From assembly GCF_000505665.1 (NCBI RefSeq), contig NC_023033.1, positions 2,260,313 through 2,324,312 of the forward strand: a stretch of DNA of 64,000 nt, in the 5' to 3' direction. Below the pieces are notes generated by a model. That model made no database searches and was not told where the DNA came from. It worked only from the letters and a program-made list of their open reading frames with translations. The DNA comes from Thermosynechococcus sp. NK55a (GTDB taxonomy: Bacteria > Cyanobacteriota > Cyanobacteriia > Thermosynechococcales > Thermosynechococcaceae). The position numbers and the translations under genes were made by a program. Below are positions 1 to 64,000 of this stretch, in pieces; within the stretch, counting starts at the first letter, position 1; each line of letters begins with the position of its first letter.

Positions 1-162
1 CCCTTGGGTATTGGCGCCGCCAGCTTAGCCGTCATGGCTGCGATCTTTTTCCACCTACCCGTGCCTGAACGCCGTCCTTCCCGAGAGGAGGCCCTCCCTC
101 CCACCCCGGAAGCCGTCACGCCCTCACCGGCACCTACGACACCAGCAGTTCCGAATCCTTAG
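1..162 (+). CDS. C-terminal end of a membrane protein (partial)
   Basis: Frame 1 is open from the window edge to a TAG at 160-162, giving 53 residues. The first 20 or so are hydrophobic (a run of Gly, Ala, Ile, Met, Phe) and look like a final transmembrane helix. The rest is a tail rich in Pro, Thr, Ala and Glu. It lies 44 bp upstream of the gamma-carbonic anhydrase gene on the same strand. Too little is visible to name a family; a transporter of the major facilitator type is possible but unsupported. Confidence 0.55.
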   Translation, partial: PLGIGAASLAVMAAIFFHLPVPERRPSREEALPPTPEAVTPSPAPTTPAVPNP

Positions 163-206
163 GTTGAGTTTGCAAACAGTCGTTTAGGTTTTTGTTGGGA
201 TAAACC

Positions 207-740
207 ATGGTAATCACTGCCCCTAGTGCTTTTTGGCCACCCGTTGTCAGCGATCGCGCTGCCTTTATTGCCCCCAATGCCACCCTTGTTGGCGATGTTC
301 GCTTGGCTGAAGGCTGTAGCATTTGGTACGGCGCTGTTTTACGCGGTGACGTGGCCTACATCGAGATTGGTGCCCACACCAATGTTCAAGATGGTGCCAT
401 CCTCCATGGCGATCCGGGGCAGCCTACGATTCTTGGTGAAGAGGTCACTGTTGGGCATCGCGCAGTCATTCATGGGGCAACGGTGGAAGACGGCTGCTTA
501 ATTGGCATTGGCGCGGTGGTTCTCAATGGCGTTCGGGTGGGAGCTGGCAGCATTGTCGGTGCTGGGGCAGTGGTCAGCAAAGATGTTCCTCCCCGCTCGT
601 TGGTTCTGGGCATTCCCGCCAAAGTCGTGCGTGAAGTGAGCGACACTGAGGCCGCCGATCTACGTCAGCATGCCCGCAAGTACGAACAACTGGCCCATGT
701 CCACAATGGTACAGGCCTCAATTTAGGTTTCTCTGCCTAG
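207..740 (+). CDS. Gamma-carbonic anhydrase family protein (left-handed beta-helix)
   Basis: 177 residues built of hexapeptide repeats (I/V-G-x-x-x-x turns) from about residue 20 to 140, followed by a helical tail: the layout of gamma-class carbonic anhydrases of the CamH/YrdA/PaaY type. The three zinc-ligand histidines appear as H67, H84 and H89 (HGD, then GHRAVIHG). R46 and D48 in LRGDV and Q61/D62 in NVQDG match conserved structural residues of the family. It would hydrate CO2 or be a related metal protein in the cytoplasm. It is not CcmM, because RuBisCO-small-subunit-like repeats are absent. ATG at 207 is the first start in frame before the conserved region. Activity is unproven. Confidence 0.85.
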   Translation: MVITAPSAFWPPVVSDRAAFIAPNATLVGDVRLAEGCSIWYGAVLRGDVAYIEIGAHTNVQDGAILHGDPGQPTILGEEVTVGHRAVIHGATVEDGCLIGIGAVVLNGVRVGAGSIVGAGAVVSKDVPPRSLVLGIPAKVVREVSDTEAADLRQHARKYEQLAHVHNGTGLNLGFSA

Positions 741-781
741 ATGGGCTTCCCGCTTGGCAAGTGAAGGGTTCAGGAGGACTT

Positions 782-807
782 TAGCCCCTTTTTTGCAAAT
801 TGGGCTA
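782..807. terminator. Inverted repeat downstream of the carbonic anhydrase gene
   Basis: TAGCCC (782-787) and GGGCTA (802-807) can pair around a 14-nt loop that itself holds a T-run. The T-run is in the loop rather than after the stem, so this is not a textbook intrinsic terminator. It lies in the 183-bp gap between the carbonic anhydrase and plsX. Confidence 0.3.
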
Positions 808-886
808 GGGATTGGGGGATCGAAGACCCTCTCCCCCTGGCCGCCCCTGGGGATTGGCCATCCACCGGAAAAGGCCTGCCATCTGC

Positions 887-892
887 TAAAAT
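887..892 (+). promoter_or_regulatory. Possible -10 element for plsX-fabH-scpB
   Basis: TAAAAT lies 31 bp upstream of the plsX start codon and fits a sigma-70 -10 box. No good -35 hexamer is visible at 16-18 bp spacing, so the call rests on one element. Confidence 0.3.
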
Positions 893-923
893 TCTGAAGG
901 ATTTTGTCGTAAGAGTTCAGCCA

Positions 924-1949
924 ATGACTCGTGCACGGATTGCTGTGGATGCCATGGGGGGTGACTATGCTCCCGATGAGATTGTTGCTGGCGCCCTCAG
1001 AGCCAGTGAAGAATTAGATGCCGATATTCTCCTTGTGGGTGATCCGGTGCCCATTCAGCGCTACCTCGATGAACATGCCCCCACAGCCAAGCCCCAAATT
1101 ATTGAAGCCAGTGATGCTGTTGACATGGGGGAAGAACCCCTCAGCGCCCTCAAACGCAAGCCCAAGGCCTCGATTAACGTGGCGATGGATCTGGTCAAAG
1201 CAGGTGCGGCTGATGCAGTTGTTTCCGCTGGTCACTCAGGGGCAGCGATGGCCGCGGCACTATTGCGCTTAGGCCGACTCCCTGGGATCGATCGCCCCGC
1301 CATTGGTGCAGTCTTACCCACCCTCATCCCCGGCAAATCCGTCCTCGTGCTTGATGTGGGCGCCAATGTGGACTGCCGCCCCAAATACCTTGAGCAATTT
1401 GCACTCATGGGATCCATCTATAGCCGGTATGTCTTAGATGTGTCCGATCCGAAGGTGGGCTTGCTCAACATTGGCGAAGAGGACTGTAAAGGCAACGATC
1501 TGGCCCTAAAGGCGCATCAACTCCTGCGGCAAAATCGCCAAATCTCCTTCTTGGGCAATGCAGAAGGCCGCGATGTCCTGTCGGGACAATTTGATGTTGT
1601 GGTCTGCGATGGGTTTGTCGGCAACGTTCTGCTCAAATTTGCTGAATCCTTGGGGAGTGTCCTCATACAAATTCTCCGTGAAGAGTTACCTCGGGGCTGG
1701 CGGGGTCAACTGGGTACGGCGCTGCTGCGTCCCAATCTCCGCAAAATTAAGCAGCGCATTGATCATGCAGAACATGGCGGTGGCCTCCTTTTGGGGGTGG
1801 ATGGCATCTGTATCATTAGCCACGGCAGTTCCCAAGCCCCCTCGATTTTTAATGCCATTCGCTTGGCCAAGGAAGCAGTGGATCATCGTGTTTCAGAGCG
1901 GATTCAGGCCTGTTACCAGCATGCCGTTGCCGTTGAGGATCAGGCTTAG
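924..1949 (+). CDS. plsX: Phosphate acyltransferase PlsX
   Basis: 341 residues, the normal PlsX length. The N-terminus RIAVDAMGGDYAPDEIV is the family signature, and HSGAAMAAALLRLGR and DVGANVDCRP motifs follow. PlsX converts acyl-ACP to acyl-phosphate, the donor for PlsY in membrane phospholipid synthesis, and acts peripherally at the cytoplasmic membrane. It starts with ATG at 924. The stop TAG shares its last base with the GTG start of fabH, so the two are translationally coupled; plsX-fabH is a common bacterial pair for fatty-acid and lipid initiation. Confidence 0.97.
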   Translation: MTRARIAVDAMGGDYAPDEIVAGALRASEELDADILLVGDPVPIQRYLDEHAPTAKPQIIEASDAVDMGEEPLSALKRKPKASINVAMDLVKAGAADAVVSAGHSGAAMAAALLRLGRLPGIDRPAIGAVLPTLIPGKSVLVLDVGANVDCRPKYLEQFALMGSIYSRYVLDVSDPKVGLLNIGEEDCKGNDLALKAHQLLRQNRQISFLGNAEGRDVLSGQFDVVVCDGFVGNVLLKFAESLGSVLIQILREELPRGWRGQLGTALLRPNLRKIKQRIDHAEHGGGLLLGVDGICIISHGSSQAPSIFNAIRLAKEAVDHRVSERIQACYQHAVAVEDQA

Positions 1950-2938
1950 TGACTGTGCAGGGCGTTAAATTTAGCGGCGTGGGTGCGGCAACCCCCCGTC
2001 AATGCTTGACCAATGCCCACCTCAGTGCCCTTGTGGACACCTCAGATGAGTGGATTCAGTCCCGTACGGGTATTCAAGAACGGCACGTGGCGGCTCCTGA
2101 GCAGTGCCTTGTGGATCTGGCCAGCGAAGCAGCAGGGGCAGCCCTACAGATGGCAGGACTAGAACCCACAGCGGTAGATTTGATCATCTTGGCTACCTCG
2201 ACGCCCGATGATCTCTTTGGTACGGCCTGCTTGGTGCAAACTCGCATTGGGGCAGTGAATGCCGTGGCCTTCGACTTGACAGCGGCCTGTTCTGGCTTTC
2301 TCTTTGCCTTGGTCACGGCGGCTCAGTATTTGCGCACCGGTGCCTACCGCAGTGCCCTTGTCGTGGGGGGGGATCTTCTCTCCCGTTGGGTGGATTGGGG
2401 CGATCGCCGTACCTGCATTCTCTTTGGCGATGGCGCCGGCGCGATGGTCTTGCAAGCCAGCGATGTCGATCAGCTCTTGAGCTTTGAACTGCGCAGTGAT
2501 GGTCGCCTCAATGAGCACCTTACCCTTGCCTTTGTGGGTACTCCCCAGACCTTAGGGGAAAATCTCGCGATCGCCCAAGGCGGATTTGCTCCCATTGCTA
2601 TGAATGGCCGTGAAGTGTATCGCTTTGCCGTCACCCAAGTTCCCGAGGTGATTGAGAAAGCCCTGCACCGCGCTGGGTGTACCGTTGAGGAAATTGACTG
2701 GCTGGTGTTGCATCAGGCAAACCAACGCATCCTTGACGCGGTGGCTGAGCGTTTAGGCATTCCTCAGGAGAAAGTGATTAGCAATGTGGCTCAGTGTGGC
2801 AATACCTCCGCCGCCTCGATTCCCCTCGCCCTTAGCAAGCCGATTCAACAGGGGCATATTCAACCTGGAGATTTAATTGCCACCGCTGGCTTTGGTGCCG
2901 GTTTAACTTGGGGAGCTGCCCTGTTCCGCTGGCAATAG
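1949..2938 (+). CDS. fabH: 3-oxoacyl-ACP synthase III (FabH)
   Basis: 329 residues. FabH condenses acetyl-CoA with malonyl-ACP to start type II fatty-acid synthesis. The thiolase-fold Cys-His-Asn triad is visible: C114 in DLTAACSGF, H255 in VLHQANQR and N285 in QCGNTSAAS. GTG at 1949 overlaps the plsX stop codon by one base (TAGTG), which fixes the start. scpB follows 3 bp after the stop on the same strand. Confidence 0.97.
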   Translation: MTVQGVKFSGVGAATPRQCLTNAHLSALVDTSDEWIQSRTGIQERHVAAPEQCLVDLASEAAGAALQMAGLEPTAVDLIILATSTPDDLFGTACLVQTRIGAVNAVAFDLTAACSGFLFALVTAAQYLRTGAYRSALVVGGDLLSRWVDWGDRRTCILFGDGAGAMVLQASDVDQLLSFELRSDGRLNEHLTLAFVGTPQTLGENLAIAQGGFAPIAMNGREVYRFAVTQVPEVIEKALHRAGCTVEEIDWLVLHQANQRILDAVAERLGIPQEKVISNVAQCGNTSAASIPLALSKPIQQGHIQPGDLIATAGFGAGLTWGAALFRWQ

Positions 2939-2941
2939 CCT

Positions 2942-3463
2942 ATGCAAGGGGACACCGACCTGCGTACATTAACGATGCGGGTAGAGGCAATTCTATATCT
3001 GAAGGCACAGCCCCTTACGCTGACTGAACTGGCAGCCCTTGCCGGCACTGACCCTGAGGCCATTGAACTAGCGCTGATTGAGCTCCTCAACGACTATGCC
3101 CATCGCCAGACGGCCCTCGAAGTTGTCCAAATTGACGATAAATATAGCCTGCAACTAAAGTCCGCCTTTCAAGAACTAGTTCAGTCCCTTGTCCCCGTTG
3201 AATTGGGGGTTGCGGCACAACGCACATTAGCCCTAATTGCCCTTCGTGGACCCATTCGCCAACCAGAGGTGATTGCACTGCGGGGTTCTAGCGCCTACCA
3301 ACACATTCAAGAACTCCTTACCCTGGGGTTTATTCAGCGGCGGCGGGATAACCGAAGTCGCTCCTATATCCTCCAAGTCACTGAGCGCTTTCACCAGTAT
3401 TTTCAGGTGGATCAACTGCCAACTATTGCAGAGGAAAGGGCGGACGATTCACATACTCACTGA
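2942..3463 (+). CDS. scpB: Segregation and condensation protein B (ScpB)
   Basis: 173 residues with two winged-helix segments: about residues 8-75 (VEAILYLKAQPLTLTELAALAG) and 90-155 (TLALIALRGPIRQPEVIALRG, then GFIQRRRDNRSRSY). ScpB dimers join the kleisin ScpA and SMC to compact and segregate chromosomes. It is 3 bp behind fabH and probably cotranscribed. Its last 41 bp overlap the convergent FHA-domain gene. scpA is not in the window. Confidence 0.9.
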   Translation: MQGDTDLRTLTMRVEAILYLKAQPLTLTELAALAGTDPEAIELALIELLNDYAHRQTALEVVQIDDKYSLQLKSAFQELVQSLVPVELGVAAQRTLALIALRGPIRQPEVIALRGSSAYQHIQELLTLGFIQRRRDNRSRSYILQVTERFHQYFQVDQLPTIAEERADDSHTH

Positions 3464-4301
3464 GCAACTGGGAGGGCAAATCATCAGTTATCGCCAATTG
3501 CAGATTCAAAAGGGTAACTGCGAGCTTCTCTTGCTCTAGTGTGTTGCGCCCCAAGGCCTTGAGAATGCGCCGCAATTGAGCCGCAATTTCCGCCCCAAAC
3601 ATTGTGAGATTTTCATCGGGCAGTGCCGGCAACCAATCCATTGCCCCATGTTCTACTGCCCATTGTCGCTGCACGGGGGAAATATGGTTGTCGTAACGAT
3701 CAATGATGAAACTGCGCAGCTGGGGATACGTTGCCTTGATCCAATTCAAGAGGTTGCCAATATCCGGTTTTTCCAGTTGCGAATCAAGGAGCAACAGGTC
3801 AGGGTTGCGCTGCATCACGGTCACAAAATCACTAATGATGCGGCGGCTGTTGATTTGCCCCGATTCAACGACAACTTCTAGACCCTGACTGCGCAGGAGT
3901 TCTTGCCAAATTTGTACCTGAATGCCGGGGGGTTGAATGATCAGAATGGTGGGTTGAAGGGTAACAGGGGCATCTGGCGGTGTGGTGGAGACAGCTTCAT
4001 CAGTGCGAAATTCAAGGGTTGTTTTGCCGATAATGAAGCGATCGCCCGTTTTAAGAAGTGTTGGCACCTGAATCATTTGGCCATTGAGAATAGAGCCATT
4101 GCGACTCCCCAAATCAATAAGGTAGTAATCATCATTATCCAGACGCTGAATCATCGCATGGCGACGGGAGGACCAGCGATCCGCCAAAACAATCGTGCAG
4201 TCTTTGCCCCGGCCAATCACCCATGAATTTCCTTCGATAAGAGGGACGACATAGGTGCTCGCCTCTGTGGAGATGACCAATTGTGGATACTGTCGTAGCA
4301 A
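3423..4301 (-). CDS. FHA domain protein with a degenerate receiver-like domain
   Basis: 292 residues. An FHA domain spans about 20-97 and carries the phosphothreonine-binding residues in IGRGKDCTIV, SSRRH and LGSRNGSILNG. After a Thr/Pro linker, residues 118-240 resemble a response-regulator receiver: hydrophobic strand ILIIQPPG, then LLLLDSQLEKPDIG with an Asp at the usual phosphorylation position. The acidic pair expected at the end of strand 1 is missing (QPPG instead), so phosphorylation is doubtful. FHA domains read Ser/Thr-kinase signals; the partner is not in view. The start codon is TTG, the least certain part of the call. The 3' end overlaps scpB by 41 bp. Confidence 0.75.
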   Translation of the reverse strand: MLRQYPQLVISTEASTYVVPLIEGNSWVIGRGKDCTIVLADRWSSRRHAMIQRLDNDDYYLIDLGSRNGSILNGQMIQVPTLLKTGDRFIIGKTTLEFRTDEAVSTTPPDAPVTLQPTILIIQPPGIQVQIWQELLRSQGLEVVVESGQINSRRIISDFVTVMQRNPDLLLLDSQLEKPDIGNLLNWIKATYPQLRSFIIDRYDNHISPVQRQWAVEHGAMDWLPALPDENLTMFGAEIAAQLRRILKALGRNTLEQEKLAVTLLNLQLAITDDLPSQLLSEYVNRPPFPLQ

Positions 4302-4352
4302 GGTGATCCCTCTTCCAACTCCCTTTAGGAATAAATTAGGTTCCTTAGGGCT

Positions 4353-4622
4353 TTATTCAAAATGATAGTCAGGACATTGAATAGCCGCTTCAGTAGCTGC
4401 CCAATCGGGATGCAGTGAACACTTTAACCGATAGTCTCCCGAAAAGAACCGACAGCGGGCACAGGGAATTTGATGCAGGCGGCGAGCGATCGCCAGCCCC
4501 TCCTGGGTCAGCTGCCACAGATCCCAAGCCAAGATTGCCAGCAGTAACCAAGCAAAACAAAAACAAATTGGCACTAGAACTGGCCCTACTGCCTGGAAAA
4601 AAGAGACTAACCAAACAACCAT
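4353..4622 (-). CDS. Small membrane protein with C-terminal cysteines, unknown function
   Basis: 89 residues from ATG 4622. One long hydrophobic stretch (about residues 1-38) is followed by a soluble tail with Cys residues in CARCRFFSGD, LKCSLHP and IQCPDYHFE. A CxxC plus two further cysteines suggests metal or redox chemistry, but no family is recognised. A TTG 15 bp upstream is an alternative start. The divergent gene downstream of this promoter region is comFB. Confidence 0.6.
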   Translation of the reverse strand: MVVWLVSFFQAVGPVLVPICFCFAWLLLAILAWDLWQLTQEGLAIARRLHQIPCARCRFFSGDYRLKCSLHPDWAATEAAIQCPDYHFE

Positions 4623-4783
4623 AGGCCACCCCGGCAAGCCCTAAAAGGGAAGGCTGCTAGCAATTATTATTTTATCTTGTGATCTGACCTTGATAGTTTT
4701 TCAGGATATACCACATATACTAACCACATATACTAAATTTGAGTGGGGTAAATCTCCCCAGAGAAATTACATTGGAAACACCT

Positions 4784-5338
4784 ATGGGCATTCAAGAGAT
4801 TGTTGAGCAAGCACTGCGCAACGGTTATTTGACACCAACGCAGGAAGCAGAAGTAGGACGCATTTGCGATAAAGCCACAGAACTTTCCGTGGAAGATTAC
4901 ATGGCGTTAGATCGCCTCATGGGTGCCCTATTGACGGGTCAAGTGGTCGCTGTCCCCCGCAAGCAATTTATCAACGTCATGGAAGAACTGGTGCTCACGG
5001 AGGCCATGACCCGCATCGCCGCCGTTGAAGCAGAGCAAAAGTGCGCCCTTGATTTAGGAGATATTGCTGCCTATGCCCTCAACCGTCTGCCGCCCCTTTA
5101 TGCCACCACCGAAGAGGGAGCGCAGTACCAGCGCCAGCGGGCCCAAGAAGAACTAATGGACATAATTCGCACCCAAGTTCAAGAGGCCATTAACCACAAC
5201 ATGGCGCGACCACAATTTCATCCGGAGCGATCGGCCATTGGCAAAACCTCCGGTAAAGAGGTCTTTAGCCAGGTCAGTTCTCTGCTCCAAGCCTACGCCA
5301 ATGACTATGAGGGTCCCAAGGGAGAGTCGGCACAGTGA
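4784..5338 (+). CDS. comFB: ComFB-family protein (probable c-di-GMP receptor)
   Basis: 184 residues from ATG 4784; a TTG 45 bp upstream is in frame but adds only a weak N-terminal extension. The central region (ELVLTEAMTRIAAVE, then LGDIAAYALNRLPPLY) matches the ComFB family. Cyanobacterial ComFB homologues have been described as c-di-GMP receptors affecting cell size, motility and natural competence; this role is carried over by family. Its stop codon overlaps the GTG start of cimA by 4 bp (GTGA), so the two are translationally coupled. Confidence 0.75.
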   Translation: MGIQEIVEQALRNGYLTPTQEAEVGRICDKATELSVEDYMALDRLMGALLTGQVVAVPRKQFINVMEELVLTEAMTRIAAVEAEQKCALDLGDIAAYALNRLPPLYATTEEGAQYQRQRAQEELMDIIRTQVQEAINHNMARPQFHPERSAIGKTSGKEVFSQVSSLLQAYANDYEGPKGESAQ

Positions 5339-6945
5339 AAATTTGGCTGTACGATACTACCCTGCGCGATGGCGCCCAGCGAGAAGGTCTCTCCCTCTCT
5401 CTGGAAGATAAACTGCGGATTGCCCGCCAACTGGATCGCCTTGGGATTCCCTTTATTGAGGGGGGGTGGCCGGGAGCCAATCCCAAGGACGTACAGTTTT
5501 TTTGGCAGTTGCAGGAGACACCCCTACAACAGGCAGAAATCGTTGCTTTTTGTGCCACTCGTCGCCCCGGTCGCAAGGCGGCAGAGGAGCCAATGTTTGA
5601 GCCGATCCTAGCAGCCGGTACTCGCTGGGTGACCCTCTTTGGCAAGTCTTGGGATCTCCATGTCACTGACGGTCTTAAGACCAGCTTGGCGGAAAACTGC
5701 GCCATGATTGCCGATTCCATTCAGTTTCTGAAATCCCACGGACGACGGGTGATCTACGATGCTGAGCATTGGTTTGATGGTTACTTTGCCAATCCCGAAT
5801 ATGCACTCCAAACCCTTGAAACGGCTCTAGCAGCCGGTGCCGATTGGTTAGTTCTCTGTGATACCAATGGCGGTTGCCTCCCCCATCAAATTCAGGCAGT
5901 GGTGGCAGAGGTGATGGCGCACTTGGGTGGTCTTGATTGTTTGGGGATTCACACCCACAATGATGCGGGGACGGCAGTGGCCAATGCCCTTGCGGCGGTA
6001 CAAAGCGGTGTGCGGATGGTGCAGGGAACCATCAACGGCTATGGCGAACGCTGTGGCAATGCCAATCTGTGTACCTTGATTCCCAATCTGCAATTGAAAC
6101 TCGGCTATGACTGTGTCGCCCCAGAGCAGTTGGCGACGCTGACGGAAGTAAGCCGCCATGTGAGTGAAATTGTCAACCTTGCCCCCGATGATCATGCGCC
6201 CTATGTGGGTCTGTCGGCCTTTGCCCACAAGGGGGGAGTCCATGTCAGTGCTGTGCAGCGCAACCCCCGTACCTACGAGCATATTGAGCCGCATGTGGTG
6301 GGCAATCAACGGCGCATTATTATTTCTGAGCAGGCAGGCATCAGCAATATTTTGGCGAAAACCAGTGAACTCGGCTTTGAGTTGGATCGGCAGCATCCCC
6401 TGAGTCGGACGATTTTGGAGCGCATTAAGCACCTAGAAAGCGAAGGCTATCAATTTGAAGCGGCGGAGGCTAGCTTTGAACTGCTGATTCAGGAGGTACT
6501 AGGGCAACGCCAGCGACCCTTTACCCTTAAGGGCTTTGATGTCTTTTGCCGCACTGATTCACGCCAACTGGAGGCCACGATTCGCAGCCAGTCTTTGGCC
6601 ACGGTCAAAGTTGAAGTCAATGGTGAGGAGATGCTCACGGCGGCGGAGGGCAATGGCCCTGTCTCGGCATTGGATCAAGCACTGCGCAAGGCCTTGATGT
6701 CCTTTTATCCAGAGATTGCCGAGTTTCACCTGACGGACTACAAGGTGCGGATTTTAGATGGTCATGCGGGCACGGCGGCTAAAACTCGGGTGCTGGTGGA
6801 ATCCAGTAATGGGCGCGATCGCTGGGCAACGGTGGGGGTCTCTGCCAATATCATTGAAGCTTCTTACCAAGCGGTTGCTGAAGCCCTCGAATATGGCCTA
6901 CAGTGCACTCGGCGATCGCAGGCTTCTCCTTTGATGGTCTCCTGA
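5335..6945 (+). CDS. cimA: (R)-citramalate synthase
   Basis: 536 residues, the CimA size. The HMGL-like TIM barrel begins LYDTTLRDGAQREG and carries the metal-binding HTHND motif near residue 205, with NGYGERCGNANL shortly after. A C-terminal LeuA-type allosteric domain covers about 400-525 (VKVEVNGEEMLTAAEGNGPV, then TRVLVESSNGRDRWATVGVS). It condenses pyruvate and acetyl-CoA to citramalate, giving a threonine-independent route to 2-oxobutyrate and isoleucine. LeuC, which could process citramalate, is encoded at 62438. GTG at 5335 overlaps the comFB stop. Confidence 0.93.
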   Translation: MKIWLYDTTLRDGAQREGLSLSLEDKLRIARQLDRLGIPFIEGGWPGANPKDVQFFWQLQETPLQQAEIVAFCATRRPGRKAAEEPMFEPILAAGTRWVTLFGKSWDLHVTDGLKTSLAENCAMIADSIQFLKSHGRRVIYDAEHWFDGYFANPEYALQTLETALAAGADWLVLCDTNGGCLPHQIQAVVAEVMAHLGGLDCLGIHTHNDAGTAVANALAAVQSGVRMVQGTINGYGERCGNANLCTLIPNLQLKLGYDCVAPEQLATLTEVSRHVSEIVNLAPDDHAPYVGLSAFAHKGGVHVSAVQRNPRTYEHIEPHVVGNQRRIIISEQAGISNILAKTSELGFELDRQHPLSRTILERIKHLESEGYQFEAAEASFELLIQEVLGQRQRPFTLKGFDVFCRTDSRQLEATIRSQSLATVKVEVNGEEMLTAAEGNGPVSALDQALRKALMSFYPEIAEFHLTDYKVRILDGHAGTAAKTRVLVESSNGRDRWATVGVSANIIEASYQAVAEALEYGLQCTRRSQASPLMVS

Positions 6946-7020
6946 AGCCTCTGAGAACTTGACAAAATCCGCTAAGATCAAAACTGGTGTTTAGGTTGCA
7001 TCACTGCCAAGGAGCCCCGT

Positions 7021-7761
7021 GTGCTCAGCACCCTCAAAGCAGATTTTCAAATTATCTTTGAGCGGGATCCTGCTGCCCGCAACTGGTTAGAGGTTGTTTT
7101 TTGCTATCCCGGACTGCAGGCCATTGTTCTCCATCGGTTGAGCCACTGGCTTTGGCGGCGGGGTATTCCCTTTATCCCTCGGTTTATTTCCCACATTGCC
7201 CGCCTCCTCACAGGGATTGAAATTCACCCCGGCGCCACGATTGGCAAGGGGGTTTTCATTGATCATGGCATGGGGGTCGTCATTGGTGAGACAGCGGTTG
7301 TGGGTGACTATTGTTTGATTTATCAGGGGGTCACCCTGGGGGGGACAGGTAAAGAAACCGGCAAGCGCCACCCCACCCTTGGTGAAAATGTGGTTGTTGG
7401 TGCCGGGGCAAAGGTGTTGGGCAATCTCACAATTGGGAACAATGTGCGCATTGGCGCAGGGTCGGTGGTGCTGCGGGATGTGCCTTCAGATTGTACGGTG
7501 GTGGGGATTCCCGGGCGGATTGTCTATCGTGCAGGAGCTAAAATTGCCCCCTTGGAACACGGTCAACTGCCTGACTCTGAGGCGGAAGCCATTCGCTATC
7601 TGTTGGATCGCATTGAACTCCTAGAGCAACAGGTGCAAGCCCTGCAACAGCAGGAAAAGGTGCCTGCCCTGGTTCAAGGACATTTACAAGCATCCCAAGG
7701 GCAAGCCTGTCGCCTCAGCGATCGCCCCATTGAAGAGTTTCTCAACGGCGCTGGTATTTAG
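7021..7761 (+). CDS. cysE: Serine O-acetyltransferase
   Basis: 246 residues: an N-terminal helical domain (1-65) with DPAARNWLEVVFCYPGLQAI, the family signature, then a left-handed beta-helix (66-190) with DHGMGVVIGETAVVGD and GKRHPTLG. It makes O-acetylserine for cysteine synthesis. The C-terminal tail after about 190 is longer than in enterobacterial CysE and Gln-rich. GTG start. A TTGACA sits at 6959-6964, but the only -10-like hexamer (TAAGAT, 6973-6978) is too close to it. The stop codon is shared with the convergent DUF721 gene. Confidence 0.93.
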   Translation: MLSTLKADFQIIFERDPAARNWLEVVFCYPGLQAIVLHRLSHWLWRRGIPFIPRFISHIARLLTGIEIHPGATIGKGVFIDHGMGVVIGETAVVGDYCLIYQGVTLGGTGKETGKRHPTLGENVVVGAGAKVLGNLTIGNNVRIGAGSVVLRDVPSDCTVVGIPGRIVYRAGAKIAPLEHGQLPDSEAEAIRYLLDRIELLEQQVQALQQQEKVPALVQGHLQASQGQACRLSDRPIEEFLNGAGI

Positions 7762-8276
7762 GCTGACCGCGCATAACACAGCCCACAGACTCCCCAGCGC
7801 TGCAATTCTTTGACTGGTGTAGGGCACTGACAGCGGGGGCACAGAGGATAGTCTCGCGATCGCTGGCAGACTTGGACTTGCCACCGTTGAAAGGCCTCCT
7901 GGGGAGTGGCTGCAGGAGCCACATTGGGAAGATTTCCTACTTTCGGTAAGGCCTCAGGGCGGGCGATCGCCGGGCGTGGGGGGCGCCAGTCTCGATGAGA
8001 GAAGCGAATATCCCTGAGGCTAATGCCTAGGGTCTGCTGAATTTTAGCCCTCAGGGGCGATCGCGAGAACGTCAAATGATGTGCCCAAGTACTACTGGCA
8101 ACTGCCACGAACAAAACCCCTTCAGCGGTGAGTTCCAGTGGTACAGTGTGCTCAGCCACAATCGCTCCCACAAGCTCTGACCAATGCGCCAAGATACGCA
8201 AGAAATGGTGTGGCTGTTGCCATTCAGGAGCCTGCTGCCATTGCTGAAGTACTGTGGCCAGTAGGGTATAGGCCAT
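7758..8276 (-). CDS. DciA-like (DUF721) protein with C-terminal zinc ribbon
   Basis: 172 residues. Residues 1-95 match the DUF721/DciA fold (LVGAIVAEHTVPLEL, LFVAVASSTWAHHLTF). DciA is the ancestral bacterial loader of the replicative helicase DnaB, and cyanobacteria lack the DnaC type. Residues 135-170 add a four-Cys ribbon: CPRC (146/149) and CGLC (164/167), with extra Cys at 137 and 151. A Pro/Ala linker joins the parts. ATG start at 8276, 16 bp downstream of the PRC-barrel gene. The DciA role is inferred by family; the zinc ribbon is not part of the classical protein. Confidence 0.75.
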   Translation of the reverse strand: MAYTLLATVLQQWQQAPEWQQPHHFLRILAHWSELVGAIVAEHTVPLELTAEGVLFVAVASSTWAHHLTFSRSPLRAKIQQTLGISLRDIRFSHRDWRPPRPAIARPEALPKVGNLPNVAPAATPQEAFQRWQVQVCQRSRDYPLCPRCQCPTPVKELQRWGVCGLCYARSA

Positions 8277-8292
8277 TGCGGACTATTCCCGA

Positions 8293-9183
8293 CTATTCGT
8301 GATCGTATTCCTCTTGCTTTTGCCGCTGCTCAAGGCGAATCGGTTGCTGTTCTGCCCAGGGATCGGCCGTGGGTTCTGACTCGGGCAGTTCTACGGGCAT
8401 GGCTTGAGCTGGAGGTTTAGCTTGGCGCGGCCGCTCTTCGTACTCATACTCATACTCCTCCTCGTACTCCACATACTCAGGCTGGCGCCGGCGTCGCCGC
8501 GGAGGGGTTTCCCACTCGACTTCGTCGTAATCGCTGCGGCTGCGTTGGGGAGGATAGACGGGCGATCGCGCCCCTGAGGGCAGTTGATTACTGCTCGGTG
8601 TCACAGGTTGATAGTACTCGTCCTCGTCATTTTCCCAGGGGGGTGCCCCCAAGCCAACCCGTTCTAAGAGTCCCACGGTCAATTGCCGCAGGCGGGTTTC
8701 TGCCCCTTCAAACACAATAATGCGATCAGGTCCAGTGCTGACAATTTCCTCAATGGGCAACTCGTAGGTGCTGATCAGTTGGGCCGGAATCCAAGGGAAG
8801 CCAATGGAAGCCAAAATCAGATCCGTAATGTCACCCGTTTCTGGATCAAACTTAAAGCCCCGTACCTTACCCAGCACTTCGCCGGTTTCCGTCACAATCT
8901 CACTATCAATCAGTGTGCTGTAGTTGTAGGTATTAAGAGCCTCGGTGACATCATCATCGTGCTCAACGAGAATGACATCGCCAATTTGGCGAATACTGTC
9001 GAGAAGAATGTAGCGTTGCTCCCCGGTAAAGAGGGTATTGCGTACCCCCAAGGCCACCACTTGCCGCTGGTCGATATCGACCCAAACTTGATTAATGACG
9101 CCTAACTTCCGACCAGTATCACGGGTAATTACCTGTGTACCGATCAAATCTGCCCGTTGCAGCAACTGCGTCGATATGGTCAT
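8293..9183 (-). CDS. PRC-barrel protein with acidic Tyr/Glu-rich tail
   Basis: 296 residues from ATG 9183; an in-frame upstream ATG at 9234 would prepend a short hydrophobic stretch and is less likely. Two PRC-barrel repeats occupy about 5-80 (QLLQRADLIGTQVITRDTG) and 90-170 (DSEIVTETGEVLGKVRGFKF). PRC barrels are small beta domains found in RimM, photosynthetic reaction-centre subunit H and many adaptor proteins. Residues 185-296 are disordered and low-complexity, with runs of Glu, Tyr, Arg and Pro. No enzyme motif is seen; a structural or adaptor role is the best guess. Confidence 0.75.
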   Translation of the reverse strand: MTISTQLLQRADLIGTQVITRDTGRKLGVINQVWVDIDQRQVVALGVRNTLFTGEQRYILLDSIRQIGDVILVEHDDDVTEALNTYNYSTLIDSEIVTETGEVLGKVRGFKFDPETGDITDLILASIGFPWIPAQLISTYELPIEEIVSTGPDRIIVFEGAETRLRQLTVGLLERVGLGAPPWENDEDEYYQPVTPSSNQLPSGARSPVYPPQRSRSDYDEVEWETPPRRRRRQPEYVEYEEEYEYEYEERPRQAKPPAQAMPVELPESEPTADPWAEQQPIRLEQRQKQEEYDHE

Positions 9184-9331
9184 GCCTTTGTGTATCCCAA
9201 TGAATCTTAGTAATACTATAGCGGCGAATACCAATGGTACGCCAAAGGCGATCGCAGGAGTAATCAGTTCCCCAGTGCAATCGGTGCTTCTAGGCTAGCG
9301 CATTTTTGCCCCACGGCTCAGTTGAGCTAGC

Positions 9332-9802
9332 CTATTCCCCAAGAATGGACTGGGTGAGGCTCATCACAGGTTGCATTAAAGGTGCTTCCTCGCTAGAGAG
9401 AGCTTGATTGACCACCTGAGGCAGGACTTGGTACGTTACCTGCGCTGCCTTCTCATCCCTGAAGGCTTTAATAATCGTGCGGTACCACAGCAAAAAACCC
9501 TCCCGCAGGGCATTCAAATCCCCAAATAACATCGCGGTTGCCCCTAGGCGAAGTACATGCCGGCGATCGCGCCGACACACGGCTGAATAGTCTTGATTGC
9601 CCTTACGGAAAATGTAGGGATTTCTAGCTCGCAGTTGCCGCTCTACTTCATCAAGGATTTTCTCCTCGGCATCCCGGATTTTTTCATAGGCACTAATGCG
9701 CTGCTCTACTGTGGCTAGATAATTTTTCAGAAACTCCAGCTCCTGGGCACTGGCATAGCGACCATCCGTCTCAAGGCTGAGCTTTTCCAGTTGACGTAGC
9801 AT
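9332..9802 (-). CDS. Phycobiliprotein-like globin (paralogue 2)
   Basis: 156 residues with the phycobilisome globin fold, closest to the beta-type allophycocyanin pattern but clearly not ApcA or ApcB. The chromophore-site motif is kept as C76-R-R-D79 followed by LRLGATAMLFGD, so a thioether-linked bilin is possible. It ends near residue 156, with an SLTQSILGE tail. It is 49 bp behind its paralogue (9852-10325) and shares nearly all of EKIR, CRRD and FLLWYRTI with it. A role as a bilin carrier, assembly factor or light/redox sensor is inference. Confidence 0.8.
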   Translation of the reverse strand: MLRQLEKLSLETDGRYASAQELEFLKNYLATVEQRISAYEKIRDAEEKILDEVERQLRARNPYIFRKGNQDYSAVCRRDRRHVLRLGATAMLFGDLNALREGFLLWYRTIIKAFRDEKAAQVTYQVLPQVVNQALSSEEAPLMQPVMSLTQSILGE

Positions 9803-9851
9803 CTTTGGGCACCCAGTTCTAAACTTAACTTAATATTGCTAGTTATTGCGA

Positions 9852-10325
9852 TTATTGTGCCAAAATCGAACTGCTGAGAGCAAGGACAGGCTCCATGACC
9901 TGTTGCTCTTGCGGCGTGAGTAGTTGTTTCATCAAACTTGGCAAGTACTTGCCGTAGGTGGAAGAGGAGGTCTGTTCGTAGTTAAAGGATTTGACAATGG
10001 TGCGGTACCAGAGCAGGAAGTTATCCCGTAGCAAATCCAACTCGGAAAAGAGCATTGCCGCAGCGCACAGGCGAATTGTATCCACCAAGTCACGACGGCA
10101 GATTTCCGAGCGCTCGCCATTGACGAAATGGAAACAGCGGGGATTTTCTGCCTTTTGCATAGATTGAATTTTATCCGCCATCATTTCCGCCTCAGCACGG
10201 ATTTTTTCGTAGGCACTGATGCGAATCTCCACCGAAGCCAGATAATCCTGCAGAAAATTTAACTCCTCAGGACGGGCATAGCGACCATCGGCCACAACGG
10301 TTAGGTGATTCAACTGACGGAACAT
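9852..10325 (-). CDS. Phycobiliprotein-like globin (paralogue 1)
   Basis: 157 residues of the same globin family as the downstream neighbour. The N-terminus (LTVVADGRYARPEELNFLQDYL) and helices match phycobiliproteins. C76-R-R-D79 aligns with the conserved phycocyanobilin-attachment Cys and its partner Asp; an extra Cys pair (C64, C87) is not in the paralogue. ATG start at 10325. The gene is 45 bp downstream of the V4R gene, so the three are probably one transcript. A comparable gathering of bilin-domain and V4R proteins is known in the Synechocystis slr0144-slr0152 operon, linked to photosystem II assembly; one-to-one orthology is not established here. Confidence 0.8.
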   Translation of the reverse strand: MFRQLNHLTVVADGRYARPEELNFLQDYLASVEIRISAYEKIRAEAEMMADKIQSMQKAENPRCFHFVNGERSEICRRDLVDTIRLCAAAMLFSELDLLRDNFLLWYRTIVKSFNYEQTSSSTYGKYLPSLMKQLLTPQEQQVMEPVLALSSSILAQ

Positions 10326-10370
10326 AGGGCAACCCTCGCTAGAAAATAAATGAACGCACTCTCCTATCGC

Positions 10371-11102
10371 CTATCGTTTCACCAGCTCCCCTTGGCGCAG
10401 GCGTTTTTCAATATCCCGTGCCGTAGCTCCTTCGTTTTGCCAGAAGGCAGCAGCATCAATGCGATCCTGTTTACCGACAAGGAACTTACAGTAGGTTTCC
10501 CCCATGGCGTAGCACTGCAGCTCAATGCAACCCAGGGGCTTTTGAATCAATCCCGAAAAGAAGCCCGCAAATAGACCAGCATAGATATAGCAGACCGGTT
10601 TGCCCACATCCCCCAGGGTGCGTGCTACCACGGAGTCAAAGATATTGATGAACATAAAACCATTCTTTTGCTCCGTGAGATCCACTTCCCAGTTCCCCCA
10701 ACCTAGGGTTGTAAAGGGCCACCACCAAGCCTCTAGAATAAATGTTAAAGTGGCCTTCCGTAGCTCCCGCTGGTACTCCTGCTCAAAGTGTTGCTTAAAG
10801 ACAACTGCATCGCGCTTGCCCCACTCTTCGCCAATTTTGTACATGACGAGGGTAGCGGCAGCGCCAACTTCCTCTTCGAGACCTTCCACTAGACCAATAA
10901 CGAAGTCTTCTGTTGCTAAGGTAATCCGCTGATCATACCAGTCGGTAATGCTGCCCCGTTGGCTATCAAATTGGAGATAGTCCCGCAGGCTATAGTGATT
11001 GGTGCGGCTTGGATGGATTTGGTGTAACTGATGCTGATAGCCCTGACCAGTCGTCATAGCATTAGCACTTCCAGCAGGTCGAGACGGCGTGACAGAAACC
11101 AT
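10371..11102 (-). CDS. V4R (4-vinyl reductase) domain protein
   Basis: 243 residues. The C-terminal V4R domain (about 145-212) carries the usual Cys-rich end: C192, C197 and C205 in GCIELQCYAMGETYCKFLVG. V4R domains bind hydrophobic small molecules and appear in BchJ-like proteins, which are tied to tetrapyrrole metabolism. Residues 60-140 form helices with an aromatic patch (EAWWWPFTTLGWGNWEV). No catalytic role can be read from sequence. It leads the operon with the two phycobiliprotein-like globins. The ATG at 11102 is 29 bp from a perfect 13-bp palindrome. Confidence 0.8.
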   Translation of the reverse strand: MVSVTPSRPAGSANAMTTGQGYQHQLHQIHPSRTNHYSLRDYLQFDSQRGSITDWYDQRITLATEDFVIGLVEGLEEEVGAAATLVMYKIGEEWGKRDAVVFKQHFEQEYQRELRKATLTFILEAWWWPFTTLGWGNWEVDLTEQKNGFMFINIFDSVVARTLGDVGKPVCYIYAGLFAGFFSGLIQKPLGCIELQCYAMGETYCKFLVGKQDRIDAAAFWQNEGATARDIEKRLRQGELVKR

Positions 11103-11131
11103 AGATCAGCGAATTGCCCCCTATTGTGCTT

Positions 11132-11144
11132 TAACGTAACGTTA
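11132..11144. promoter_or_regulatory. 13-bp perfect palindrome upstream of the V4R-globin operon
   Basis: TAACGT-A-ACGTTA is a perfect inverted repeat around one central base, in the 116-bp gap between ligA and the V4R gene, 29 bp from its start codon. It has the form of a homodimeric repressor or activator site. The regulator is unknown. Confidence 0.45.
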
Positions 11145-11218
11145 GGTACTAAGCAGCCACATTTTTTAGGCTAAAAGATTTTTCAGAATCGTGACTCCGT
11201 ACTCCCACTGATTTTTGT

Positions 11219-14214
<2,996 letters not shown>

Positions 14215-14222
14215 AGCAACTC

Positions 14223-15215
14223 CTAGGGGGTGGACTTAAAGGGACTGCGTTTTTTGCGTCCAGATTTTTTCTGTTTGGCTTTTTCGTAATCCAATTCTTT
14301 GAGTTTACGCAGAATTCGGGTGAAATAGTCCTGTAAATAGTCCTCAAGGGTCAGGGTTTCCTTGGGATCGAGATCAAAGGTGCGATAGACGTCCTCCATC
14401 GGGGCATCGAAAACTTGACCACTGGCAATCACTTCCGTAAAGGCTAGGCGATCGCTAATGTTCCATGTCCACTGAAACCACTGGGTGGCCTGCCGTGCCG
14501 CTCGCAAGACGCCAATGGGCAAGCGGGTAATTTTTGCCTGCTGTCCTGAGAGGTGTTCACACAGCTTAATAATTTCATCCGCTGTCCAAGCGCGGGTGCC
14601 CGCCAAGTCAAAGGTTTTGCCATAGGTGGCAGGCCGATCAATGGCGCGCACTGCAAATTTGGCCACGTCCTGAGTATCCATGTAGGCAATGGCGGTGGAC
14701 TCTCCCAAAACCCAAATGGATTGATTTTCCAGAATCGGGATCGCATATTGGCCAATTAAGCCCTGAAAGAAACCGCAGGGACGCAGAATCGTGTAGTTTA
14801 GCCCCGATTCGCGCAAGAAGTCTTCGGTACAGTGTTTGATTTGCATCAGCGGCACCTGGGGATAATCCTGCGCCCTCATAATTGAGAAAAAGATCAGGTG
14901 TTCAATATCAGCGGCTTGGGCAGCCTGAATCAAGTTGACTTTGCCTTGCCAGTCCACTGCTGCAATGGTCAGCGTATCGGTGGGACGAGTGGCAGAGGCA
15001 TCAATGACTACTGAGGGTTTGGCGTACTTCAGTGCTTCAAGAATACTGTCGGCGGCACAGAGGTTTCCCTGAAGAATCGTGGCGCCCCACTCCCGCAGAA
15101 ACGTGGCTTTGGCTGGACTGCGGACAAAACAATACACATGATGTCCTTCATCGAGGGCACGGCGCACAATTTGCCGCCCTAGGGTACCCGTACCGCCAAC
15201 AATAAAAACGTTCAT
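14223..15215 (-). CDS. ycf39: Ycf39 (HCF244-like) photosystem II assembly factor
   Basis: 330 residues of the atypical short-chain dehydrogenase/NmrA family. The Rossmann motif [11 protein letters not shown] (7-17) and long conserved blocks ([35 protein letters not shown]) match cyanobacterial Ycf39. Ycf39 works with Hlip proteins at the thylakoid membrane to deliver chlorophyll to newly made D1. The C-terminus is a Lys/Arg-rich tail ([12 protein letters not shown]), as in the Synechocystis protein. ATG start. Probably cotranscribed with nadK. Confidence 0.93.
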
Positions 15216-15320
15216 GAAAAACTCTAGTCATAAATCTTAACTTTTGTAATACTTTATCAGAATTCCCGACAGAGGCGATCGCCCTTGGGGATCATTCTCC
15301 CTTGAGCAAACGAAGACGGA

Positions 15321-15824
15321 TTAAGGGGCAAAGTCTTCACAGTGGAGCGTTTCCCATGTTTTGCGCCCCGTTACGGGATTGGTGCCACTGGCAACCTTGC
15401 AGAGTTTGCGTTGGGCGTCTTCCCGCAGTTCTACATCGGTAAAGTCAGCACCGGTGATAATGGCATCGTCAAAGTTGGTATTAAAGGCAAAGGCGCCCTC
15501 AAGAATGGCATTGGTGAGGTTGGCCTTAGTCAGCCGCGCCGTGTCCAATGTAGCGTAGCGCAGATCAGCACCTTCGAGGTTAGCTGTTTCCATGTTGGCA
15601 CCAAAGAAGCTCACCCCCTGGAGATTGGTGTGGCTGAGGTTGCTGTGGAAGAGATTCGCTTTGGTGAATTCCGACCCCCGCAGATCCCGTCCGGAAAAGT
15701 CCATATTGATCAGGGCTTCTTTCGTATAATCTTCGGCGATCGCTCCTGTGGGGGTGAGCAAAATCCACAGGATGGCCAATAGCAGTGCTACAGACCAGCG
15801 CCAGTAGCGGCTAATCGTGGTCAT
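15321..15824 (-). CDS. Thylakoid-lumen-type pentapeptide repeat protein
   Basis: 167 residues from ATG 15824; upstream in-frame ATGs exist but this one begins a clean signal peptide (TTISRYWRWSVALLLAILW, cleavage near GAIA-ED). Pentapeptide repeats of the A(D/N)Lxx type run from about 50 to 135. The C-terminus LCKVASGTNPVTGRKTWETL with a final Cys closely follows plant lumenal TL15/TL17-like proteins, where paired Cys can form a disulfide. Export to lumen or periplasm is predicted. Function is unknown; the repeat forms a right-handed quadrilateral helix used for binding. Confidence 0.85.
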   Translation of the reverse strand: MTTISRYWRWSVALLLAILWILLTPTGAIAEDYTKEALINMDFSGRDLRGSEFTKANLFHSNLSHTNLQGVSFFGANMETANLEGADLRYATLDTARLTKANLTNAILEGAFAFNTNFDDAIITGADFTDVELREDAQRKLCKVASGTNPVTGRKTWETLHCEDFAP

Positions 15825-15896
15825 GACAGCCGAGGATAAGAGTAGCATAGGCAACACTAGAGCTAATGCGAAGTGTCTATTGTTTAGATTATCAGT

Positions 15897-16487
15897 ATGG
15901 AGATTTCTAAGGCGGACTGGGTACGCAATACCTTTATTGATGATGGCTATGCCAGGGGCTACTTTCTCATGGGGAGGAACAATCACCTGGGGTGGTACAC
16001 CAGCCGCCAACGAGCCCTAATTCCCTTGGATGAGCGGTTTCGCTATCCCACCTCACTGCGACGGGTGCTCAATCAAAATCGCTTTCAAGTGGCGATTAAC
16101 CGAGATTTTCGTGCTGTGGTTGAGGGGTGCGCCGATCGCCCGATAACATGGATGACGCCCCGTCTCAAGGAAGTGTACCATCTGCTTTACGCCACGGGTT
16201 GGGCGGTGAGTTTTGAAACGTGGCAGGGGAATGAACTCGCAGGGGGTATTCTCGGTATTGTTATTGGCGGTGCATTTATTGGCGAGTCCATGTTCTATCG
16301 CATCCCCGACGGCTCAAAAGTGGCGATGGTAAAACTGGTGGAACATCTGCGGCAGCGGGGCTTTTTACTGTTTGATGCTCAACTGCAAAATCCTCATCTT
16401 GAGCGCTTTGGGGCATATGTTGTCAGCGCTAGCAAGTATCGGCAGCTATTGGCACAGGCCATTCGTAAGCCCTGTCAATTTCTCTAA
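15897..16487 (+). CDS. aat: Leucyl/phenylalanyl-tRNA-protein transferase
   Basis: 196 residues. Family blocks present: [61 protein letters not shown] and [17 protein letters not shown]. The enzyme adds Leu or Phe from charged tRNA to proteins with N-terminal Lys/Arg, feeding the N-degron pathway with ClpS/ClpAP in the cytoplasm. It is slightly shorter than E. coli Aat (234). ATG start; divergent from the pentapeptide gene with 72 bp between. Confidence 0.93.
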
Positions 16488-16492
16488 TGCTT

Positions 16493-16512
16493 TGAGGCAA
16501 GTGCCTGCCTCA
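16493..16512. terminator. Hairpin after aat
   Basis: TGAGGCA (16493-16499) and TGCCTCA (16506-16512) form a perfect 7-bp stem with a 6-nt loop right after the aat stop. No T-tract follows, so termination is possible but not secure. The AT-rich stretch to 16661 includes TATAAAT-like sequence that may serve the TPM gene. Confidence 0.4.
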
Positions 16513-16661
16513 GAAATCTATCAAAAACAATTAATCTTTTTTAAACTAAAGTTAATTATAAATTACTCATCAAGGGGGGCATTTTGTGAGTTTTTTTAAA
16601 ATTTTTGACGAGAAAAGCTCCACTGCTAAACTCTCATCTAAGAAGTATTCCTCTCAAAAAG

Positions 16662-17537
16662 ATGATAACTCTGCGTCGGCAAAAGCCCCTTCTTTTTTTG
16701 CTGCTTTCTCTGGTCAGCGGTCTGATTGTCAGCTTTGCTCCATCCCCTGTCCAGGCCTACGTGAATTTCCCGGCCTTGCCGGATACCTATGTTAACGATC
16801 TGGCGCAGGTTTTAGATGACTCCCAGCGAGAGCAGGTGCGTTCGCAACTTCAGACCTTTCATCAGCGCACCAATCAACAGGTACTTCTAGTCACTATTAA
16901 TTCCTATCGGGAGCACAGCAACCAACACGCCAGTTTCGAGGCGTTTGCGATGGAGTTGTTTAATCATCGAGGGGTGGGTAGCCGTTGGCGCAACGATGGT
17001 GTGATGCTCTTAGTGGCTCCGGGCGATCGCAAAGTGCGCATTCAATTGGGCAGTGCCTACGGCAGGGATTGGAATTCCCGTATGCAAGCAGTGATTGACA
17101 ACTACATGCTGCCGGATTTTCGTCGTGGCCAATTGGCGCAGGGGATCATCAACGGTGTGGGCGCCTTACTCAATACATTGCAGACCGACGGGCTAACAAA
17201 TGCCGCTAGCGGTGTTCCGGCAATTGACCTGTCCAGTTTTCTTAAGTCTTTTTCTGTTCCCCTTCTGCTGCTGTTTATTGGAACTTTCTGCTTTCTTTAT
17301 CCGATCTTAAGCTTAAGGCTTTTTTTCAAAATTTTCGCGTTCAACTCTGTGCAATCAGGCGATCGCTCTCGCTCCTCCTATCACAATGACGACGATGATC
17401 GCTACCACACTTACACCAGCGATGACACTTACTCCAGCTATGAGGGAGTGACAGTTCCTCGAGTAGTAGTGATGAAGGCGGGCGCTCCTCTGGCGGTGGT
17501 GCCGAGGGCAGTTGGTAAACTAATTGCCCCCTACTAG
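16662..17537 (+). CDS. TPM-domain membrane protein with an apparent C-terminal frameshift
   Basis: 291 residues from ATG 16662 (a TTG at 16605 would add 19 residues). Signal peptide to about residue 32 (PVQA-YV), TPM domain to about 165 (LPDTYVNDLAQVLDD, LLVTINSYREHSNQ, DGVMLLVAPGDRKVRIQLG), then a transmembrane helix near 205-230. TPM proteins occur in thylakoid and envelope; the plant relative TLP18.3 aids photosystem II repair. Family members end in a Gly/Ser-rich tail with a terminal Ser-Trp. In this frame the end is unlike that, but the frame one base over reads SDSSSSSSDEGG, SSGGGAEGSW and stops at 17516-17518. One missing G near 17444-17446 would explain it. Confidence 0.8.
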   Translation: MITLRRQKPLLFLLLSLVSGLIVSFAPSPVQAYVNFPALPDTYVNDLAQVLDDSQREQVRSQLQTFHQRTNQQVLLVTINSYREHSNQHASFEAFAMELFNHRGVGSRWRNDGVMLLVAPGDRKVRIQLGSAYGRDWNSRMQAVIDNYMLPDFRRGQLAQGIINGVGALLNTLQTDGLTNAASGVPAIDLSSFLKSFSVPLLLLFIGTFCFLYPILSLRLFFKIFAFNSVQSGDRSRSSYHNDDDDRYHTYTSDDTYSSYEGVTVPRVVVMKAGAPLAVVPRAVGKLIAPY

Positions 17538-17592
17538 AAATGGCGATCAAGATGCTAAAATAGCGTCGTTCCGTAGCACATGAGAGACGCTC

Positions 17593-18111
17593 TTGACGCA
17601 GGCGACAAATCTTCCGGGCATTGATTCCCCCCAAATTGATGAGTTCTTGCAGGAATTAGCGACAATCCAAGACTCTGGCCCTAAACGGATTGCGCTCCTT
17701 GGCTCGCGTCATGTCCCCATTACCCATCAGCACCTTATTGAAATGATGAGCTATGCCCTTGTGCTGGCTGGGAATCGCCTGATGACCTCAGGTGCGGTTG
17801 GAACCAATGCGGCGGCGATTCGGGGGGCAATGCGGGCAGACCCCAATTTGTTGACGGTGATCTTGCCCCAAAGTCTAGAACGCCAGCCTCGGGAATCCCG
17901 CCAACAGCTGGATAAGGTGATGCACTTGGTGGAGAAACCTGAAAATGATCACCTCCCCCTTGCAGAAGCCAGCTCCCTCTGCAATCAGGAGATTATTTCC
18001 CGCTGTCAGCAACTGATTTGCTTTGCTTTCCACGATAGCCACACACTACTGCAAACCTGTGAACTAGCGGAAGAGCAGCACAAGGTGGTCACGCTCTTTT
18101 ACTTTGATTAA
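17593..18111 (+). CDS. Short DprA/LOG-like Rossmann protein
   Basis: 172 residues from TTG 17593. The central fold (KRIALLGSRH, YALVLAGNRLMTSGAVGTN, VILPQSLERQ) resembles the nucleotide-binding Rossmann domain of DprA/Smf and LOG-family proteins. It is much shorter than DprA (about 370) and has neither SAM nor winged-helix domains. DprA loads RecA on incoming single-stranded DNA in transformation; whether this short form does so is unknown. Conserved in cyanobacteria by my recollection. The non-ATG start is the first in frame. Confidence 0.65.
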   Translation: MTQATNLPGIDSPQIDEFLQELATIQDSGPKRIALLGSRHVPITHQHLIEMMSYALVLAGNRLMTSGAVGTNAAAIRGAMRADPNLLTVILPQSLERQPRESRQQLDKVMHLVEKPENDHLPLAEASSLCNQEIISRCQQLICFAFHDSHTLLQTCELAEEQHKVVTLFYFD

Positions 18112-18197
18112 CTTTGATTAACTAAGGACGGTTTTCCCGACCTAGGGCAATTGCGTCCCTATGCCAGAATAGGGGCAGGATTCAAGGTTGATACTCC

Positions 18198-18458
18198 ATG
18201 AGCGGCTTCTACAACTGGTATCGGAAGCTGTTGCGGCATCCTAAGTATCGCTGGTTCATCATTGCCGCGAGCTTGATCTATTTGCTGAGTCCTCTGGATA
18301 TTTCCCCAGATTTAGTGCCGATCGTTGGCCAGCTGGATGATGTCACGGTTCTGGTCATCCTTGCCAGTGAGCTAACGCAATTGTTGGTGGAGCGCATTAA
18401 AAGCCGGCGATCGCCCAACATCACCACAACAGTAGATGTGGAAGCAGAACAGGTTTAA
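18198..18458 (+). CDS. DUF1232 (YkvA-like) small membrane protein
   Basis: 86 residues. The DUF1232 signature is clear: LRHPKYRWFIIAASLIYLLS followed by PLDISPDLVPIVGQLDD. It has one membrane-associated hydrophobic hairpin. Function unknown; members include YkvA and regions of RNF170-like proteins. ATG start with no strong Shine-Dalgarno. It ends 3 bp before a convergent gene. Confidence 0.8.
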   Translation: MSGFYNWYRKLLRHPKYRWFIIAASLIYLLSPLDISPDLVPIVGQLDDVTVLVILASELTQLLVERIKSRRSPNITTTVDVEAEQV

Positions 18459-18461
18459 GGA

Positions 18462-18731
18462 TCAATCCCGCGATCGCAAGTCACTGCCGACAGAGCGCAG
18501 CAGCCAGCGGTTTTGCACATAGCTGCGGACACCGCTAATCAGTGCCGCCGCCATCAGTAGACCAATGGCGGGCATAAAGAGGGGTTGCCATAGACGCAGC
18601 CAGAGATCAAACCCCAAGGGAAGCTCAAAGGACCGACCAGCCAGGGCAATCACAAACCAGCCAAAACTGGCCAGCACAAAGAAGGTATCGGCGACCAACA
18701 GCCAATTGATCATATCCCGCAGCCGTACCAT
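18462..18731 (-). CDS. Small two-helix membrane protein, unknown function
   Basis: 89 residues from ATG 18731 (an upstream in-frame ATG at 18779 would overlap the TPR gene). Two predicted membrane helices: about 9-30 (LLVADTFFVLASFGWFVIAL) and 48-68 (PLFMPAIGLLMAAALISGV). The tail is basic. It follows the TPR gene by 2 bp and is likely cotranscribed. No family recognised. Confidence 0.65.
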   Translation of the reverse strand: MVRLRDMINWLLVADTFFVLASFGWFVIALAGRSFELPLGFDLWLRLWQPLFMPAIGLLMAAALISGVRSYVQNRWLLRSVGSDLRSRD

Positions 18732-18733
18732 GA

Positions 18734-19171
18734 TTACCCCCCCAGTACCCATTGTTTGACACGGGCAAGGCTCTCCCAATCGGGTTTGCGCTTCAGGCCG
18801 TCGGCAAAGTTATCGATGACCTCTTGGCGCAGCTCAGCCACAGCGGCAACAACGGTTTGCGCCAATTCAATGTGGGGACGAACGCCCTTTTGTCCGGTTT
18901 CTAGCATTGCCACCGCCAGGTTAATGCGCGCTTGCGGGTCTTCGGGGTTGAGCTTGACCGCTTTTTGGGCAGCCTTTAGGGCAGATTGGGGCTTGTCATC
19001 CAGAAGGTAGAGCCACGCCAAGCACGTCCAAGCGGCGCTACTTTTTTGAGCACGCTGGCAAATCTCTTTGAAACTGGGAATTAACTCTGAGGCAGGTGCT
19101 CCTTCTTTGTAGCGGGCGATCGCTGCCTCAAATTGACGTTCAACGTCGCTCACAAACTGAGATGGGGTCAA
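18734..19171 (-). CDS. TPR-repeat protein
   Basis: 145 residues. Helical repeats include SAAWTCLAWLYLLDDKPQSA and LKAAQKAVKLNPEDPQARIN, the second a canonical TPR with the Pro at the end (LNPEDP). The C-terminus AVAELRQEVIDNFADGLKRK is conserved in cyanobacterial members. TPRs mediate protein contacts; partner unknown. TTG start. It sits between the IscA-type gene and the small membrane protein gene. Confidence 0.75.
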   Translation of the reverse strand: MTPSQFVSDVERQFEAAIARYKEGAPASELIPSFKEICQRAQKSSAAWTCLAWLYLLDDKPQSALKAAQKAVKLNPEDPQARINLAVAMLETGQKGVRPHIELAQTVVAAVAELRQEVIDNFADGLKRKPDWESLARVKQWVLGG

Positions 19172-19183
19172 GGGCAGGACTCC

Positions 19184-19537
19184 TTAGGCAGAAAATGAGG
19201 TACCACAGCCACAGGTTTGGGTGGCATTGGGATTCATAAACTTAAAGCCACCACCAATAAGGGCGTTGCTGTAGTCCAACACCAAGCCATAGATGTAGAG
19301 CATACTCTTGGGATCGGAGACCACCTTGAAGCCATCATAGTCAAAGACTTCATCATCGGCACGAATATTGGCGGGGTCTTCAAAGTCCATCGTGTAGGAC
19401 ATCCCTGAGCAGCCACCCCCCTTGACGCCCACCCGCAAACACAGGTCTTTACCGTGTTTATCGCGGAGCTCAAGCACATGCTTGAGGGCAGCTTCGGTCA
19501 TCATGATTCCCCTAGCGGGTTGTGTGGCCTGTGTCAT
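19184..19537 (-). CDS. A-type iron-sulfur carrier (IscA/SufA/HesB family)
   Basis: 117 residues from ATG 19537 (a GTG lies one codon earlier). The three conserved cysteines are C43 in GGCSGMSY and C109/C111 near the end in TCGCGTSF. These proteins carry Fe-S clusters or iron between the SUF scaffold and targets. GGFKFMNP is the usual block before the CGCG. Family is secure; assignment as SufA or IscA in particular is not made. Confidence 0.92.
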   Translation of the reverse strand: MTQATQPARGIMMTEAALKHVLELRDKHGKDLCLRVGVKGGGCSGMSYTMDFEDPANIRADDEVFDYDGFKVVSDPKSMLYIYGLVLDYSNALIGGGFKFMNPNATQTCGCGTSFSA

Positions 19538-19577
19538 CACCCACTCCTAAAAGACTCCAAACTTTATCGTAGCAAGT

Positions 19578-21014
19578 TCAGCGGTGGGTCACCATCTCGT
19601 GGGCACGCTTGAAGGCTTCGTCAAGTACCTCCGAGAGGGTGGGATGAGTGTGGACATTGAAGGCCAAGTGGCTCACCGTCTGGCGATCGCGAATGGCATT
19701 AGCCGCCTCTTGAATTAAATCCGAGGCATGGAGACCAAAGATATGCGCCCCCAGTAGCTCGCCAGTATCAGCGCGGAAGATCACCTTGGCTAGGCCATCG
19801 GTTTCGGTTTCCGCCAGGGCCTTGGAGTTGCCCTTGAAGTAGGTGCGTGCCACCTGCACCTCAAAGCCTTCTTTTTCCCCTAGCTCACGGGCTTGGGGTT
19901 CCGTCAAGCCGACAAAGCTCATTTCTGGGTGGGTAAAGGCCGCCGCAGGAATACTGCGATAGTCCACTTGGCGAGGCCGTCCGACAATTGTTTCAACAAC
20001 GGCAATCCCCTGTGCCGAAGCGGCGTGGGCCAGCATCATTTTCCCCGTGGCATCACCGATCGCCCACAAATGGGGGACGGGTTTCCCTTTTTTCGTTACT
20101 GCCAAATACTCATTGACGGGGATAAAGCCACGCTTATCGGTGGTCACACCCACACTCTCTAGGCCAATGTCTTGGGTAGCGGGAATGCGACCGGTGGCCA
20201 CAAGGCAGGCATCCACTTCGAGGACATCCACGACTTCTTGTGTTTTCGCATCTGCGAGTTCAATAACCACCGGGCTACCGGGGATGACACGCTTGGCTAG
20301 GGTGCCGCTGTAGGTTTCAATATCGCGCGCCGCAATCAAAATCCGCTGTGCCTGTTTGGCAATATCTGGATCAAAGGTGGGCATCAGTTGATCTAGGGCC
20401 TCAATCATTGTCACTTCGCTGCCGAGGGCCGTGTAAATATCGGCAAATTCTAGACCAATGTAGCCGCTGCCAATAATGGCCACCCACTGCGGCAACCAAT
20501 CCAGCTTAATGGCATCGTCACTGGTATAAACCGTCTTACCATCTACCTCCACACCGGGGGGCACCCAAGGCACTGATCCCGTAGCAATGATAATGTCCTT
20601 GGCGGTTACGATTTTTTCCCCTGTGGGCGTGGTGATGCTCACTTTTTGGGAACCGGCTACTTTCCCTCGGCCAATGAGCGTATCCACACCGAGACGCTTG
20701 AGACTATTGGTGAGATCACTGCGGATCTTTTGAACTAAGTTGGCGGCATGGGCAGCGACGCCGGCGCGATCCACATTTACCTGCCCCAGTTGAATCCCCA
20801 AGGCTTGCCAGTGGCTGGCTTGGCGTAGTTCCCGTACCCGTCCGGCTGCCGCCAGGAGTGCCTTTGAGGGAATGCAACCGCGATTGACGCAGGTGCCCCC
20901 CATGTCTGCTGCTTCCACTATTGCTGTTTTTAGTCCAACACTGACGGCATGGAGAGCAGCCCCATGCCCCCCGACACCAGCACCAATAATGATGAGATCG
21001 TAGTCAAAGCTCAA
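19578..21014 (-). CDS. lpdA: Dihydrolipoamide dehydrogenase (E3)
   Basis: 478 residues. FAD-binding [15 protein letters not shown], redox-active disulfide C42/C47 in [19 protein letters not shown]-binding [15 protein letters not shown] and the C-terminal His motif [16 protein letters not shown]. It reoxidises lipoamide for pyruvate dehydrogenase and the glycine-cleavage system. The start codon is TTG at 21014. It is an isolated E3 gene, with no E1 or E2 nearby, as is common in cyanobacteria. Confidence 0.95.
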
Positions 21015-21072
21015 GGACGCTTCTCCCCAACTGCATTCCCTTAGCTTATCAAAGGGCGTCCCCCCTGAGAAC

Positions 21073-22035
21073 TTAGGCCTTTTGGCTATAGGCAGTTAGG
21101 GGTTCTTTGATCCAGCGAATATAGAGATGTTTGAATGTGGATTTGAGAACGCGGGGGGCGCCAAAGTCAATGGGCATCATTTGCTGCGGCAGTTGCCAAT
21201 CGCGAATTGTTAATTCGTGGGGCTGTGCCAAGGGAAACTCAATCTCACTAAGTTCGTAGTTGTAGCCGAGGGCGGTGGCAGCGCGTTGGGTGGGAATGCG
21301 CTCAGGGTCAACATTCAGGATAGCCACAAAGGCGCGATCGAGGGCAAAAACGTCGCGACTGGCACCCAAAACATGCAGTGGTCGTGGCGTTCCACCACTG
21401 GGGCCATTGCCTTCATGGCCAATAATGCCATCCATAATTGTGAGGTCGGGGGCGATCGCCCGCGCCGTTTCCACGAGCATACGGCCAAAGCGATCGGCAT
21501 CCTTACCCGCTTCCATGTGCCACCATGCCTTCATTTTGCCCGGGACACAGCCAAAGAGATTCTTCACCCCGAGGGTGAGGGTCAGTTGCACGTGGGATTT
21601 GACCTTGGGCAGGTTAATGACGACATCGGCGGCCATCGCTTCTTTGCTTAGGCGCAGGTGAGCAAATTCGGGATTGTCGGTGGCGTAGCGATCGCCATGG
21701 AATTCAATGACGGGCAAATTTAATTCTTGAATATAGGGCAGGTAGCCATTGCTGCGGGCGACCCCCAATGCGGAGCCAAAGGCGGGTCCATCCCCTAGAA
21801 AAGGTCTGCCACCGGCGGCTTGCACCATTTTGGCGACGCAATAGACCAGTTCAGGACGGGTAACACATTCCTGCTTTGGCCGTGCCCCCGTGAGTAAGTT
21901 GGGCTTGAGGAGCACGCGATCGCCCGGTTGAACAATTGCCGCCATTCCCCCCAAGGGCGCTAGGAGTTCCTCAAGGGAGGCACTGAGATGGTCAAGGTCA
22001 TAGGAGGTTGCTCGCAGTAAGCTCACACGTGGCAT
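21073..22035 (-). CDS. DUF362 protein
   Basis: 320 residues from ATG 22035; a longer in-frame start at 22080 is less likely. DUF362 blocks: [59 protein letters not shown] and [19 protein letters not shown]362 proteins often carry or neighbour ferredoxin domains; none is present here. Function unknown, cytoplasmic. Confidence 0.85.
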
Positions 22036-22179
22036 TAGAGGTTCCTCATGGCTTGGCAGTCTTTCCCCACAGTGTGCCACAAAGCATCATAGAGAGACAT
22101 CCTGTAGCCACCCCCCCGACCCACCTCAATCCCCAGGTGAAAATGAAAAAATAGCCAGAAAATACGATAAGGAGGATAG

Positions 22180-22584
22180 ATGCCCCCCAGGGAGCGATCG
22201 CGAATGCCCCAAGGCCTTGAATCAGAATTTCGGCAGCAGGTGGATCGCCTGCATCGCTTGACCGTTGTCATGCGCTGGAGTGTGGTGCTCTTTCTTTGGC
22301 TGACTGTCGGCACATGGAGTCTTTGGGGCTTCCGTTATGAAATGAGCCTCATGCGTGAGCATTTTACGTGGGCAGCGCTGCGCTATGGCATTCTTTTCAA
22401 TCGGCTGCCGGCGATCGGTTTGGCCCTGTGTATTGGCACGACCCTGAGCGTTCTGTACTGGCAGACCCGCAACATTTTCTGGGGCAGATCCCCGCGGTGG
22501 CAGCAACGTCTAGAAAAACAAGTCTTGCGCATTCGTCAGCAGGGGCAACGTCATCCCCTATGGCATTGGGTGTGTCGGCAGTAG
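22180..22584 (+). CDS. Two-helix membrane protein, unknown function
   Basis: 134 residues. Membrane helices at about 32-50 (VVLFLWLTVGTWSLWGF) and 75-95 (LPAIGLALCIGTTLSVLYW). The N-terminus is charged with an amphipathic helix (LESEFRQQVDRLHRLTVV). A second ATG at 22204 is possible. The 3' end overlaps the convergent M50 protease gene by 27 bp. No family recognised. Confidence 0.6.
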   Translation: MPPRERSRMPQGLESEFRQQVDRLHRLTVVMRWSVVLFLWLTVGTWSLWGFRYEMSLMREHFTWAALRYGILFNRLPAIGLALCIGTTLSVLYWQTRNIFWGRSPRWQQRLEKQVLRIRQQGQRHPLWHWVCRQ

Positions 22585-24015
22585 CAGCGCTGCAAGGGGC
22601 GCTGGCACCGGGAAAATAATGAGCAATAGCAACACCAGTGCCATCAGGCCAAGGGCATCGCGCCAGTTGTCCAATTCACTGACATCATTGAGGGCAGGTT
22701 CATCAAAAGCGGGCATAAAGAACAGGATCAGTGCCCAAACAAAGAGCCACGGTTGAATAAACGAGAGAATCAGCACCAGTAAACGGCTAACTTGGCCAAT
22801 GACTGCCCCCGTTCGATGGCCGTAGATTGCATGAACAATGTGACCTCCATCCAATTGACCCACAGGCATCAGGTTCAAAGCCGTCACTACCAAACCCAGC
22901 ACCCCCGCCACTGCCATCGGATGCAGGTGTAGCGCACTGTTACTCTTGAGGGTGGCGCCAAAAATGGCTTTAGCAATCAGGGCCAAGAGAATCGAAATAC
23001 GTGGACTCAACACTTGGGGATTGAGGGACTGCTCCGAAGCATTGGCAGGCAGTTGCACCACCTCGGACTGCTGTAACCCCCAAACTAGAATTGGTAGCGT
23101 CACGATCAACCCAGCAATAGGACCCGCAATACTAATGTCGAAGAGGGCACGGCGATGGGGAACAGGCGATCTCATCTGGATAAAGGCCCCCAGTGTGCCC
23201 ATGGCAAAGGGCAGAGGAATAAAGTAGGGCAGCGTTGCCTTCACGCCGTAATACCATGCAGTGGCAAAGTGTCCCAGTTCATGGATGCCCAAAATCAACA
23301 GCAGACTCACGCTGTAGGGCAACCCCTGCCAGAGCAAACTGGGATTGAGCCGCAGTTCCGCCGCTGTCAGATCAGGCGCCACAAGTGCCAAGCCAGCAAC
23401 GGTGGTGGTGAGAAAGGTTAAGGCCAGAAGGCCAAGGCTGAGACCAGGACGAAAAAGCTGTTGGGGCTGGGGCAGGCGATCGCGGGGAATCAGGGCAAAA
23501 AAAGGCTTATTACTCAAACCCATTTGAAACATGACCAGAAAGCGATCGCCAAAGCGTTGGGCAATATTGCGCTCCACTGTTTCATAGACTTGGTTGGCAT
23601 CACCGCGCATTTGCCCACGGCAGATCACCGCCTGTGGACGATACTCAATTTGCTGCAGATAGTACATTCCCCAAGGGAAACAGCTCTGCAATTGCGTTTC
23701 TTCCTCCTGATTGAGGAGCTTGCCATTGTCCGTCAGTGGTGGTGGCGGGGGTGTGGGTGGCGCAGCCGGTAAGAAGGACTGGCCTCGGCGCAAGAGCACA
23801 AGGTAGAGCACCGAACTGGTGACAAAGATCAGGATCAGCCATCCCGAAGGTACAGGTGTATTCCCCAACAGCAGCAGCCAACCTGCAATAAAAAAGGCCG
23901 GCAACATCAGCACTAGCCACAGGAGCCACCAAGGGGTTTGACTGACACGGGCAGCACTCTGGCGGACAATAAAGACCAAGATTAAACCCAATACAATAAG
24001 GGAAATCCATGTCAT
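22558..24015 (-). CDS. Site-2 protease family intramembrane metalloprotease (M50)
   Basis: 485 residues, polytopic. Zinc motif HELGH at 245-249 in a membrane helix, and the third ligand region LMPVGQLDGGHIVHAIYG near 385-402. A cytosolic Pro-rich insert (PPTPPPPPL, about 87-94) and a soluble domain (100-185) precede the catalytic core, as in the EGY/slr0643-like cyanobacterial and plastid group. These proteases cut within membranes to release regulators or process thylakoid proteins. Its ATG overlaps that of the divergent gene at 24014. Confidence 0.88.
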   Translation of the reverse strand: MTWISLIVLGLILVFIVRQSAARVSQTPWWLLWLVLMLPAFFIAGWLLLLGNTPVPSGWLILIFVTSSVLYLVLLRRGQSFLPAAPPTPPPPPLTDNGKLLNQEEETQLQSCFPWGMYYLQQIEYRPQAVICRGQMRGDANQVYETVERNIAQRFGDRFLVMFQMGLSNKPFFALIPRDRLPQPQQLFRPGLSLGLLALTFLTTTVAGLALVAPDLTAAELRLNPSLLWQGLPYSVSLLLILGIHELGHFATAWYYGVKATLPYFIPLPFAMGTLGAFIQMRSPVPHRRALFDISIAGPIAGLIVTLPILVWGLQQSEVVQLPANASEQSLNPQVLSPRISILLALIAKAIFGATLKSNSALHLHPMAVAGVLGLVVTALNLMPVGQLDGGHIVHAIYGHRTGAVIGQVSRLLVLILSFIQPWLFVWALILFFMPAFDEPALNDVSELDNWRDALGLMALVLLLLIIFPVPAPLAALLLPTHPMP

Positions 24016-24688
24016 GATTTGGATACCTGTGGCTCAACAACAGAAACTGCCCCGCCTTGTATTACCGAGGGTCTATGGGTTTCCACCCAACCGCGAGACA
24101 CTGGGAGGTACTGCTTATCTCATTGTAGAAAATGATGGCAATACCCTTATTGATGCGCCCTTTTGGACAGACACAACTCAGGATTGGCTCAGGGCCCAGG
24201 GGGGCGTTCAGCGCCTTATCCTTACCCATCGCGGGGCGATCGCCCGCGTCAGGGAAATTCAGCACACCTTCAACTGCGAAGTGATCATCCATGAGCAGGA
24301 GGCGTATCTGCTGCCCCAAGTGACGGTAACCCCGTTTAACCACCATCTAGCTATCGGTGAAACCCTCGAAATTCTCTGGACACCTGGTCACTCCCCCGGC
24401 AGTGCCTGTGTCTATTGGTCTTGCCAAGGGGGCGTTCTCTTTACAGGTCGTCACCTACTCCCTACCCCTACGGGAGAACTCGCACCGATTAAAACGGCTA
24501 CCACCTTCCACTGGCCCCGTCAACTGCGCAGCGTTGAAGCATTAAAAGCCTTCTGTCGGCAGAAGTGCTTAAGTTATCTGTGTCCGGGGGCAAATATAGG
24601 TTTTCTGCGGGGGACGCTGGCGATCGCCAACGCCCAAGCCGTCCTGCAAGGACTCTCAGTTGATAACCTTCTTTCTAACAAATTTTAA
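24014..24688 (+). CDS. Metallo-beta-lactamase-fold protein lacking key metal ligands
   Basis: 224 residues with the MBL order of strands (TAYLIVENDGNTLIDAPFW, RLILTHRG, TPGHSPGSACVYW, GVLFTGRHLLP). The HxHxDH zinc motif should start at H72 but reads H-R-G-A-I-A, so only the first His is left. H126 in TPGHSPGS is kept. The bridging Asp after FTG is replaced by Arg146. It is therefore probably not a hydrolase and may serve as a binding protein. Start ATG 24014 overlaps the M50 start on the other strand. Confidence 0.75.
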   Translation: MIWIPVAQQQKLPRLVLPRVYGFPPNRETLGGTAYLIVENDGNTLIDAPFWTDTTQDWLRAQGGVQRLILTHRGAIARVREIQHTFNCEVIIHEQEAYLLPQVTVTPFNHHLAIGETLEILWTPGHSPGSACVYWSCQGGVLFTGRHLLPTPTGELAPIKTATTFHWPRQLRSVEALKAFCRQKCLSYLCPGANIGFLRGTLAIANAQAVLQGLSVDNLLSNKF

Positions 24689-24770
24689 TGTTTTCTTAAT
24701 TTCCTCTCCAGAGTAATTTTCAGCACCCCGGGTTCGGAAATAGGAACTGGGAGAGATCGTTAAACCCCAC

Positions 24771-24798
24771 TTGTATCAAGACTTCCATGCTCTATAGT
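24771..24798 (+). promoter_or_regulatory. Candidate sigma-70 promoter of hspA
   Basis: TTGTAT (24771-24776) and TATAGT (24793-24798) are separated by 16 bp. Transcription would begin near 24805, giving a leader of about 127 nt. No CIRCE inverted repeat (TTAGCACTC-N9-GAGTGCTAA) is visible. Confidence 0.5.
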
Positions 24799-24804
24799 GA
24801 AGGT

Positions 24805-24931
24805 AGCCAGAGGGAATCAGCCCAAGTCACCAGCAAAAGCAGTACAAGCAAATTTGGTTGTTGGTGCTGTTCTCTCTGTCAACCATCCCGTGGGCAATCT
24901 AAAACCTTAAGGAGTACAGGAGGATAAGCGT
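24805..24931 (+). promoter_or_regulatory. Long hspA 5' leader, candidate RNA thermometer
   Basis: The predicted leader ends with two purine-rich ribosome-binding candidates, AAGGAG (24909-24914) and AGGAGG (24919-24924), the latter 7 nt from ATG. CCTTAAGG (24905-24912) is self-complementary and pyrimidine-rich stretches upstream could mask AGGAGG. RNA thermometers controlling small heat-shock genes are published for cyanobacteria, including thermophilic ones; the structure was not folded here. Confidence 0.4.
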
Positions 24932-25369
24932 ATGGCACTCGTTCGTTGGGAACCGTTCCGCGAAATTGATGCAATTCAACGCCAAATGAACCGTCTATTC
25001 GATGAATTGATTCCCTTGACGGAGCGGCGCAGTGATCTTAGTTTTCTGCCCGCCGCAGAACTGGAAGAAACCCCTGAAGCCCTTTTCTTGAAAGTAGAGC
25101 TTCCGGGGATGGATCCCAAAGACATTGACGTTCAAGTTACAGCTGAAGCGGTTTCCATTAGTGGCGAACGCAAATCTGAAACCAAAACTGAAACAGAGGG
25201 CATGAAACGTACAGAATTCCGCTATGGCAAATTCCAACGGGTCATTCCTCTGCCAGTTCGGATTCAAAACACCGATGTCAAAGCCGAATACAAAGATGGT
25301 ATCCTGCGCCTGACCCTGCCGAAAGCGGAAGAAGAGAAAAACCGCGTCGTCAAAGTGAGCCTTGCCTAA
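24932..25369 (+). CDS. hspA: Small heat-shock protein HspA (Hsp20)
   Basis: 145 residues. N-terminal arm MALVRWEPFREIDAIQRQMN, alpha-crystallin domain about 40-135 (ELEETPEALFLKVELPGMDP, VSISGERKSETK, EYKDGILRLTLPKA) and a short C-terminal extension NRVVKVSLA. HspA is an ATP-independent holdase protecting soluble proteins, phycobilisomes and membranes under heat. It has its own promoter, long leader and terminator, so it is monocistronic. Confidence 0.96.
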   Translation: MALVRWEPFREIDAIQRQMNRLFDELIPLTERRSDLSFLPAAELEETPEALFLKVELPGMDPKDIDVQVTAEAVSISGERKSETKTETEGMKRTEFRYGKFQRVIPLPVRIQNTDVKAEYKDGILRLTLPKAEEEKNRVVKVSLA

Positions 25370-25418
25370 TCCGCCCCTTTGAGGCCGAACAGTCAAGGTT
25401 GTTGAACAAATGATGACG

Positions 25419-25444
25419 ATCCCCCAGCAATGGGGGATTTTTTT
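25419..25444 (+). terminator. Intrinsic terminator of hspA
   Basis: ATCCCCCA and TGGGGGAT form a perfect stem with a 4-nt loop, followed by a run of seven T. It lies 50 bp after the hspA stop and is the clearest rho-independent terminator in the window. Confidence 0.9.
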
Positions 25445-25469
25445 GAGCGTCAGTGAATGGCAGAAAAAA

Positions 25470-25793
25470 TTATGAAGCTAAAGCCACCTCAACCAGTTGT
25501 TGCAATTCACCACTTTGGTATAGCTCAATGAGAATATCGGAGCCACCAATAAACTCGCCGTTGATAAACACTTGGGGAATCGTTGGCCAGTTGGAATACT
25601 CCTTAATCCCTTGACGAATCTCAAAATCCTCAAGGACATCCACTGTTTCATAGGGGACGCCGAGGGCATTCAAAATTTGCACCGCATTGTTAGAAAAACC
25701 GCATTGGGGCATCAGCTTGCTCCCCTTCATGAAAACAATGATCTTGTTGCTCTTGACAAGGTTATCAATTTTGGCATGGAGTTCGGGTGTCAT
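25470..25793 (-). CDS. grxD: Monothiol glutaredoxin (CGFS type, Grx4/GrxD)
   Basis: 107 residues. The single-Cys active site CGFS is at 31-34 ([14 protein letters not shown]), and the glutathione-binding [16 protein letters not shown] follows. CGFS glutaredoxins bind a 2Fe-2S cluster with glutathione and pass it on, often with a BolA partner. A bolA gene is directly upstream on the same strand (25842-26093), 48 bp away. In cyanobacteria this protein is also known as Grx3. Confidence 0.95.
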
Positions 25794-25841
25794 CGTTCGC
25801 TTTCCCTCTTAAGTTGACAAGTTACAAAATTGCATTCTAAA

Positions 25842-26093
25842 TCACTGACGTTGTGCCCATTGTTGGGGAGTATAGGTCTTCAGGGCAAGGGCGTGGAGTT
25901 CATTGCTGGCCATGAGATCCTTGAGGCTGCTATAGACCAATTGGTGCTGCTGCACCAGTCCCTTGCCCTCAAAGGCGGCGGAGACCACTACCGCTTCGTA
26001 ATGATCGCCACCCCCCGTCAAATCCTGTACTTGAACAAAGGCATCGGGCAAGCTGGATTGAATTAAGGTGGTCAGTTGTTCAGGAGTAACCAT
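25842..26093 (-). CDS. BolA family protein
   Basis: 83 residues with the BolA fold. Conserved [11 protein letters not shown] (H31), the [14 protein letters not shown] block and the C-terminal HALALKT His are present. BolA proteins form 2Fe-2S-bridged heterodimers with CGFS glutaredoxins and act in iron sensing or cluster transfer. Adjacent to grxD, which supports that pairing. ATG start. Confidence 0.93.
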
Positions 26094-26162
26094 AGATCAT
26101 TATTTATTTTTGCTGGAGGCGACAACCCTCTGAGTCTATCTTTTTTAGTGTATCGCTAGATG

Positions 26163-29100
26163 TTAAGTTGTTGGGGTCTGAAGGGGCTGACACTGGCGAA
26201 GGGCACGCACCAATTCCTCAAGGTGAATAGGCTTGCTCACATAATCGTCCATGCCTGCATCGAGACAAAGCTGGCGATCGCTCTCCATGGCATTGGCGGT
26301 CATGGCAATAATTCGCGGACGGGGTTTCTTGAGCCCTTGAAACAGTTGAGTCACTTCTCGGGTAGCCGTAATGCCATCCATCTCCGGCATTTGCATATCC
26401 ATCAAGATTACATCGTAGGGCTGCCGCTGCACCGCATCCAGGACCTCCAAGCCGTTGGCCGCAATATCACCGCGATAGCCCAACTTTTCCAAAATCCGCA
26501 ACGCCACCATCTGGTTGACCTTGTTATCTTCAGCCACCAGAATGCGCAGGGGCGGTAATTCGGTTTTTAGCTGTTCAAAGGATGGCGCTGTGGCTGGTTT
26601 GGAGGATACGGCTTTCTGCTTTTCGCAAAATAAATTATTCAGGGCATTGTACAGTGTCGATTGTTTCACGGGCTTGCTGATCAGGCTAGAGAATAGGGTC
26701 TTCTCTGACTCCGTGAGGGTATTTCCCAAGGAAGTGAGAAGGATCAGGGGCAATTGACCGTAGGCTGTGCGAATTTGGCGAGCGAGGGCAAGCCCATCCA
26801 TCTCAGGCATCTGTAGGTCTAGAATAGCTACATCCGGTACCCCTTGTTGTTGGAGAAGCGTAAGGGCACTGGCCCCACTATCGGCCACCAGGGGGTGCAT
26901 GTTCCATTTTTTGGTTTGTAGCGCTAGAATTTGGCGATTGGTCGCATTATCGTCGACAATAAGAACGCGGCGGTTTGCAAGGTGGCAAGTGTCATTAACT
27001 GCCTCTGGTGCCGACTTCGGATTGAGCAAAAACCGCACCGTAAAGTAAAAAACTGATCCGCTCTCGGGTATTGGAATTGACTCATAGGCCGCCGGGGGTG
27101 TTCCGCCTACGGTGAGGGGTTCTCCCGCCTTTTTGCTTTCTACCCAAATTTGCCCCCCCATCCGCTCCACAAGGCGTTGGCAGATGACTAAACCTAGTCC
27201 AGTGCCGCCATACTGACGAGTGGTGGAGGCATCCACTTGGCTAAAGGGCTTGAAAAGGCGATTCATGCCGGCTGGAGAAATACCGATCCCTGTATCCTGA
27301 ATGGCAAATAAGTAGGAGTAATATGAGGGCATAAATTCATACTGACTCATCGGTGTTGGCATTGCCTTCACGTAGAGTGTGACATTGCCTTTTTGGGTAA
27401 ACTTGATGGCATTGCCGATGAGATTGACAAGTACCTGTCGCAGCCGTCCCATATCGCCAATGACAGTGCAGGGCACCCCTGCATCAATGTCGGCAGCAAG
27501 TTCCACCTCACGTTCGGCGGCACGACTTGCCAATAGATCGAGGACTTCTTCAACGCAAGTGCACAGATTAAAGGGATAGCTCTCCAGCTCCAACTTACCC
27601 GACTCAATTTTCGAGAAATCGAGAATATCGTTGATTACCGCCAGCAGAGCATCCCCACTGAGGCGAATGGTATTGACAAACTCCTGTTGTTGGGGATTGA
27701 GGGGGGTGTCGAGCAGCAGTCCGGTCAGACCAATGATGGCGTTCATGGGGGTGCGAATTTCATGGCTCATGGTGGCCAAAAACTCGCTCTTGGCACGGCT
27801 GGCTTCCTCGGCAGCTTGGCGCGCTGTTTCTAGGAGCTTTTGCTGCTCCATCATTTGGGAGATATCTTCCCAGGTACCGACAAAACTATCTGTGGCGCTG
27901 CTTTGCTGGAGGGGAATGATGCGGGCGTTAATCCAGTGACTGCTGCTATCGTGATGGACAATTCGAAATTTCTCATGGAAAGGTACTCTTTGCTGCTGGC
28001 ATGTTGCCCAGGCTTTCAAGACGCGATCGCGATCCTCAGGATGGAGACGTTCTATCCACCGCTGTTGAGCTTCCTCTAGGCTGTGAACCTGCAACAGTTG
28101 CAGTAGCCTCTGGTTAAGAAACGTGGGTTGTCCTTGGGCATCCAGGGTAAAAATCCCCACAGGTGCCATTTCACTGACACTGCGAAAGCGGGCGTTACTG
28201 GTTTCCAGTAGCTTCTGTAAGCTCCGTTTGCGTTGGCGATCGCGGGCTATGAGTAGGACAGCTACGGCGGCCAAGAGACAGAGTGCAGTAAAGGAGAGCA
28301 AGAAGTCGCGATTTAAGCGCTCCAGGTATAACTCTATGGAGCTGTTGGGTACGAATCCAATCAACCACCAACGAATGTTACTTTGGAGGCGAGATGAATG
28401 CGCTGCGCTCTCAGCAGAGACAGAGTCCTCCTTCAACGGAGAAAAACTTTGATAGACAAATAAGCCATCGGCGCTAAACAGGCTGCCCCTCGACTGATGT
28501 TGCATTTGCTGCCACAGAAGGGGGTACTGCTGGCGGACAGTGAACTGCCGTCGCTCAGGAAAATGAAATCCCCACTGCTCGCGAATATCTTCCCCAAGAA
28601 GCCAATAGCCCTGATTGTTTGCGAGCAGGCACAACCCTCCTTGGGTGTTACATATCCCAAGCAGCGCCTCGAAAAGATGGTTGACTTGGTAACGGAGAAG
28701 GAGCACTCCCTTGCGTGTGGACTGGTGGTACAGAGGTACCCCCACATACACCACCGGCAACGGAAAACGCAGGCTTTCGGTCTCTATAATGTCCACAGGG
28801 GAGACAAACACTTGATCAGGAGCTAATTCCCGAAGGAGAGGCCAGTAGGGGGGAGTGGCTTGCAGCGGAGAGCGGGGGGTAATCTGGGGCATTGCCCTCC
28901 ACTGAAAACGGATTCTGCCCCTGCTATCCAGCACATAAAGGAGATCGTAATACTTCTTAAAGTGATGCCACTGCTCCACTGTGTCCTGTGCTTCTTGATC
29001 TATGTCCTCCCTCTGTTCCCTAGCGGTGCTATCAACTAACTCGTGCCAGAGATGAAGGCTGGCCAACACCTTGAGATCATTTACAGTATCGCCGAAGGTA

Positions 29101-29267
29101 TTCGCCAGCATCAAGTTAATATTCTCTAGTTTACTTTCTTGTTCTACTCGAAGCTCCTTGAGAAGCGCCTGCCGTTCGCTAAAGTAAAGTGGTGTCAAAA
29201 GAGCAGCTATTGCTGCGGTTGTCGGCAAAAGAAGCTGAAGGAGGGAGAGCAAAGGAAAGCGAAACAT
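26163..29267 (-). CDS. Hybrid sensor histidine kinase with two receiver domains
   Basis: 1034 residues from ATG 29267 (a GTG 12 bp upstream is the alternative). Membrane helix near 8-30, a large extracytoplasmic sensor (about 30-320, Cache-like), second helix about 322-342, PAS (about 360-465), HisKA with H502 in [14 protein letters not shown], HATPase, and two receivers: [13 protein letters not shown] with [10 protein letters not shown], and [13 protein letters not shown] with [10 protein letters not shown]. Both receivers keep the acidic pair and phospho-Asp. No Hpt domain or output regulator is nearby. Signal unknown. Confidence 0.92.
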
Positions 29268-29388
29268 GAAGATTCTCACCCGCGGTGACGATTCTTTGAA
29301 GAGGAAACTGCCGATGCAACACTTATCAAAACAATTATCAAATAGTGTATCGTGGGGAATGAAGTGATGGTTGAGTTCCGATCGAGCG

Positions 29389-29502
29389 ATGATTGAACCT
29401 TTACTATGTGGGATTGTTTTAGGGCTGATTCCAGTGACGTTGGCAGGGCTATTCTTTGCTGCCTACCAACAATACAAGCGGGGCAGCCAGCTTGAACTCT
29501 AG
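29389..29502 (+). CDS. petG: Cytochrome b6f complex subunit PetG
   Basis: 37 residues from ATG 29389 to TAG 29502. The sequence begins [20 protein letters not shown] and ends [14 protein letters not shown], which closely follows PetG of other cyanobacteria and plastids. It is a single membrane helix at the periphery of the thylakoid cytochrome b6f complex and is needed for its stability. It lies 41 bp upstream of der on the same strand. No strong Shine-Dalgarno is visible. Confidence 0.95.
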
Positions 29503-29543
29503 GGCATTGCCCAAAACACGATTTGCGAAGACCACTCCTGACT

Positions 29544-30893
29544 ATGGCTTTGCCGATTGTTGCTGTCGTTGGCCGCCCCAATGTGGGCAAATCAACCTTT
29601 GTGAACCGCCTAGCCGGCGAACGGGATGCCATTGTCCACGATGAGCCGGGAGTAACTCGCGATCGCACCTACCGACCGGCTTTTTGGCAAGATCGGGAAT
29701 TTTTGGTCGTGGATACCGGGGGCTTAGTGTTTGATGATGATAGTGACTTTTTGCCCCTGATTCGTCAGCAGGCAGAGCTTGCCCTGCAGGAGGCCACGGC
29801 AGCGATTTTTGTAGTAGATGGTCAAGCAGGGCCTACGGCGCTCGACTATGAGATTGCGGCGTGGTTGCGCCAGCTTCCTGTACCCATTTTAGTGGCGGTG
29901 AATAAATGCGAGTCGCGCCAAATGGGTCAAGTACAGGCGGCGGAGTTTTGGTCCCTGGGGCTGGGAGAACCCTACCCGATTTCTAGTATCCACGGCAGCG
30001 GTACGGGGGAGTTGCTGGATCAATTGATTACCTACTTGCCATCGGGGGAAACGCTTCCCGAGGCGCCGGAGATTCAGGTGGCCATTGCAGGGCGTCCCAA
30101 TGTGGGTAAATCTAGCTTGCTCAATGCCCTAATTGGGAGCGATCGCGCCATTGTCAGTCCGATTTCAGGTACCACCCGCGACGCCATTGACACAGTGATT
30201 GAACACGAGGGCACCCAGTACCGCTTCATTGATACCGCTGGTATTCGGAAACGGACTCATGTGGCCTATGGGCCCGAGATGTTTAGTGTCCATCGTGCCT
30301 TTAAGGCCATTCACCGCTCCGACGTGGTGCTGTTGGTGTTGGATGCCCTTGAAGACATTACCGAACAGGATCAACGCTTGGCAGGGCACATCGCCGATCA
30401 GGGGCGGGCCTGTGTGCTGATTGTGAACAAGTGGGATGCCGTCCCCGACAAAGATACCTATACCATTAACGCTTATCGCGATCGCCTATATCAGCGGTTG
30501 CATTTTCTGGAGTGGGCAGATGCCCTTTTTGTCAGTGCCCATACGGGTCAACGCCTTGACAAAATTTTTGCGGCGGTGGATGCGGCGGTTGAACAACACC
30601 GTCGCCGCGTCAGTACAGCAGTGGTGAATGAAGTCATTCAAGAAGCCCTACGCTGGCATACTCCCCCCGCCACTCGCCAAGGCCGCCAAGGGAAAATCTA
30701 CTACGCTACCCAAGTCGCCACCCAGCCGCCAACATTTGCGATTTTTGTCAACGATGCCAAACTCTTCAAGGATAACTATCGCCGCTACATTGAGAGCCAA
30801 ATTCGTCAGCAGCTAGGATTTCGGGGTACCCCAATTCGCCTCCTTTGGCGGAGCAAGAAACCTCGTGAAGCTGCTGAGTTGGTTGCCCATTAG
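29544..30893 (+). CDS. der: Ribosome assembly GTPase Der (EngA)
   Basis: 449 residues from ATG 29544 (a TTG 21 bp upstream is unlikely). Two tandem GTPase domains: GRPNVGKST with DEPGVTRDR near the start, and GRPNVGKSS with [13 protein letters not shown] from about 180. NKCE and NKWD give the two G4 motifs. The C-terminal KH-like domain covers about 355-449. Der helps mature the 50S subunit. The stop codon is shared with the convergent gene (TTAG, 30890-30893). Confidence 0.97.
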
Positions 30894-32089
30894 GGCTGTC
30901 GTTCAACTTTTTTCACCAAGCTAAATTTTCCGCTTTGGCCATCATCACTCATCTCAATCTGACCGACGTAAAAGAAGCGTTGCAGCACCTCTCCCTCAGG
31001 TGTAAAGCGAATTTCTCCAAGGGGGGTTTCATAGACTCCCTTGAGAATCTCTTGGTTCAAGGCCTGACGCAAATCTGCAAGGGGCAATTCCGACACGTTC
31101 TTTTCTTGGGAAAGGCGCGCTAAGGAGTCCGCAAAGACCTGAACCGCCGTAAAGGCTTGGGCACTGAACTGAGAGGGGACTTGGCCATATTTGGCTTCAA
31201 AGGCGTTGCGGAACTTGACGTTCATCGGATCGGGGTTTTCGGAATTATAGGCCTGCGCCACCAGAACCCCATTACAGAGACGACGACAGACAGGGAGGAT
31301 GTTGACGGTATTGACGCCATTGCCCCCCAAAATTAACCCTTGGTAGCCCAGTTCCCGCAGTTGACGAATGAGGTTACCGCCGTCCGCCGCTAGGCCAGAG
31401 ATGACAATTAAGTCCGGTTTGACACTGAGGGTGGCATTGATTTGGGCTTGGAAATTTGTATCAGTGGTTTGGGTTTGCTGGACACTCACCAGTTCAAGCT
31501 TGGGATGCTCACGAATGGCTTTTTGAAAAATCTCGGTTTCTGACCGACTAAAGGCATCATCTTGGGCAAAGAAGACAGCCACTCGGCGAATGTTGGGGTT
31601 AATCTCAAGGGCCGCTTGAATCGCCGTGGGCGCCACCACCTCCACCCCTGCGGAGACGCGACTAATGAAGGCACCAATTTCAGGAATGCCACGGGCTGTA
31701 TTGGAGGGAGCGACAACCGGTACCCCCGCTTGCTCGGCAATGGGATCGGCACTAAAGGCTTGCTGCGAGAGGGTAGGGCCGACAATACCAATCACGCGAT
31801 CGCCATTGATCAAGGTTTGAAAAACATTCACTGCGCCGGCCTCATCACTGCCGGTATCCTGAATCACCAGCCGCAGGGTCTGCTCCTTGATTTGGCCTGA
31901 TTGATTAAAAAATTCGGCGGCGACTCGCACCCCCTGGAGTTGCTCTTGGCCGTAGAGAGCCGCATTACCCGTTTGGGCGAGGGCAACCCCAAGGGGCAAT
32001 GCATTCTTGTTTGCTGAGGGAGACTCGGTTGCCGTACAACTGCTGAGGGCGATCGCCCCCAATGCAAGCATTAACCAGGGATACTTCAC
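30890..32089 (-). CDS. Branched-chain amino-acid-type ABC transporter substrate-binding lipoprotein
   Basis: 399 residues from GTG 32089; a TTG at 32095 directly abuts the ilvH stop. The signal peptide ends in the lipobox LSSC (Cys18). The rest is a type I periplasmic-binding fold of the Liv/Nat group ([50 protein letters not shown]). It binds a ligand outside the cytoplasmic membrane for an ABC importer whose permeases are not in the window. Adjacency to ilvH suggests a branched-chain or neutral amino acid. Confidence 0.87.
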
Positions 32090-32095
32090 CGCCAA

Positions 32096-32614
32096 TTAGA
32101 CCCGTGCTTCCAAGGACTTCAGGTATTCTGTATTCACCCCAGACTCGCGCACAAGGGCAATTTTACCGGTGCGGGCAATTTCGCGAATCCCAAATTTATT
32201 CAGCATTTGTACTAGGGCAACCATTTTGCCAGGGTCACCGGAGACCTCGATGATTAGTGAATCGTCGGACACATCCACCACCTTAGCGCGGAAAATTTGC
32301 ACCAGTTCCAAAATTTCAGAGCGGGTACTGGCGGTGGCATTCACCTTCAGGAGCATCAGTTCCCGTTCTACACAGGGAATTGTGGTAATATCCTGCACCT
32401 TGAGGACGTTGATCAGCTTGTAGAGTTGCTTGGTCAACTGCTCAATGACAGCATCATCTCCAGGCACCACCATCGTAATACGGGAGATGCCAATTTGCTC
32501 TGCCGGTCCTACCGCCAAGCTCTCGATGTTAAAGCCACGCCGCGCAAATAGACCGGCAATGCGAGTGAGGACACCCGCCTCATCTTCCACCAAAACCGAT
32601 AGGGTATGTTTCAT
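32096..32614 (-). CDS. ilvH: Acetolactate synthase small (regulatory) subunit
   Basis: 172 residues from ATG 32614. N-terminal ACT domain [20 protein letters not shown] and a C-terminal regulatory domain ([10 protein letters not shown], then [20 protein letters not shown]). It activates the catalytic subunit IlvB and confers valine feedback inhibition in branched-chain amino-acid synthesis. The in-frame extension to 32704 is poorly conserved and not used. The catalytic subunit is not in the window. Confidence 0.95.
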
Positions 32615-32663
32615 AACTGGGATTGAATCTGGCTGCCGTGCTGGGATGCTGATTCTCTTTAGT

Positions 32664-33308
32664 TTAGCGGACAAGCCGACACTCTGCGAAGAGGCGGTGG
32701 GCAATGCGAAAGAGTTCCTGCCCTGTATGCAGATAGCGATCGTCGTAACTGTGGCTAAATTGCTCTAGCTCGTCGAGACCATCCACCAGTTGATTCAAAC
32801 AGTAATAGAGGTGGGCTGCCACCTTGGCGACAGCTGCGGGGTTGGGTTGGGCTTGAAATGTATAGCGGGCACGGGTAAGGGCGCGGCGACAGTCCTGCAA
32901 GTAGGTGAGGAACTGATCCATGAGGTCATCATCAAAGGGATCGGCAGCGAGGGCATCAATCTGCGGGGGGAGCGATCGCAAGACCGCGTCAATAATCTGA
33001 GTCACGGGCTTGTAGGTGAGTGCCAGCCATTGTCCTAGCTCGCGATCGGCAGCTTGGAAACCCCGAACATCGAGCCTAGCGTCTTTGGGGTGGACACGGT
33101 ACTGGGCATCATAGGCTTGCCGAGACTGCTCATCCCCCAAGATTTCATAGGCGGCGTTAATGGCAGCCATTCGCTCGTGGCTGGAGCGATCGCTGGGGTG
33201 GTAGTCGGGGTGATACTGCTTTACTAAGCGCCGATAGGCGGCCTTAATCTCGGCTTGGGTGGCAGTAACGGCCACCTGTAGGGTCACGTAGGGATTGGGC
33301 TGGGGCAT
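32664..33308 (-). CDS. J-domain protein (DnaJ-like)
   Basis: 214 residues. The N-terminal J domain carries HPD at 33-35 ([11 protein letters not shown]) and the usual helix [10 protein letters not shown]. The rest (about 85-214) is a helical domain without the Gly/Phe-rich or zinc regions of DnaJ, so it is a type III J-protein that would stimulate an Hsp70 toward a specific client. ATG start. 49 bp upstream of ilvH. Confidence 0.88.
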
Positions 33309-33377
33309 GGAAATTGTGGGCAGACCTCTATATTTAGGTTAAAGTGCTGATTTGGCGGTGTCGAGAAATGGTTATCT

Positions 33378-33929
33378 ATGGAACTGCAAGAACGCCTTGG
33401 GGGAGCCAATATCTATCTTGTGGGCATGATGGGTGCCGGTAAAACCACCACGGGTCGCATCCTGGCACAACGCTTGGGCTACGGTTTTGTGGATACCGAT
33501 GCTGTGATTACGGAGTTTTGCCAACGACCGATTCGCGAGATCTTTGCCCAAGAGGGGGAGCCTGCCTTTCGCAAGTTAGAACAACAGGTCCTAGCACAAG
33601 TCTCTAGTTACCATCACTTGGTGGTGGCCACAGGTGGCGGCATTGTCCTTAACCCGATGAACTGGAGCTATCTGCATCACGGTATTGTGGTCTGGCTTCA
33701 TGTCCCCCTTGCGGTGCTCTGTCAACGCCTGCGCCAAGATCAAGAGCGGCCCCTACTGCAGGAACAACCCCTTGAGGAACGCTTGAGTGAACTGCTGCAA
33801 GCGCGTCAATACCTCTATGCTCAGGCAGATTTAGAGCTAAGGATCACGGTGGAAGATACCCCGGAAACAGTGTGCGATCGCCTGTTGGAAACGCTACCCC
33901 ATATCTTGAAACCAATGGAACCATGCTAG
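33378..33929 (+). CDS. aroK: Shikimate kinase
   Basis: 183 residues. Walker A GMMGAGKTTTG, the shikimate-binding FVDTDAVITE and FAQEGEPAFRKLEQQVL, and VVATGGGIVLNP. It phosphorylates shikimate in the route to chorismate and aromatic amino acids, plastoquinone and tocopherol precursors. The stop codon is overlapped by the ATG of the next gene (ATGCTAG), so the pair is coupled. Confidence 0.96.
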   Translation: MELQERLGGANIYLVGMMGAGKTTTGRILAQRLGYGFVDTDAVITEFCQRPIREIFAQEGEPAFRKLEQQVLAQVSSYHHLVVATGGGIVLNPMNWSYLHHGIVVWLHVPLAVLCQRLRQDQERPLLQEQPLEERLSELLQARQYLYAQADLELRITVEDTPETVCDRLLETLPHILKPMEPC

Positions 33930-34480
33930 AGGTTTTGGCCATTCTTTCAGCGGCAGCAGCAGGGGGACTACGCCTGGCACTTCCCCTCCTGTTGATAGGT
34001 CTATTGCAGGGGGAACAACTCTGGTCACAGGTACCTTTGTTGCGCCATTGTTCCCCCTATTGGGTAGTTGGTGTGCTGGCTGCTTGGTCGTTCCTGGAGA
34101 TCTTTCTTTCTGGGAACCTCTGGGGCTACCGCTTCATTATCCTTGTGCAACTGTGCTTTAGCCCCCTTGTGGGTGCCCTCCTTGGCATGACCGTGGCAAC
34201 AGCAACAGATACACCCCAGTGGCTCATTGGTACCTTTAGTGGTCTTTTTGCCTTTGTGTTGCAATTGGTGCAGGTGGGCTGGTTTTATCGCCTAGGGAAG
34301 CTACCCCGTTGGGTCATTGTCGGGCAGGATATCCTGTGTGTGCTGTTAGTTTTATTTGCCCTGAGGGCACCCAAGCAGGGCGGGTTGATTGCCTTACTCC
34401 TGTTGTGGTTGGCCGTTCGCAGTGCTAAGGATTGGCAGCAACGACATCGGTACTCCCGTCGCCGCAGGTTAAATTCTTAG
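33923..34480 (+). CDS. DUF4126 membrane protein
   Basis: 185 residues from ATG 33923, overlapping the aroK stop. It is highly hydrophobic, with about five helices; SAAAAGGLRLALPLLLIGLL at the start fits DUF4126. The C-terminus is basic (HRYSRRRRLNS). Function unknown. The translational overlap with aroK suggests coexpression, not necessarily a shared role. Confidence 0.7.
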   Translation: MLEVLAILSAAAAGGLRLALPLLLIGLLQGEQLWSQVPLLRHCSPYWVVGVLAAWSFLEIFLSGNLWGYRFIILVQLCFSPLVGALLGMTVATATDTPQWLIGTFSGLFAFVLQLVQVGWFYRLGKLPRWVIVGQDILCVLLVLFALRAPKQGGLIALLLLWLAVRSAKDWQQRHRYSRRRRLNS

Positions 34481-34488
34481 CACTTGTG

Positions 34489-34503
34489 CTAGAGTCTCTC
34501 TAG
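34489..34503. promoter_or_regulatory. Short palindrome CTAGAG-TCT-CTCTAG
   Basis: A perfect 6-bp inverted repeat with a 3-nt centre lies between the DUF4126 and pentapeptide genes, just upstream of GGAGGAGG (34511-34518). It could be a small hairpin or an operator; no T-tract follows. Confidence 0.3.
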
Positions 34504-34523
34504 CGTGGCAGGAGGAGGTGGAT

Positions 34524-35072
34524 GTGAAGCGACAGGTATTCATCGCAACAGCAATGATGAGTGGGGCGATCGCTAGCCATACCGCCTTTGCCATGCCTTC
34601 CCCCATGCAACAACTTCTGCAAACCAATGCTTGTCCCGGCTGTGACCTGCGGCATGTTGATTTGCGCGGCTATAACTTGGCGGGGGCAAATTTGCGGGAT
34701 GCCAATCTTGAGGGCGCCAACCTCCAGGATACCAACCTCATGGTGGCCAATTTGGTAGGGGCAAATCTGAGTAATGCCAACCTCACCGCCGCCTATTTAG
34801 AACGAGCCAACCTAGAACAGGTCAATCTTAGTGGTGCTAACCTTAGCCGTGCAATTTTGCGCCACAGTCGTGCTCGCCGTGCCAATTTCAGCAACAGCAA
34901 CTTAACGGGAGCCGATGTCCGCTGTGGGGATTTTCGCCGCGCCAATCTCAACGGTGCTACCTTTGAGCAAGCCAATATGCAGTGGGCACGGTTAAACAAT
35001 GCCACGGTCGGTCAGACCAACTTTAGCGATGCTTACCGTCCCCGTATGCCCTATCGCCGCCATCTCCCCTAA
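34524..35072 (+). CDS. Secreted pentapeptide repeat protein
   Basis: 182 residues from GTG 34524, chosen because GGAGGAGG sits 5 bp upstream; the GTG at 34518 lies inside it. Signal peptide with cleavage near [27 protein letters not shown] starts a run of about 20 A(N/D)LxX pentapeptides, forming a right-handed beta-helix. A CPxC pair precedes the repeats. Export to periplasm or lumen expected. No enzyme domain. The stop codon is shared with msrA (CTAA). Confidence 0.85.
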
Positions 35073-35728
35073 ACGCGGGGGGTAGCACTCATCAGTTCGT
35101 AGGGAACCTTGGTGCCCCCAAGGCCGCAGTAGCCATTCACATTGCGGTGGAGGTATTGCTGGTGGTAGGGTTCGGCAAAGTAAAATTCAGGTGCTGGCAG
35201 AATTTCAGTGGTGATCGCACCGTAACCTGCGGCTTTTAGGGCTGCTTGGTAGCGATCGCGACTCGCCTCGGCAAGGGCTTTTTGCTCAGGGGAATAGTAG
35301 TAAATACCGGAGCGATACTGCGTCCCCACATCATTGCCTTGGCGCATGCCTTGGGTAGGGTCATGGTTTTCCCAAAAGACCTTGAGCAATTCCTCATAGG
35401 TCACCTTCTGGGGGTCAAAGACCACCCGCACCACCTCATTGTGACCTGTCATGCCCGTACACACCTCTTCATAGGTGGGATTGGGGGTATAGCCGCCCGC
35501 ATAGCCCACAGCAGTCACATAGACCCCGGGCACCTGCCAAAACTTGCGCTCAGCCCCCCAAAAGCAGCCCATGCCAAACATTGCTAACTCCATGCCTTCG
35601 GGATAGGGAGGAGTGAGGGGATGACCATTAACCAAGTGAGCCTTTGGCACAGGCATGGGTTCTGCTCGGCCGGGTAATGCAGTACTGGGGCTAGGCATTG
35701 TCAACTTTTTGAATCCAAAGAATCCCAT
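35069..35728 (-). CDS. msrA: Peptide methionine sulfoxide reductase MsrA
   Basis: 219 residues. Active-site [11 protein letters not shown] with Cys55, [31 protein letters not shown] and the resolving region near the C-terminus (NGYCGLGG). It reduces methionine-S-sulfoxide in proteins using thioredoxin. The N-terminal 35 residues before the domain are short and Pro-rich; ATG at 35728 is first, with a second ATG ten codons later. No msrB nearby. Confidence 0.95.
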
Positions 35729-35816
35729 GATTGATGTCCCCTCGATAGTTCACTACGCTTTTATATTCTGACGAGCTTTTGGTGAGTCGTGCTAGGATTG
35801 ACTGCCGTCTCAAGCT

Positions 35817-36386
35817 TTAGTTGGCTGCTTGCTGACGTTCCCATTCCCTTAGGGGGCGCTGGAGGGCATTTTTGAGCTCAAGGGGAACAAGGGTCACTGT
35901 CATTTTTTCGCGGGGTTCTGAGGGAGGGTCAATTTCCGCGTAGAGCTTGAGGCCGTCAAAGGTGGTGTCCCCCAGGTGTAAACGGTGCTGCTGGCCGTCT
36001 TTGAGAGTGATATCCACAGTGGCCAGGGGGGGAGCAAGGCCATAGTCTCTGGCACGTTCAGTAGGTACGTCGAGGGAGCGATCGCGCTGCCCTGTGGTCA
36101 ATAAGTTGAGTAAGAAGACGACTGTGCCCTCTTCTGCGGGAGTTTGCTTTTCCCGATCAATCACCCAGTTGCCTGTAGCCAACTTTTTCAAGTTCAGGCT
36201 GTAATCAGGGGCAATAATTTTCAACGCCACAACCTCCGCCTCTTGGAAATGGAAGAGGGGTTGCTTGGTTTGGGTATCACTGCTGTTGGGGCCGGGCAGT
36301 TGTTGCTCAAAAAGCAAGAGACCACCGCCTAAAATGGCTGCCGTTGCTAAAAGAACTAGCGTTTTTGTGCGGATGCCACTTGCCAT
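35817..36386 (-). CDS. DUF4340 membrane-anchored protein
   Basis: 189 residues. N-terminal signal anchor (about 8-27, LVLLATAAILGGGLLLFEQQ), then a soluble domain with VVALKIIAPDYSLNLKKLAT, GNWVIDREKQTPAEEGTV and TVDITLKDGQQHRLHLGDTT, which fits DUF4340. It is predicted extracytoplasmic. Function unknown. It follows acs by 41 bp on the same strand. Confidence 0.75.
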   Translation of the reverse strand: MASGIRTKTLVLLATAAILGGGLLLFEQQLPGPNSSDTQTKQPLFHFQEAEVVALKIIAPDYSLNLKKLATGNWVIDREKQTPAEEGTVVFLLNLLTTGQRDRSLDVPTERARDYGLAPPLATVDITLKDGQQHRLHLGDTTFDGLKLYAEIDPPSEPREKMTVTLVPLELKNALQRPLREWERQQAAN

Positions 36387-36427
36387 GACCTACCAACCAA
36401 TTATAAGGCCATTGATAGGGGAGACGC

Positions 36428-38398
36428 TCAAGCCCTTTGGCGCAGCCTATCGAGCACTGAGCGATCCTCCAATGTTGAAGTATCCCCAACCACCTCTTGA
36501 CCTGCGGCTAGAGAACGCAAGAGCCGCCGCATGATTTTGCCTGACCGCGTCTTGGGCAGGGCATCTGTGAAGCGAATCTCCGCTGGACGTGCCAAGGCAC
36601 CAATTTCCTTGACAACGTGTTGCTTTAATTCCTGTTGGAGGGCATCACTGGGGGTTGCCGATCCTTCCAGAATCACAAAAGCAACGATCTCTTCCCCTTT
36701 GACCTCGTCGGGTTTACCCACAACGGCGGCTTCAGCAACGGCAGGGTGGGAGACCAATGCCGATTCAATTTCCATGGTGCCCAAGCGGTGGCCAGAGACA
36801 TTGATTACATCGTCAACCCGTCCCATTACCCAAAAGTAGCCATCCTCATCTTTGCGAGCGCCATCGCCGGCAAAGTAAAAATACTGACCATTGCGAGGTG
36901 GAATGTGCTCCCAATAGGTGCGGCGGAAGCGATCAGGATCGCCATACACGGTGCGCATCATCCCGGGCCAAGGGTGACGAATGACCAGATAGCCACCCTC
37001 ATTGACGCCGACAGGGTTGCCCTCAAGGTCCACGACCTCAGCGAGAATCCCCGGGAAGGGCTTGGTGGCAGAGCCGGGCTTCATGGGAATTGCCCCCGGC
37101 AGTGAGGTGATCATATGACCACCGGTTTCCGTTTGCCACCACGTATCCACAATCGGGCAGCGCTCACCGCCAATGACGCGGTAGTACCACATCCATGCCT
37201 CGGGGTTGATGGGTTCACCCACGGTTCCCAACAGGCGTAAGGAGGAGAGGTTGCGTGCCCGGGGCAAATGTTCGCCCATTTTGATAAAAGCACGGATCGC
37301 CGTCGGCGCCGTGTAGAAAATGGTGACCCCATACTTCTCAATCACATCCCAGAAGCAACCGGGATTGGAGGCGCGGGGTGCCCCTTCATACATGAGGGTG
37401 GTTGCCCCATTGGACAGTGGCCCATAGACAATATAGCTGTGACCCGTAATCCAGCCAACATCGGCGGTACACCAATAGACATCGGTATCTTGGAGGTCAA
37501 AGACCCATTGAGTAGTGATGTGGGTGTAGAGGTTGTAACCTGCGGTGGTGTGGACAACGCCCTTGGGTTTGCCGGTGGAGCCGGAGGTGTAAAGGATAAA
37601 GAGTAAATCCTCGCTGTCCATAGGTTCGGCAGCACAGTCGGCACTGACCCCCTTTTGCAGATCGTGCCACCAGTGATCGCGGCCGGGCACCATGGTCACT
37701 GGCTGTTGAGTGCGCTGCACCACTAGGACATTTTCAACGGTGGGAACCGCCTGATTGGCTAGTGCTTTATCCACTTGCTCTTTGAGGGGCACAATGGCAT
37801 CTTTGCGCCAGCCACCGTCAGCCGTCACAACCAGTTTGGCTTGGGCATCAATGAGGCGATCGCGCAAGGCTTCGGCACTAAACCCTCCAAATACCACTGA
37901 GTGGGGAGCGCCAATCCGTGCACAGGCCAACATGGCAATGGCTGCCTCTGGAATCATCGGCATATAAATACCGACGCGATCGCCCTTTTTCACCCCTAGT
38001 TGCTTCAGGACATTAGCAAATTGGCACACTTCGTGGTGCAGTTGGGCATAGGTAAGGGTGCGGCTATCACCGGGTTCTCCTTCCCAGATCAAAGCTGCTT
38101 TATTCTTGCGCCATGTCTTGAGGTGGCGATCCAAGCAGTTGTGGGTGATGTTGATTTTGCCGTTAACAAACCACTTGGCATTGGGGGGCTGCCAATCCAG
38201 TACCTGATCCCAAGGTTGAAACCACTCTAATTCCTGCTGTGCCAATTCGCCCCAAAAGGCAGCGGGATCAGCTTTGGCCTTTTCGTAGAGGGCATTGTAG
38301 GCCTCAAGGGAATTGATCCGCGCTTTGGCCACAAAATCAGCGGAAGGATAAAAAAGGCGGTTTTCCTGAAGAATGGACTCAATCGTGGGATGACTCAT
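36428..38398 (-). CDS. acs: Acetyl-CoA synthetase (AMP-forming)
   Basis: 656 residues. Acyl-adenylate motif [26 protein letters not shown], and the C-terminal [11 protein letters not shown], whose Lys is acetylated in regulated homologues. It converts acetate, ATP and CoA to acetyl-CoA. Full length, ATG start. No gcn5-type acetyltransferase is nearby. Confidence 0.97.
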
Positions 38399-38458
38399 CC
38401 GTTTTATCCGTGGCAGCAGGATCTATCATAGGGGCGATCGCCCCCCTGCTGAAGAGTC

Positions 38459-38935
38459 TTACCGTTGAATCCAATCCAAACCAATCCCCCGCGCCATCAT
38501 CGCTGCCAAAAAGGGAATAGCGCTGAGAAAAGCCAATTCAGCCCGAATCACCCAAGTCAAGCGCTGCACAGTCGGCAACTCGAGGGTGGGTACTTTCTCT
38601 TCCCGCAGCGGTTTAATCCACAGTAGGAAAGAAATCGTCGGATACAGCGACAATAACCCCACTAAAATAAATAAGCCCACTTTGAGGTGAAAGACAGGGT
38701 TGCCTAAATAATATTCAGTGCCTTTGCCAAAATAAAGAACCCGTAAGATTCCGGTCACAAGAACGGTAACCGCAGCAATGCCATAGAAGGCATCGGCAAT
38801 CACCAATCGCCAAGCCTGTTTGAGGTCTAAGTCTTTGCGCAGGGTGAGGTGCTCCACCACAAGGGCAGCAAAAGCCACCATAAGGCTGAGGTAGTGTAGA
38901 TAGGCGATCGCGGCACTGCTCCAAAGGTCATTCAT
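38459..38935 (-). CDS. DUF2214 membrane protein
   Basis: 158 residues from ATG 38935 (the open frame extends to 39013 without support). Four membrane helices; AIAYLHYLSLMVAFAALVVE and WRLVIADAFYGIAAVTVLVT fit DUF2214. Function unknown. It precedes acs on the same strand by 60 bp. Confidence 0.75.
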   Translation of the reverse strand: MNDLWSSAAIAYLHYLSLMVAFAALVVEHLTLRKDLDLKQAWRLVIADAFYGIAAVTVLVTGILRVLYFGKGTEYYLGNPVFHLKVGLFILVGLLSLYPTISFLLWIKPLREEKVPTLELPTVQRLTWVIRAELAFLSAIPFLAAMMARGIGLDWIQR

Positions 38936-39040
38936 CCAAAGTGTTCCTTGGCAACTGAGAGACTTTGCAAAAAGGGCTGTATTGATCCTAGGGGGCAGCC
39001 TTGGGATGCGCAAGTGCCAACCCCCAGAAGTTTTTAGGCT

Positions 39041-39394
39041 TTAGCCACGGCCTAGATCTTTGGCCATAGAACGGAAGAAGTCCAAGCTCGGATCGCTGCG
39101 ACGGCGTTCCTGTTCTTCTGCTGGAGGCGTCATGATATCATTGACACTCGGTTCCAGTTTACCTTTGTTTTCTGCTTCTGGATTCACCCTTTCGATGGAG
39201 GAGACCAACTCCACCACTTCTACTTCTTCTTTGGCACCGCCAGTTGCAGGGAAGGTTTTTTTCACGACCCTGGGGGTACGCATGTACTCAATGTTGCCGT
39301 AGGTCTTGGCTTCATCGGGATCGAGAAAAAAGTTTTTGCTGGGTGGGGCATCAGCTTGCTTGCCCCGACGGAAAAGACCATCAAAGAGTCCCAT
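39041..39394 (-). CDS. Small soluble protein, unknown function
   Basis: 117 residues. Starts MGLFDGLFRRGKQ, a short amphipathic N-terminus of the kind that attaches to membranes, then a polar, charged body (TYGNIEYMRTPRVV, EEVEVVELVSSIERV) and a basic/acidic tail ending DFFRSMAKDLGRG. Probably disordered in large part. No family recognised. It stands alone upstream of the duplicated ABC region. Confidence 0.6.
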   Translation of the reverse strand: MGLFDGLFRRGKQADAPPSKNFFLDPDEAKTYGNIEYMRTPRVVKKTFPATGGAKEEVEVVELVSSIERVNPEAENKGKLEPSVNDIMTPPAEEQERRRSDPSLDFFRSMAKDLGRG

Positions 39395-39538
39395 AGCCGA
39401 ATTGTTACCTTTTGTGAAAAACCGCTGATCAGTTTACACTAAACAAAAGCTTAAGGGGGGCTATCAGAAATTCCACAAATGAGTGGCGATCCCTAATCCT
39501 GGGGGCAGTTTTTGTCCCTTAGGTTTTCTAACTCTAAA

Positions 39539-39766
39539 TCCTCATGGTAGGTTAACGGTGGAAATGCCACAGGATGCAGAACCATGCAAGCCAAAACCAA
39601 AGGGGAATCGCTCGTCCGCTTACTGAATGTTGGGAAGGCCTACCGTCAGCCCAACGGTCAGGTCATTAGCATTATGGAAAACATTGACCTTGAGTTACGC
39701 ACAGGGGAAATTGTTGCGCTGTTAGGGCCCTCAGGATCTGGTAAATCAACCCTGATGCGCATTATT
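39539..39766 (+). repeat. Direct repeat copy 1 (5' end of ABC ATPase gene)
   Basis: 228 bp that recur at 41050-41277, offset 1511 bp, with only two differences (39547 G/A and 39551 G/T, both upstream of the start codon). It includes the ribosome-binding region and first 61 codons of the ABC ATPase. Identity stops within CATTATT at its right end. Confidence 0.95.
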
Positions 39767-39793
39767 TACACATTATTACAGGTTGGGCAGTAG
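39584..39793 (+). pseudogene. Truncated copy of the ABC ATPase gene
   Basis: Same start and first 61 codons as the intact gene at 41095, including Walker A GPSGSGKST, then a switch to unrelated sequence (YTLLQVGQ) and a stop at 39791-39793. The 69-residue product lacks the signature and Walker B motifs and cannot be a working ATPase. It keeps what looks like the original upstream region, so a short transcript may still be made. Confidence 0.9.
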
Positions 39794-39911
39794 CCAGCGA
39801 TCGCAGGGAAAACAATACTTCCAGCAAGCCTTTGCCAAGCAAAACCAAGTCTCGCGAGGCATTCGGGAAGAAATTCAGCAGTTTAGTCACCGCACGCTTG
39901 TCCAAGGCTAG
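39762..39911 (+). pseudogene. 3' remnant of an unknown coding sequence
   Basis: In the frame ending at TAG 39909-39911 the DNA is open from the repeat junction: about 49 codons reading RLGSSQRSQGKQYFQQAFAK and then IREEIQQFSHRTLVQG. The composition (Gln, Arg, Ser helices) looks protein-like. It has no start of its own and begins exactly where the ABC copy breaks off. Its stop codon is shared with the convergent FkbM gene (CTAG), as in native gene pairs here, so the two probably arrived together. Family unknown. Confidence 0.5.
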
Positions 39912-40897
39912 CCCCCTGGCTGCAACAAAAGCTGGGCAATTGGCAGCTCAGTAATATCCCTGTCCATCAGAGGCTGTACTTGTTCCAAGATAGAGAAAAT
40001 TTCTTGGCGACAGTTCCATTGAGGATTCTCACCGTACTCAAGGGTGAGATGTACTAAAATTTCCAGTGCATAGTCAGGGAAGTCTAGGGCATCCGCGATA
40101 GCTGCCAGTTTTAGTAGGTGTACTGGCGTCTGCAGGTGAGCATTTTGCGGCTGTTGATCGTGGCTGAGTAAATCTCGCAGGTAGATCGCATCTGCCCATA
40201 GAAGTTGGCCCGTTCGCCGTTGAGACCGTAAAGGTGAAAGGTAACGCGGCAAGCGGCACCAGCCGTCATTAGTTAACAGATCAAAGAGCACAAAGCCTTG
40301 CCCTCGCAAGTAAGCATCAATATCACTAAAGAGGGGTTGACCTCTATACACCTCTGAGAACTCAACTTCAATAATAATCCCTAAAGTAGTTGCGGCTAAA
40401 AGAGCCTCACCCCCTTTCAAAACATCAAGATCTGCACCTTGAACATCCACCTGGAGAACGTCCACGCTCTCCAGTCCTTTCTCTTGGGCAAAAGCGCTCA
40501 GGGTAGTTGTTTCCACCTGGACGGTTGCTTCAATGTTCAGACTAGGGTTAAATCCTTGAAAGCGGGATGTATAACTCAAATTGGGCTCATAGAGAGAGCT
40601 GCAGTGGGTTGCACGCGTAATATAAAGGGTTGCTTCACCCACTGCTCGGCCAAGGGCAAGAGGATAGTGCCGCTCAAACCAATGGATTCCTTGGGCTTCG
40701 AGAGCAGCATTTGCCTCATCACAAGCCTCTGGATCCGCATCAAAGCCATAAATCTTTAAGTTGGGAGCAAAAATATGCCAAGGGGATTGGGCATAGTTAT
40801 CTTCACGATAGATTTTGCGAGAACCAACAATGCACAGGGTCAAGGAAATGGGGTCAAGCTTTCCAGCAGTCTTTAGCGTGTTGTTAATGAGTCCCAT
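39908..40897 (-). CDS. FkbM-family SAM-dependent methyltransferase
   Basis: 329 residues from ATG 40897 (a TTG at 40918 is in frame). FkbM features: IYGFDADPEACDEAN (SAM-binding acidic strand), TTLSAFAQEKGLESVDVLQV followed by DVQGADLDVLKGGEALL, then IIIEVEFSEVYRGQPLFSDI. FkbM enzymes O-methylate sugars or polyketides; the C-terminal 80 residues are extra helices. It sits alone between the two repeats and lacks neighbours of its pathway, consistent with recent acquisition. Confidence 0.85.
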   Translation of the reverse strand: MGLINNTLKTAGKLDPISLTLCIVGSRKIYREDNYAQSPWHIFAPNLKIYGFDADPEACDEANAALEAQGIHWFERHYPLALGRAVGEATLYITRATHCSSLYEPNLSYTSRFQGFNPSLNIEATVQVETTTLSAFAQEKGLESVDVLQVDVQGADLDVLKGGEALLAATTLGIIIEVEFSEVYRGQPLFSDIDAYLRGQGFVLFDLLTNDGWCRLPRYLSPLRSQRRTGQLLWADAIYLRDLLSHDQQPQNAHLQTPVHLLKLAAIADALDFPDYALEILVHLTLEYGENPQWNCRQEIFSILEQVQPLMDRDITELPIAQLLLQPGG

Positions 40898-41049
40898 GGC
40901 ACGATAGAACTTGTACAAGTGAACCAGTGTTCTGAGTCATGTTCCAAGACTGAGTGTATTTTGCTCAATTCTAGTTACCTAGGCCAGGTAGCCGCTCCGA
41001 CATCATTGATTTTTTCTAATTTTCATTCCTTGGCTCTCCAAGACTGAAG

Positions 41050-41277
41050 TCCTCATGATAGTTTAACGGTGGAAATGCCACAGGATGCAGAACCATGCAA
41101 GCCAAAACCAAAGGGGAATCGCTCGTCCGCTTACTGAATGTTGGGAAGGCCTACCGTCAGCCCAACGGTCAGGTCATTAGCATTATGGAAAACATTGACC
41201 TTGAGTTACGCACAGGGGAAATTGTTGCGCTGTTAGGGCCCTCAGGATCTGGTAAATCAACCCTGATGCGCATTATT
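41050..41277 (+). repeat. Direct repeat copy 2 (5' end of intact ABC ATPase gene)
   Basis: Second copy of the 228-bp segment at 39539-39766. Left of 41050 the sequence differs from that left of copy 1, so the intact gene has a different upstream region from the truncated one. Confidence 0.95.
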
Positions 41278-42447
41278 ACAGGTTTGGTTGCACCTACATC
41301 TGGGCAGGTCTTGTACCGCGAGCAGCCAATGCAGGGCTTGAATCCGGGGGCTGCGATTGTTTTTCAAAGTTCGGCGCTCTATCCGTGGCTAACGGTTTTG
41401 GAAAATGTGGAGTTGGGTCTAAAGGCCTTGGGAGAAGGTCCGCGATCGCGCCGGCGCAAGGCACTGCGGATGATTGACATTATTGGCTTAGACGGGTTTG
41501 AAAATGCCTACCCCAAGGAACTGTCGGGGGGGATGCGGCAGCGGGTGGGATTTGCCCGTGCTTTGGCGGTGGAGCCGGAACTCCTGTGTATGGATGAGCC
41601 ATTTTCGGCCTTGGATGTGCTGACCGCCGAGAACCTGCGTTTTGAACTTCTCGATCTGTGGCTAGAGCACAAAATTCCTACCCAGAGCATTTTGATTGTC
41701 ACCCACCACATTGAAGAGGCGGTGATTCTCGCCGATCGCATTATTGTTTTGGGGAGCAACCCCGGTCGCGTCCGCGCTGATTTTCCAGTCACCTTGCCCC
41801 ACTATCGCGATCGCAAGAACCCCGAGTTTCAAGCCACGGTGGATCGCATCTATAAAATTCTCACTAACCCCCATGTGGACGAATTAGAGGAACTGGAACC
41901 CAGGCCAACTACCATTGCCAGCCCTCAGGAACCGCGTTACCCGCTGCTTCCCCATGTGCGCATTGGCTCGATCGCCGGTCTATTGGAACTCCTAGAACAC
42001 CGCAAAGAGGACCTCTACCGCATTGCCCAGGAGTTGCAATTGGAGCTAGATGATATTCTGCCCATTGTCGAAGGTGCCCAGATGATGGAACTAGTGGAAC
42101 TGAAAGAGGGGGATATCAGTGTGACCCCTATTGGCAATGCCTTTATTCAGGGGGACATTGACCAGCGCAAGCTGATTATTCGTCAGCAACTCCTCAAGCA
42201 TATCCGCCTTGTGCAGCAAATCCATACTTTCCTGATGGCCAAGCAAAACCACCGCATTCCTGAAAGTTTGGTGCTGGATATTCTAGAGCGACACTTTACG
42301 CCGCAGGAGGCCGAGCGCCAGCTCAATACCGCCATTGACTGGGGACGCTATGCCGAACTCTTTGGCTATGACGAACCGTCTAAGGAAATTTTCCTTGAAG
42401 TCAGTGAACCTGAAGAGCCACTGCCCCTTGAAACGACTGCCGTTTGA
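41095..42447 (+). CDS. Nitrate/sulfonate-type ABC transporter ATPase with C-terminal extra domain
   Basis: 450 residues. ATPase core about 10-260: Walker A GPSGSGKST, signature LSGGMRQRVGFARALA, Walker B LLCMDEPFSALD, switch His in TILIVTHH-like SILIVTHHIEEAV. Residues 285-450 form an AAA-associated C-terminal domain seen in some Ssu/Nrt/Tau-type ATPases (RIGSIAGLLELLEHRKEDLY, then DIDQRKLIIRQQLLKHIRLV). No permease or binding protein is adjacent. The first 61 codons are duplicated upstream. Confidence 0.9.
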   Translation: MQAKTKGESLVRLLNVGKAYRQPNGQVISIMENIDLELRTGEIVALLGPSGSGKSTLMRIITGLVAPTSGQVLYREQPMQGLNPGAAIVFQSSALYPWLTVLENVELGLKALGEGPRSRRRKALRMIDIIGLDGFENAYPKELSGGMRQRVGFARALAVEPELLCMDEPFSALDVLTAENLRFELLDLWLEHKIPTQSILIVTHHIEEAVILADRIIVLGSNPGRVRADFPVTLPHYRDRKNPEFQATVDRIYKILTNPHVDELEELEPRPTTIASPQEPRYPLLPHVRIGSIAGLLELLEHRKEDLYRIAQELQLELDDILPIVEGAQMMELVELKEGDISVTPIGNAFIQGDIDQRKLIIRQQLLKHIRLVQQIHTFLMAKQNHRIPESLVLDILERHFTPQEAERQLNTAIDWGRYAELFGYDEPSKEIFLEVSEPEEPLPLETTAV

Positions 42448-42454
42448 CAACCGC

Positions 42455-42799
42455 CTAGGGAGACTGTTTTTGGCTAAATTCCTCTAGGGCTTCCATGACG
42501 TGGGTGGCATACATCAAGGCAGGACCGCCGTCCATGGCCACAGTCACCATTAGGGTCTCCATGATTTCCGCAGCGGTTGCGCCCGCCTGCAAGGCAGCAC
42601 GGGTATGGAAGGCAATGCAGCCATCACAATGCTTGGCCACACCAATGGCTAGGGCAATCAGCTCTTTGGTTTTAGTGTCAAGGGCACCAGGGGTTGAAGA
42701 GGCACGACTCAAGCTATAAAAGGCTTTCATGGCATCGGGCATCGCTGCCGTCAGCTTTGCCGTGTAGGATTTGATGTGGTTAATTTGTTCGGCGTACAT
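42455..42799 (-). CDS. AhpD-like carboxymuconolactone decarboxylase family protein
   Basis: 114 residues from ATG 42799. The redox motif HCDGCIAFH (CxxC with flanking His) and GATAAEIMETLMV are typical of the AhpD/CMD fold; such proteins are thiol peroxidase partners or alkylhydroperoxidases. It ends 7 bp from the convergent ABC ATPase. The physiological substrate is unknown. Confidence 0.88.
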   Translation of the reverse strand: MYAEQINHIKSYTAKLTAAMPDAMKAFYSLSRASSTPGALDTKTKELIALAIGVAKHCDGCIAFHTRAALQAGATAAEIMETLMVTVAMDGGPALMYATHVMEALEEFSQKQSP

Positions 42800-42949
42800 T
42801 GCTGTTCTCAAACATTTCGTGTTATGCCTATCATCGCCGCTAAACGGCGCTATCCTACTGAAACTTCAACGTTTTTTCTTCTTTGTGTTCCTTTGATGGC
42901 AAAAAGCGGTTAGGGAATAAAATAATTTGGACAATTTCAATGTGTACCT

Positions 42950-44134
42950 ATGCGATTCTATTGGCTAAGTGCGGCAGGTCCTCTGAGTATGATGTTCTTG
43001 GCAGTGGGGTGTCAAGCGGCAACGGTGCCGTCAGCACCAGCAGCAGTATCTACAACAGTTACACCGTCCCCTGTTGCTGTATCTTCCCTCTACACCGTAC
43101 TGGATGAGTTTGGCCAACCTCAGTTTCAAGTGGATGGGCGCAAACTGTTTCGCGATCGCCCCCTGCCACCGCACCGCATTAGCACCGCTCCCATGAAGCT
43201 ACTGCAAGTGTTGCGCAGCACTCGCCAGTATTTTCAAGACTTTAGTGCAACCGACCCCATTACCCAACGGGAAGGCATTCTGGCGATGAAGGGGGTTACG
43301 CTGCCCCAAGTCCTCGAGACGCTAGATTTCATGATTGCGACGCTCACGGTAGATATTAGCCGCAAGCGGCCGATTCGTTTGCAGGACCCCGCATTTATTA
43401 ATCAGCACTTTCGTGTCATTCAATGGCTGCCCCACAATCCCCGCAATCCAAACCAAACTGAAGAATTGCGCCTCACTAACTACGCGGTATTTACCCATCG
43501 CGGATCACGCAGCCGCACGCAGACCTACAATGCGGCCCTTTATGCTCTGCCGCCCCATGTTCCCGATCAACCAGAGGATTTATTTTATAAGCAACTCACA
43601 AAGCAACAGGTGCTCGCAGGGATTTTTGAACTGGGTGGCTCCCTCTATGGACGGGTGAAGCCTTTGGCCTACCTGACGAGGAGAGGGCTTGAGGATGCCC
43701 TGATGCAGGGGACGATTTTGGTGCAATTTACCGATGGCACTGAAGAATTTTTCAATGTGGATCGCCATAATGATATTCCCTTTGCCAAGGGGCTTGATCC
43801 CTATGAGCAGCGGCGCTACTGGTATTTTCGCCAAGTGGCTGCCATTAAGGGCTACGGCAGCACCATTGAGAACAAAATTAATATTGAACCTGAAGTGACG
43901 TTTGCTGGCGATGTCTGGAATATTGGTCTTGGCCGAGTCGTTGTAGTGGAAGATACCCAGGGCGGTCGGCCTAAACTGCGCCTTGGTGTGATTGCCGATA
44001 CGGGGGGAGCTTTTATGCCCAATCTCTATCAGTTGGACTTTTTGGCGGGAATTTTTCCTGACCGTGCCAGCTATCAAGCGGCTGCTCGTCGCATACCCCA
44101 TTACGTCCGTGCCTATATCCTGATTAAGAAATAA
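42950..44134 (+). CDS. Putative lipoprotein, unknown function
   Basis: 394 residues. Signal peptide with lipobox LAVGC (Cys21), then an Ala/Pro/Thr-rich linker and a folded domain from about 50. Conserved-looking blocks: DEFGQPQFQVDGRKLFRDRP, FQDFSATDPITQREGILAMK, GLDPYEQRRYWYF and GYGSTIENKINIEPEVTF. A TAAAAT at 42918-42923 may be its -10. It could be a peptidoglycan or envelope protein, but no domain is recognised. Confidence 0.7.
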   Translation: MRFYWLSAAGPLSMMFLAVGCQAATVPSAPAAVSTTVTPSPVAVSSLYTVLDEFGQPQFQVDGRKLFRDRPLPPHRISTAPMKLLQVLRSTRQYFQDFSATDPITQREGILAMKGVTLPQVLETLDFMIATLTVDISRKRPIRLQDPAFINQHFRVIQWLPHNPRNPNQTEELRLTNYAVFTHRGSRSRTQTYNAALYALPPHVPDQPEDLFYKQLTKQQVLAGIFELGGSLYGRVKPLAYLTRRGLEDALMQGTILVQFTDGTEEFFNVDRHNDIPFAKGLDPYEQRRYWYFRQVAAIKGYGSTIENKINIEPEVTFAGDVWNIGLGRVVVVEDTQGGRPKLRLGVIADTGGAFMPNLYQLDFLAGIFPDRASYQAAARRIPHYVRAYILIKK

Positions 44135-44136
44135 GC

Positions 44137-44946
44137 CTAGCGCTGGCCGAGAAATTTATGGGTTTGGGGAATGACGCGCACGTGGGTCAGCCGTGCCTTG
44201 AGTTGCCCTTGCCACTTGAGGACTTGCTCAGGGGTGGGTGGGGGGGTACAGCGACCGGTACCTACGGGCGTCACAGGTTGGAGAAAGACGGGGATATGGG
44301 GGTTTACGCTGGCCACAAGGGTACTGAGCCGATCGAGATCGGCCGGATCAGTGGTGCGGGAAATAATCACTTTGCAAAAGACCTCAACAGAGGCGCGATC
44401 GCACAGGCGCAAAAAGACTTCATGGGCTGACCAATGGCATTCACCGCTGACACTGGGGAGCTTGATGTCCATACCCACGCTATCGATAGCGGGAAGAATG
44501 AGTTGAAGCGCCTCTGGATGATGTCCGCCCGTTTCAAGGTAGAGGGGCAGGGAGCTGTGGGCCTTGAGGAGGGGCAAAAATGGTGCCAGCGTTGCGGCAT
44601 GAAGCAGGGGTTCGCCGCCGGTGAGGCTAATACTGTCGTGGATTGGCGGAGTATTGAGCTGCTGTACGGCTTCGAGAATATGGGCAGCAGGGACGGGGTT
44701 GGGGATGGCTTGAAAGTGGCGATCGCCACTCTGCTCTTCAATCAGGGCATGGGAGGGAACAAACCATGTATGAGCACTGTCACAATAGGTGCAGCGTAGA
44801 TCACAGCCTGCCAAGCGAATAAATATTTGCCGACACCCCACATTGGCGCCCTCCCCTTGAATGGCTGAGAAGATCTCCACCAAGGGAAGCGCAATCTGCG
44901 CAAGGGAGGAATAATCCTTAATTTGCTGCTCTTTTACAGAAATCAC
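44137..44946 (-). CDS. queE: 7-carboxy-7-deazaguanine synthase (radical SAM)
   Basis: 269 residues. EIFSAIQGEGANVGCRQIFI, then the radical-SAM cluster C48-x3-C52-x2-C55 in GCDLRCTYCDSAHTW and SLTGGEPLLH. It makes 7-carboxy-7-deazaguanine for queuosine-type tRNA modification. GTG start at 44946. No other que genes are in the window. It ends 2 bp past the convergent lipoprotein gene. Confidence 0.93.
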   Translation of the reverse strand: MISVKEQQIKDYSSLAQIALPLVEIFSAIQGEGANVGCRQIFIRLAGCDLRCTYCDSAHTWFVPSHALIEEQSGDRHFQAIPNPVPAAHILEAVQQLNTPPIHDSISLTGGEPLLHAATLAPFLPLLKAHSSLPLYLETGGHHPEALQLILPAIDSVGMDIKLPSVSGECHWSAHEVFLRLCDRASVEVFCKVIISRTTDPADLDRLSTLVASVNPHIPVFLQPVTPVGTGRCTPPPTPEQVLKWQGQLKARLTHVRVIPQTHKFLGQR

Positions 44947-45037
44947 AGGGGGTAGGCAAGCTTGATCACAATGGAGCCCTCTTCCCGATAGTACCTTAAA
45001 GATAGTTAGTAGTTAGCGTGTTCAGTAGGTAAATGCT

Positions 45038-45961
45038 ATGTCTGCCCACCGTTTTGGCCTTGCGTGGCTACTCCTTGGTACCTTGGCAATGGGGATGGGT
45101 GAGCTGCCAGTCATTTTGCCATCGTTACCTGCTGTTGCCCAAAATTCCTCTAACCCAGCCAGTGAGTTTGATCGCTACATGCAGCGGGGGTATCAACTCA
45201 CCGCCAAGCGCGACTATCAATCAGCCTTGGCCAATTTCCGCCGTGCCCTTAGTTTGCGTCCTGGTAACCGCTATGCCCTCATGGCCATCAGTAATGTGGA
45301 GGCCTATATTGCTCGCGATCGCTACGCTGCCCAATCGAGTCATCGCCTCACCTTTGTGCCCTTAAATCGCGGGATGCCGGGGCAACGGGTCGCAGGCGCC
45401 ACCCGCTTTGGTGAATGTACCCAAGGCTCTCTGGCAAAAATTGTTGCCATTGTTCCCGATAACAACTTGGGTATGACGGCTGTAGACAATCCCAGTCTCT
45501 TTTTCTTTGTCCCCCAAAGCACGGCCAAATCTGCGGAACTGATGCTCCTTTCAGAAGCTGGAGATCTGCTACTCGCCCAACAAGTCCCCTTGAATGGCAA
45601 AGCGGGGATTTTGCCCGTAACTGTTGATGCCAGTAAGGTAAAGCTACAACCGGGGCAAAAATACCAGTGGATCTTCTCCCTCACCTGTAAGCCCAATGAA
45701 CCCGATGCCAACCCCTTTGTGACGGGCTGGATTGAGCGGGCTGAGCTAGATAGGAACCTGGCTCGAGTGATGACCACCCTGGCACCGGCGGATCGCCTGC
45801 CCCTTTTGGCCACCAGTCAACTCTGGAACGATACCTTGGCCACCCTTGTGGAGTTGCAGCAAAGGAATCCTGATAACCCTGTAATTAAACAGCAGTGGCA
45901 GGATCTGCTCAAGAGTGCGGGTATTGAGCCACAAATTGTCAATATGCCGTTGTTGCGATAA
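45038..45961 (+). CDS. Secreted TPR-DUF928 protein
   Basis: 307 residues. Signal peptide (cleavage near AVAQ-NS), one TPR-type segment (RGYQLTAKRDYQSALANFRR with ALSLRPGN), then a DUF928 domain from about 108 (LTFVPLNRGMPGQRVAGATR, LFFFVPQSTA, PVTVDASKVKLQPGQKYQW). DUF928 proteins are cyanobacterial, exported and of unknown role. ATG start. Confidence 0.8.
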   Translation: MSAHRFGLAWLLLGTLAMGMGELPVILPSLPAVAQNSSNPASEFDRYMQRGYQLTAKRDYQSALANFRRALSLRPGNRYALMAISNVEAYIARDRYAAQSSHRLTFVPLNRGMPGQRVAGATRFGECTQGSLAKIVAIVPDNNLGMTAVDNPSLFFFVPQSTAKSAELMLLSEAGDLLLAQQVPLNGKAGILPVTVDASKVKLQPGQKYQWIFSLTCKPNEPDANPFVTGWIERAELDRNLARVMTTLAPADRLPLLATSQLWNDTLATLVELQQRNPDNPVIKQQWQDLLKSAGIEPQIVNMPLLR

Positions 45962-46060
45962 ATCCCCCTGTGGCGATATTGAGGGCAGCTGGCTGAGGGC
46001 AACCCTCACATCCAGTTGCACTAGGATAGAAGGTAGGCTGCATTGTATGGAGTGTGCGCC

Positions 46061-46621
46061 ATGCTAAAAAGACATCCATTGCCATTCCCCCTTTGGTTAA
46101 CCGGTATTGTGCTCCTTGGAGCGATCGCCCCTCTGCCGGCCTTGGCACAACGGGTTGCGGGTGACATTGTGATTATTGGCAACTCCCCTTCTGAGTGGGG
46201 GCGTAACCAGCGCTACTGGAACCACTTGCTCAACCTTTCTGGAGCAGCCGCCGCTTCTGCACCCACCACACCAGGGGCTTCCCAAGAAGTTGATCCCAAA
46301 GCTCTAGAACAAGAGCTCCTGCGCAACATCCGCGTCAGTCAACCCCAGTTGGAGCCGGTTATTAGGTTACCGGGGTCTTCAGTGGTGAAAGGCACAGTTA
46401 CAAACAACAACCGCCAACCCGTGACCATTCAATCTATTAACTATGAAATTGTGGCTGCCAATGGAGAAATTCTCCAAACTGGTGCCGCCACCCCTGAACC
46501 CGCCACAGTGGCTCCGGGTCAAACGGTGACATTTCAGCAAATGCTGCCTACCGTGCCGGCAGATAGTGGCGCACGGGTACGGTTAAGCCAGCCCCCAGTA
46601 CTGCTCCAGGGAGGTGTCTAG
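46061..46621 (+). CDS. Secreted FxLYD-like protein
   Basis: 186 residues from ATG 46061. Signal peptide (LPLWLTGIVLLG-like core, cleavage near ALA-QR). The C-terminal half has the beta-sandwich pattern SSVVKGTVTNNNRQPVTIQS, then PATVAPGQTVTFQQ, resembling FxLYD/DUF3426 domains. Function unknown. It overlaps the coaE start by 8 bp. Confidence 0.65.
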   Translation: MLKRHPLPFPLWLTGIVLLGAIAPLPALAQRVAGDIVIIGNSPSEWGRNQRYWNHLLNLSGAAAASAPTTPGASQEVDPKALEQELLRNIRVSQPQLEPVIRLPGSSVVKGTVTNNNRQPVTIQSINYEIVAANGEILQTGAATPEPATVAPGQTVTFQQMLPTVPADSGARVRLSQPPVLLQGGV

Positions 46622-47225
46622 TCCCTTTCGGCTCGGTATCACCGGGGGGATTGCCTGCGGTAAATCTGTGGTGGCTGGTTATTTGCAGCAGCAGTATGGG
46701 GTGCCCATTGTCGATGCCGATATATTAGCGCGGCAAGGGGTTGCCGTCGGCACACCCATTTATCAAGCCATTGTTGATCGCTATGGTGAGGGGATTTGCC
46801 ATAATGACGGTACCCTCGATCGCTCCCGTTTAGGGGAAATTATCTTTGCTCAGCCGCAGGAGCGTCAATGGCTAGAGGCCCAAATCCACCCTTGGGTAAT
46901 TGCCGAGATGGAGCAAGCGATTGATACCTGTGAGCAACCCCTGCTGGCCTTGGTCATTCCCCTACTGTTTGAAGTACATCTTGAAGGGTTAGTGGATCAC
47001 ATTTGGGTAGTAGCGGCTACCCCTGAGCAACAGTTAGCCCGTCTGCAGCAGCGCGATCGCCTCGCTGGGCATGCAGCTGCCCAACGCCTAGCCAGTCAAC
47101 TGCCCCTAGAGGAAAAAATTCGGCGGGCAGATACAGTGCTCTGGAATACAGGTTCTCGGGAGGAACTTTACCGTCAGGTGGATCAGGCCTTTTCCCTACT
47201 GGCCAGAAATGGCAAGGGAAGTTAG
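46614..47225 (+). CDS. coaE: Dephospho-CoA kinase
   Basis: 203 residues. P-loop GITGGIACGKSVVAGYL, the DADILARQGV strand and the LVIPLLFE and HIWVVAATPEQQLARLQQRD blocks. It carries out the last step of coenzyme A synthesis. GTG start inside the upstream gene (8-bp overlap) indicates coupling. The 3' end overlaps the convergent histidine kinase by 30 bp. Confidence 0.96.
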   Translation: MSSPFRLGITGGIACGKSVVAGYLQQQYGVPIVDADILARQGVAVGTPIYQAIVDRYGEGICHNDGTLDRSRLGEIIFAQPQERQWLEAQIHPWVIAEMEQAIDTCEQPLLALVIPLLFEVHLEGLVDHIWVVAATPEQQLARLQQRDRLAGHAAAQRLASQLPLEEKIRRADTVLWNTGSREELYRQVDQAFSLLARNGKGS

Positions 47226-49388
47226 CCCCATGGTCACCTGTTGTAGGAAACTTTCTGGATTAATGGGCAAGGGAATGTAGCGCTCAACCCCTTGGTAATT
47301 GTCCTTTGACCCCAAAATGAAAATCTTGAGTTGCTCAGGGGTGCAGCGTTGCCGCAACTGATCCACTAACTCCTGCACATTGCCATAGCTAAAGGGTTCT
47401 GCCAAAAGAACCGCAATCGGGGTCAGTGCCAGCAAGCGTTCCACTTCAGCATCCACCAGCCAAATCACTTGATAGCCTGCGGTAGTCAAAATCGAGCAGA
47501 TGAGTGTGGCCGTGGCTTCGTCCTCACTCACAAGAACAATTCGCCCTTCAGGTTCCACCAGCACATCCGTTGTTGCCAGAGGCGGGACATCCAGCTTGAG
47601 TTTAGGGGGGTCTGGTGGAGGGTCTGAAGGAATTGCCGGCAGCCCCACCGTGAAGGTACTGCCTTTGCCTTCGGTGGACTCCACATCAATCCAGCCATGG
47701 TGCAGATCCACCCACTGCTTGGTGAGGGCTAACCCCAAACCTGCGCCGGTATAGGCGCGGCCAAAGGAGCTATCCAATTGTTGAAATTTTTGAAACAGCA
47801 AGGGTTGTAGGTGTGCAGGGATGCCAATGCCATTGTCCTGCACTTGAAAAATGAGTTCATCCTCTTTCCACCATGCCCGTAGAATCACTTCCCCCCTGGC
47901 AGGCGTGAACTTGATAGCATTGCTGAGCAGGTTAATGAGAATTTGCTGGATGCGGCGATAGTCTCCCCAAAAGCGATCGCGACTAGGCGGGATCATCAGT
48001 TGATGGCGCAGGTTCACCTGATGGCGGTGGGCTTGGGGTTTGGCGACTTCAATGCAGTCCGTACACAGTTGCCGAATTGAAAAGGCGCTGCGATGGAGGT
48101 GCGATCGCCCCAATTCTGCCTCCGAGAGATCGAGAATGCTGTTGATTAACTCCAGCAGGTGGGTACCACTCTCATGGATAATTTCCAGATATTCCCGCTG
48201 TTTTGCTGTCAATGGGCCAAGAGGCCAGCGCAGTAGGGTGGCGGAAACCCCAATGACACAGGTGAGGGGCGTGCGCAGTTCATGACTCATGGTTGCCAAA
48301 AAGTCGTTTTTAATCCGGTGGGCGGCTTCCATAGCACTTAGGGCTTCCCGCAGCGCCTGGGTGCGTTCATTCACCCGCTGTTCGAGGGTGGCCTTTTGCT
48401 GTTGTAGTTCGCTGTAGATTTGCGCTTGGTAAATGGCAATGCTTAGGTGTTGACTGAGGTGCGTGAGAAATTCAACCTCCTGGGGTTGCCACTGGCGGGG
48501 GCGATCGCACTGGTGAGCAATGAGCACTCCCCAGAGCCTATCTTGAACCATAATGGGCACAATTAGCCATGACTTGATCTGCCAGTGAGCGGCAAAGGAC
48601 TGGAGGCAGGGCACCTCCGCATAGAACTGTTGAATGTCACTCACCACAATCGCCTCACCCTGACTCAGGCGCTGATAGCTACTGCTAGGTAAAGCTGACC
48701 ACTGCCAACATTCATCCCATATTCCCAAAACCGAGGGAATTTCGCTATTGCGGCAGGATTCATAGGTGATTTGGCCGTGCAGTTCCCCTTCGGTCTGACC
48801 GAATTGCCCCACCAGCAACCGATCCACATCCAAAAACTCGCGAATGCGATCCACGGCTGTTTTCAAGAGTTCAGGCAGCTCCAGGCTCTGGCGAATTTGG
48901 GTTGTCACCTGATGCAGCAGCCGTTCTTGGGCTTGGCGTTCATTGAGGGCAGCTGTCACTAGGGGTTGGCAACTTTGGCACTGGGCGGCCATTTCTTCAC
49001 TGAGAACCGCCATGAGCGCGATCACCAGATCAGCGGGCAACATCTGTTCCTTGGCATTTAAGGGGGTCAGTTGCTGCAAGACAGCGCGGATCAGGGGGCG
49101 GCGGTTCACAGGAACTTGGCTACGGATTTTGCGCAAAAAGCGGGCGATCGCCCTAGGGTCAGTGAGAATTTCTACCCGATAGGTACTCATCTGCGGCACG
49201 GGTTCTGCCTGCAATAGCAGTGCAAAGGTCTCTGCCACCACGACGAGAAAAGGGGCATCGGCAGACGGGATAACCTCTTCACGGGTGAGGACAGTTGCCC
49301 TGCGATGGCTTGCTTCTGCGAGCAGGACTGTGGCAATTCGTTCATAGAAAAATGCTGGTAAAATTCGATCAAAGACGGGCTGGTGCAT
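47196..49388 (-). CDS. DICT-GAF histidine kinase with degenerate receiver
   Basis: 730 residues, soluble. DICT-like sensor about 1-130, GAF about 165-320 (LLVGQFGQTEG, WLIVPIMVQDRLWGVLIAHQ), coiled coil, HisKA with H369 in MSHELRTPLTCVIG, HATPase (NAIKFTPARGEV, GAGLGLALTKQWV), and a C-terminal receiver-like domain (about 615-725). In that domain the acidic pair is present (SEDEA) but the phospho-Asp position reads Glu (VLLAEPFS). It is typical of cyanobacterial phytochrome-class kinases without conserved bilin Cys. No cognate regulator nearby. Confidence 0.88.
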   Translation of the reverse strand: MHQPVFDRILPAFFYERIATVLLAEASHRRATVLTREEVIPSADAPFLVVVAETFALLLQAEPVPQMSTYRVEILTDPRAIARFLRKIRSQVPVNRRPLIRAVLQQLTPLNAKEQMLPADLVIALMAVLSEEMAAQCQSCQPLVTAALNERQAQERLLHQVTTQIRQSLELPELLKTAVDRIREFLDVDRLLVGQFGQTEGELHGQITYESCRNSEIPSVLGIWDECWQWSALPSSSYQRLSQGEAIVVSDIQQFYAEVPCLQSFAAHWQIKSWLIVPIMVQDRLWGVLIAHQCDRPRQWQPQEVEFLTHLSQHLSIAIYQAQIYSELQQQKATLEQRVNERTQALREALSAMEAAHRIKNDFLATMSHELRTPLTCVIGVSATLLRWPLGPLTAKQREYLEIIHESGTHLLELINSILDLSEAELGRSHLHRSAFSIRQLCTDCIEVAKPQAHRHQVNLRHQLMIPPSRDRFWGDYRRIQQILINLLSNAIKFTPARGEVILRAWWKEDELIFQVQDNGIGIPAHLQPLLFQKFQQLDSSFGRAYTGAGLGLALTKQWVDLHHGWIDVESTEGKGSTFTVGLPAIPSDPPPDPPKLKLDVPPLATTDVLVEPEGRIVLVSEDEATATLICSILTTAGYQVIWLVDAEVERLLALTPIAVLLAEPFSYGNVQELVDQLRQRCTPEQLKIFILGSKDNYQGVERYIPLPINPESFLQQVTMGLTSLAISGQ

Positions 49389-49545
49389 AGTTTTTTAAGT
49401 TCAATCCTTGATCGGTTCATCGCAGGAAGGGGCATCGCCAGGGGCGGTGTGATTACTATCGGCTTTTCCTATTCATTTCTGTTGTAGCGGTTCGGAAGGA
49501 ACAGGGGAAAAGCCCACCGGTTTTTTTAATGATTGTTGTCAACCT

Positions 49546-52500
49546 ATGCATCGAATTCTTACGTTCAATGATCTGACTATTGCTACAGATAACAGCAATG
49601 TTGCATTTCTACAGCAAAGTAGTGCTCCCATTGTTATTTTAACGGGAGCGGATACGGATATTGCTCTGCTGGCCCAAGCCTACCATCAACTGCCAAAGGA
49701 TTTTCCGTCGCTGCGCCTTGCTAACTTACTGCATTTACAAGCGGCAGCAGCCATTGATGACTATGGCGATCGCGTTCTGGGGAAGGCCGATGTTGTGGTG
49801 ATTCGCCTCTTGGGGGGACGCAGCTATTGGAGCTATGGTCTCGAGGTGGCACAGCAAATGGTCAGCGATCGGGGGGGACAGTTGATTTTGCTGCCGGGGG
49901 ACGATCGCCCCGATCTAGAACTGATGAGCCTCTCCAGTTGGCCACTGGCGCAAGTTGATCGCCTCTGGCACTACTTTTGTGAAGGAGGATTGGAGAATAT
50001 TCGCCGGGCCCTTGAGTTTATTGGCCACTACGGCTGCGGTTGGGGGGCTCCTCCCCGCCCTCCCCAAAGGATTCCCCGCTGGGGCGTTTATCCTATTCAG
50101 GGGAAAATAGCAAGGGATTGGCCACAGGTGGGCATTCTCTTTTACCGTGCCCATTACTTGGCGGGCAACACCGCTGTGATTGAGACCCTTGCTCAGGCCT
50201 TGATGCAGCGGCAATTGGCGCCTGTTGCCGTGTTTGTCTCCTCGCTCCAAGACCCAGAAATTCAACGGGGACTGCTGGCAGCATGGCAGGGCAAGGTAGA
50301 ACTGATTCTCAATACAACGGGGTTCGCGATCGCCAAAGCCAACGAGGTCAATCTGTGGCAGCAGTTGGACGTTCCCGTTTTACAGGTCATTCTCAGCAGT
50401 AGCACGTTTGAAACATGGCAGCAAAACCCCCAAGGGCTCACCCCCCGGGACTTAGCAATGCATGTGGTTTTGCCGGAGGTGGATGGCCGCATCATTACCC
50501 GTGCCGTGTCCTTTAAGGCAATAGCACAAATTCAACCAGAGGTGGAAACCACCGTGACCACCTATGTCCCAGTGGGCGATCGCCTAGACTGGGTCAGTGA
50601 ACTGGCCGCCAACTGGCTGAAGCTCCGCCGCAAAGCCCCAGCTGAACGCCGCATTGCCCTCATCTTAGCCAACTACCCCTGCCGCGATGGTCGCCTTGCC
50701 AACGGCGTCGGCCTTGATACCCCCAACAGTACCGTGGCACTGCTCAGGGCACTGCAACAGGCGGGCTATGATCTTGGCCCTAACCCCTTACCCAAGGATG
50801 GCGATGCCCTAATCCAACACCTCAGCCGCTATCGCACCAACGACCCCGAAGGCAATCACTGGCGGCTGCCCCGCTATACCCTCTCCCTTGACACCTACCA
50901 GCACTATTTTCGGAACCTACCAAGGGCAGTACAGGCGGCCATTAACCAACGCTGGCCGGCACCCACCACCGATCTCCCCATTGCGGGTGACTGTTGGGGG
51001 AACATTTTTGTCGGCGTCCAACCCAGTCGGGGCTACGATCGCGACCCCAGTTTGAATTACCATGCCCCCGATTTGGAACCTACCCCAGAGTATCTCGCCT
51101 TTTACTTTTGGTTGCGCCATGTCTTTGGGGCGGATGCAATTGTCCATGTGGGCAAGCACGGCAATCTCGAATGGCTGCCGGGCAAAGGGATAGCCCTCAG
51201 TGATACCTGCTTCCCTGAAATTGCCCTTGGCCCTGTGCCCCATTTTTACCCCTTTATTGTCAACGACCCCGGTGAAGGCGCCCAGGCCAAACGCCGCGCC
51301 CAAGCGGTGATTTTGGATCATCTGACACCGCCCCTCACCCGTGCCGAGTTGTATGGTGGCCTAGAGACCCTCAGCCACTACATTGAGGAATACTACGCCG
51401 CTGAGCAGTTTGATCGCCCCCGCTTAAGCGTCCTACGGCAGCAAATTGAAACCCTGGTTCAAGAACTAGATCTAGATCAGGAGATTCCACCCCCCCGACC
51501 GCAAGAAACATGGCTAGAATGGCTGGCTCGCACCGATGGCTACCTCTGTGATTTACGGGATGCCCAGATTCGCGATGGCCTACATATTCTTGGCCAATGT
51601 CCCCAAGGGCGGCAGTTGCGAGATCTAATGGTGGCGATCGCCCGCACTCCCAGTGACCAGCACAGGGGTCTCACTCGGGCTCTGGCACAGGATCAAGGGG
51701 TGGATTTAGACCCCCTCACCGCTGATCCAACCGCTCCCAGTCCTGTCCCCGGCTACCGCTCCGTGGGCGAGTGGCAAAATGCCCTAGAGGCAGAGGCGGC
51801 AAAATGGGTAGAGAGTTTGCTTCTGGGTACCCCTGATTTCCCCTGTGGCCGCGCAACTCAGCAGGTACTGGATTGGATTCGCACGGTCCTCTACCCTGCC
51901 CTGCAACAGACCCGCCAAGAAATTGACCACTTCCTCCACGGCCTCAATGGTGGCTATGTTCCCAGTGGAGCCGCTGGTGCCCCCACTCGCGGTCGTCCCG
52001 ATGTCTTACCCACGGGACGGAATTTCTATGCAGTGGATCTGCGGGCAGTGCCGACAGAGGCTGCTTGGGCATTGGCGGAACGAGCGGCGGCGGCACTGAT
52101 CGAACGCTATTGTCAAGAGCAGGGCGACTTTCCCCGTACCCTTGGCCTCTCGGTGTGGGGCACAGCAACAATGCGCACCGGCGGCGATGATATTGCCCAA
52201 GCCCTCGCCCTTTTAGGAGTCCGACCGGTCTGGGAAGGCGCCTCACGGCGGGTGGTCGATTTGGAGGTGATTCCCTTGTCGCTGTTGGGTCGGCCACGGG
52301 TGGATGTCATGCTGCGCATCTCCGGTTTTTTCCGGGATGCTTTTCCCAACCTCATTGCCCTCTTTGATGAGGCGGTGCAGCGGGTGAGCCAACTGCCAGA
52401 ACCCCCCGATCAAAATCCCCTGGCCGCTCAAGTGGCCAAAGAAACAGAGTATTGGCAACAGCAGGGTCTCCCCTTGGATCAAGCTCGGGAACGGGCATGC

Positions 52501-53229
52501 TTTCGCATCTTTGGTTCCAAACCTGGTGCCTATGGTGCCGGACTCCAAGGACTCATCGAAGCCCAAAACTGGCAGGGGGATGAGGATCTTGCCCGCGCCT
52601 ACATCCACTGGAGTAGCTATGCCTACACTGGGGAAGCCCACAGCCACAATGCAGCGGAAGCCCTAGAGCAGCGGCTCAGTCAACTGCAAGTGGTGCTGCA
52701 AAACCAAGACAACCGCGAGCACGATCTCTTAGATTCCGATGATTATTACCAGTTTCAGGGGGGCTTGACCGTTGCGGTGCGATCGCGATCAGGGCAGCAG
52801 CCCACGGTTTACTTTGGCGATCACTCACGGCCAGAGCAGCCGAAAATTCGCACTCTGCAAGAGGAACTGCTGCGGGTCTATCGCTCCCGCGTCATTAATC
52901 CCAAATGGCTAGCAGGCATCAAGCGTCATGGCTACAAAGGCGCCTTCGAAATGGCGGCCACGGTAGATTATCTCTTTGGCTATGCCGCTACGGCTCGCTG
53001 TGTACCCGATTATGTGTTTACAGGCATCGCCCAGACCTATTTGCTCGATAGCGCAATGCAAGCCTTTGTGGCACGCCATAATCCTTGGGCACTGCGGGAC
53101 ATGGCTGAGCGACTCCTGGAAGCTGCCCAACGCCAACTGTGGCAGGCACCTGATCCGCAGATGTTAGACCGCCTGCGATCGCTCGCCCTTGAGGCCGAAG
53201 GTTTAATTGAGGGCAACAGTGCCCCCTAG
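49546..53229 (+). CDS. cobN: Cobaltochelatase subunit CobN
   Basis: 1227 residues, the large-subunit size of CobN/ChlH-type chelatases. Conserved blocks: GRLANGVGLDTPNSTVALLR, HVGKHGNLEWLPGKGIALS, NDPGEGAQAKRRAQAVILDH, LGLSVWGTATMRTGGDDIAQ and RISGFFRDAFPNLIALFDEA. It inserts cobalt into the corrin ring with AAA+ partners; in cyanobacteria ChlI/ChlD may supply them. ATG start. I looked for a cobalamin riboswitch in 49389-49545 and did not find its conserved elements. The stop codon is shared with bioY. Confidence 0.93.
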   Translation: MHRILTFNDLTIATDNSNVAFLQQSSAPIVILTGADTDIALLAQAYHQLPKDFPSLRLANLLHLQAAAAIDDYGDRVLGKADVVVIRLLGGRSYWSYGLEVAQQMVSDRGGQLILLPGDDRPDLELMSLSSWPLAQVDRLWHYFCEGGLENIRRALEFIGHYGCGWGAPPRPPQRIPRWGVYPIQGKIARDWPQVGILFYRAHYLAGNTAVIETLAQALMQRQLAPVAVFVSSLQDPEIQRGLLAAWQGKVELILNTTGFAIAKANEVNLWQQLDVPVLQVILSSSTFETWQQNPQGLTPRDLAMHVVLPEVDGRIITRAVSFKAIAQIQPEVETTVTTYVPVGDRLDWVSELAANWLKLRRKAPAERRIALILANYPCRDGRLANGVGLDTPNSTVALLRALQQAGYDLGPNPLPKDGDALIQHLSRYRTNDPEGNHWRLPRYTLSLDTYQHYFRNLPRAVQAAINQRWPAPTTDLPIAGDCWGNIFVGVQPSRGYDRDPSLNYHAPDLEPTPEYLAFYFWLRHVFGADAIVHVGKHGNLEWLPGKGIALSDTCFPEIALGPVPHFYPFIVNDPGEGAQAKRRAQAVILDHLTPPLTRAELYGGLETLSHYIEEYYAAEQFDRPRLSVLRQQIETLVQELDLDQEIPPPRPQETWLEWLARTDGYLCDLRDAQIRDGLHILGQCPQGRQLRDLMVAIARTPSDQHRGLTRALAQDQGVDLDPLTADPTAPSPVPGYRSVGEWQNALEAEAAKWVESLLLGTPDFPCGRATQQVLDWIRTVLYPALQQTRQEIDHFLHGLNGGYVPSGAAGAPTRGRPDVLPTGRNFYAVDLRAVPTEAAWALAERAAAALIERYCQEQGDFPRTLGLSVWGTATMRTGGDDIAQALALLGVRPVWEGASRRVVDLEVIPLSLLGRPRVDVMLRISGFFRDAFPNLIALFDEAVQRVSQLPEPPDQNPLAAQVAKETEYWQQQGLPLDQARERACFRIFGSKPGAYGAGLQGLIEAQNWQGDEDLARAYIHWSSYAYTGEAHSHNAAEALEQRLSQLQVVLQNQDNREHDLLDSDDYYQFQGGLTVAVRSRSGQQPTVYFGDHSRPEQPKIRTLQEELLRVYRSRVINPKWLAGIKRHGYKGAFEMAATVDYLFGYAATARCVPDYVFTGIAQTYLLDSAMQAFVARHNPWALRDMAERLLEAAQRQLWQAPDPQMLDRLRSLALEAEGLIEGNSAP

Positions 53230-53846
53230 TACAGCAAAATCAGGCGCAGCACCCGCGCGACTGCCGCCACCAAGCAGACAATCACCAACTGCCCCGGCAA
53301 GGCAAAAAGTGAATACTGCTCTAGTAGCTCCACCAAGGGGTAACTCAACTGCCCTGCAAGAGCCAGAGCACTGAGGTAGAGGGCACCGCAGACATGAATG
53401 AGCACCAGTCCCCCTAGGCTGCTCAAGGCAAGCCATTCTAAACTAACCCGTTTTTGGGGGCGAAAGGCCAGCCAACCACAGACCCAGGCCCCCGGCACAA
53501 AACCCAAGAGGTACCCGAATGTCGGTTCATGCCAATAGCCTAGGCCGCCCCCTTGGGAAAAAACCTGAAACCCGCTCAGCCCCAGAATCAAATAGGCCAC
53601 CTGTGAGAGAGCTGCGGCTTGCCGTCCCCCCATACAGCCGACAAAGAGAACAGCGGCCACCTGGTAGGAGACTGGTAACGGCTGCACTGGAACCGCTGCC
53701 CATGAGGTGGGTAAAACAAACTGCCCCGCCGCGTTAAAGAAGTTGGGGAGGGCGATCGCTGCTTCCATGAACGTTCCGGCAACGGTTAGGAGGAGGCCTA
53801 AAATCGCCCACAAAAATTCATCAAGGGGTGACAAGTCGTTTCTCAA
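53226..53846 (-). CDS. bioY: Biotin transporter substrate-binding subunit BioY
   Basis: 206 residues, six hydrophobic helices. QVAAVLFVGCMGGRQAAALS, GLSGFQVFSQGGGLGYWHEP and TFGYLLGFVPGAWVCGWLA match BioY, the S component of ECF-type biotin uptake. No ECF ATPases or BioN are adjacent, as in many bacteria. TTG start overlapping the stop of the upstream FHA gene by 4 bp. Confidence 0.88.
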   Translation of the reverse strand: MRNDLSPLDEFLWAILGLLLTVAGTFMEAAIALPNFFNAAGQFVLPTSWAAVPVQPLPVSYQVAAVLFVGCMGGRQAAALSQVAYLILGLSGFQVFSQGGGLGYWHEPTFGYLLGFVPGAWVCGWLAFRPQKRVSLEWLALSSLGGLVLIHVCGALYLSALALAGQLSYPLVELLEQYSLFALPGQLVIVCLVAAVARVLRLILLY

Positions 53847-54211
53847 GAGCGCTGCAACACGTTCGGTGTAACTGATGGACTCGTATAGTGAAATGTGAGA
53901 TCTGTATCCCCCATCATGATAATGTCCCCATGGTGTAATACCCGCTCATCCGATAGAGGAGTACCGTTAACCACTGTACCATTGCGACTATTGTTGTCAC
54001 GGATTAGATACACTACGGCATTGCCACGAGGCCGCAGTTCAATGGTTGCCTGATGCCGGGAAATATAGGGATCATGAATAATAATGTCACAGTCGCTGCC
54101 GCGGCCAATTTTCCAGCACGCTTTTCCTGTGAGGTGATACTTGCCCACCACCACGCCTTGGGAGCGCACAATCAGCCATGCTTGTTTGTCAACATCTGGA
54201 AAGCGCATCAT
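53843..54211 (-). CDS. FHA domain protein
   Basis: 122 residues, mostly one FHA domain: KIGRGSDCDIIIHDPYISRH, then RDNNSRNGTVVNGTPL and VLHHGDIIMMGDTDLTFHY. It binds phosphothreonine peptides. It overlaps bioY by 4 bp and may simply share its promoter. A second FHA gene is at 3423-4301. Kinase and targets unknown. Confidence 0.9.
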   Translation of the reverse strand: MMRFPDVDKQAWLIVRSQGVVVGKYHLTGKACWKIGRGSDCDIIIHDPYISRHQATIELRPRGNAVVYLIRDNNSRNGTVVNGTPLSDERVLHHGDIIMMGDTDLTFHYTSPSVTPNVLQRS

Positions 54212-54422
54212 GAGGGTTGACCACGAATACTTTTATCATAGGTACTCCATCCGTACTTTTGGAGATGGCTGAGATTTTGAAAATCTATGGGAATCCGAGA
54301 TTGGATGCTTTTGATCTGCAGATGTCAACTTCAGTATTTTTACGGATAACAAAAGGTTAGGAACTGTGTTTAGATAGAACCAGGGAAAAACTATTTTAAG
54401 TAAAAAGTTTTTGGAGTAAGGC

Positions 54423-54458
54423 TCTCACGTATCAATTTAGATACATACATCAGTGAGA
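54423..54458. promoter_or_regulatory. Nested inverted repeats upstream of the HlyD gene
   Basis: An outer repeat TCTCAC (54423-54428) / GTGAGA (54453-54458) encloses an inner repeat GTATC (54429-54433) / GATAC (54440-54444). It lies 52 bp before the start codon in a 299-bp AT-rich gap (54212-54510) that holds no other gene. Possible operator or leader hairpin. Confidence 0.35.
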
Positions 54459-54510
54459 CAAAATAGCGAGGTAATTTTATTTGCTTTAACTAACTTGTTA
54501 TAAGGTTCCT

Positions 54511-55815
54511 ATGAACAAGCCGGCCCCAACTTCTTTGACGGAGATTAAAAATCAGGTTGTACCGGCTCAGCAACTCAAGCTACGGCGATCGCTCCTTGCT
54601 AATCTGTTAGTTTTCGCAGCCGGGTGTGGCATCCTTGCCTTTGCAGGCTGGTTTCTCTACCGCCATTTAACAACGGTGCGTAGTCGCGATGCAGTTATTA
54701 ATGGCGTGATTGTGAACGTGCGTGCTCCAGAAGAAGGAACACTGGAGAAACTCCAGGCGCAGGTAGGGGACTTTATCGAACCCACCGCTGCCCCCTTAGC
54801 CCTCATAGAAAATGACTATGTCAGTCAAGGCAACGCTCGAGAAGTTGAAAAATGGTTAGAGCGGCGGCGGGGAGAATTAGAAGCTGCTCAGGCAAAGTTG
54901 GCTCAATTGCAAAAACTCCTTGCCTCTGCCCAAAGGGATGAACGCAATCAGCACAGACTAGAGGTAGAGCAAACCAATCGCCAAGTGGCTGCTGCTCAAG
55001 CAGAACTCGCAGCAGCTCAGGCCAAGCTTGCGGATGCCAAGGCACGCTATCAACTGGCACAAATTAACTACCAGCGCTTTAGCCAGTTAGCACAGCAGGG
55101 AGCAGTACCCCAAGCCCAAGCCGATGCGGCTCTAACGGAGTTGCAGCAAAGCCAAGCCCAAGTGGCTGCTCGTCAACGGGATGTGGAAGCTGCGGCTCGC
55201 ACCGTTGAGGCGCTGGAGGCCGATGCCCGTGCTGCTGCATTGGGGCTGACACTGCGCAACACTCGCAGTAACTATGACCCCCGCCTACGGCTGCAAGAGT
55301 TACAAATTCAGATTAGCGAACAGCAGGCGATCGTCCAAGGGATTCAACGGGAAATCGCTGCCCAACAACGACAGGTTGCCCAAGCCCAGCGGGAGGTTGC
55401 TCAGCGCAAAGTGGTGAAGGTGACTGCTCCCATTGCCGGTTATGTCTGGCATGTGGATGCCCGTCCGGGGATGTTTCTCGGTAAAGGGGATCAAATTTTG
55501 CAGTTGTTGGATTGTGGGCGTCGTTGGATCGATGTCTTTGTGGATGAACAATCACTGCGGCTCATCCATCCGGGCACTCGGGCAAAGATTGAACTCTATG
55601 GGGCCAAAGGGAAAGTTCTTCAGGGCACAGTCACCAATATTCGCTCTGGCTTGGGGCGCCTCAACCCCGGTGATGATCAGGTCATCCCAATTCCCGAAAA
55701 CTATCCGCGTCAAAGTCAAGTGCGTGTTGAGCTAGATTCTGACCACGATTGGGGTGACGGTAACTTTTGCTATGTGGGCTACACTGCACGGGTGACCTTT
55801 CAAATTAGCCCCTAG
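54511..55815 (+). CDS. HlyD-family membrane fusion (periplasmic adaptor) protein
   Basis: 434 residues. Cytoplasmic N-terminus, membrane helix about 30-50 (LLVFAAGCGILAFAGWFLYR), first lipoyl half (VNVRAPEEGTLEKLQAQVGD), a long Ala/Gln-rich coiled coil (about 110-305), second lipoyl half (VTAPIAGYVWHVDARPGMFL) and a beta-barrel (FVDEQSLRLIHPGTRAKIEL). It would bridge an inner-membrane exporter and outer-membrane channel. No ABC or RND partner is adjacent. ATG start. Confidence 0.88.
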   Translation: MNKPAPTSLTEIKNQVVPAQQLKLRRSLLANLLVFAAGCGILAFAGWFLYRHLTTVRSRDAVINGVIVNVRAPEEGTLEKLQAQVGDFIEPTAAPLALIENDYVSQGNAREVEKWLERRRGELEAAQAKLAQLQKLLASAQRDERNQHRLEVEQTNRQVAAAQAELAAAQAKLADAKARYQLAQINYQRFSQLAQQGAVPQAQADAALTELQQSQAQVAARQRDVEAAARTVEALEADARAAALGLTLRNTRSNYDPRLRLQELQIQISEQQAIVQGIQREIAAQQRQVAQAQREVAQRKVVKVTAPIAGYVWHVDARPGMFLGKGDQILQLLDCGRRWIDVFVDEQSLRLIHPGTRAKIELYGAKGKVLQGTVTNIRSGLGRLNPGDDQVIPIPENYPRQSQVRVELDSDHDWGDGNFCYVGYTARVTFQISP

Positions 55816-55842
55816 GCTTTTGTATTTAATCCTCTGGGATAG

Positions 55843-55866
55843 GCAACCTTCATAGCAACCTTCATA
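55843..55866 (+). repeat. 12-bp tandem duplication upstream of ndhF3
   Basis: GCAACCTTCATA occurs twice head to tail (55843-55854, 55855-55866). It may be a simple replication slippage or part of a regulatory region. Confidence 0.8.
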
Positions 55867-55867
55867 G

Positions 55868-55886
55868 TTGCCTTTTATCTAGGCAA
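55868..55886. promoter_or_regulatory. Inverted repeat TTGCC-N9-GGCAA
   Basis: A 5-bp inverted repeat directly after the tandem duplication. It may form a weak hairpin ending HlyD transcription, or be part of a regulator site. No T-tract follows. Confidence 0.3.
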
Positions 55887-55942
55887 TAAGGGATATTGAT
55901 GCAACTTTATTCTTGACCCTGTGAAGTGCAGCACCATTCATA

Positions 55943-55970
55943 GATAAGATTAAATCTAATCAGTCTTATC
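55943..55970. promoter_or_regulatory. Inverted repeat GATAAGA-N14-TCTTATC before ndhF3
   Basis: Perfect 7-bp arms at 55943-55949 and 55964-55970, 20 bp from the ndhF3 start. A smaller AGAT-TAA-ATCT-like symmetry lies inside. The CO2-uptake operon is known to be controlled by LysR-type regulators (NdhR/CcmR) in other cyanobacteria; I did not find the published TCAATG-N10-ATCAAT motif here. A TTGACC at 55913-55918 may be a -35. Confidence 0.4.
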
Positions 55971-55990
55971 CATAGCCATAAGCGGGGTTT

Positions 55991-57826
55991 ATGTTGCAAT
56001 CATTGGCGGACACAGTATGGCTCATTCCCTTCTACTCCCTGACGGGAATGGTGCTGTCCTTGATTTGGTCACCGGGGATTACGCGGAAAACGGGGCCACG
56101 GCCAGCGGGCTATTTGAATATCTTGCTCACCTTTTTCTCCTTTGTGCATGCCCTGTTGGCAACGGTGGCGATCGCCAACCAACCACCGCAGTATTTGCAC
56201 TGGACGTGGCTGGATGTGGCGGGTCTGCACTTTGACATTCCCGTTGAAATTTCGATCTTGACAACTACCGCCCTGATGCTGATCACGGGCTTAAATTTGC
56301 TGGCCCAGGTTTTTGCGGTGGGCTACATGGAGATGGATTGGGGCTGGGCCCGCTTTTTTGCACTGCTTGCTCTTTTTGAAGGGGGCATGGGGGCGCTGGT
56401 CCTCCTTGACTCTCTCTTTTTCAGCTATGTGGTCTTGGAAATTCTGACCCTTGCCACTTACTTGCTGATTGGACTGTGGTTTAACCAGCCCTTGGTGGTG
56501 ACGGGTGCCCGCGATGCCTTTTTAACGAAACGGGTAGGGGACTTAGTGCTACTGATGGGAGTGTTGGCGATTTACCCCCTTGCCGGTTCTTGGAATTACG
56601 ACGATTTAGCGGCTTGGGCGGCAACGGCTCAAGTGAACCCCACCCTTATTACTCTGATTTGTTTAGCGCTAATTGCAGGTCCGATGGGGAAATGTGCCCA
56701 GTTTCCCCTGCACCTGTGGCTGGATGAGGCAATGGAAGGGCCAATTCCCGCCTCGATTTTGCGGAATGCAGTGGTTGTGTCTACGGGGGCATGGGTGCTG
56801 GTGAAGCTGACACCAGTCCTCAGCCTTTCCCCATTCGCTCTAACGGCCTTGTTGGTGATTGGGAGCGTCACCGCCTTAGGAGGAACCTTGATCGCCATTG
56901 CCCAAGTGGACATTAAACGCGCCCTCTCCTATTTGGTGAGTGCCTACATGGGGTGGGTGTTTATTGCTGTTGGCCTCAAGGAGCCGGGCTTAGCTTTTGT
57001 CTTTATCCTCACCTATAGCCTGGCCATGGCACTGCTAATGATGAGCATCGGCGGCATCATCTGGAATAGTATTACCCAAGATCTGCGCCTGCTGGGTGGG
57101 CTGTGGTCCCGGCGCCCCATTTCAGGGATCTCCTTCCTCGTCGGCTCCGCAGGGCTGCTGGCGGTTCCACCCTTGGCCAGCTTTTTCCCCCAGGCAGAAT
57201 TGCTGGATACAGCTTTTGCCCAGCTGCCTTGGGTCGGGGTGGTGCTTCTGTTGATGAATACCTTTGCTGCTTTTAGTCTTGGGCGCACATTTTGCCTAGT
57301 TTGGGGCGGTGAGGTCCAACCGATGACGGCGCGATCGCCCGAGGTCTTTTGGCCGATGATTTTGCCGATGACCGTTGATCTGGGGTTCGTGCTGCATTTG
57401 CCCATTCTCATGGGGCGCTTTGATTGGGTGATTTGGACCCAGCCTTCCTTGACCACCGCTGCTGCACTGACTGTAACTGCTCTTTTGGGCTGGGGTGCAG
57501 CCGCATGGGTCTATCTCGGCAAAGCAGTTCCCAAACCCGTGCAGTTCCCCCTACCGTCGGTGCAGGATCTGCTGGCTTACGACTTCTATACGCCAAAGCT
57601 CTACAGGGCAACGGTGGTGGGAGTGGTGGATATTATTTCCCGCATTACCGCTTGGTTTGATCGCACGTTTGTGGACGGGACCGGCAATGCCTTTGGCGTG
57701 GTCACCCTTTTGGGGGGCGATCGCCTGAAATATAGTACAACGGGGCAATCCCAGGCCTATATCCTCACCATTTTGATGGGCGTTGCCATTCTAGTCATTG
57801 CCATTTGTTGGCCCCTGCTGGCCTAG
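55991..57826 (+). CDS. ndhF3: NDH-1MS subunit NdhF3
   Basis: 611 residues, a polytopic Nqo12/NuoL-family subunit. Conserved GPMGKCAQFPLHLWLDEAME, PASILRNAVVVSTGAWVLVK and DIKRALSYLVSAYMGWVF with the key Lys residues in KCAQFPLH and VKLTP. Assigned F3 rather than F1 because it is followed by ndhD3 and cupA, the low-CO2-inducible CO2-uptake complex, and because it is shorter than NdhF1. Thylakoid membrane. ATG start. Confidence 0.93.
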   Translation: MLQSLADTVWLIPFYSLTGMVLSLIWSPGITRKTGPRPAGYLNILLTFFSFVHALLATVAIANQPPQYLHWTWLDVAGLHFDIPVEISILTTTALMLITGLNLLAQVFAVGYMEMDWGWARFFALLALFEGGMGALVLLDSLFFSYVVLEILTLATYLLIGLWFNQPLVVTGARDAFLTKRVGDLVLLMGVLAIYPLAGSWNYDDLAAWAATAQVNPTLITLICLALIAGPMGKCAQFPLHLWLDEAMEGPIPASILRNAVVVSTGAWVLVKLTPVLSLSPFALTALLVIGSVTALGGTLIAIAQVDIKRALSYLVSAYMGWVFIAVGLKEPGLAFVFILTYSLAMALLMMSIGGIIWNSITQDLRLLGGLWSRRPISGISFLVGSAGLLAVPPLASFFPQAELLDTAFAQLPWVGVVLLLMNTFAAFSLGRTFCLVWGGEVQPMTARSPEVFWPMILPMTVDLGFVLHLPILMGRFDWVIWTQPSLTTAAALTVTALLGWGAAAWVYLGKAVPKPVQFPLPSVQDLLAYDFYTPKLYRATVVGVVDIISRITAWFDRTFVDGTGNAFGVVTLLGGDRLKYSTTGQSQAYILTILMGVAILVIAICWPLLA

Positions 57827-57853
57827 TGCTCCATTCTTTGAGGTTTCTGCCCT

Positions 57854-59332
57854 ATGCTGACACTGTTAATTGTTTTGCCAGTGATCGGTTCCCTCCTGAT
57901 GCCGCTGCTGCCAGAGCGAGTCCTACGTTCGGTTACTTTAGTTATCGCTGGTGTCACCTTTGCCCTGTCCCTCTGGATGCTGACACAGTTCGATGTCCAG
58001 CAGAGCGCACTGCAATTTACGGAATTCCTGCCGTGGCTGTTGCCCTTGGGATTGAACTATTCCCTTGGTGTGGATGGTCTCTCGCTGCCCCTCATTGTTT
58101 TGGGAACCTTCTTGACCCTTGGGGTTGTATTGACGGGTGAAAAAAGTGGACAGCGGCTTTTTTATGCCCTTGTTCTTTTGGCCAATGCCGGCATTACAGG
58201 TGCCTTGGCTGCCCAGAATCTGCTGCTGTTTGTTCTCTTTTATGAACTTGAGTTGGTGCCCTTTTACCTGTTGATTTTGATCTGGGGTGGGCAGCGTCGT
58301 GAGCAAGCGGCGGTCAAGTTTCTCATCTATACGGCAGTGTCGGGCATTCTTGTCCTCGCTGCCTTTTTGGCAATGGGCTGGCTGACCCACGCTCCTAGTT
58401 TTGACTGTGCCGATATTCAAATCGCTGGCTTGGCACCCACCACTCAAGGGATTCTGCTGTTGCTGTTGATCTTGGGCTTTGGGATCAAAATGCCGTTGGT
58501 GCCCCTCCACAGTTGGTTGCCTGATGCCTATGTAGAAGCTTCAACTCCGACAGCAATTCTCCTTGGGGGGGTATTCGCAAAACTAGGTGCCTATGGCTTG
58601 GTGCGTTTTGCCCTAGGCGATTTTCCAGAGGTTTGGGGGCAGTTTTCTGGTCCCTTGGCGATCGTGGCGGCGGTGGGGATTGCCTATGGTGCCCTTGCGG
58701 CCATTGCCCAAAAGGATATTAAACGGATGGTGGCCTACAGTTCCATTGGCCACATGAGTTACGTCCTCCTAGGGGCAGCGGCTCATACCCACCTCAGCAT
58801 GGTGGGGGCGATCGCCCAAATGGTGAGTCACGGCCTCGTCTTGGCACTCCTGTTCTATCTGGTGGGCGTGATTGAAACGAAAGTCGGCACCCGGGAACTG
58901 AATGTGCTCAATGGCTTGCTCAATCCGCTGCGGGGGTTGCCGACCACCAGTGCCCTCTTAATTTTGGGTGGCATGGCGAGCGCGGGTATTCCAGGACTTG
59001 TGGGGTTTGTGGCGGAATTTTTGATCTTTCAGGGCAGCTATGGAGTTTTCCCCGTGCCAACCCTGATTGCTGTGGTGGGCACTGGCCTCACAGCTGTTTA
59101 TTTCGTGATTATGATCAACCGCACCTGCTTTGGTCGCCTTGACAATGCCACTGCCTACTACCCGCGCGTGGTGTGGTCAGAGAAAATGCCAGCCCTCGTC
59201 CTGACCCTGTTGATTCTGTTTTTGGGGGTTCAGCCCACCTGGCTGGTGCGTTGGAGTGAAACCACCAGTGCTCAGATCGTTGCTGCCGTCCCCAGTGCCA
59301 ATGAAATTGTTGCCACCTTAGCCAAGCGTTAG
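57854..59332 (+). CDS. ndhD3: NDH-1MS subunit NdhD3
   Basis: 492 residues, NuoM-family subunit: LGVDGLSLPLIVLGTFLTLG, FGIKMPLVPLHSWLPDAYVE, ASTPTAILLGGVFAKLGAYG and DIKRMVAYSSIGHMSYVLLG. It forms the membrane arm of the inducible CO2-uptake NDH-1 together with NdhF3. 27 bp after ndhF3 and 11 bp before cupA, on one strand. ATG start. Confidence 0.95.
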   Translation: MLTLLIVLPVIGSLLMPLLPERVLRSVTLVIAGVTFALSLWMLTQFDVQQSALQFTEFLPWLLPLGLNYSLGVDGLSLPLIVLGTFLTLGVVLTGEKSGQRLFYALVLLANAGITGALAAQNLLLFVLFYELELVPFYLLILIWGGQRREQAAVKFLIYTAVSGILVLAAFLAMGWLTHAPSFDCADIQIAGLAPTTQGILLLLLILGFGIKMPLVPLHSWLPDAYVEASTPTAILLGGVFAKLGAYGLVRFALGDFPEVWGQFSGPLAIVAAVGIAYGALAAIAQKDIKRMVAYSSIGHMSYVLLGAAAHTHLSMVGAIAQMVSHGLVLALLFYLVGVIETKVGTRELNVLNGLLNPLRGLPTTSALLILGGMASAGIPGLVGFVAEFLIFQGSYGVFPVPTLIAVVGTGLTAVYFVIMINRTCFGRLDNATAYYPRVVWSEKMPALVLTLLILFLGVQPTWLVRWSETTSAQIVAAVPSANEIVATLAKR

Positions 59333-59343
59333 GAGAATTTCCC

Positions 59344-60657
59344 ATGGTTCAAGCAATGGAGCGCCCCAGTTCTGCCAAGCTGCCACCCCTAGATCATCCC
59401 CTCGCCGATATTATTTACCGCCTTGAGGCAGGAGGTGCCCTGATTCCCGATACCCCCGTGAACCTGATGAAAATTATCGGGATGTACAAGGCCTACTCAA
59501 TTCCAATGGACTTCTACTGGCGGGACTTGCTCTATCTCGGTGAGCGGGTCTTTATTAATCCCTTTCCCTTCTTTAAGTATTTTCCGACCAAGGAATACTT
59601 TGAGTTGCCGAATCACTACGCCGGTGATACTGCCGATCTGCGGATTTGGCGCGGCCCTGCCCATGCCCACCCGGAACTCATGGAATTTATTGAAAAAGGG
59701 GAGACCGGCAAAATGCCCCGTCTGCTCCACCACCTCTGGCATGACCGCATCAACATGGAATTTTCCGAAGATTTAGCGCGGGCAATGATGTGGCACCGCA
59801 TGGGCGGTCAGTTGGATATTTACCTTGACTCCGAGGAGTATAAAGCGGCAGCGGATAAGGCGATTCGTGCCTACTTCAAGCGCAACCCATTGATGCTTGG
59901 GCTGTACAAACTCTTTCCCGACCTCTTTTTAGAGCAGGCTCGCCAAGCCACGTACATGAATGTGCTGGGGCTATTTTGGGAAGTGATGGCACCCGTCTTC
60001 TTTGAGATTAGCGATCGCTACGATGAGGGCAGTATTACCAGTGTCAAGGATGCCATGAACTTCTTGGTCAATGGAATTTTTGCCGCTGCCGGTCGCCCTA
60101 TTTACCACCATGTCTATATTGACGATGAGGTTCATGTCCTCGTGCCCAAAGAAAAAGGGTTTATGTGGCTCTACGAGGCGGCCTTCCCCTATGTGGAAGC
60201 GGTCTTTTACCGCACTTCTCCTTTCCGCGGCACAAAGTCCTACAATGCCCAAGCCAATCAGGTGCCCACTGATCAGGTGGACTTCCACTATGGTATTCTC
60301 TTTGCCGATAAATTCCCTGTGGGGACGGCGGGGATTCCACCAACGCTGCTCCACCAAGATATGTATCACTTCTTACCCCAGTACCTAAGGGATTACTTCC
60401 ACCAGCACTGTCGCGGTGAGGATGATATTTTGGTGCAATTGGGCATTGCCTTCCAGCACGCTATGTACACCGTGACCTCCGCCGTTTTGCAAGCCACCCG
60501 TGCTGCCTTCTACTACCCCTTGGATGATCCCAATCCAGAGCATTTAATGGCGAATCGGCGCTTCTTTGTTGCCCAGATGGATCGCTTTTTGCGGCCCCAG
60601 TACGGCATTGCTGAAGCCTGCAAAATCCGCAATGTTCAAGATCCCAATTACTTGTAG
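59344..60657 (+). CDS. cupA: CO2 uptake protein CupA (ChpY)
   Basis: 437 residues, soluble-appearing with amphipathic helices. The N-terminus (HPLADIIYRLEAGGALIPDT) and the blocks SIPMDFYWRDLLYLGERVFI and HDRINMEFSEDLARAMMWHR match CupA/ChpY, the subunit that docks on the NdhF3/NdhD3 arm and is thought to carry the zinc-dependent CO2 hydration site. Several His/Cys residues are available. ATG start. It is followed by a terminator; cupS is not adjacent. Confidence 0.93.
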   Translation: MVQAMERPSSAKLPPLDHPLADIIYRLEAGGALIPDTPVNLMKIIGMYKAYSIPMDFYWRDLLYLGERVFINPFPFFKYFPTKEYFELPNHYAGDTADLRIWRGPAHAHPELMEFIEKGETGKMPRLLHHLWHDRINMEFSEDLARAMMWHRMGGQLDIYLDSEEYKAAADKAIRAYFKRNPLMLGLYKLFPDLFLEQARQATYMNVLGLFWEVMAPVFFEISDRYDEGSITSVKDAMNFLVNGIFAAAGRPIYHHVYIDDEVHVLVPKEKGFMWLYEAAFPYVEAVFYRTSPFRGTKSYNAQANQVPTDQVDFHYGILFADKFPVGTAGIPPTLLHQDMYHFLPQYLRDYFHQHCRGEDDILVQLGIAFQHAMYTVTSAVLQATRAAFYYPLDDPNPEHLMANRRFFVAQMDRFLRPQYGIAEACKIRNVQDPNYL

Positions 60658-60687
60658 TTATTTGTATTTGTAGAAAGTTGTAGGGCA

Positions 60688-60724
60688 GGAGAAGGGAGAG
60701 GGGGTGTATCTCTTCTCCCTTTTT
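60688..60724 (+). terminator. Terminator after cupA
   Basis: GGAGAAGGGA (60688-60697) can pair with TCTCTTCTCC (60709-60718) with one G-U pair and an 11-nt loop; CTTTTT follows. It separates the CO2-uptake operon from grxC. Confidence 0.7.
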
Positions 60725-60751
60725 GCTAGGCTGGAAGCAAAGTAAATTTTT

Positions 60752-60766
60752 GTAACGAGGTGTTAC
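60752..60766 (+). promoter_or_regulatory. Small hairpin presenting the grxC ribosome-binding site
   Basis: GTAAC (60752-60756) and GTTAC (60762-60766) pair around a GAGGT loop. GAGG in the loop is 10 nt upstream of the GTG start of grxC, so it may be the Shine-Dalgarno. Confidence 0.35.
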
Positions 60767-60770
60767 TGCT

Positions 60771-61034
60771 GTGGCTAAAGTCGAAATCTATACGTGGTCC
60801 CGTTGTCCTTTTTGTATTCGGGCAAAGCAATTGCTGACGCGCAAAGGAGTGAAGTTTACGGAGTACGTCATTGATGGAGATGAAGCTGCCCGTAGTGCGA
60901 TGGCAAAACGAGCCCATGGCCGGCGATCGGTACCGCAGATTTTTATTGACAATGAACACATTGGTGGCTGTGACGATCTCTATGCCCTGGAGGCTCAAGG
61001 AAAATTGGATGCCCTGTTGCAAGAGGTCGCTTAG
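60771..61034 (+). CDS. grxC: Dithiol glutaredoxin
   Basis: 87 residues. Active site CPFC (C12, C15) in YTWSRCPFCIRAKQLL, glutathione-binding VPQIFIDNEHIGGCDDLYAL. It reduces disulfides and dehydroascorbate-type substrates with glutathione. GTG start. Its stop codon overlaps the GTG of gshB (TAGTG), so glutaredoxin and glutathione synthesis are coupled. Confidence 0.95.
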   Translation: MAKVEIYTWSRCPFCIRAKQLLTRKGVKFTEYVIDGDEAARSAMAKRAHGRRSVPQIFIDNEHIGGCDDLYALEAQGKLDALLQEVA

Positions 61035-61990
61035 TGGATATTGCCTTTATTATTGACCCGATCGCCAGCCTTGACCCCGGCCACGATACCAGTGTGGCCT
61101 TGATGGAGGCTGCACAAGCGGCAGGGGCACGGGTGTGGGTAACGGAAATTTCCCAACTGCTGATCCAAGAAGGTCAGGTATGGGCGGCGCTGACCCCGAT
61201 CCGGTTGTCGCCAGTGCAACTGGTGGATGGCCAGTGGCAGATTCCCCAACCTTGGTTTCAGCCGGGCGCAGTCGCATGGCGCCCCCTCAATACCTTCCGA
61301 GCAGTGTGGATGCGCAAGGATCCGCCCGTCAACGCCGCCTATCTCTATGCCACCTACTGTCTTGATTTAGTCGATCCCCAAACCACCCTTGTCCTCAACT
61401 CGCCAGCGGGGCTACGCCATGCCAATGAAAAGATGTATGCTCTGCAATTTACCAGTGTGATTCCCAAGACCATTGTGACTGCAGACAAGCAGCGCCTCCG
61501 TGAATTTGTGCAGCAGCAGGGCATGGCGGTGCTCAAACCCTTGGGGGGCAAAGGGGGCGAAGGCATTCTCTTTTTGCAGGCGGGCGATCGCAACCTCAAC
61601 TCCATGATTGAAATCAGTACCCAACGGGGACAACTGCCTGTGATGCTGCAGGAATACCTACCCGCGGCTAAGGATGGGGACAAACGGATTATTCTCCTCA
61701 ACGGCCAGCCGATCGGTGCCGTTAATCGGATTCCCACAGGGGATGAATTTCGGGGCAATATGGCCGCGGGTGGGCGCGTGGCAGCCGCAGAGATTACGGA
61801 GCGCGATCGCCAGATTTGTCAAACCCTCGCTCCTGCCCTTCAACGCGATGGCCTCTATTTTGTTGGCATTGATGTTATCGGCGGCTACTTAACAGAAGTG
61901 AATGTGACTAGCCCCACTGGTGTTCGCGAAATTGATCGCCTCAATGGGACTTGCCTCGCTCAACAGGTGATGACTTGGCTATTCAGTTAA
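61034..61990 (+). CDS. gshB: Glutathione synthetase
   Basis: 318 residues, ATP-grasp fold. MDIAFIIDPIASLDPGHDTS, WMRKDPPVNAAYLYATY, LKPLGGKGGEGILFL and EVNVTSPTGVREIDRLNGT match prokaryotic GshB. It adds glycine to gamma-glutamylcysteine. Start GTG at 61034, sharing a base with the grxC stop. Confidence 0.96.
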   Translation: MDIAFIIDPIASLDPGHDTSVALMEAAQAAGARVWVTEISQLLIQEGQVWAALTPIRLSPVQLVDGQWQIPQPWFQPGAVAWRPLNTFRAVWMRKDPPVNAAYLYATYCLDLVDPQTTLVLNSPAGLRHANEKMYALQFTSVIPKTIVTADKQRLREFVQQQGMAVLKPLGGKGGEGILFLQAGDRNLNSMIEISTQRGQLPVMLQEYLPAAKDGDKRIILLNGQPIGAVNRIPTGDEFRGNMAAGGRVAAAEITERDRQICQTLAPALQRDGLYFVGIDVIGGYLTEVNVTSPTGVREIDRLNGTCLAQQVMTWLFS

Positions 61991-61998
61991 TGTTCCAT

Positions 61999-62184
61999 TC
62001 ATTCAATTCTCTGGATCAGATGGAAATGTTTTTGCAGCAATTGTGCTAACTGCATAGGAGGCTTAGGGAATTCAGGTATAGGTTGAATAGGGTAAATTTT
62101 TGCCAATAGAGTTCCTAGATGCGGACCGTTTAACAAGTTGGAGCTTTGGCTGCGGGACAAATCCAGATTGTCAACTCTAATGAT
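61999..62184 (-). pseudogene. Possible decayed coding remnant
   Basis: The minus strand is open for 61 codons between a TAA (62185-62187) and a TGA (61999-62001). It reads SNLLNGPHLGTLLAKIYPIQ, then PEFPKPPMQLAQLLQKHFHL. The composition looks protein-like, but no credible start or ribosome-binding site is seen. It occupies part of the 447-bp gap before leuC, the longest gap in the window. The rest of that gap holds only the leuC promoter. Confidence 0.3.
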
Positions 62185-62404
62185 TTAAGGATTAACTGTG
62201 GCTACTCCCCTAAGCAGTAAATGCCTAGATTGTGTGAGCTATTATGGTCTATTATCTGAATTCTACCCCCGTGAAATCAGTGAAATTGAGGTCAGTTGCA
62301 ATAGTTTCCAACAGTTCGCGAGTTTTAGCTATAGGGATTAAGGCCCTTTTTACAGGAGCCAGCCTCTTAAGCAAAACTGCTGTACTGAGTCTGCTACTTT
62401 TCCC

Positions 62405-62410
62405 TATAAT
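62405..62410 (+). promoter_or_regulatory. -10 element of leuC
   Basis: A consensus TATAAT lies 28 bp from the leuC start. The position 17 bp upstream (TGTACT, 62382-62387) is a poor -35. A short leader of about 20 nt is predicted, so a leader-peptide attenuator is unlikely. Confidence 0.55.
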
Positions 62411-62437
62411 GGGTAATCTACGTTGTTTAGCATATCT

Positions 62438-63841
62438 ATGAGTCGCGGCACGCTCTTCGATAAGGTTTGGGAACAGCACACAGTAGCTACACTGCCTTCA
62501 GGGCAAACTCAACTGTTTATTGGCCTGCACCTGATCCACGAAGTGACGAGTCCCCAAGCCTTTGCCATGCTGCGGGAGCGAGGGTTGCCAGTGCTCTATC
62601 CCCAGCGAACGATAGCGACTGTGGATCACATTGTGCCTACAGATACGCTGGCGCGTCCTCTCCAAGACGCCCTTGCCGAAGAGATGCTGCAAGCCCTTGA
62701 GGCGAATTGCCGTGCCCACAATATTCCCTTTTTTGGGATTGGCTCCGGTCGTCAGGGCATTGTCCATGTCATTGCCCCGGAGCAGGGGTTAACGCAACCC
62801 GGGATGACAATTGCCTGCGGCGATAGCCACACCTCTACCCACGGTGCTTTTGGGGCGATCGCCTTCGGTATTGGCACCAGTCAAGTGCGGGATGTTTTGG
62901 CCACCCAGACCCTTGCTCTCAATAAGCTGAAGGTTCGCAAAGTGGAAGTCAATGGCTCCCTTGGGGCTGGCGTCTATGCCAAAGATGTCATCCTGCACGT
63001 TATTCGCCACCTGGGTGTCAAAGGGGGTGTTGGCTATGCCTATGAATTTGCCGGTACCACCTTTGGCCAACTTTCAATGGAGGAACGCATGACCGTCTGC
63101 AATATGGCCATTGAGGGAGGTGCCCGCTGCGGCTATGTCAACCCCGATGAAACCACCTTTGCCTACCTCAGGGGACGCCCTTTTGCCCCCCAAGGAAAAG
63201 CCTGGGACGAAGCGGTGGCATGGTGGCGATCGCTAGCCAGTGATGCGGATGCTGAATACGATGATGTTGTTACATTTGCGGCTGCTGATATTGCACCGAC
63301 GGTGACCTGGGGCATTACCCCCGGCCAGAGCGTTGCGGTGGATGGAACCTTGCCCACCCTAGAGAGCTTGCCCGAAGCAGAACGGGCGATCGCTGCAGAA
63401 GCCTATGCCTACATGGATCTACAACCAGGTCAGCCCATTCAAGGAACCAAGATTGATGTCTGCTTTATCGGCAGTTGTACCAATGGGCGCATCAGTGACC
63501 TGCGGCAGGCGGCCAAAGTTGTCGAAGGGCGCAAAGTCAAACCCGGTGTCAAAGCCTTCGTTGTCCCCGGTTCAGAACGAGTGAAAGCCCAAGCCGAAGC
63601 TGAAGGCCTAGATGTCATTTTCAAAGCCGCAGGGTTTGAATGGCGCAACCCTGGCTGTTCAATGTGCCTTGCCATGAACCCCGACAAGCTGCAAGGGCGT
63701 CAAATCAGCGCCTCCTCCTCCAATCGCAACTTCAAAGGACGCCAAGGCTCTCCCAGCGGGCGCACTCTCCTCATGAGTCCGGCGATGGTGGCAGCAGCGG
63801 CAATTGCCGGTGAAGTTACCGATGTGCGAGCGTTCCTTTAG
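62438..63841 (+). CDS. leuC: 3-isopropylmalate dehydratase large subunit
   Basis: 467 residues from ATG 62438 (an in-frame ATG at 62423 lacks support). Aconitase fold; cluster cysteines in [10 protein letters not shown] and [32 protein letters not shown] and [19 protein letters not shown]. With LeuD (not in the window) it isomerises 2-isopropylmalate, and in citramalate routes also citramalate, which fits cimA at 5335. Cytoplasmic 4Fe-4S enzyme. Confidence 0.96.
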
Positions 63842-63909
63842 ACTCCTGCTGAATTCCCGAGCAGCCCCTTTGCGCTCACTGTTTTGTCAAGGCAGTTCCT
63901 CAGAGAGGA

Positions 63910-63931
63910 GAGACTATAGAGAAATAGTCTC
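63910..63931. promoter_or_regulatory. Hairpin in the leader of the next gene
   Basis: GAGACTAT (63910-63917) and ATAGTCTC (63924-63931) form a perfect 8-bp stem with a 6-nt loop. It lies about 70 bp before an ATG at 63995. No T-tract follows, so it is not a clear terminator. Confidence 0.45.
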
Positions 63932-63985
63932 GTCTAGGATCATCATCTAGGATCATCATAATGTGATGTTCGATGTTCTAGACGA
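63930..63985. repeat. Long-range inverted repeat TCGTCTAG / CTAGACGA
   Basis: Perfect 8-bp arms at 63930-63937 and 63978-63985, 40 bp apart. The left arm overlaps the end of the preceding hairpin by two bases. The space between contains a tandem duplication. Confidence 0.45.
63933..63958 (+). repeat. 13-bp tandem duplication
   Basis: TCTAGGATCATCA occurs twice in direct succession (63933-63945 and 63946-63958), upstream of the gene starting near 63995. Confidence 0.85.
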
Positions 63986-63994
63986 GGCGTTCCT

Positions 63995-64000
63995 ATGAAG
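63995..64000 (+). CDS. Probable start of the next gene (partial)
   Basis: ATG AAG begins 5 bases before the window edge, 7 bp after a GAGG (63984-63987). Only the first two codons are visible, so no product can be named and even the start is tentative. Confidence 0.3.

What the first reader, a model, noticed from the sequence alone, without database searches (positions are those of the whole stretch)
39539..41277. Campbell-like duplication carrying an FkbM methyltransferase into an ABC ATPase gene
Seen: a 228-bp segment with the ribosome-binding region and first 61 codons of the ABC ATPase is present twice with two mismatches. The first copy is cut off at codon 61 and the second is intact. 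Between them are a 3' coding remnant and an FkbM gene. This is what integration of a circular or looped DNA through a short homologous fragment leaves: truncated gene, foreign cargo, complete gene. Inference: a recent acquisition, in a group known for natural transformation. The intact gene has lost its original upstream region, so its regulation has probably changed.
Basis: partly seen in the sequence, partly recalled or inferred. Interest (0 to 1): 0.75.

Follow-up and report, generated by a model that had tools for sequence, protein, structure and literature searches.

The report
Methyltransferase cassette between duplicated transporter-gene starts
In this hot-spring cyanobacterium a methyltransferase gene sits between a broken and a whole copy of a transporter gene, as if pasted in by recombination; a second species has the same arrangement, so it is probably older than its near-identical repeats suggest.

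Summary
39539-39766 is repeated at 41050-41277 (2 mismatches in 228 bp). The first copy is a truncated ABC-ATPase gene, the second intact. Between them lie the last ~42 codons of a Sll0314/Alr1548-type TPR gene (X) and an intact FkbM gene. The anatomy fits a single-crossover insertion-duplication: 7 of 10 other genus genomes have the same neighbourhood with one uninterrupted copy, and no transposase ORF lies between the copies.

Two inferences need changing. "Recent" does not follow: G005 (probably T. vestitus BP-1) carries the same FkbM allele between two copies of the same gene, with another left junction. FkbM differs between G000 and G005 about as much as the faster local genes, yet within each genome the copies are ~99-100% identical. 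I favour one old insertion homogenised by gene conversion; two insertions are not excluded. "Foreign" is half right: FkbM is found in 9 of 11 genus genomes, but this allele is a xenolog, synonymously ~2-4 times further from the resident allele than neighbouring genes. G004 has another xenolog, at the X-terC site, beside a decayed 5' ABC piece. A good case of a known kind.

The parts
39395..39538 (+). native upstream region of the ABC gene, now in front of the truncated copy
   Evidence: 91% identical and continuous with the upstream region of the single-copy locus in G003
39509..39538 (+). native-type flank of copy 1 (diverged from the flank of copy 2)
   Evidence: 14 mismatches in 30 columns
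39539..39766 (+). repeat copy 1: 5' end of the ABC ATPase gene to codon 61
   Evidence: 226/228 identical to 41050-41277
39584..39793 (+). truncated ABC ATPase ORF, 69 aa, keeps the Walker A motif
39767..39777 (+). 11-bp insertion near the left junction, resembling a small tandem duplication
   Evidence: alignment
39783..39911 (+). remnant: last ~42 codons and stop of gene X (Sll0314/Alr1548 family TPR protein)
   Evidence: 71% aa to residues 262-303 of intact X; NF041522 for intact X
39908..40897 (-). FkbM family methyltransferase, 329 aa, allele lineage B
   Evidence: PF05050 E 3e-21, TIGR01444; dN 0.042 / dS 0.57 to G005
40898..41019 (.). spacer upstream of FkbM, similar to that of G005 and G004
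   Evidence: 90/121 identical to G005; G000-G004 score 62 against shuffle maximum 32
41020..41049 (+). cassette-type flank of copy 2
   Evidence: resembles the flank in G004 and G005
41050..41277 (+). repeat copy 2: 5' end of the intact ABC gene
41095..42447 (+). intact ABC ATPase, 450 aa, with C-terminal AAA_assoc_C domain

Best explanation
A DNA fragment carrying the 3' end of gene X, a divergent FkbM allele and the 5' end of the ABC ATPase gene integrated at the ABC locus by one homologous crossover in the ABC 5' region. Its other end was joined illegitimately, probably by end-to-end closing of the donor into a circle. This left truncated ABC / X remnant / FkbM / complete ABC. It most likely happened before the split of G000 and G005. 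Gene conversion between the two 5' copies has since kept them nearly identical within each genome, small deletions or duplications reshaped the left junction separately, and G003 lost the cassette, possibly by precise recombination between the repeats. Shown: anatomy, shared arrangement in G005, single-copy sites, xenologous alleles, homogenised pattern. Inferred: circular intermediate, single origin, conversion as the agent, excision in G003.
For: G005 has copy 1 (~420 bp with 1 mismatch to copy 2), FkbM and intact ABC in the same order and place, and appears to keep ~20 bp of X 3' end before the FkbM stop (by eye). FkbM dS G000-G005 is 0.57 [0.44-0.76]; neighbours DUF2214 0.53, CMD 0.46, g39041 0.41, ACS 0.31, ABC 0.25. 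The FkbM-ABC spacer identity (90/121) resembles the native ABC upstream (85/110) and the CMD-g42950 spacer (97/138). At 27 columns both copies agree within each genome but differ between G000 and G005, and no column marks copy 1 against copy 2 in both. G001, G003, G004, G006, G007, G008 and G009 have one continuous copy in the same neighbourhood, and the window's upstream region and ABC gene are colinear with G003. Allele B against resident allele A: dS 1.50-2.16 in four pairs whose neighbours give 0.33-1.03. G000 and G004 share the FkbM spacer plus ABC 5' flank: score 62, shuffles at most 32, 0 of 500. Bench parallel: in E. coli 56 of 60 Lac- clones gave a duplication PCR product; 14 were sequenced and had duplications of 109-950 bp, ascribed to a single crossover with a shortened circle (PMC3240628, section 12 read).
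Against: The left junctions differ: G000 joins ABC codon ~63 to X about 126 bp before its stop; G005 joins ABC codon ~115 to the last ~20 bp of X. Two separate insertions would explain this directly. G003, closer to G000 than G005 is, lacks the cassette, so a loss must be assumed. FkbM dS G000-G005 is at the top of the neighbours' range, and its interval does not overlap those of ABC, ACS, X or TerC. No genome with X-FkbM-ABC as native neighbours was found. Circular and linear donors cannot be told apart from the product alone.
Confidence: 0.55

Rival explanations
1. Two separate, fairly recent insertions of related cassettes into the ABC gene, one in the G000 lineage after its split from G003 and one in the G005 lineage. 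The repeats are alike because they are young; no conversion is needed.
For: Different left junctions; G003 lacks the cassette; near-identical repeats in each genome; FkbM dS slightly above neighbours.
Against: FkbM and spacer divergence between G000 and G005 fall in the range of local genes and spacers, which would be a coincidence; the same gene part would have been hit twice by the same cassette; with a divergent donor circle, parts of copy 1 should be donor-type, yet the copies are identical over 215 bp in G000.
Confidence: 0.27
2. One-ended illegitimate integration of a linear fragment (HFIR) on a replicated or sister chromosome, rather than a circle: homology at the ABC end, end joining at the X end.
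For: X remnant at the illegitimate end and ABC homology at the other; Thermosynechococcus E542 carries about 3-6 genome copies under standard conditions (PMC8091003, passages seen).
Against: HFIR was predicted to delete recipient DNA, and duplication in E. coli was traced to circles (PMC3240628); here host DNA is duplicated, not deleted.
Confidence: 0.12
3. Intragenomic relocation: the resident FkbM with the end of X moved from the X-terC site to the ABC gene.
For: G000, G003 and G005 lack FkbM at the X-terC site and share its 148-149-bp spacer type; the remnant is the end of X.
Against: Allele B is synonymously about 2-4 times further from allele A than neighbouring genes are. The X-terC spacer keeps a short stretch that is slightly more A-like than B-like (local scores 22, 24, 26 against best B scores 16, 22, 20 for G000, G003, G005), hinting that an A allele was deleted there; this is weak.
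Confidence: 0.05
4. Assembly artefact.
For: Short repeats can mislead 454-type assemblies.
Against: A second, single-contig genome (G005) has the same order with different junctions; the left junction is unique sequence. If G000 is NK55a, it was closed with Sanger reads, one gap elsewhere in a hemagglutinin-like gene (PMC3907722, whole text read).
Confidence: 0.01

Closest known systems
Campbell-type insertion-duplication by single crossover (as after circularised, end-trimmed donor DNA in E. coli, PMC3240628)
   Same: Part of the target gene is duplicated on both sides of the cargo (109-950 bp in the sequenced clones there; 228 and ~420 bp here), one copy truncated at the joint, no loss of host DNA.
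   Different: There, selected plasmid DNA in the laboratory; here a natural chromosomal fragment, apparently kept across speciation, with homogenised repeats.
Homology-facilitated illegitimate recombination (HFIR)
   Same: Homology at one end, illegitimate joint at the other, known from naturally competent bacteria.
   Different: HFIR is expected to delete recipient DNA; here it is duplicated.
Xenologous allele replacement of patchy accessory genes
   Same: Patchy, decaying and replaced FkbM alleles among close species.
   Different: Here the allele also sits in a new place, inside an unrelated transporter gene. That such FkbM enzymes modify surface glycans is recalled, not tested.

Membership tests
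Campbell-type insertion-duplication | Direct repeats of target sequence flank the insert | tested here: met
   258-nt family with a 228-bp core, 2 mismatches
Campbell-type insertion-duplication | One truncated and one complete copy of the target gene | tested here: met
   69-aa and 450-aa ORFs
Campbell-type insertion-duplication | Single uninterrupted copy at the same site in relatives | tested here: met
   7 of 10 other genus genomes; G005 has the insertion; G002 and G010 have the ABC gene in another neighbourhood
Campbell-type insertion-duplication | No loss of recipient DNA | tested here: met
   Upstream region and whole ABC gene colinear with G003
Campbell-type insertion-duplication | Circular donor intermediate | not testable with these tools
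   Only the end product is available
Homology-facilitated illegitimate recombination | Deletion of recipient DNA at the illegitimate end | tested here: not met
   Duplication instead of deletion; expectation taken from PMC3240628
Transposon or IS insertion | Transposase gene, or short target duplication with terminal inverted repeats | tested here: not met
   ORFs of 60 aa or more between the copies are FkbM and frames overlapping it; flanking repeats are 228 bp; none of the inverted repeats listed frames the insert
FkbM family methyltransferase | Methyltransf_21 / TIGR01444 profile above curated cut-off | tested here: met
   76.7 bits against 22.7; 61.9 against 37.7
FkbM family methyltransferase | O-methyltransferase activity on a sugar or other substrate | not testable with these tools
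   No assay; substrate unknown
Sll0314/Alr1548 TPR family (source of the remnant) | NF041522 profile above cut-off for the intact relative | tested here: met
   337.1 bits against 225 for the intact X of G000; remnant 71% aa to its residues 262-303

The most novel reading that the evidence does not exclude
A reversible, self-maintained cassette: gene conversion keeps the flanking 5' copies identical, so homologous recombination can remove FkbM at any time and restore a seamless ABC gene under its native upstream region. The cassette would switch together the presence of the methyltransferase and the promoter context of the ABC ATPase, with G003 as the excised state and G000/G005 as the inserted state.
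Probability: 0.15. Interest if true: 0.6.

Novelty: new member of a known kind. Interest (0 to 1): 0.36.

Why it matters
It is a natural, phylogenetically bracketed example of single-crossover insertion-duplication in a genus that includes a naturally transformable and a polyploid strain. It also warns that near-identical flanking repeats do not date an insertion when conversion can act. The FkbM gene turns over fast here (three allele lineages, absent from two of 11 genomes, one change of place in the G000/G005 clade). The presence/absence pattern in close species makes the single-origin and excision ideas directly testable by PCR and sequencing.

Tried and rejected
Rejected: IS/transposon origin; assembly artefact (second genome G005); simple relocation of the resident allele (allele B too divergent). 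A single donor lineage for B (G000/G005) and C (G004) is suggested by the shared spacer and ABC flank but not by the tree: B+C has support 57/53, and neither C+A (p-AU 0.125) nor A+B (p-AU 0.449) is rejected. The G004 ABC fragment looks like its own species' ABC in the coding part but cassette-type upstream (by eye); I read this as recombination with the resident gene and cannot order the events.

Results against or beside my reading: G004 and G007 also share a short FkbM-proximal stretch of spacer (score 42, 0 of 500), and the G005-G004 match (44, 0 of 500) covers only the ABC flank; G000 spacer against the native G003 upstream gives 30 (1 of 500) and G004 against it 22 (66 of 500).

Led nowhere: the genome-contig scan with FkbM gave 3 loci, one of them in the genus. 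The sigma-70 scan of 39300-41300 found none (mean 2.3 in shuffles); terminator-like sites 5 against a mean of 2.4. The Rfam gathering scan of L001, L026, L027 and L035 found nothing. FkbM loci of G012, G013, G037 and G038 showed none of the 13 other query genes, and the 12-kb X loci of G002 and G010 showed no TerC or FkbM. Papers: 'Thermosynechococcus' + 'FkbM' 0 papers; FkbM + cyanobacteria terms 3, by listing not on this genus; five or more of six recombination terms, 1 unrelated phage paper; listings seen, not read through. With these searches I found no printed account of this arrangement; that is no proof of absence. PMC8209445 was seen in passages only.

Faulty steps: the dS table had frame errors (DUF2214, ChlH and some other cells) and was replaced; the IQ-TREE runs failed on thread count and were redone. 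In one search the ungapped scar counts are in register only for G003, so I use its local-alignment scores. Rows dropped: G008 (pieces only) from the FkbM tree; G001 and G003 have no FkbM. In the core tree G002, G009 and G010 have many gaps.

Full report
OBSERVATION. The repeat is real: 228 bp with two mismatches at 39539-39766 and 41050-41277, the only direct repeat of 80 nt or more found in the window. Copy 1 gives a 69-aa ORF that keeps the Walker A motif; copy 2 is the start of an intact 450-aa ABC ATPase with an AAA_assoc_C domain. Between them are the last ~42 codons of a TPR-family gene, called X here (residues 262-303, 71% aa; NF041522), and a 329-aa FkbM methyltransferase on the minus strand. 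The stops of FkbM and of the X remnant overlap in CTAG (39908-39911), the same convergent 4-bp overlap as in G004, where FkbM sits beside intact X (ORFs 5984-6973 and 6970-7881 of L027).

THE GENUS. The window lies in a 2,520,064-bp single-contig genome. PMC3907722 (whole text read) gives ~2,519,964 bp with one unclosed gap for Thermosynechococcus NK55a, so I infer that G000 is NK55a. G005 (2,593,857 bp) has the length I recall for BP-1; PMC8209445 passages give 2.59 MB for BP-1 and 92.53% ANI to NK55a. Eleven genus genomes were searched, G000 included.

WHERE FkbM USUALLY SITS. 9 of 11 genomes have a FkbM match; G001 and G003 have none. Of the nine, G000, G002, G004, G005, G009 and G010 are full length or nearly so, G006 is split between two frames, G007 has an internal deletion, and G008 has pieces at two contig ends. 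In G004, G007 and G009, and as far as contig ends allow in G006 and G008, FkbM lies between X and a terC-family gene. In G000, G003 and G005 these two genes are separated by one type of 148-149-bp spacer without FkbM, and in G001 by a different 110-bp spacer. In G002 and G010 FkbM is elsewhere. In the wider family FkbM relatives at 42-52% identity occur in G012, G013, G037 and G038, so the gene is not new to the group.

THE ABC LOCUS. G001, G003, G004, G006, G007, G008 and G009 have the same neighbours (ACS - DUF2214 - 39041 gene - ABC - CMD; in G009 the ACS gene is cut by a contig end) and one uninterrupted ABC copy. G005 has two copies flanking FkbM, as in the window. G002 and G010 have the ABC gene in another neighbourhood. 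So 2 of 11 have the cassette here. A third genome, G004, has a decayed ABC 5' fragment (internal deletion, in-frame stop; by eye) between FkbM and terC at the X site, besides its intact ABC gene.

ALLELES. FkbM falls into lineage A (G006, G007, G009; 97/95), lineage B (G000, G005; 100/100) and C (G004) (G008 left out as too short). The core genes put G004 with G008 (SH-aLRT 100, bootstrap 93), but a FkbM clade of G004 with G007 is rejected (p-AU 0.0002). FkbM dS within A is 0.42-0.60 (four pairs), within or close to the range of neighbouring genes, except G007-G008 (0.58 from pieces, neighbours 0.22-0.44). B-A is 1.50-2.16, C-A 1.45-1.77 and B-C 1.29-1.33, where neighbouring genes of the same pairs give 0.15-1.04 (intervals for six pairs). 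B and C are therefore best read as xenologs relative to A. G000 and G004 share the spacer upstream of FkbM and its joint to an ABC 5' flank (score 62, shuffles at most 32, 0 of 500); the G005-G004 match (44, 0 of 500) covers the ABC flank. Allele A has no such joint: G000-G007 23 (47 of 500), G005-G007 26 (13 of 500), although G004-G007 share a FkbM-proximal stretch (42, 0 of 500). Whether B and C form a clade is unresolved (57/53), and the alternatives are not rejected (p-AU 0.125 and 0.449).

AGE. The repeats look young (0 mismatches over 215 bp in G000; 1 over ~420 bp in G005). But FkbM between G000 and G005 has dS 0.57 [0.44-0.76] beside ABC-locus neighbours of 0.25-0.53, and its spacer is 90/121 identical beside 85/110 and 97/138 for two other local spacers; the X-terC spacer is 137/149. 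At 27 columns both copies agree within each genome but differ between genomes, and at no column do copy 1 and copy 2 differ in the same way in both. One old insertion with concerted evolution of the copies explains this best. Two separate insertions remain possible, because the left junctions differ: ABC codon ~63 joined to X in G000, codon ~115 joined to the last ~20 bp of X in G005 (X part of G005 by eye). In G005 the copy-1 flank is cassette-type, in G000 native-type, as expected if conversion tracts ended at different points.

MECHANISM. Duplication of part of the target gene around the cargo, with no loss of host DNA, is what a single crossover with a circular donor gives. PMC3240628 (section 12 read, other passages seen) found a duplication PCR product in 56 of 60 Lac- clones where deletion had been predicted; 14 were sequenced, with duplications of 109-950 bp, ascribed to a shortened re-circularised donor. 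BP-1 is listed as naturally transformable (PMC6567925 passage), and strain E542 has about 3-6 genome copies under standard conditions (PMC8091003 passages), so sister chromosomes are at hand for conversion. Circularisation, conversion and the excision in G003 are inferences.

CONSEQUENCE. FkbM allele B is intact and looks under purifying selection (G000-G005 dN 0.042, dS 0.57). The intact ABC gene keeps 75 bp of alignable sequence upstream of its ATG, including a block conserved across the genus genomes aligned, and has new sequence further out. No sigma-70 consensus was found, so changed regulation is possible but not shown.

VERDICT. A correctly seen, well-supported insertion-duplication of a known kind.

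Noticed in passing
L027 5650-5970 (G004, X-terC site): Decayed 5' fragment of the ABC ATPase between FkbM and terC; its coding part resembles G004's own ABC gene, its upstream flank the G000/G005 cassette.
   Followed up: partly
L029 7556-8087 (G007): FkbM with a large internal deletion, left as two open frames.
   Followed up: partly
G002:C1:716651-718001: The ABC ATPase orthologue of G002 is split between two frames with internal stops: pseudogene or sequencing error.
   Followed up: no
window 39760-39780 and L026 8440-8465: Both left junctions (G000 and G005) carry a small tandem duplication of about 10-12 bp, a possible trace of end joining.
   Followed up: partly
L035 and L037 (X-terC region): G000-G005 dS at the X-terC locus (0.13-0.17) is lower than at the ABC locus (0.25-0.53), which suggests uneven recombination along these genomes.
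   Followed up: no
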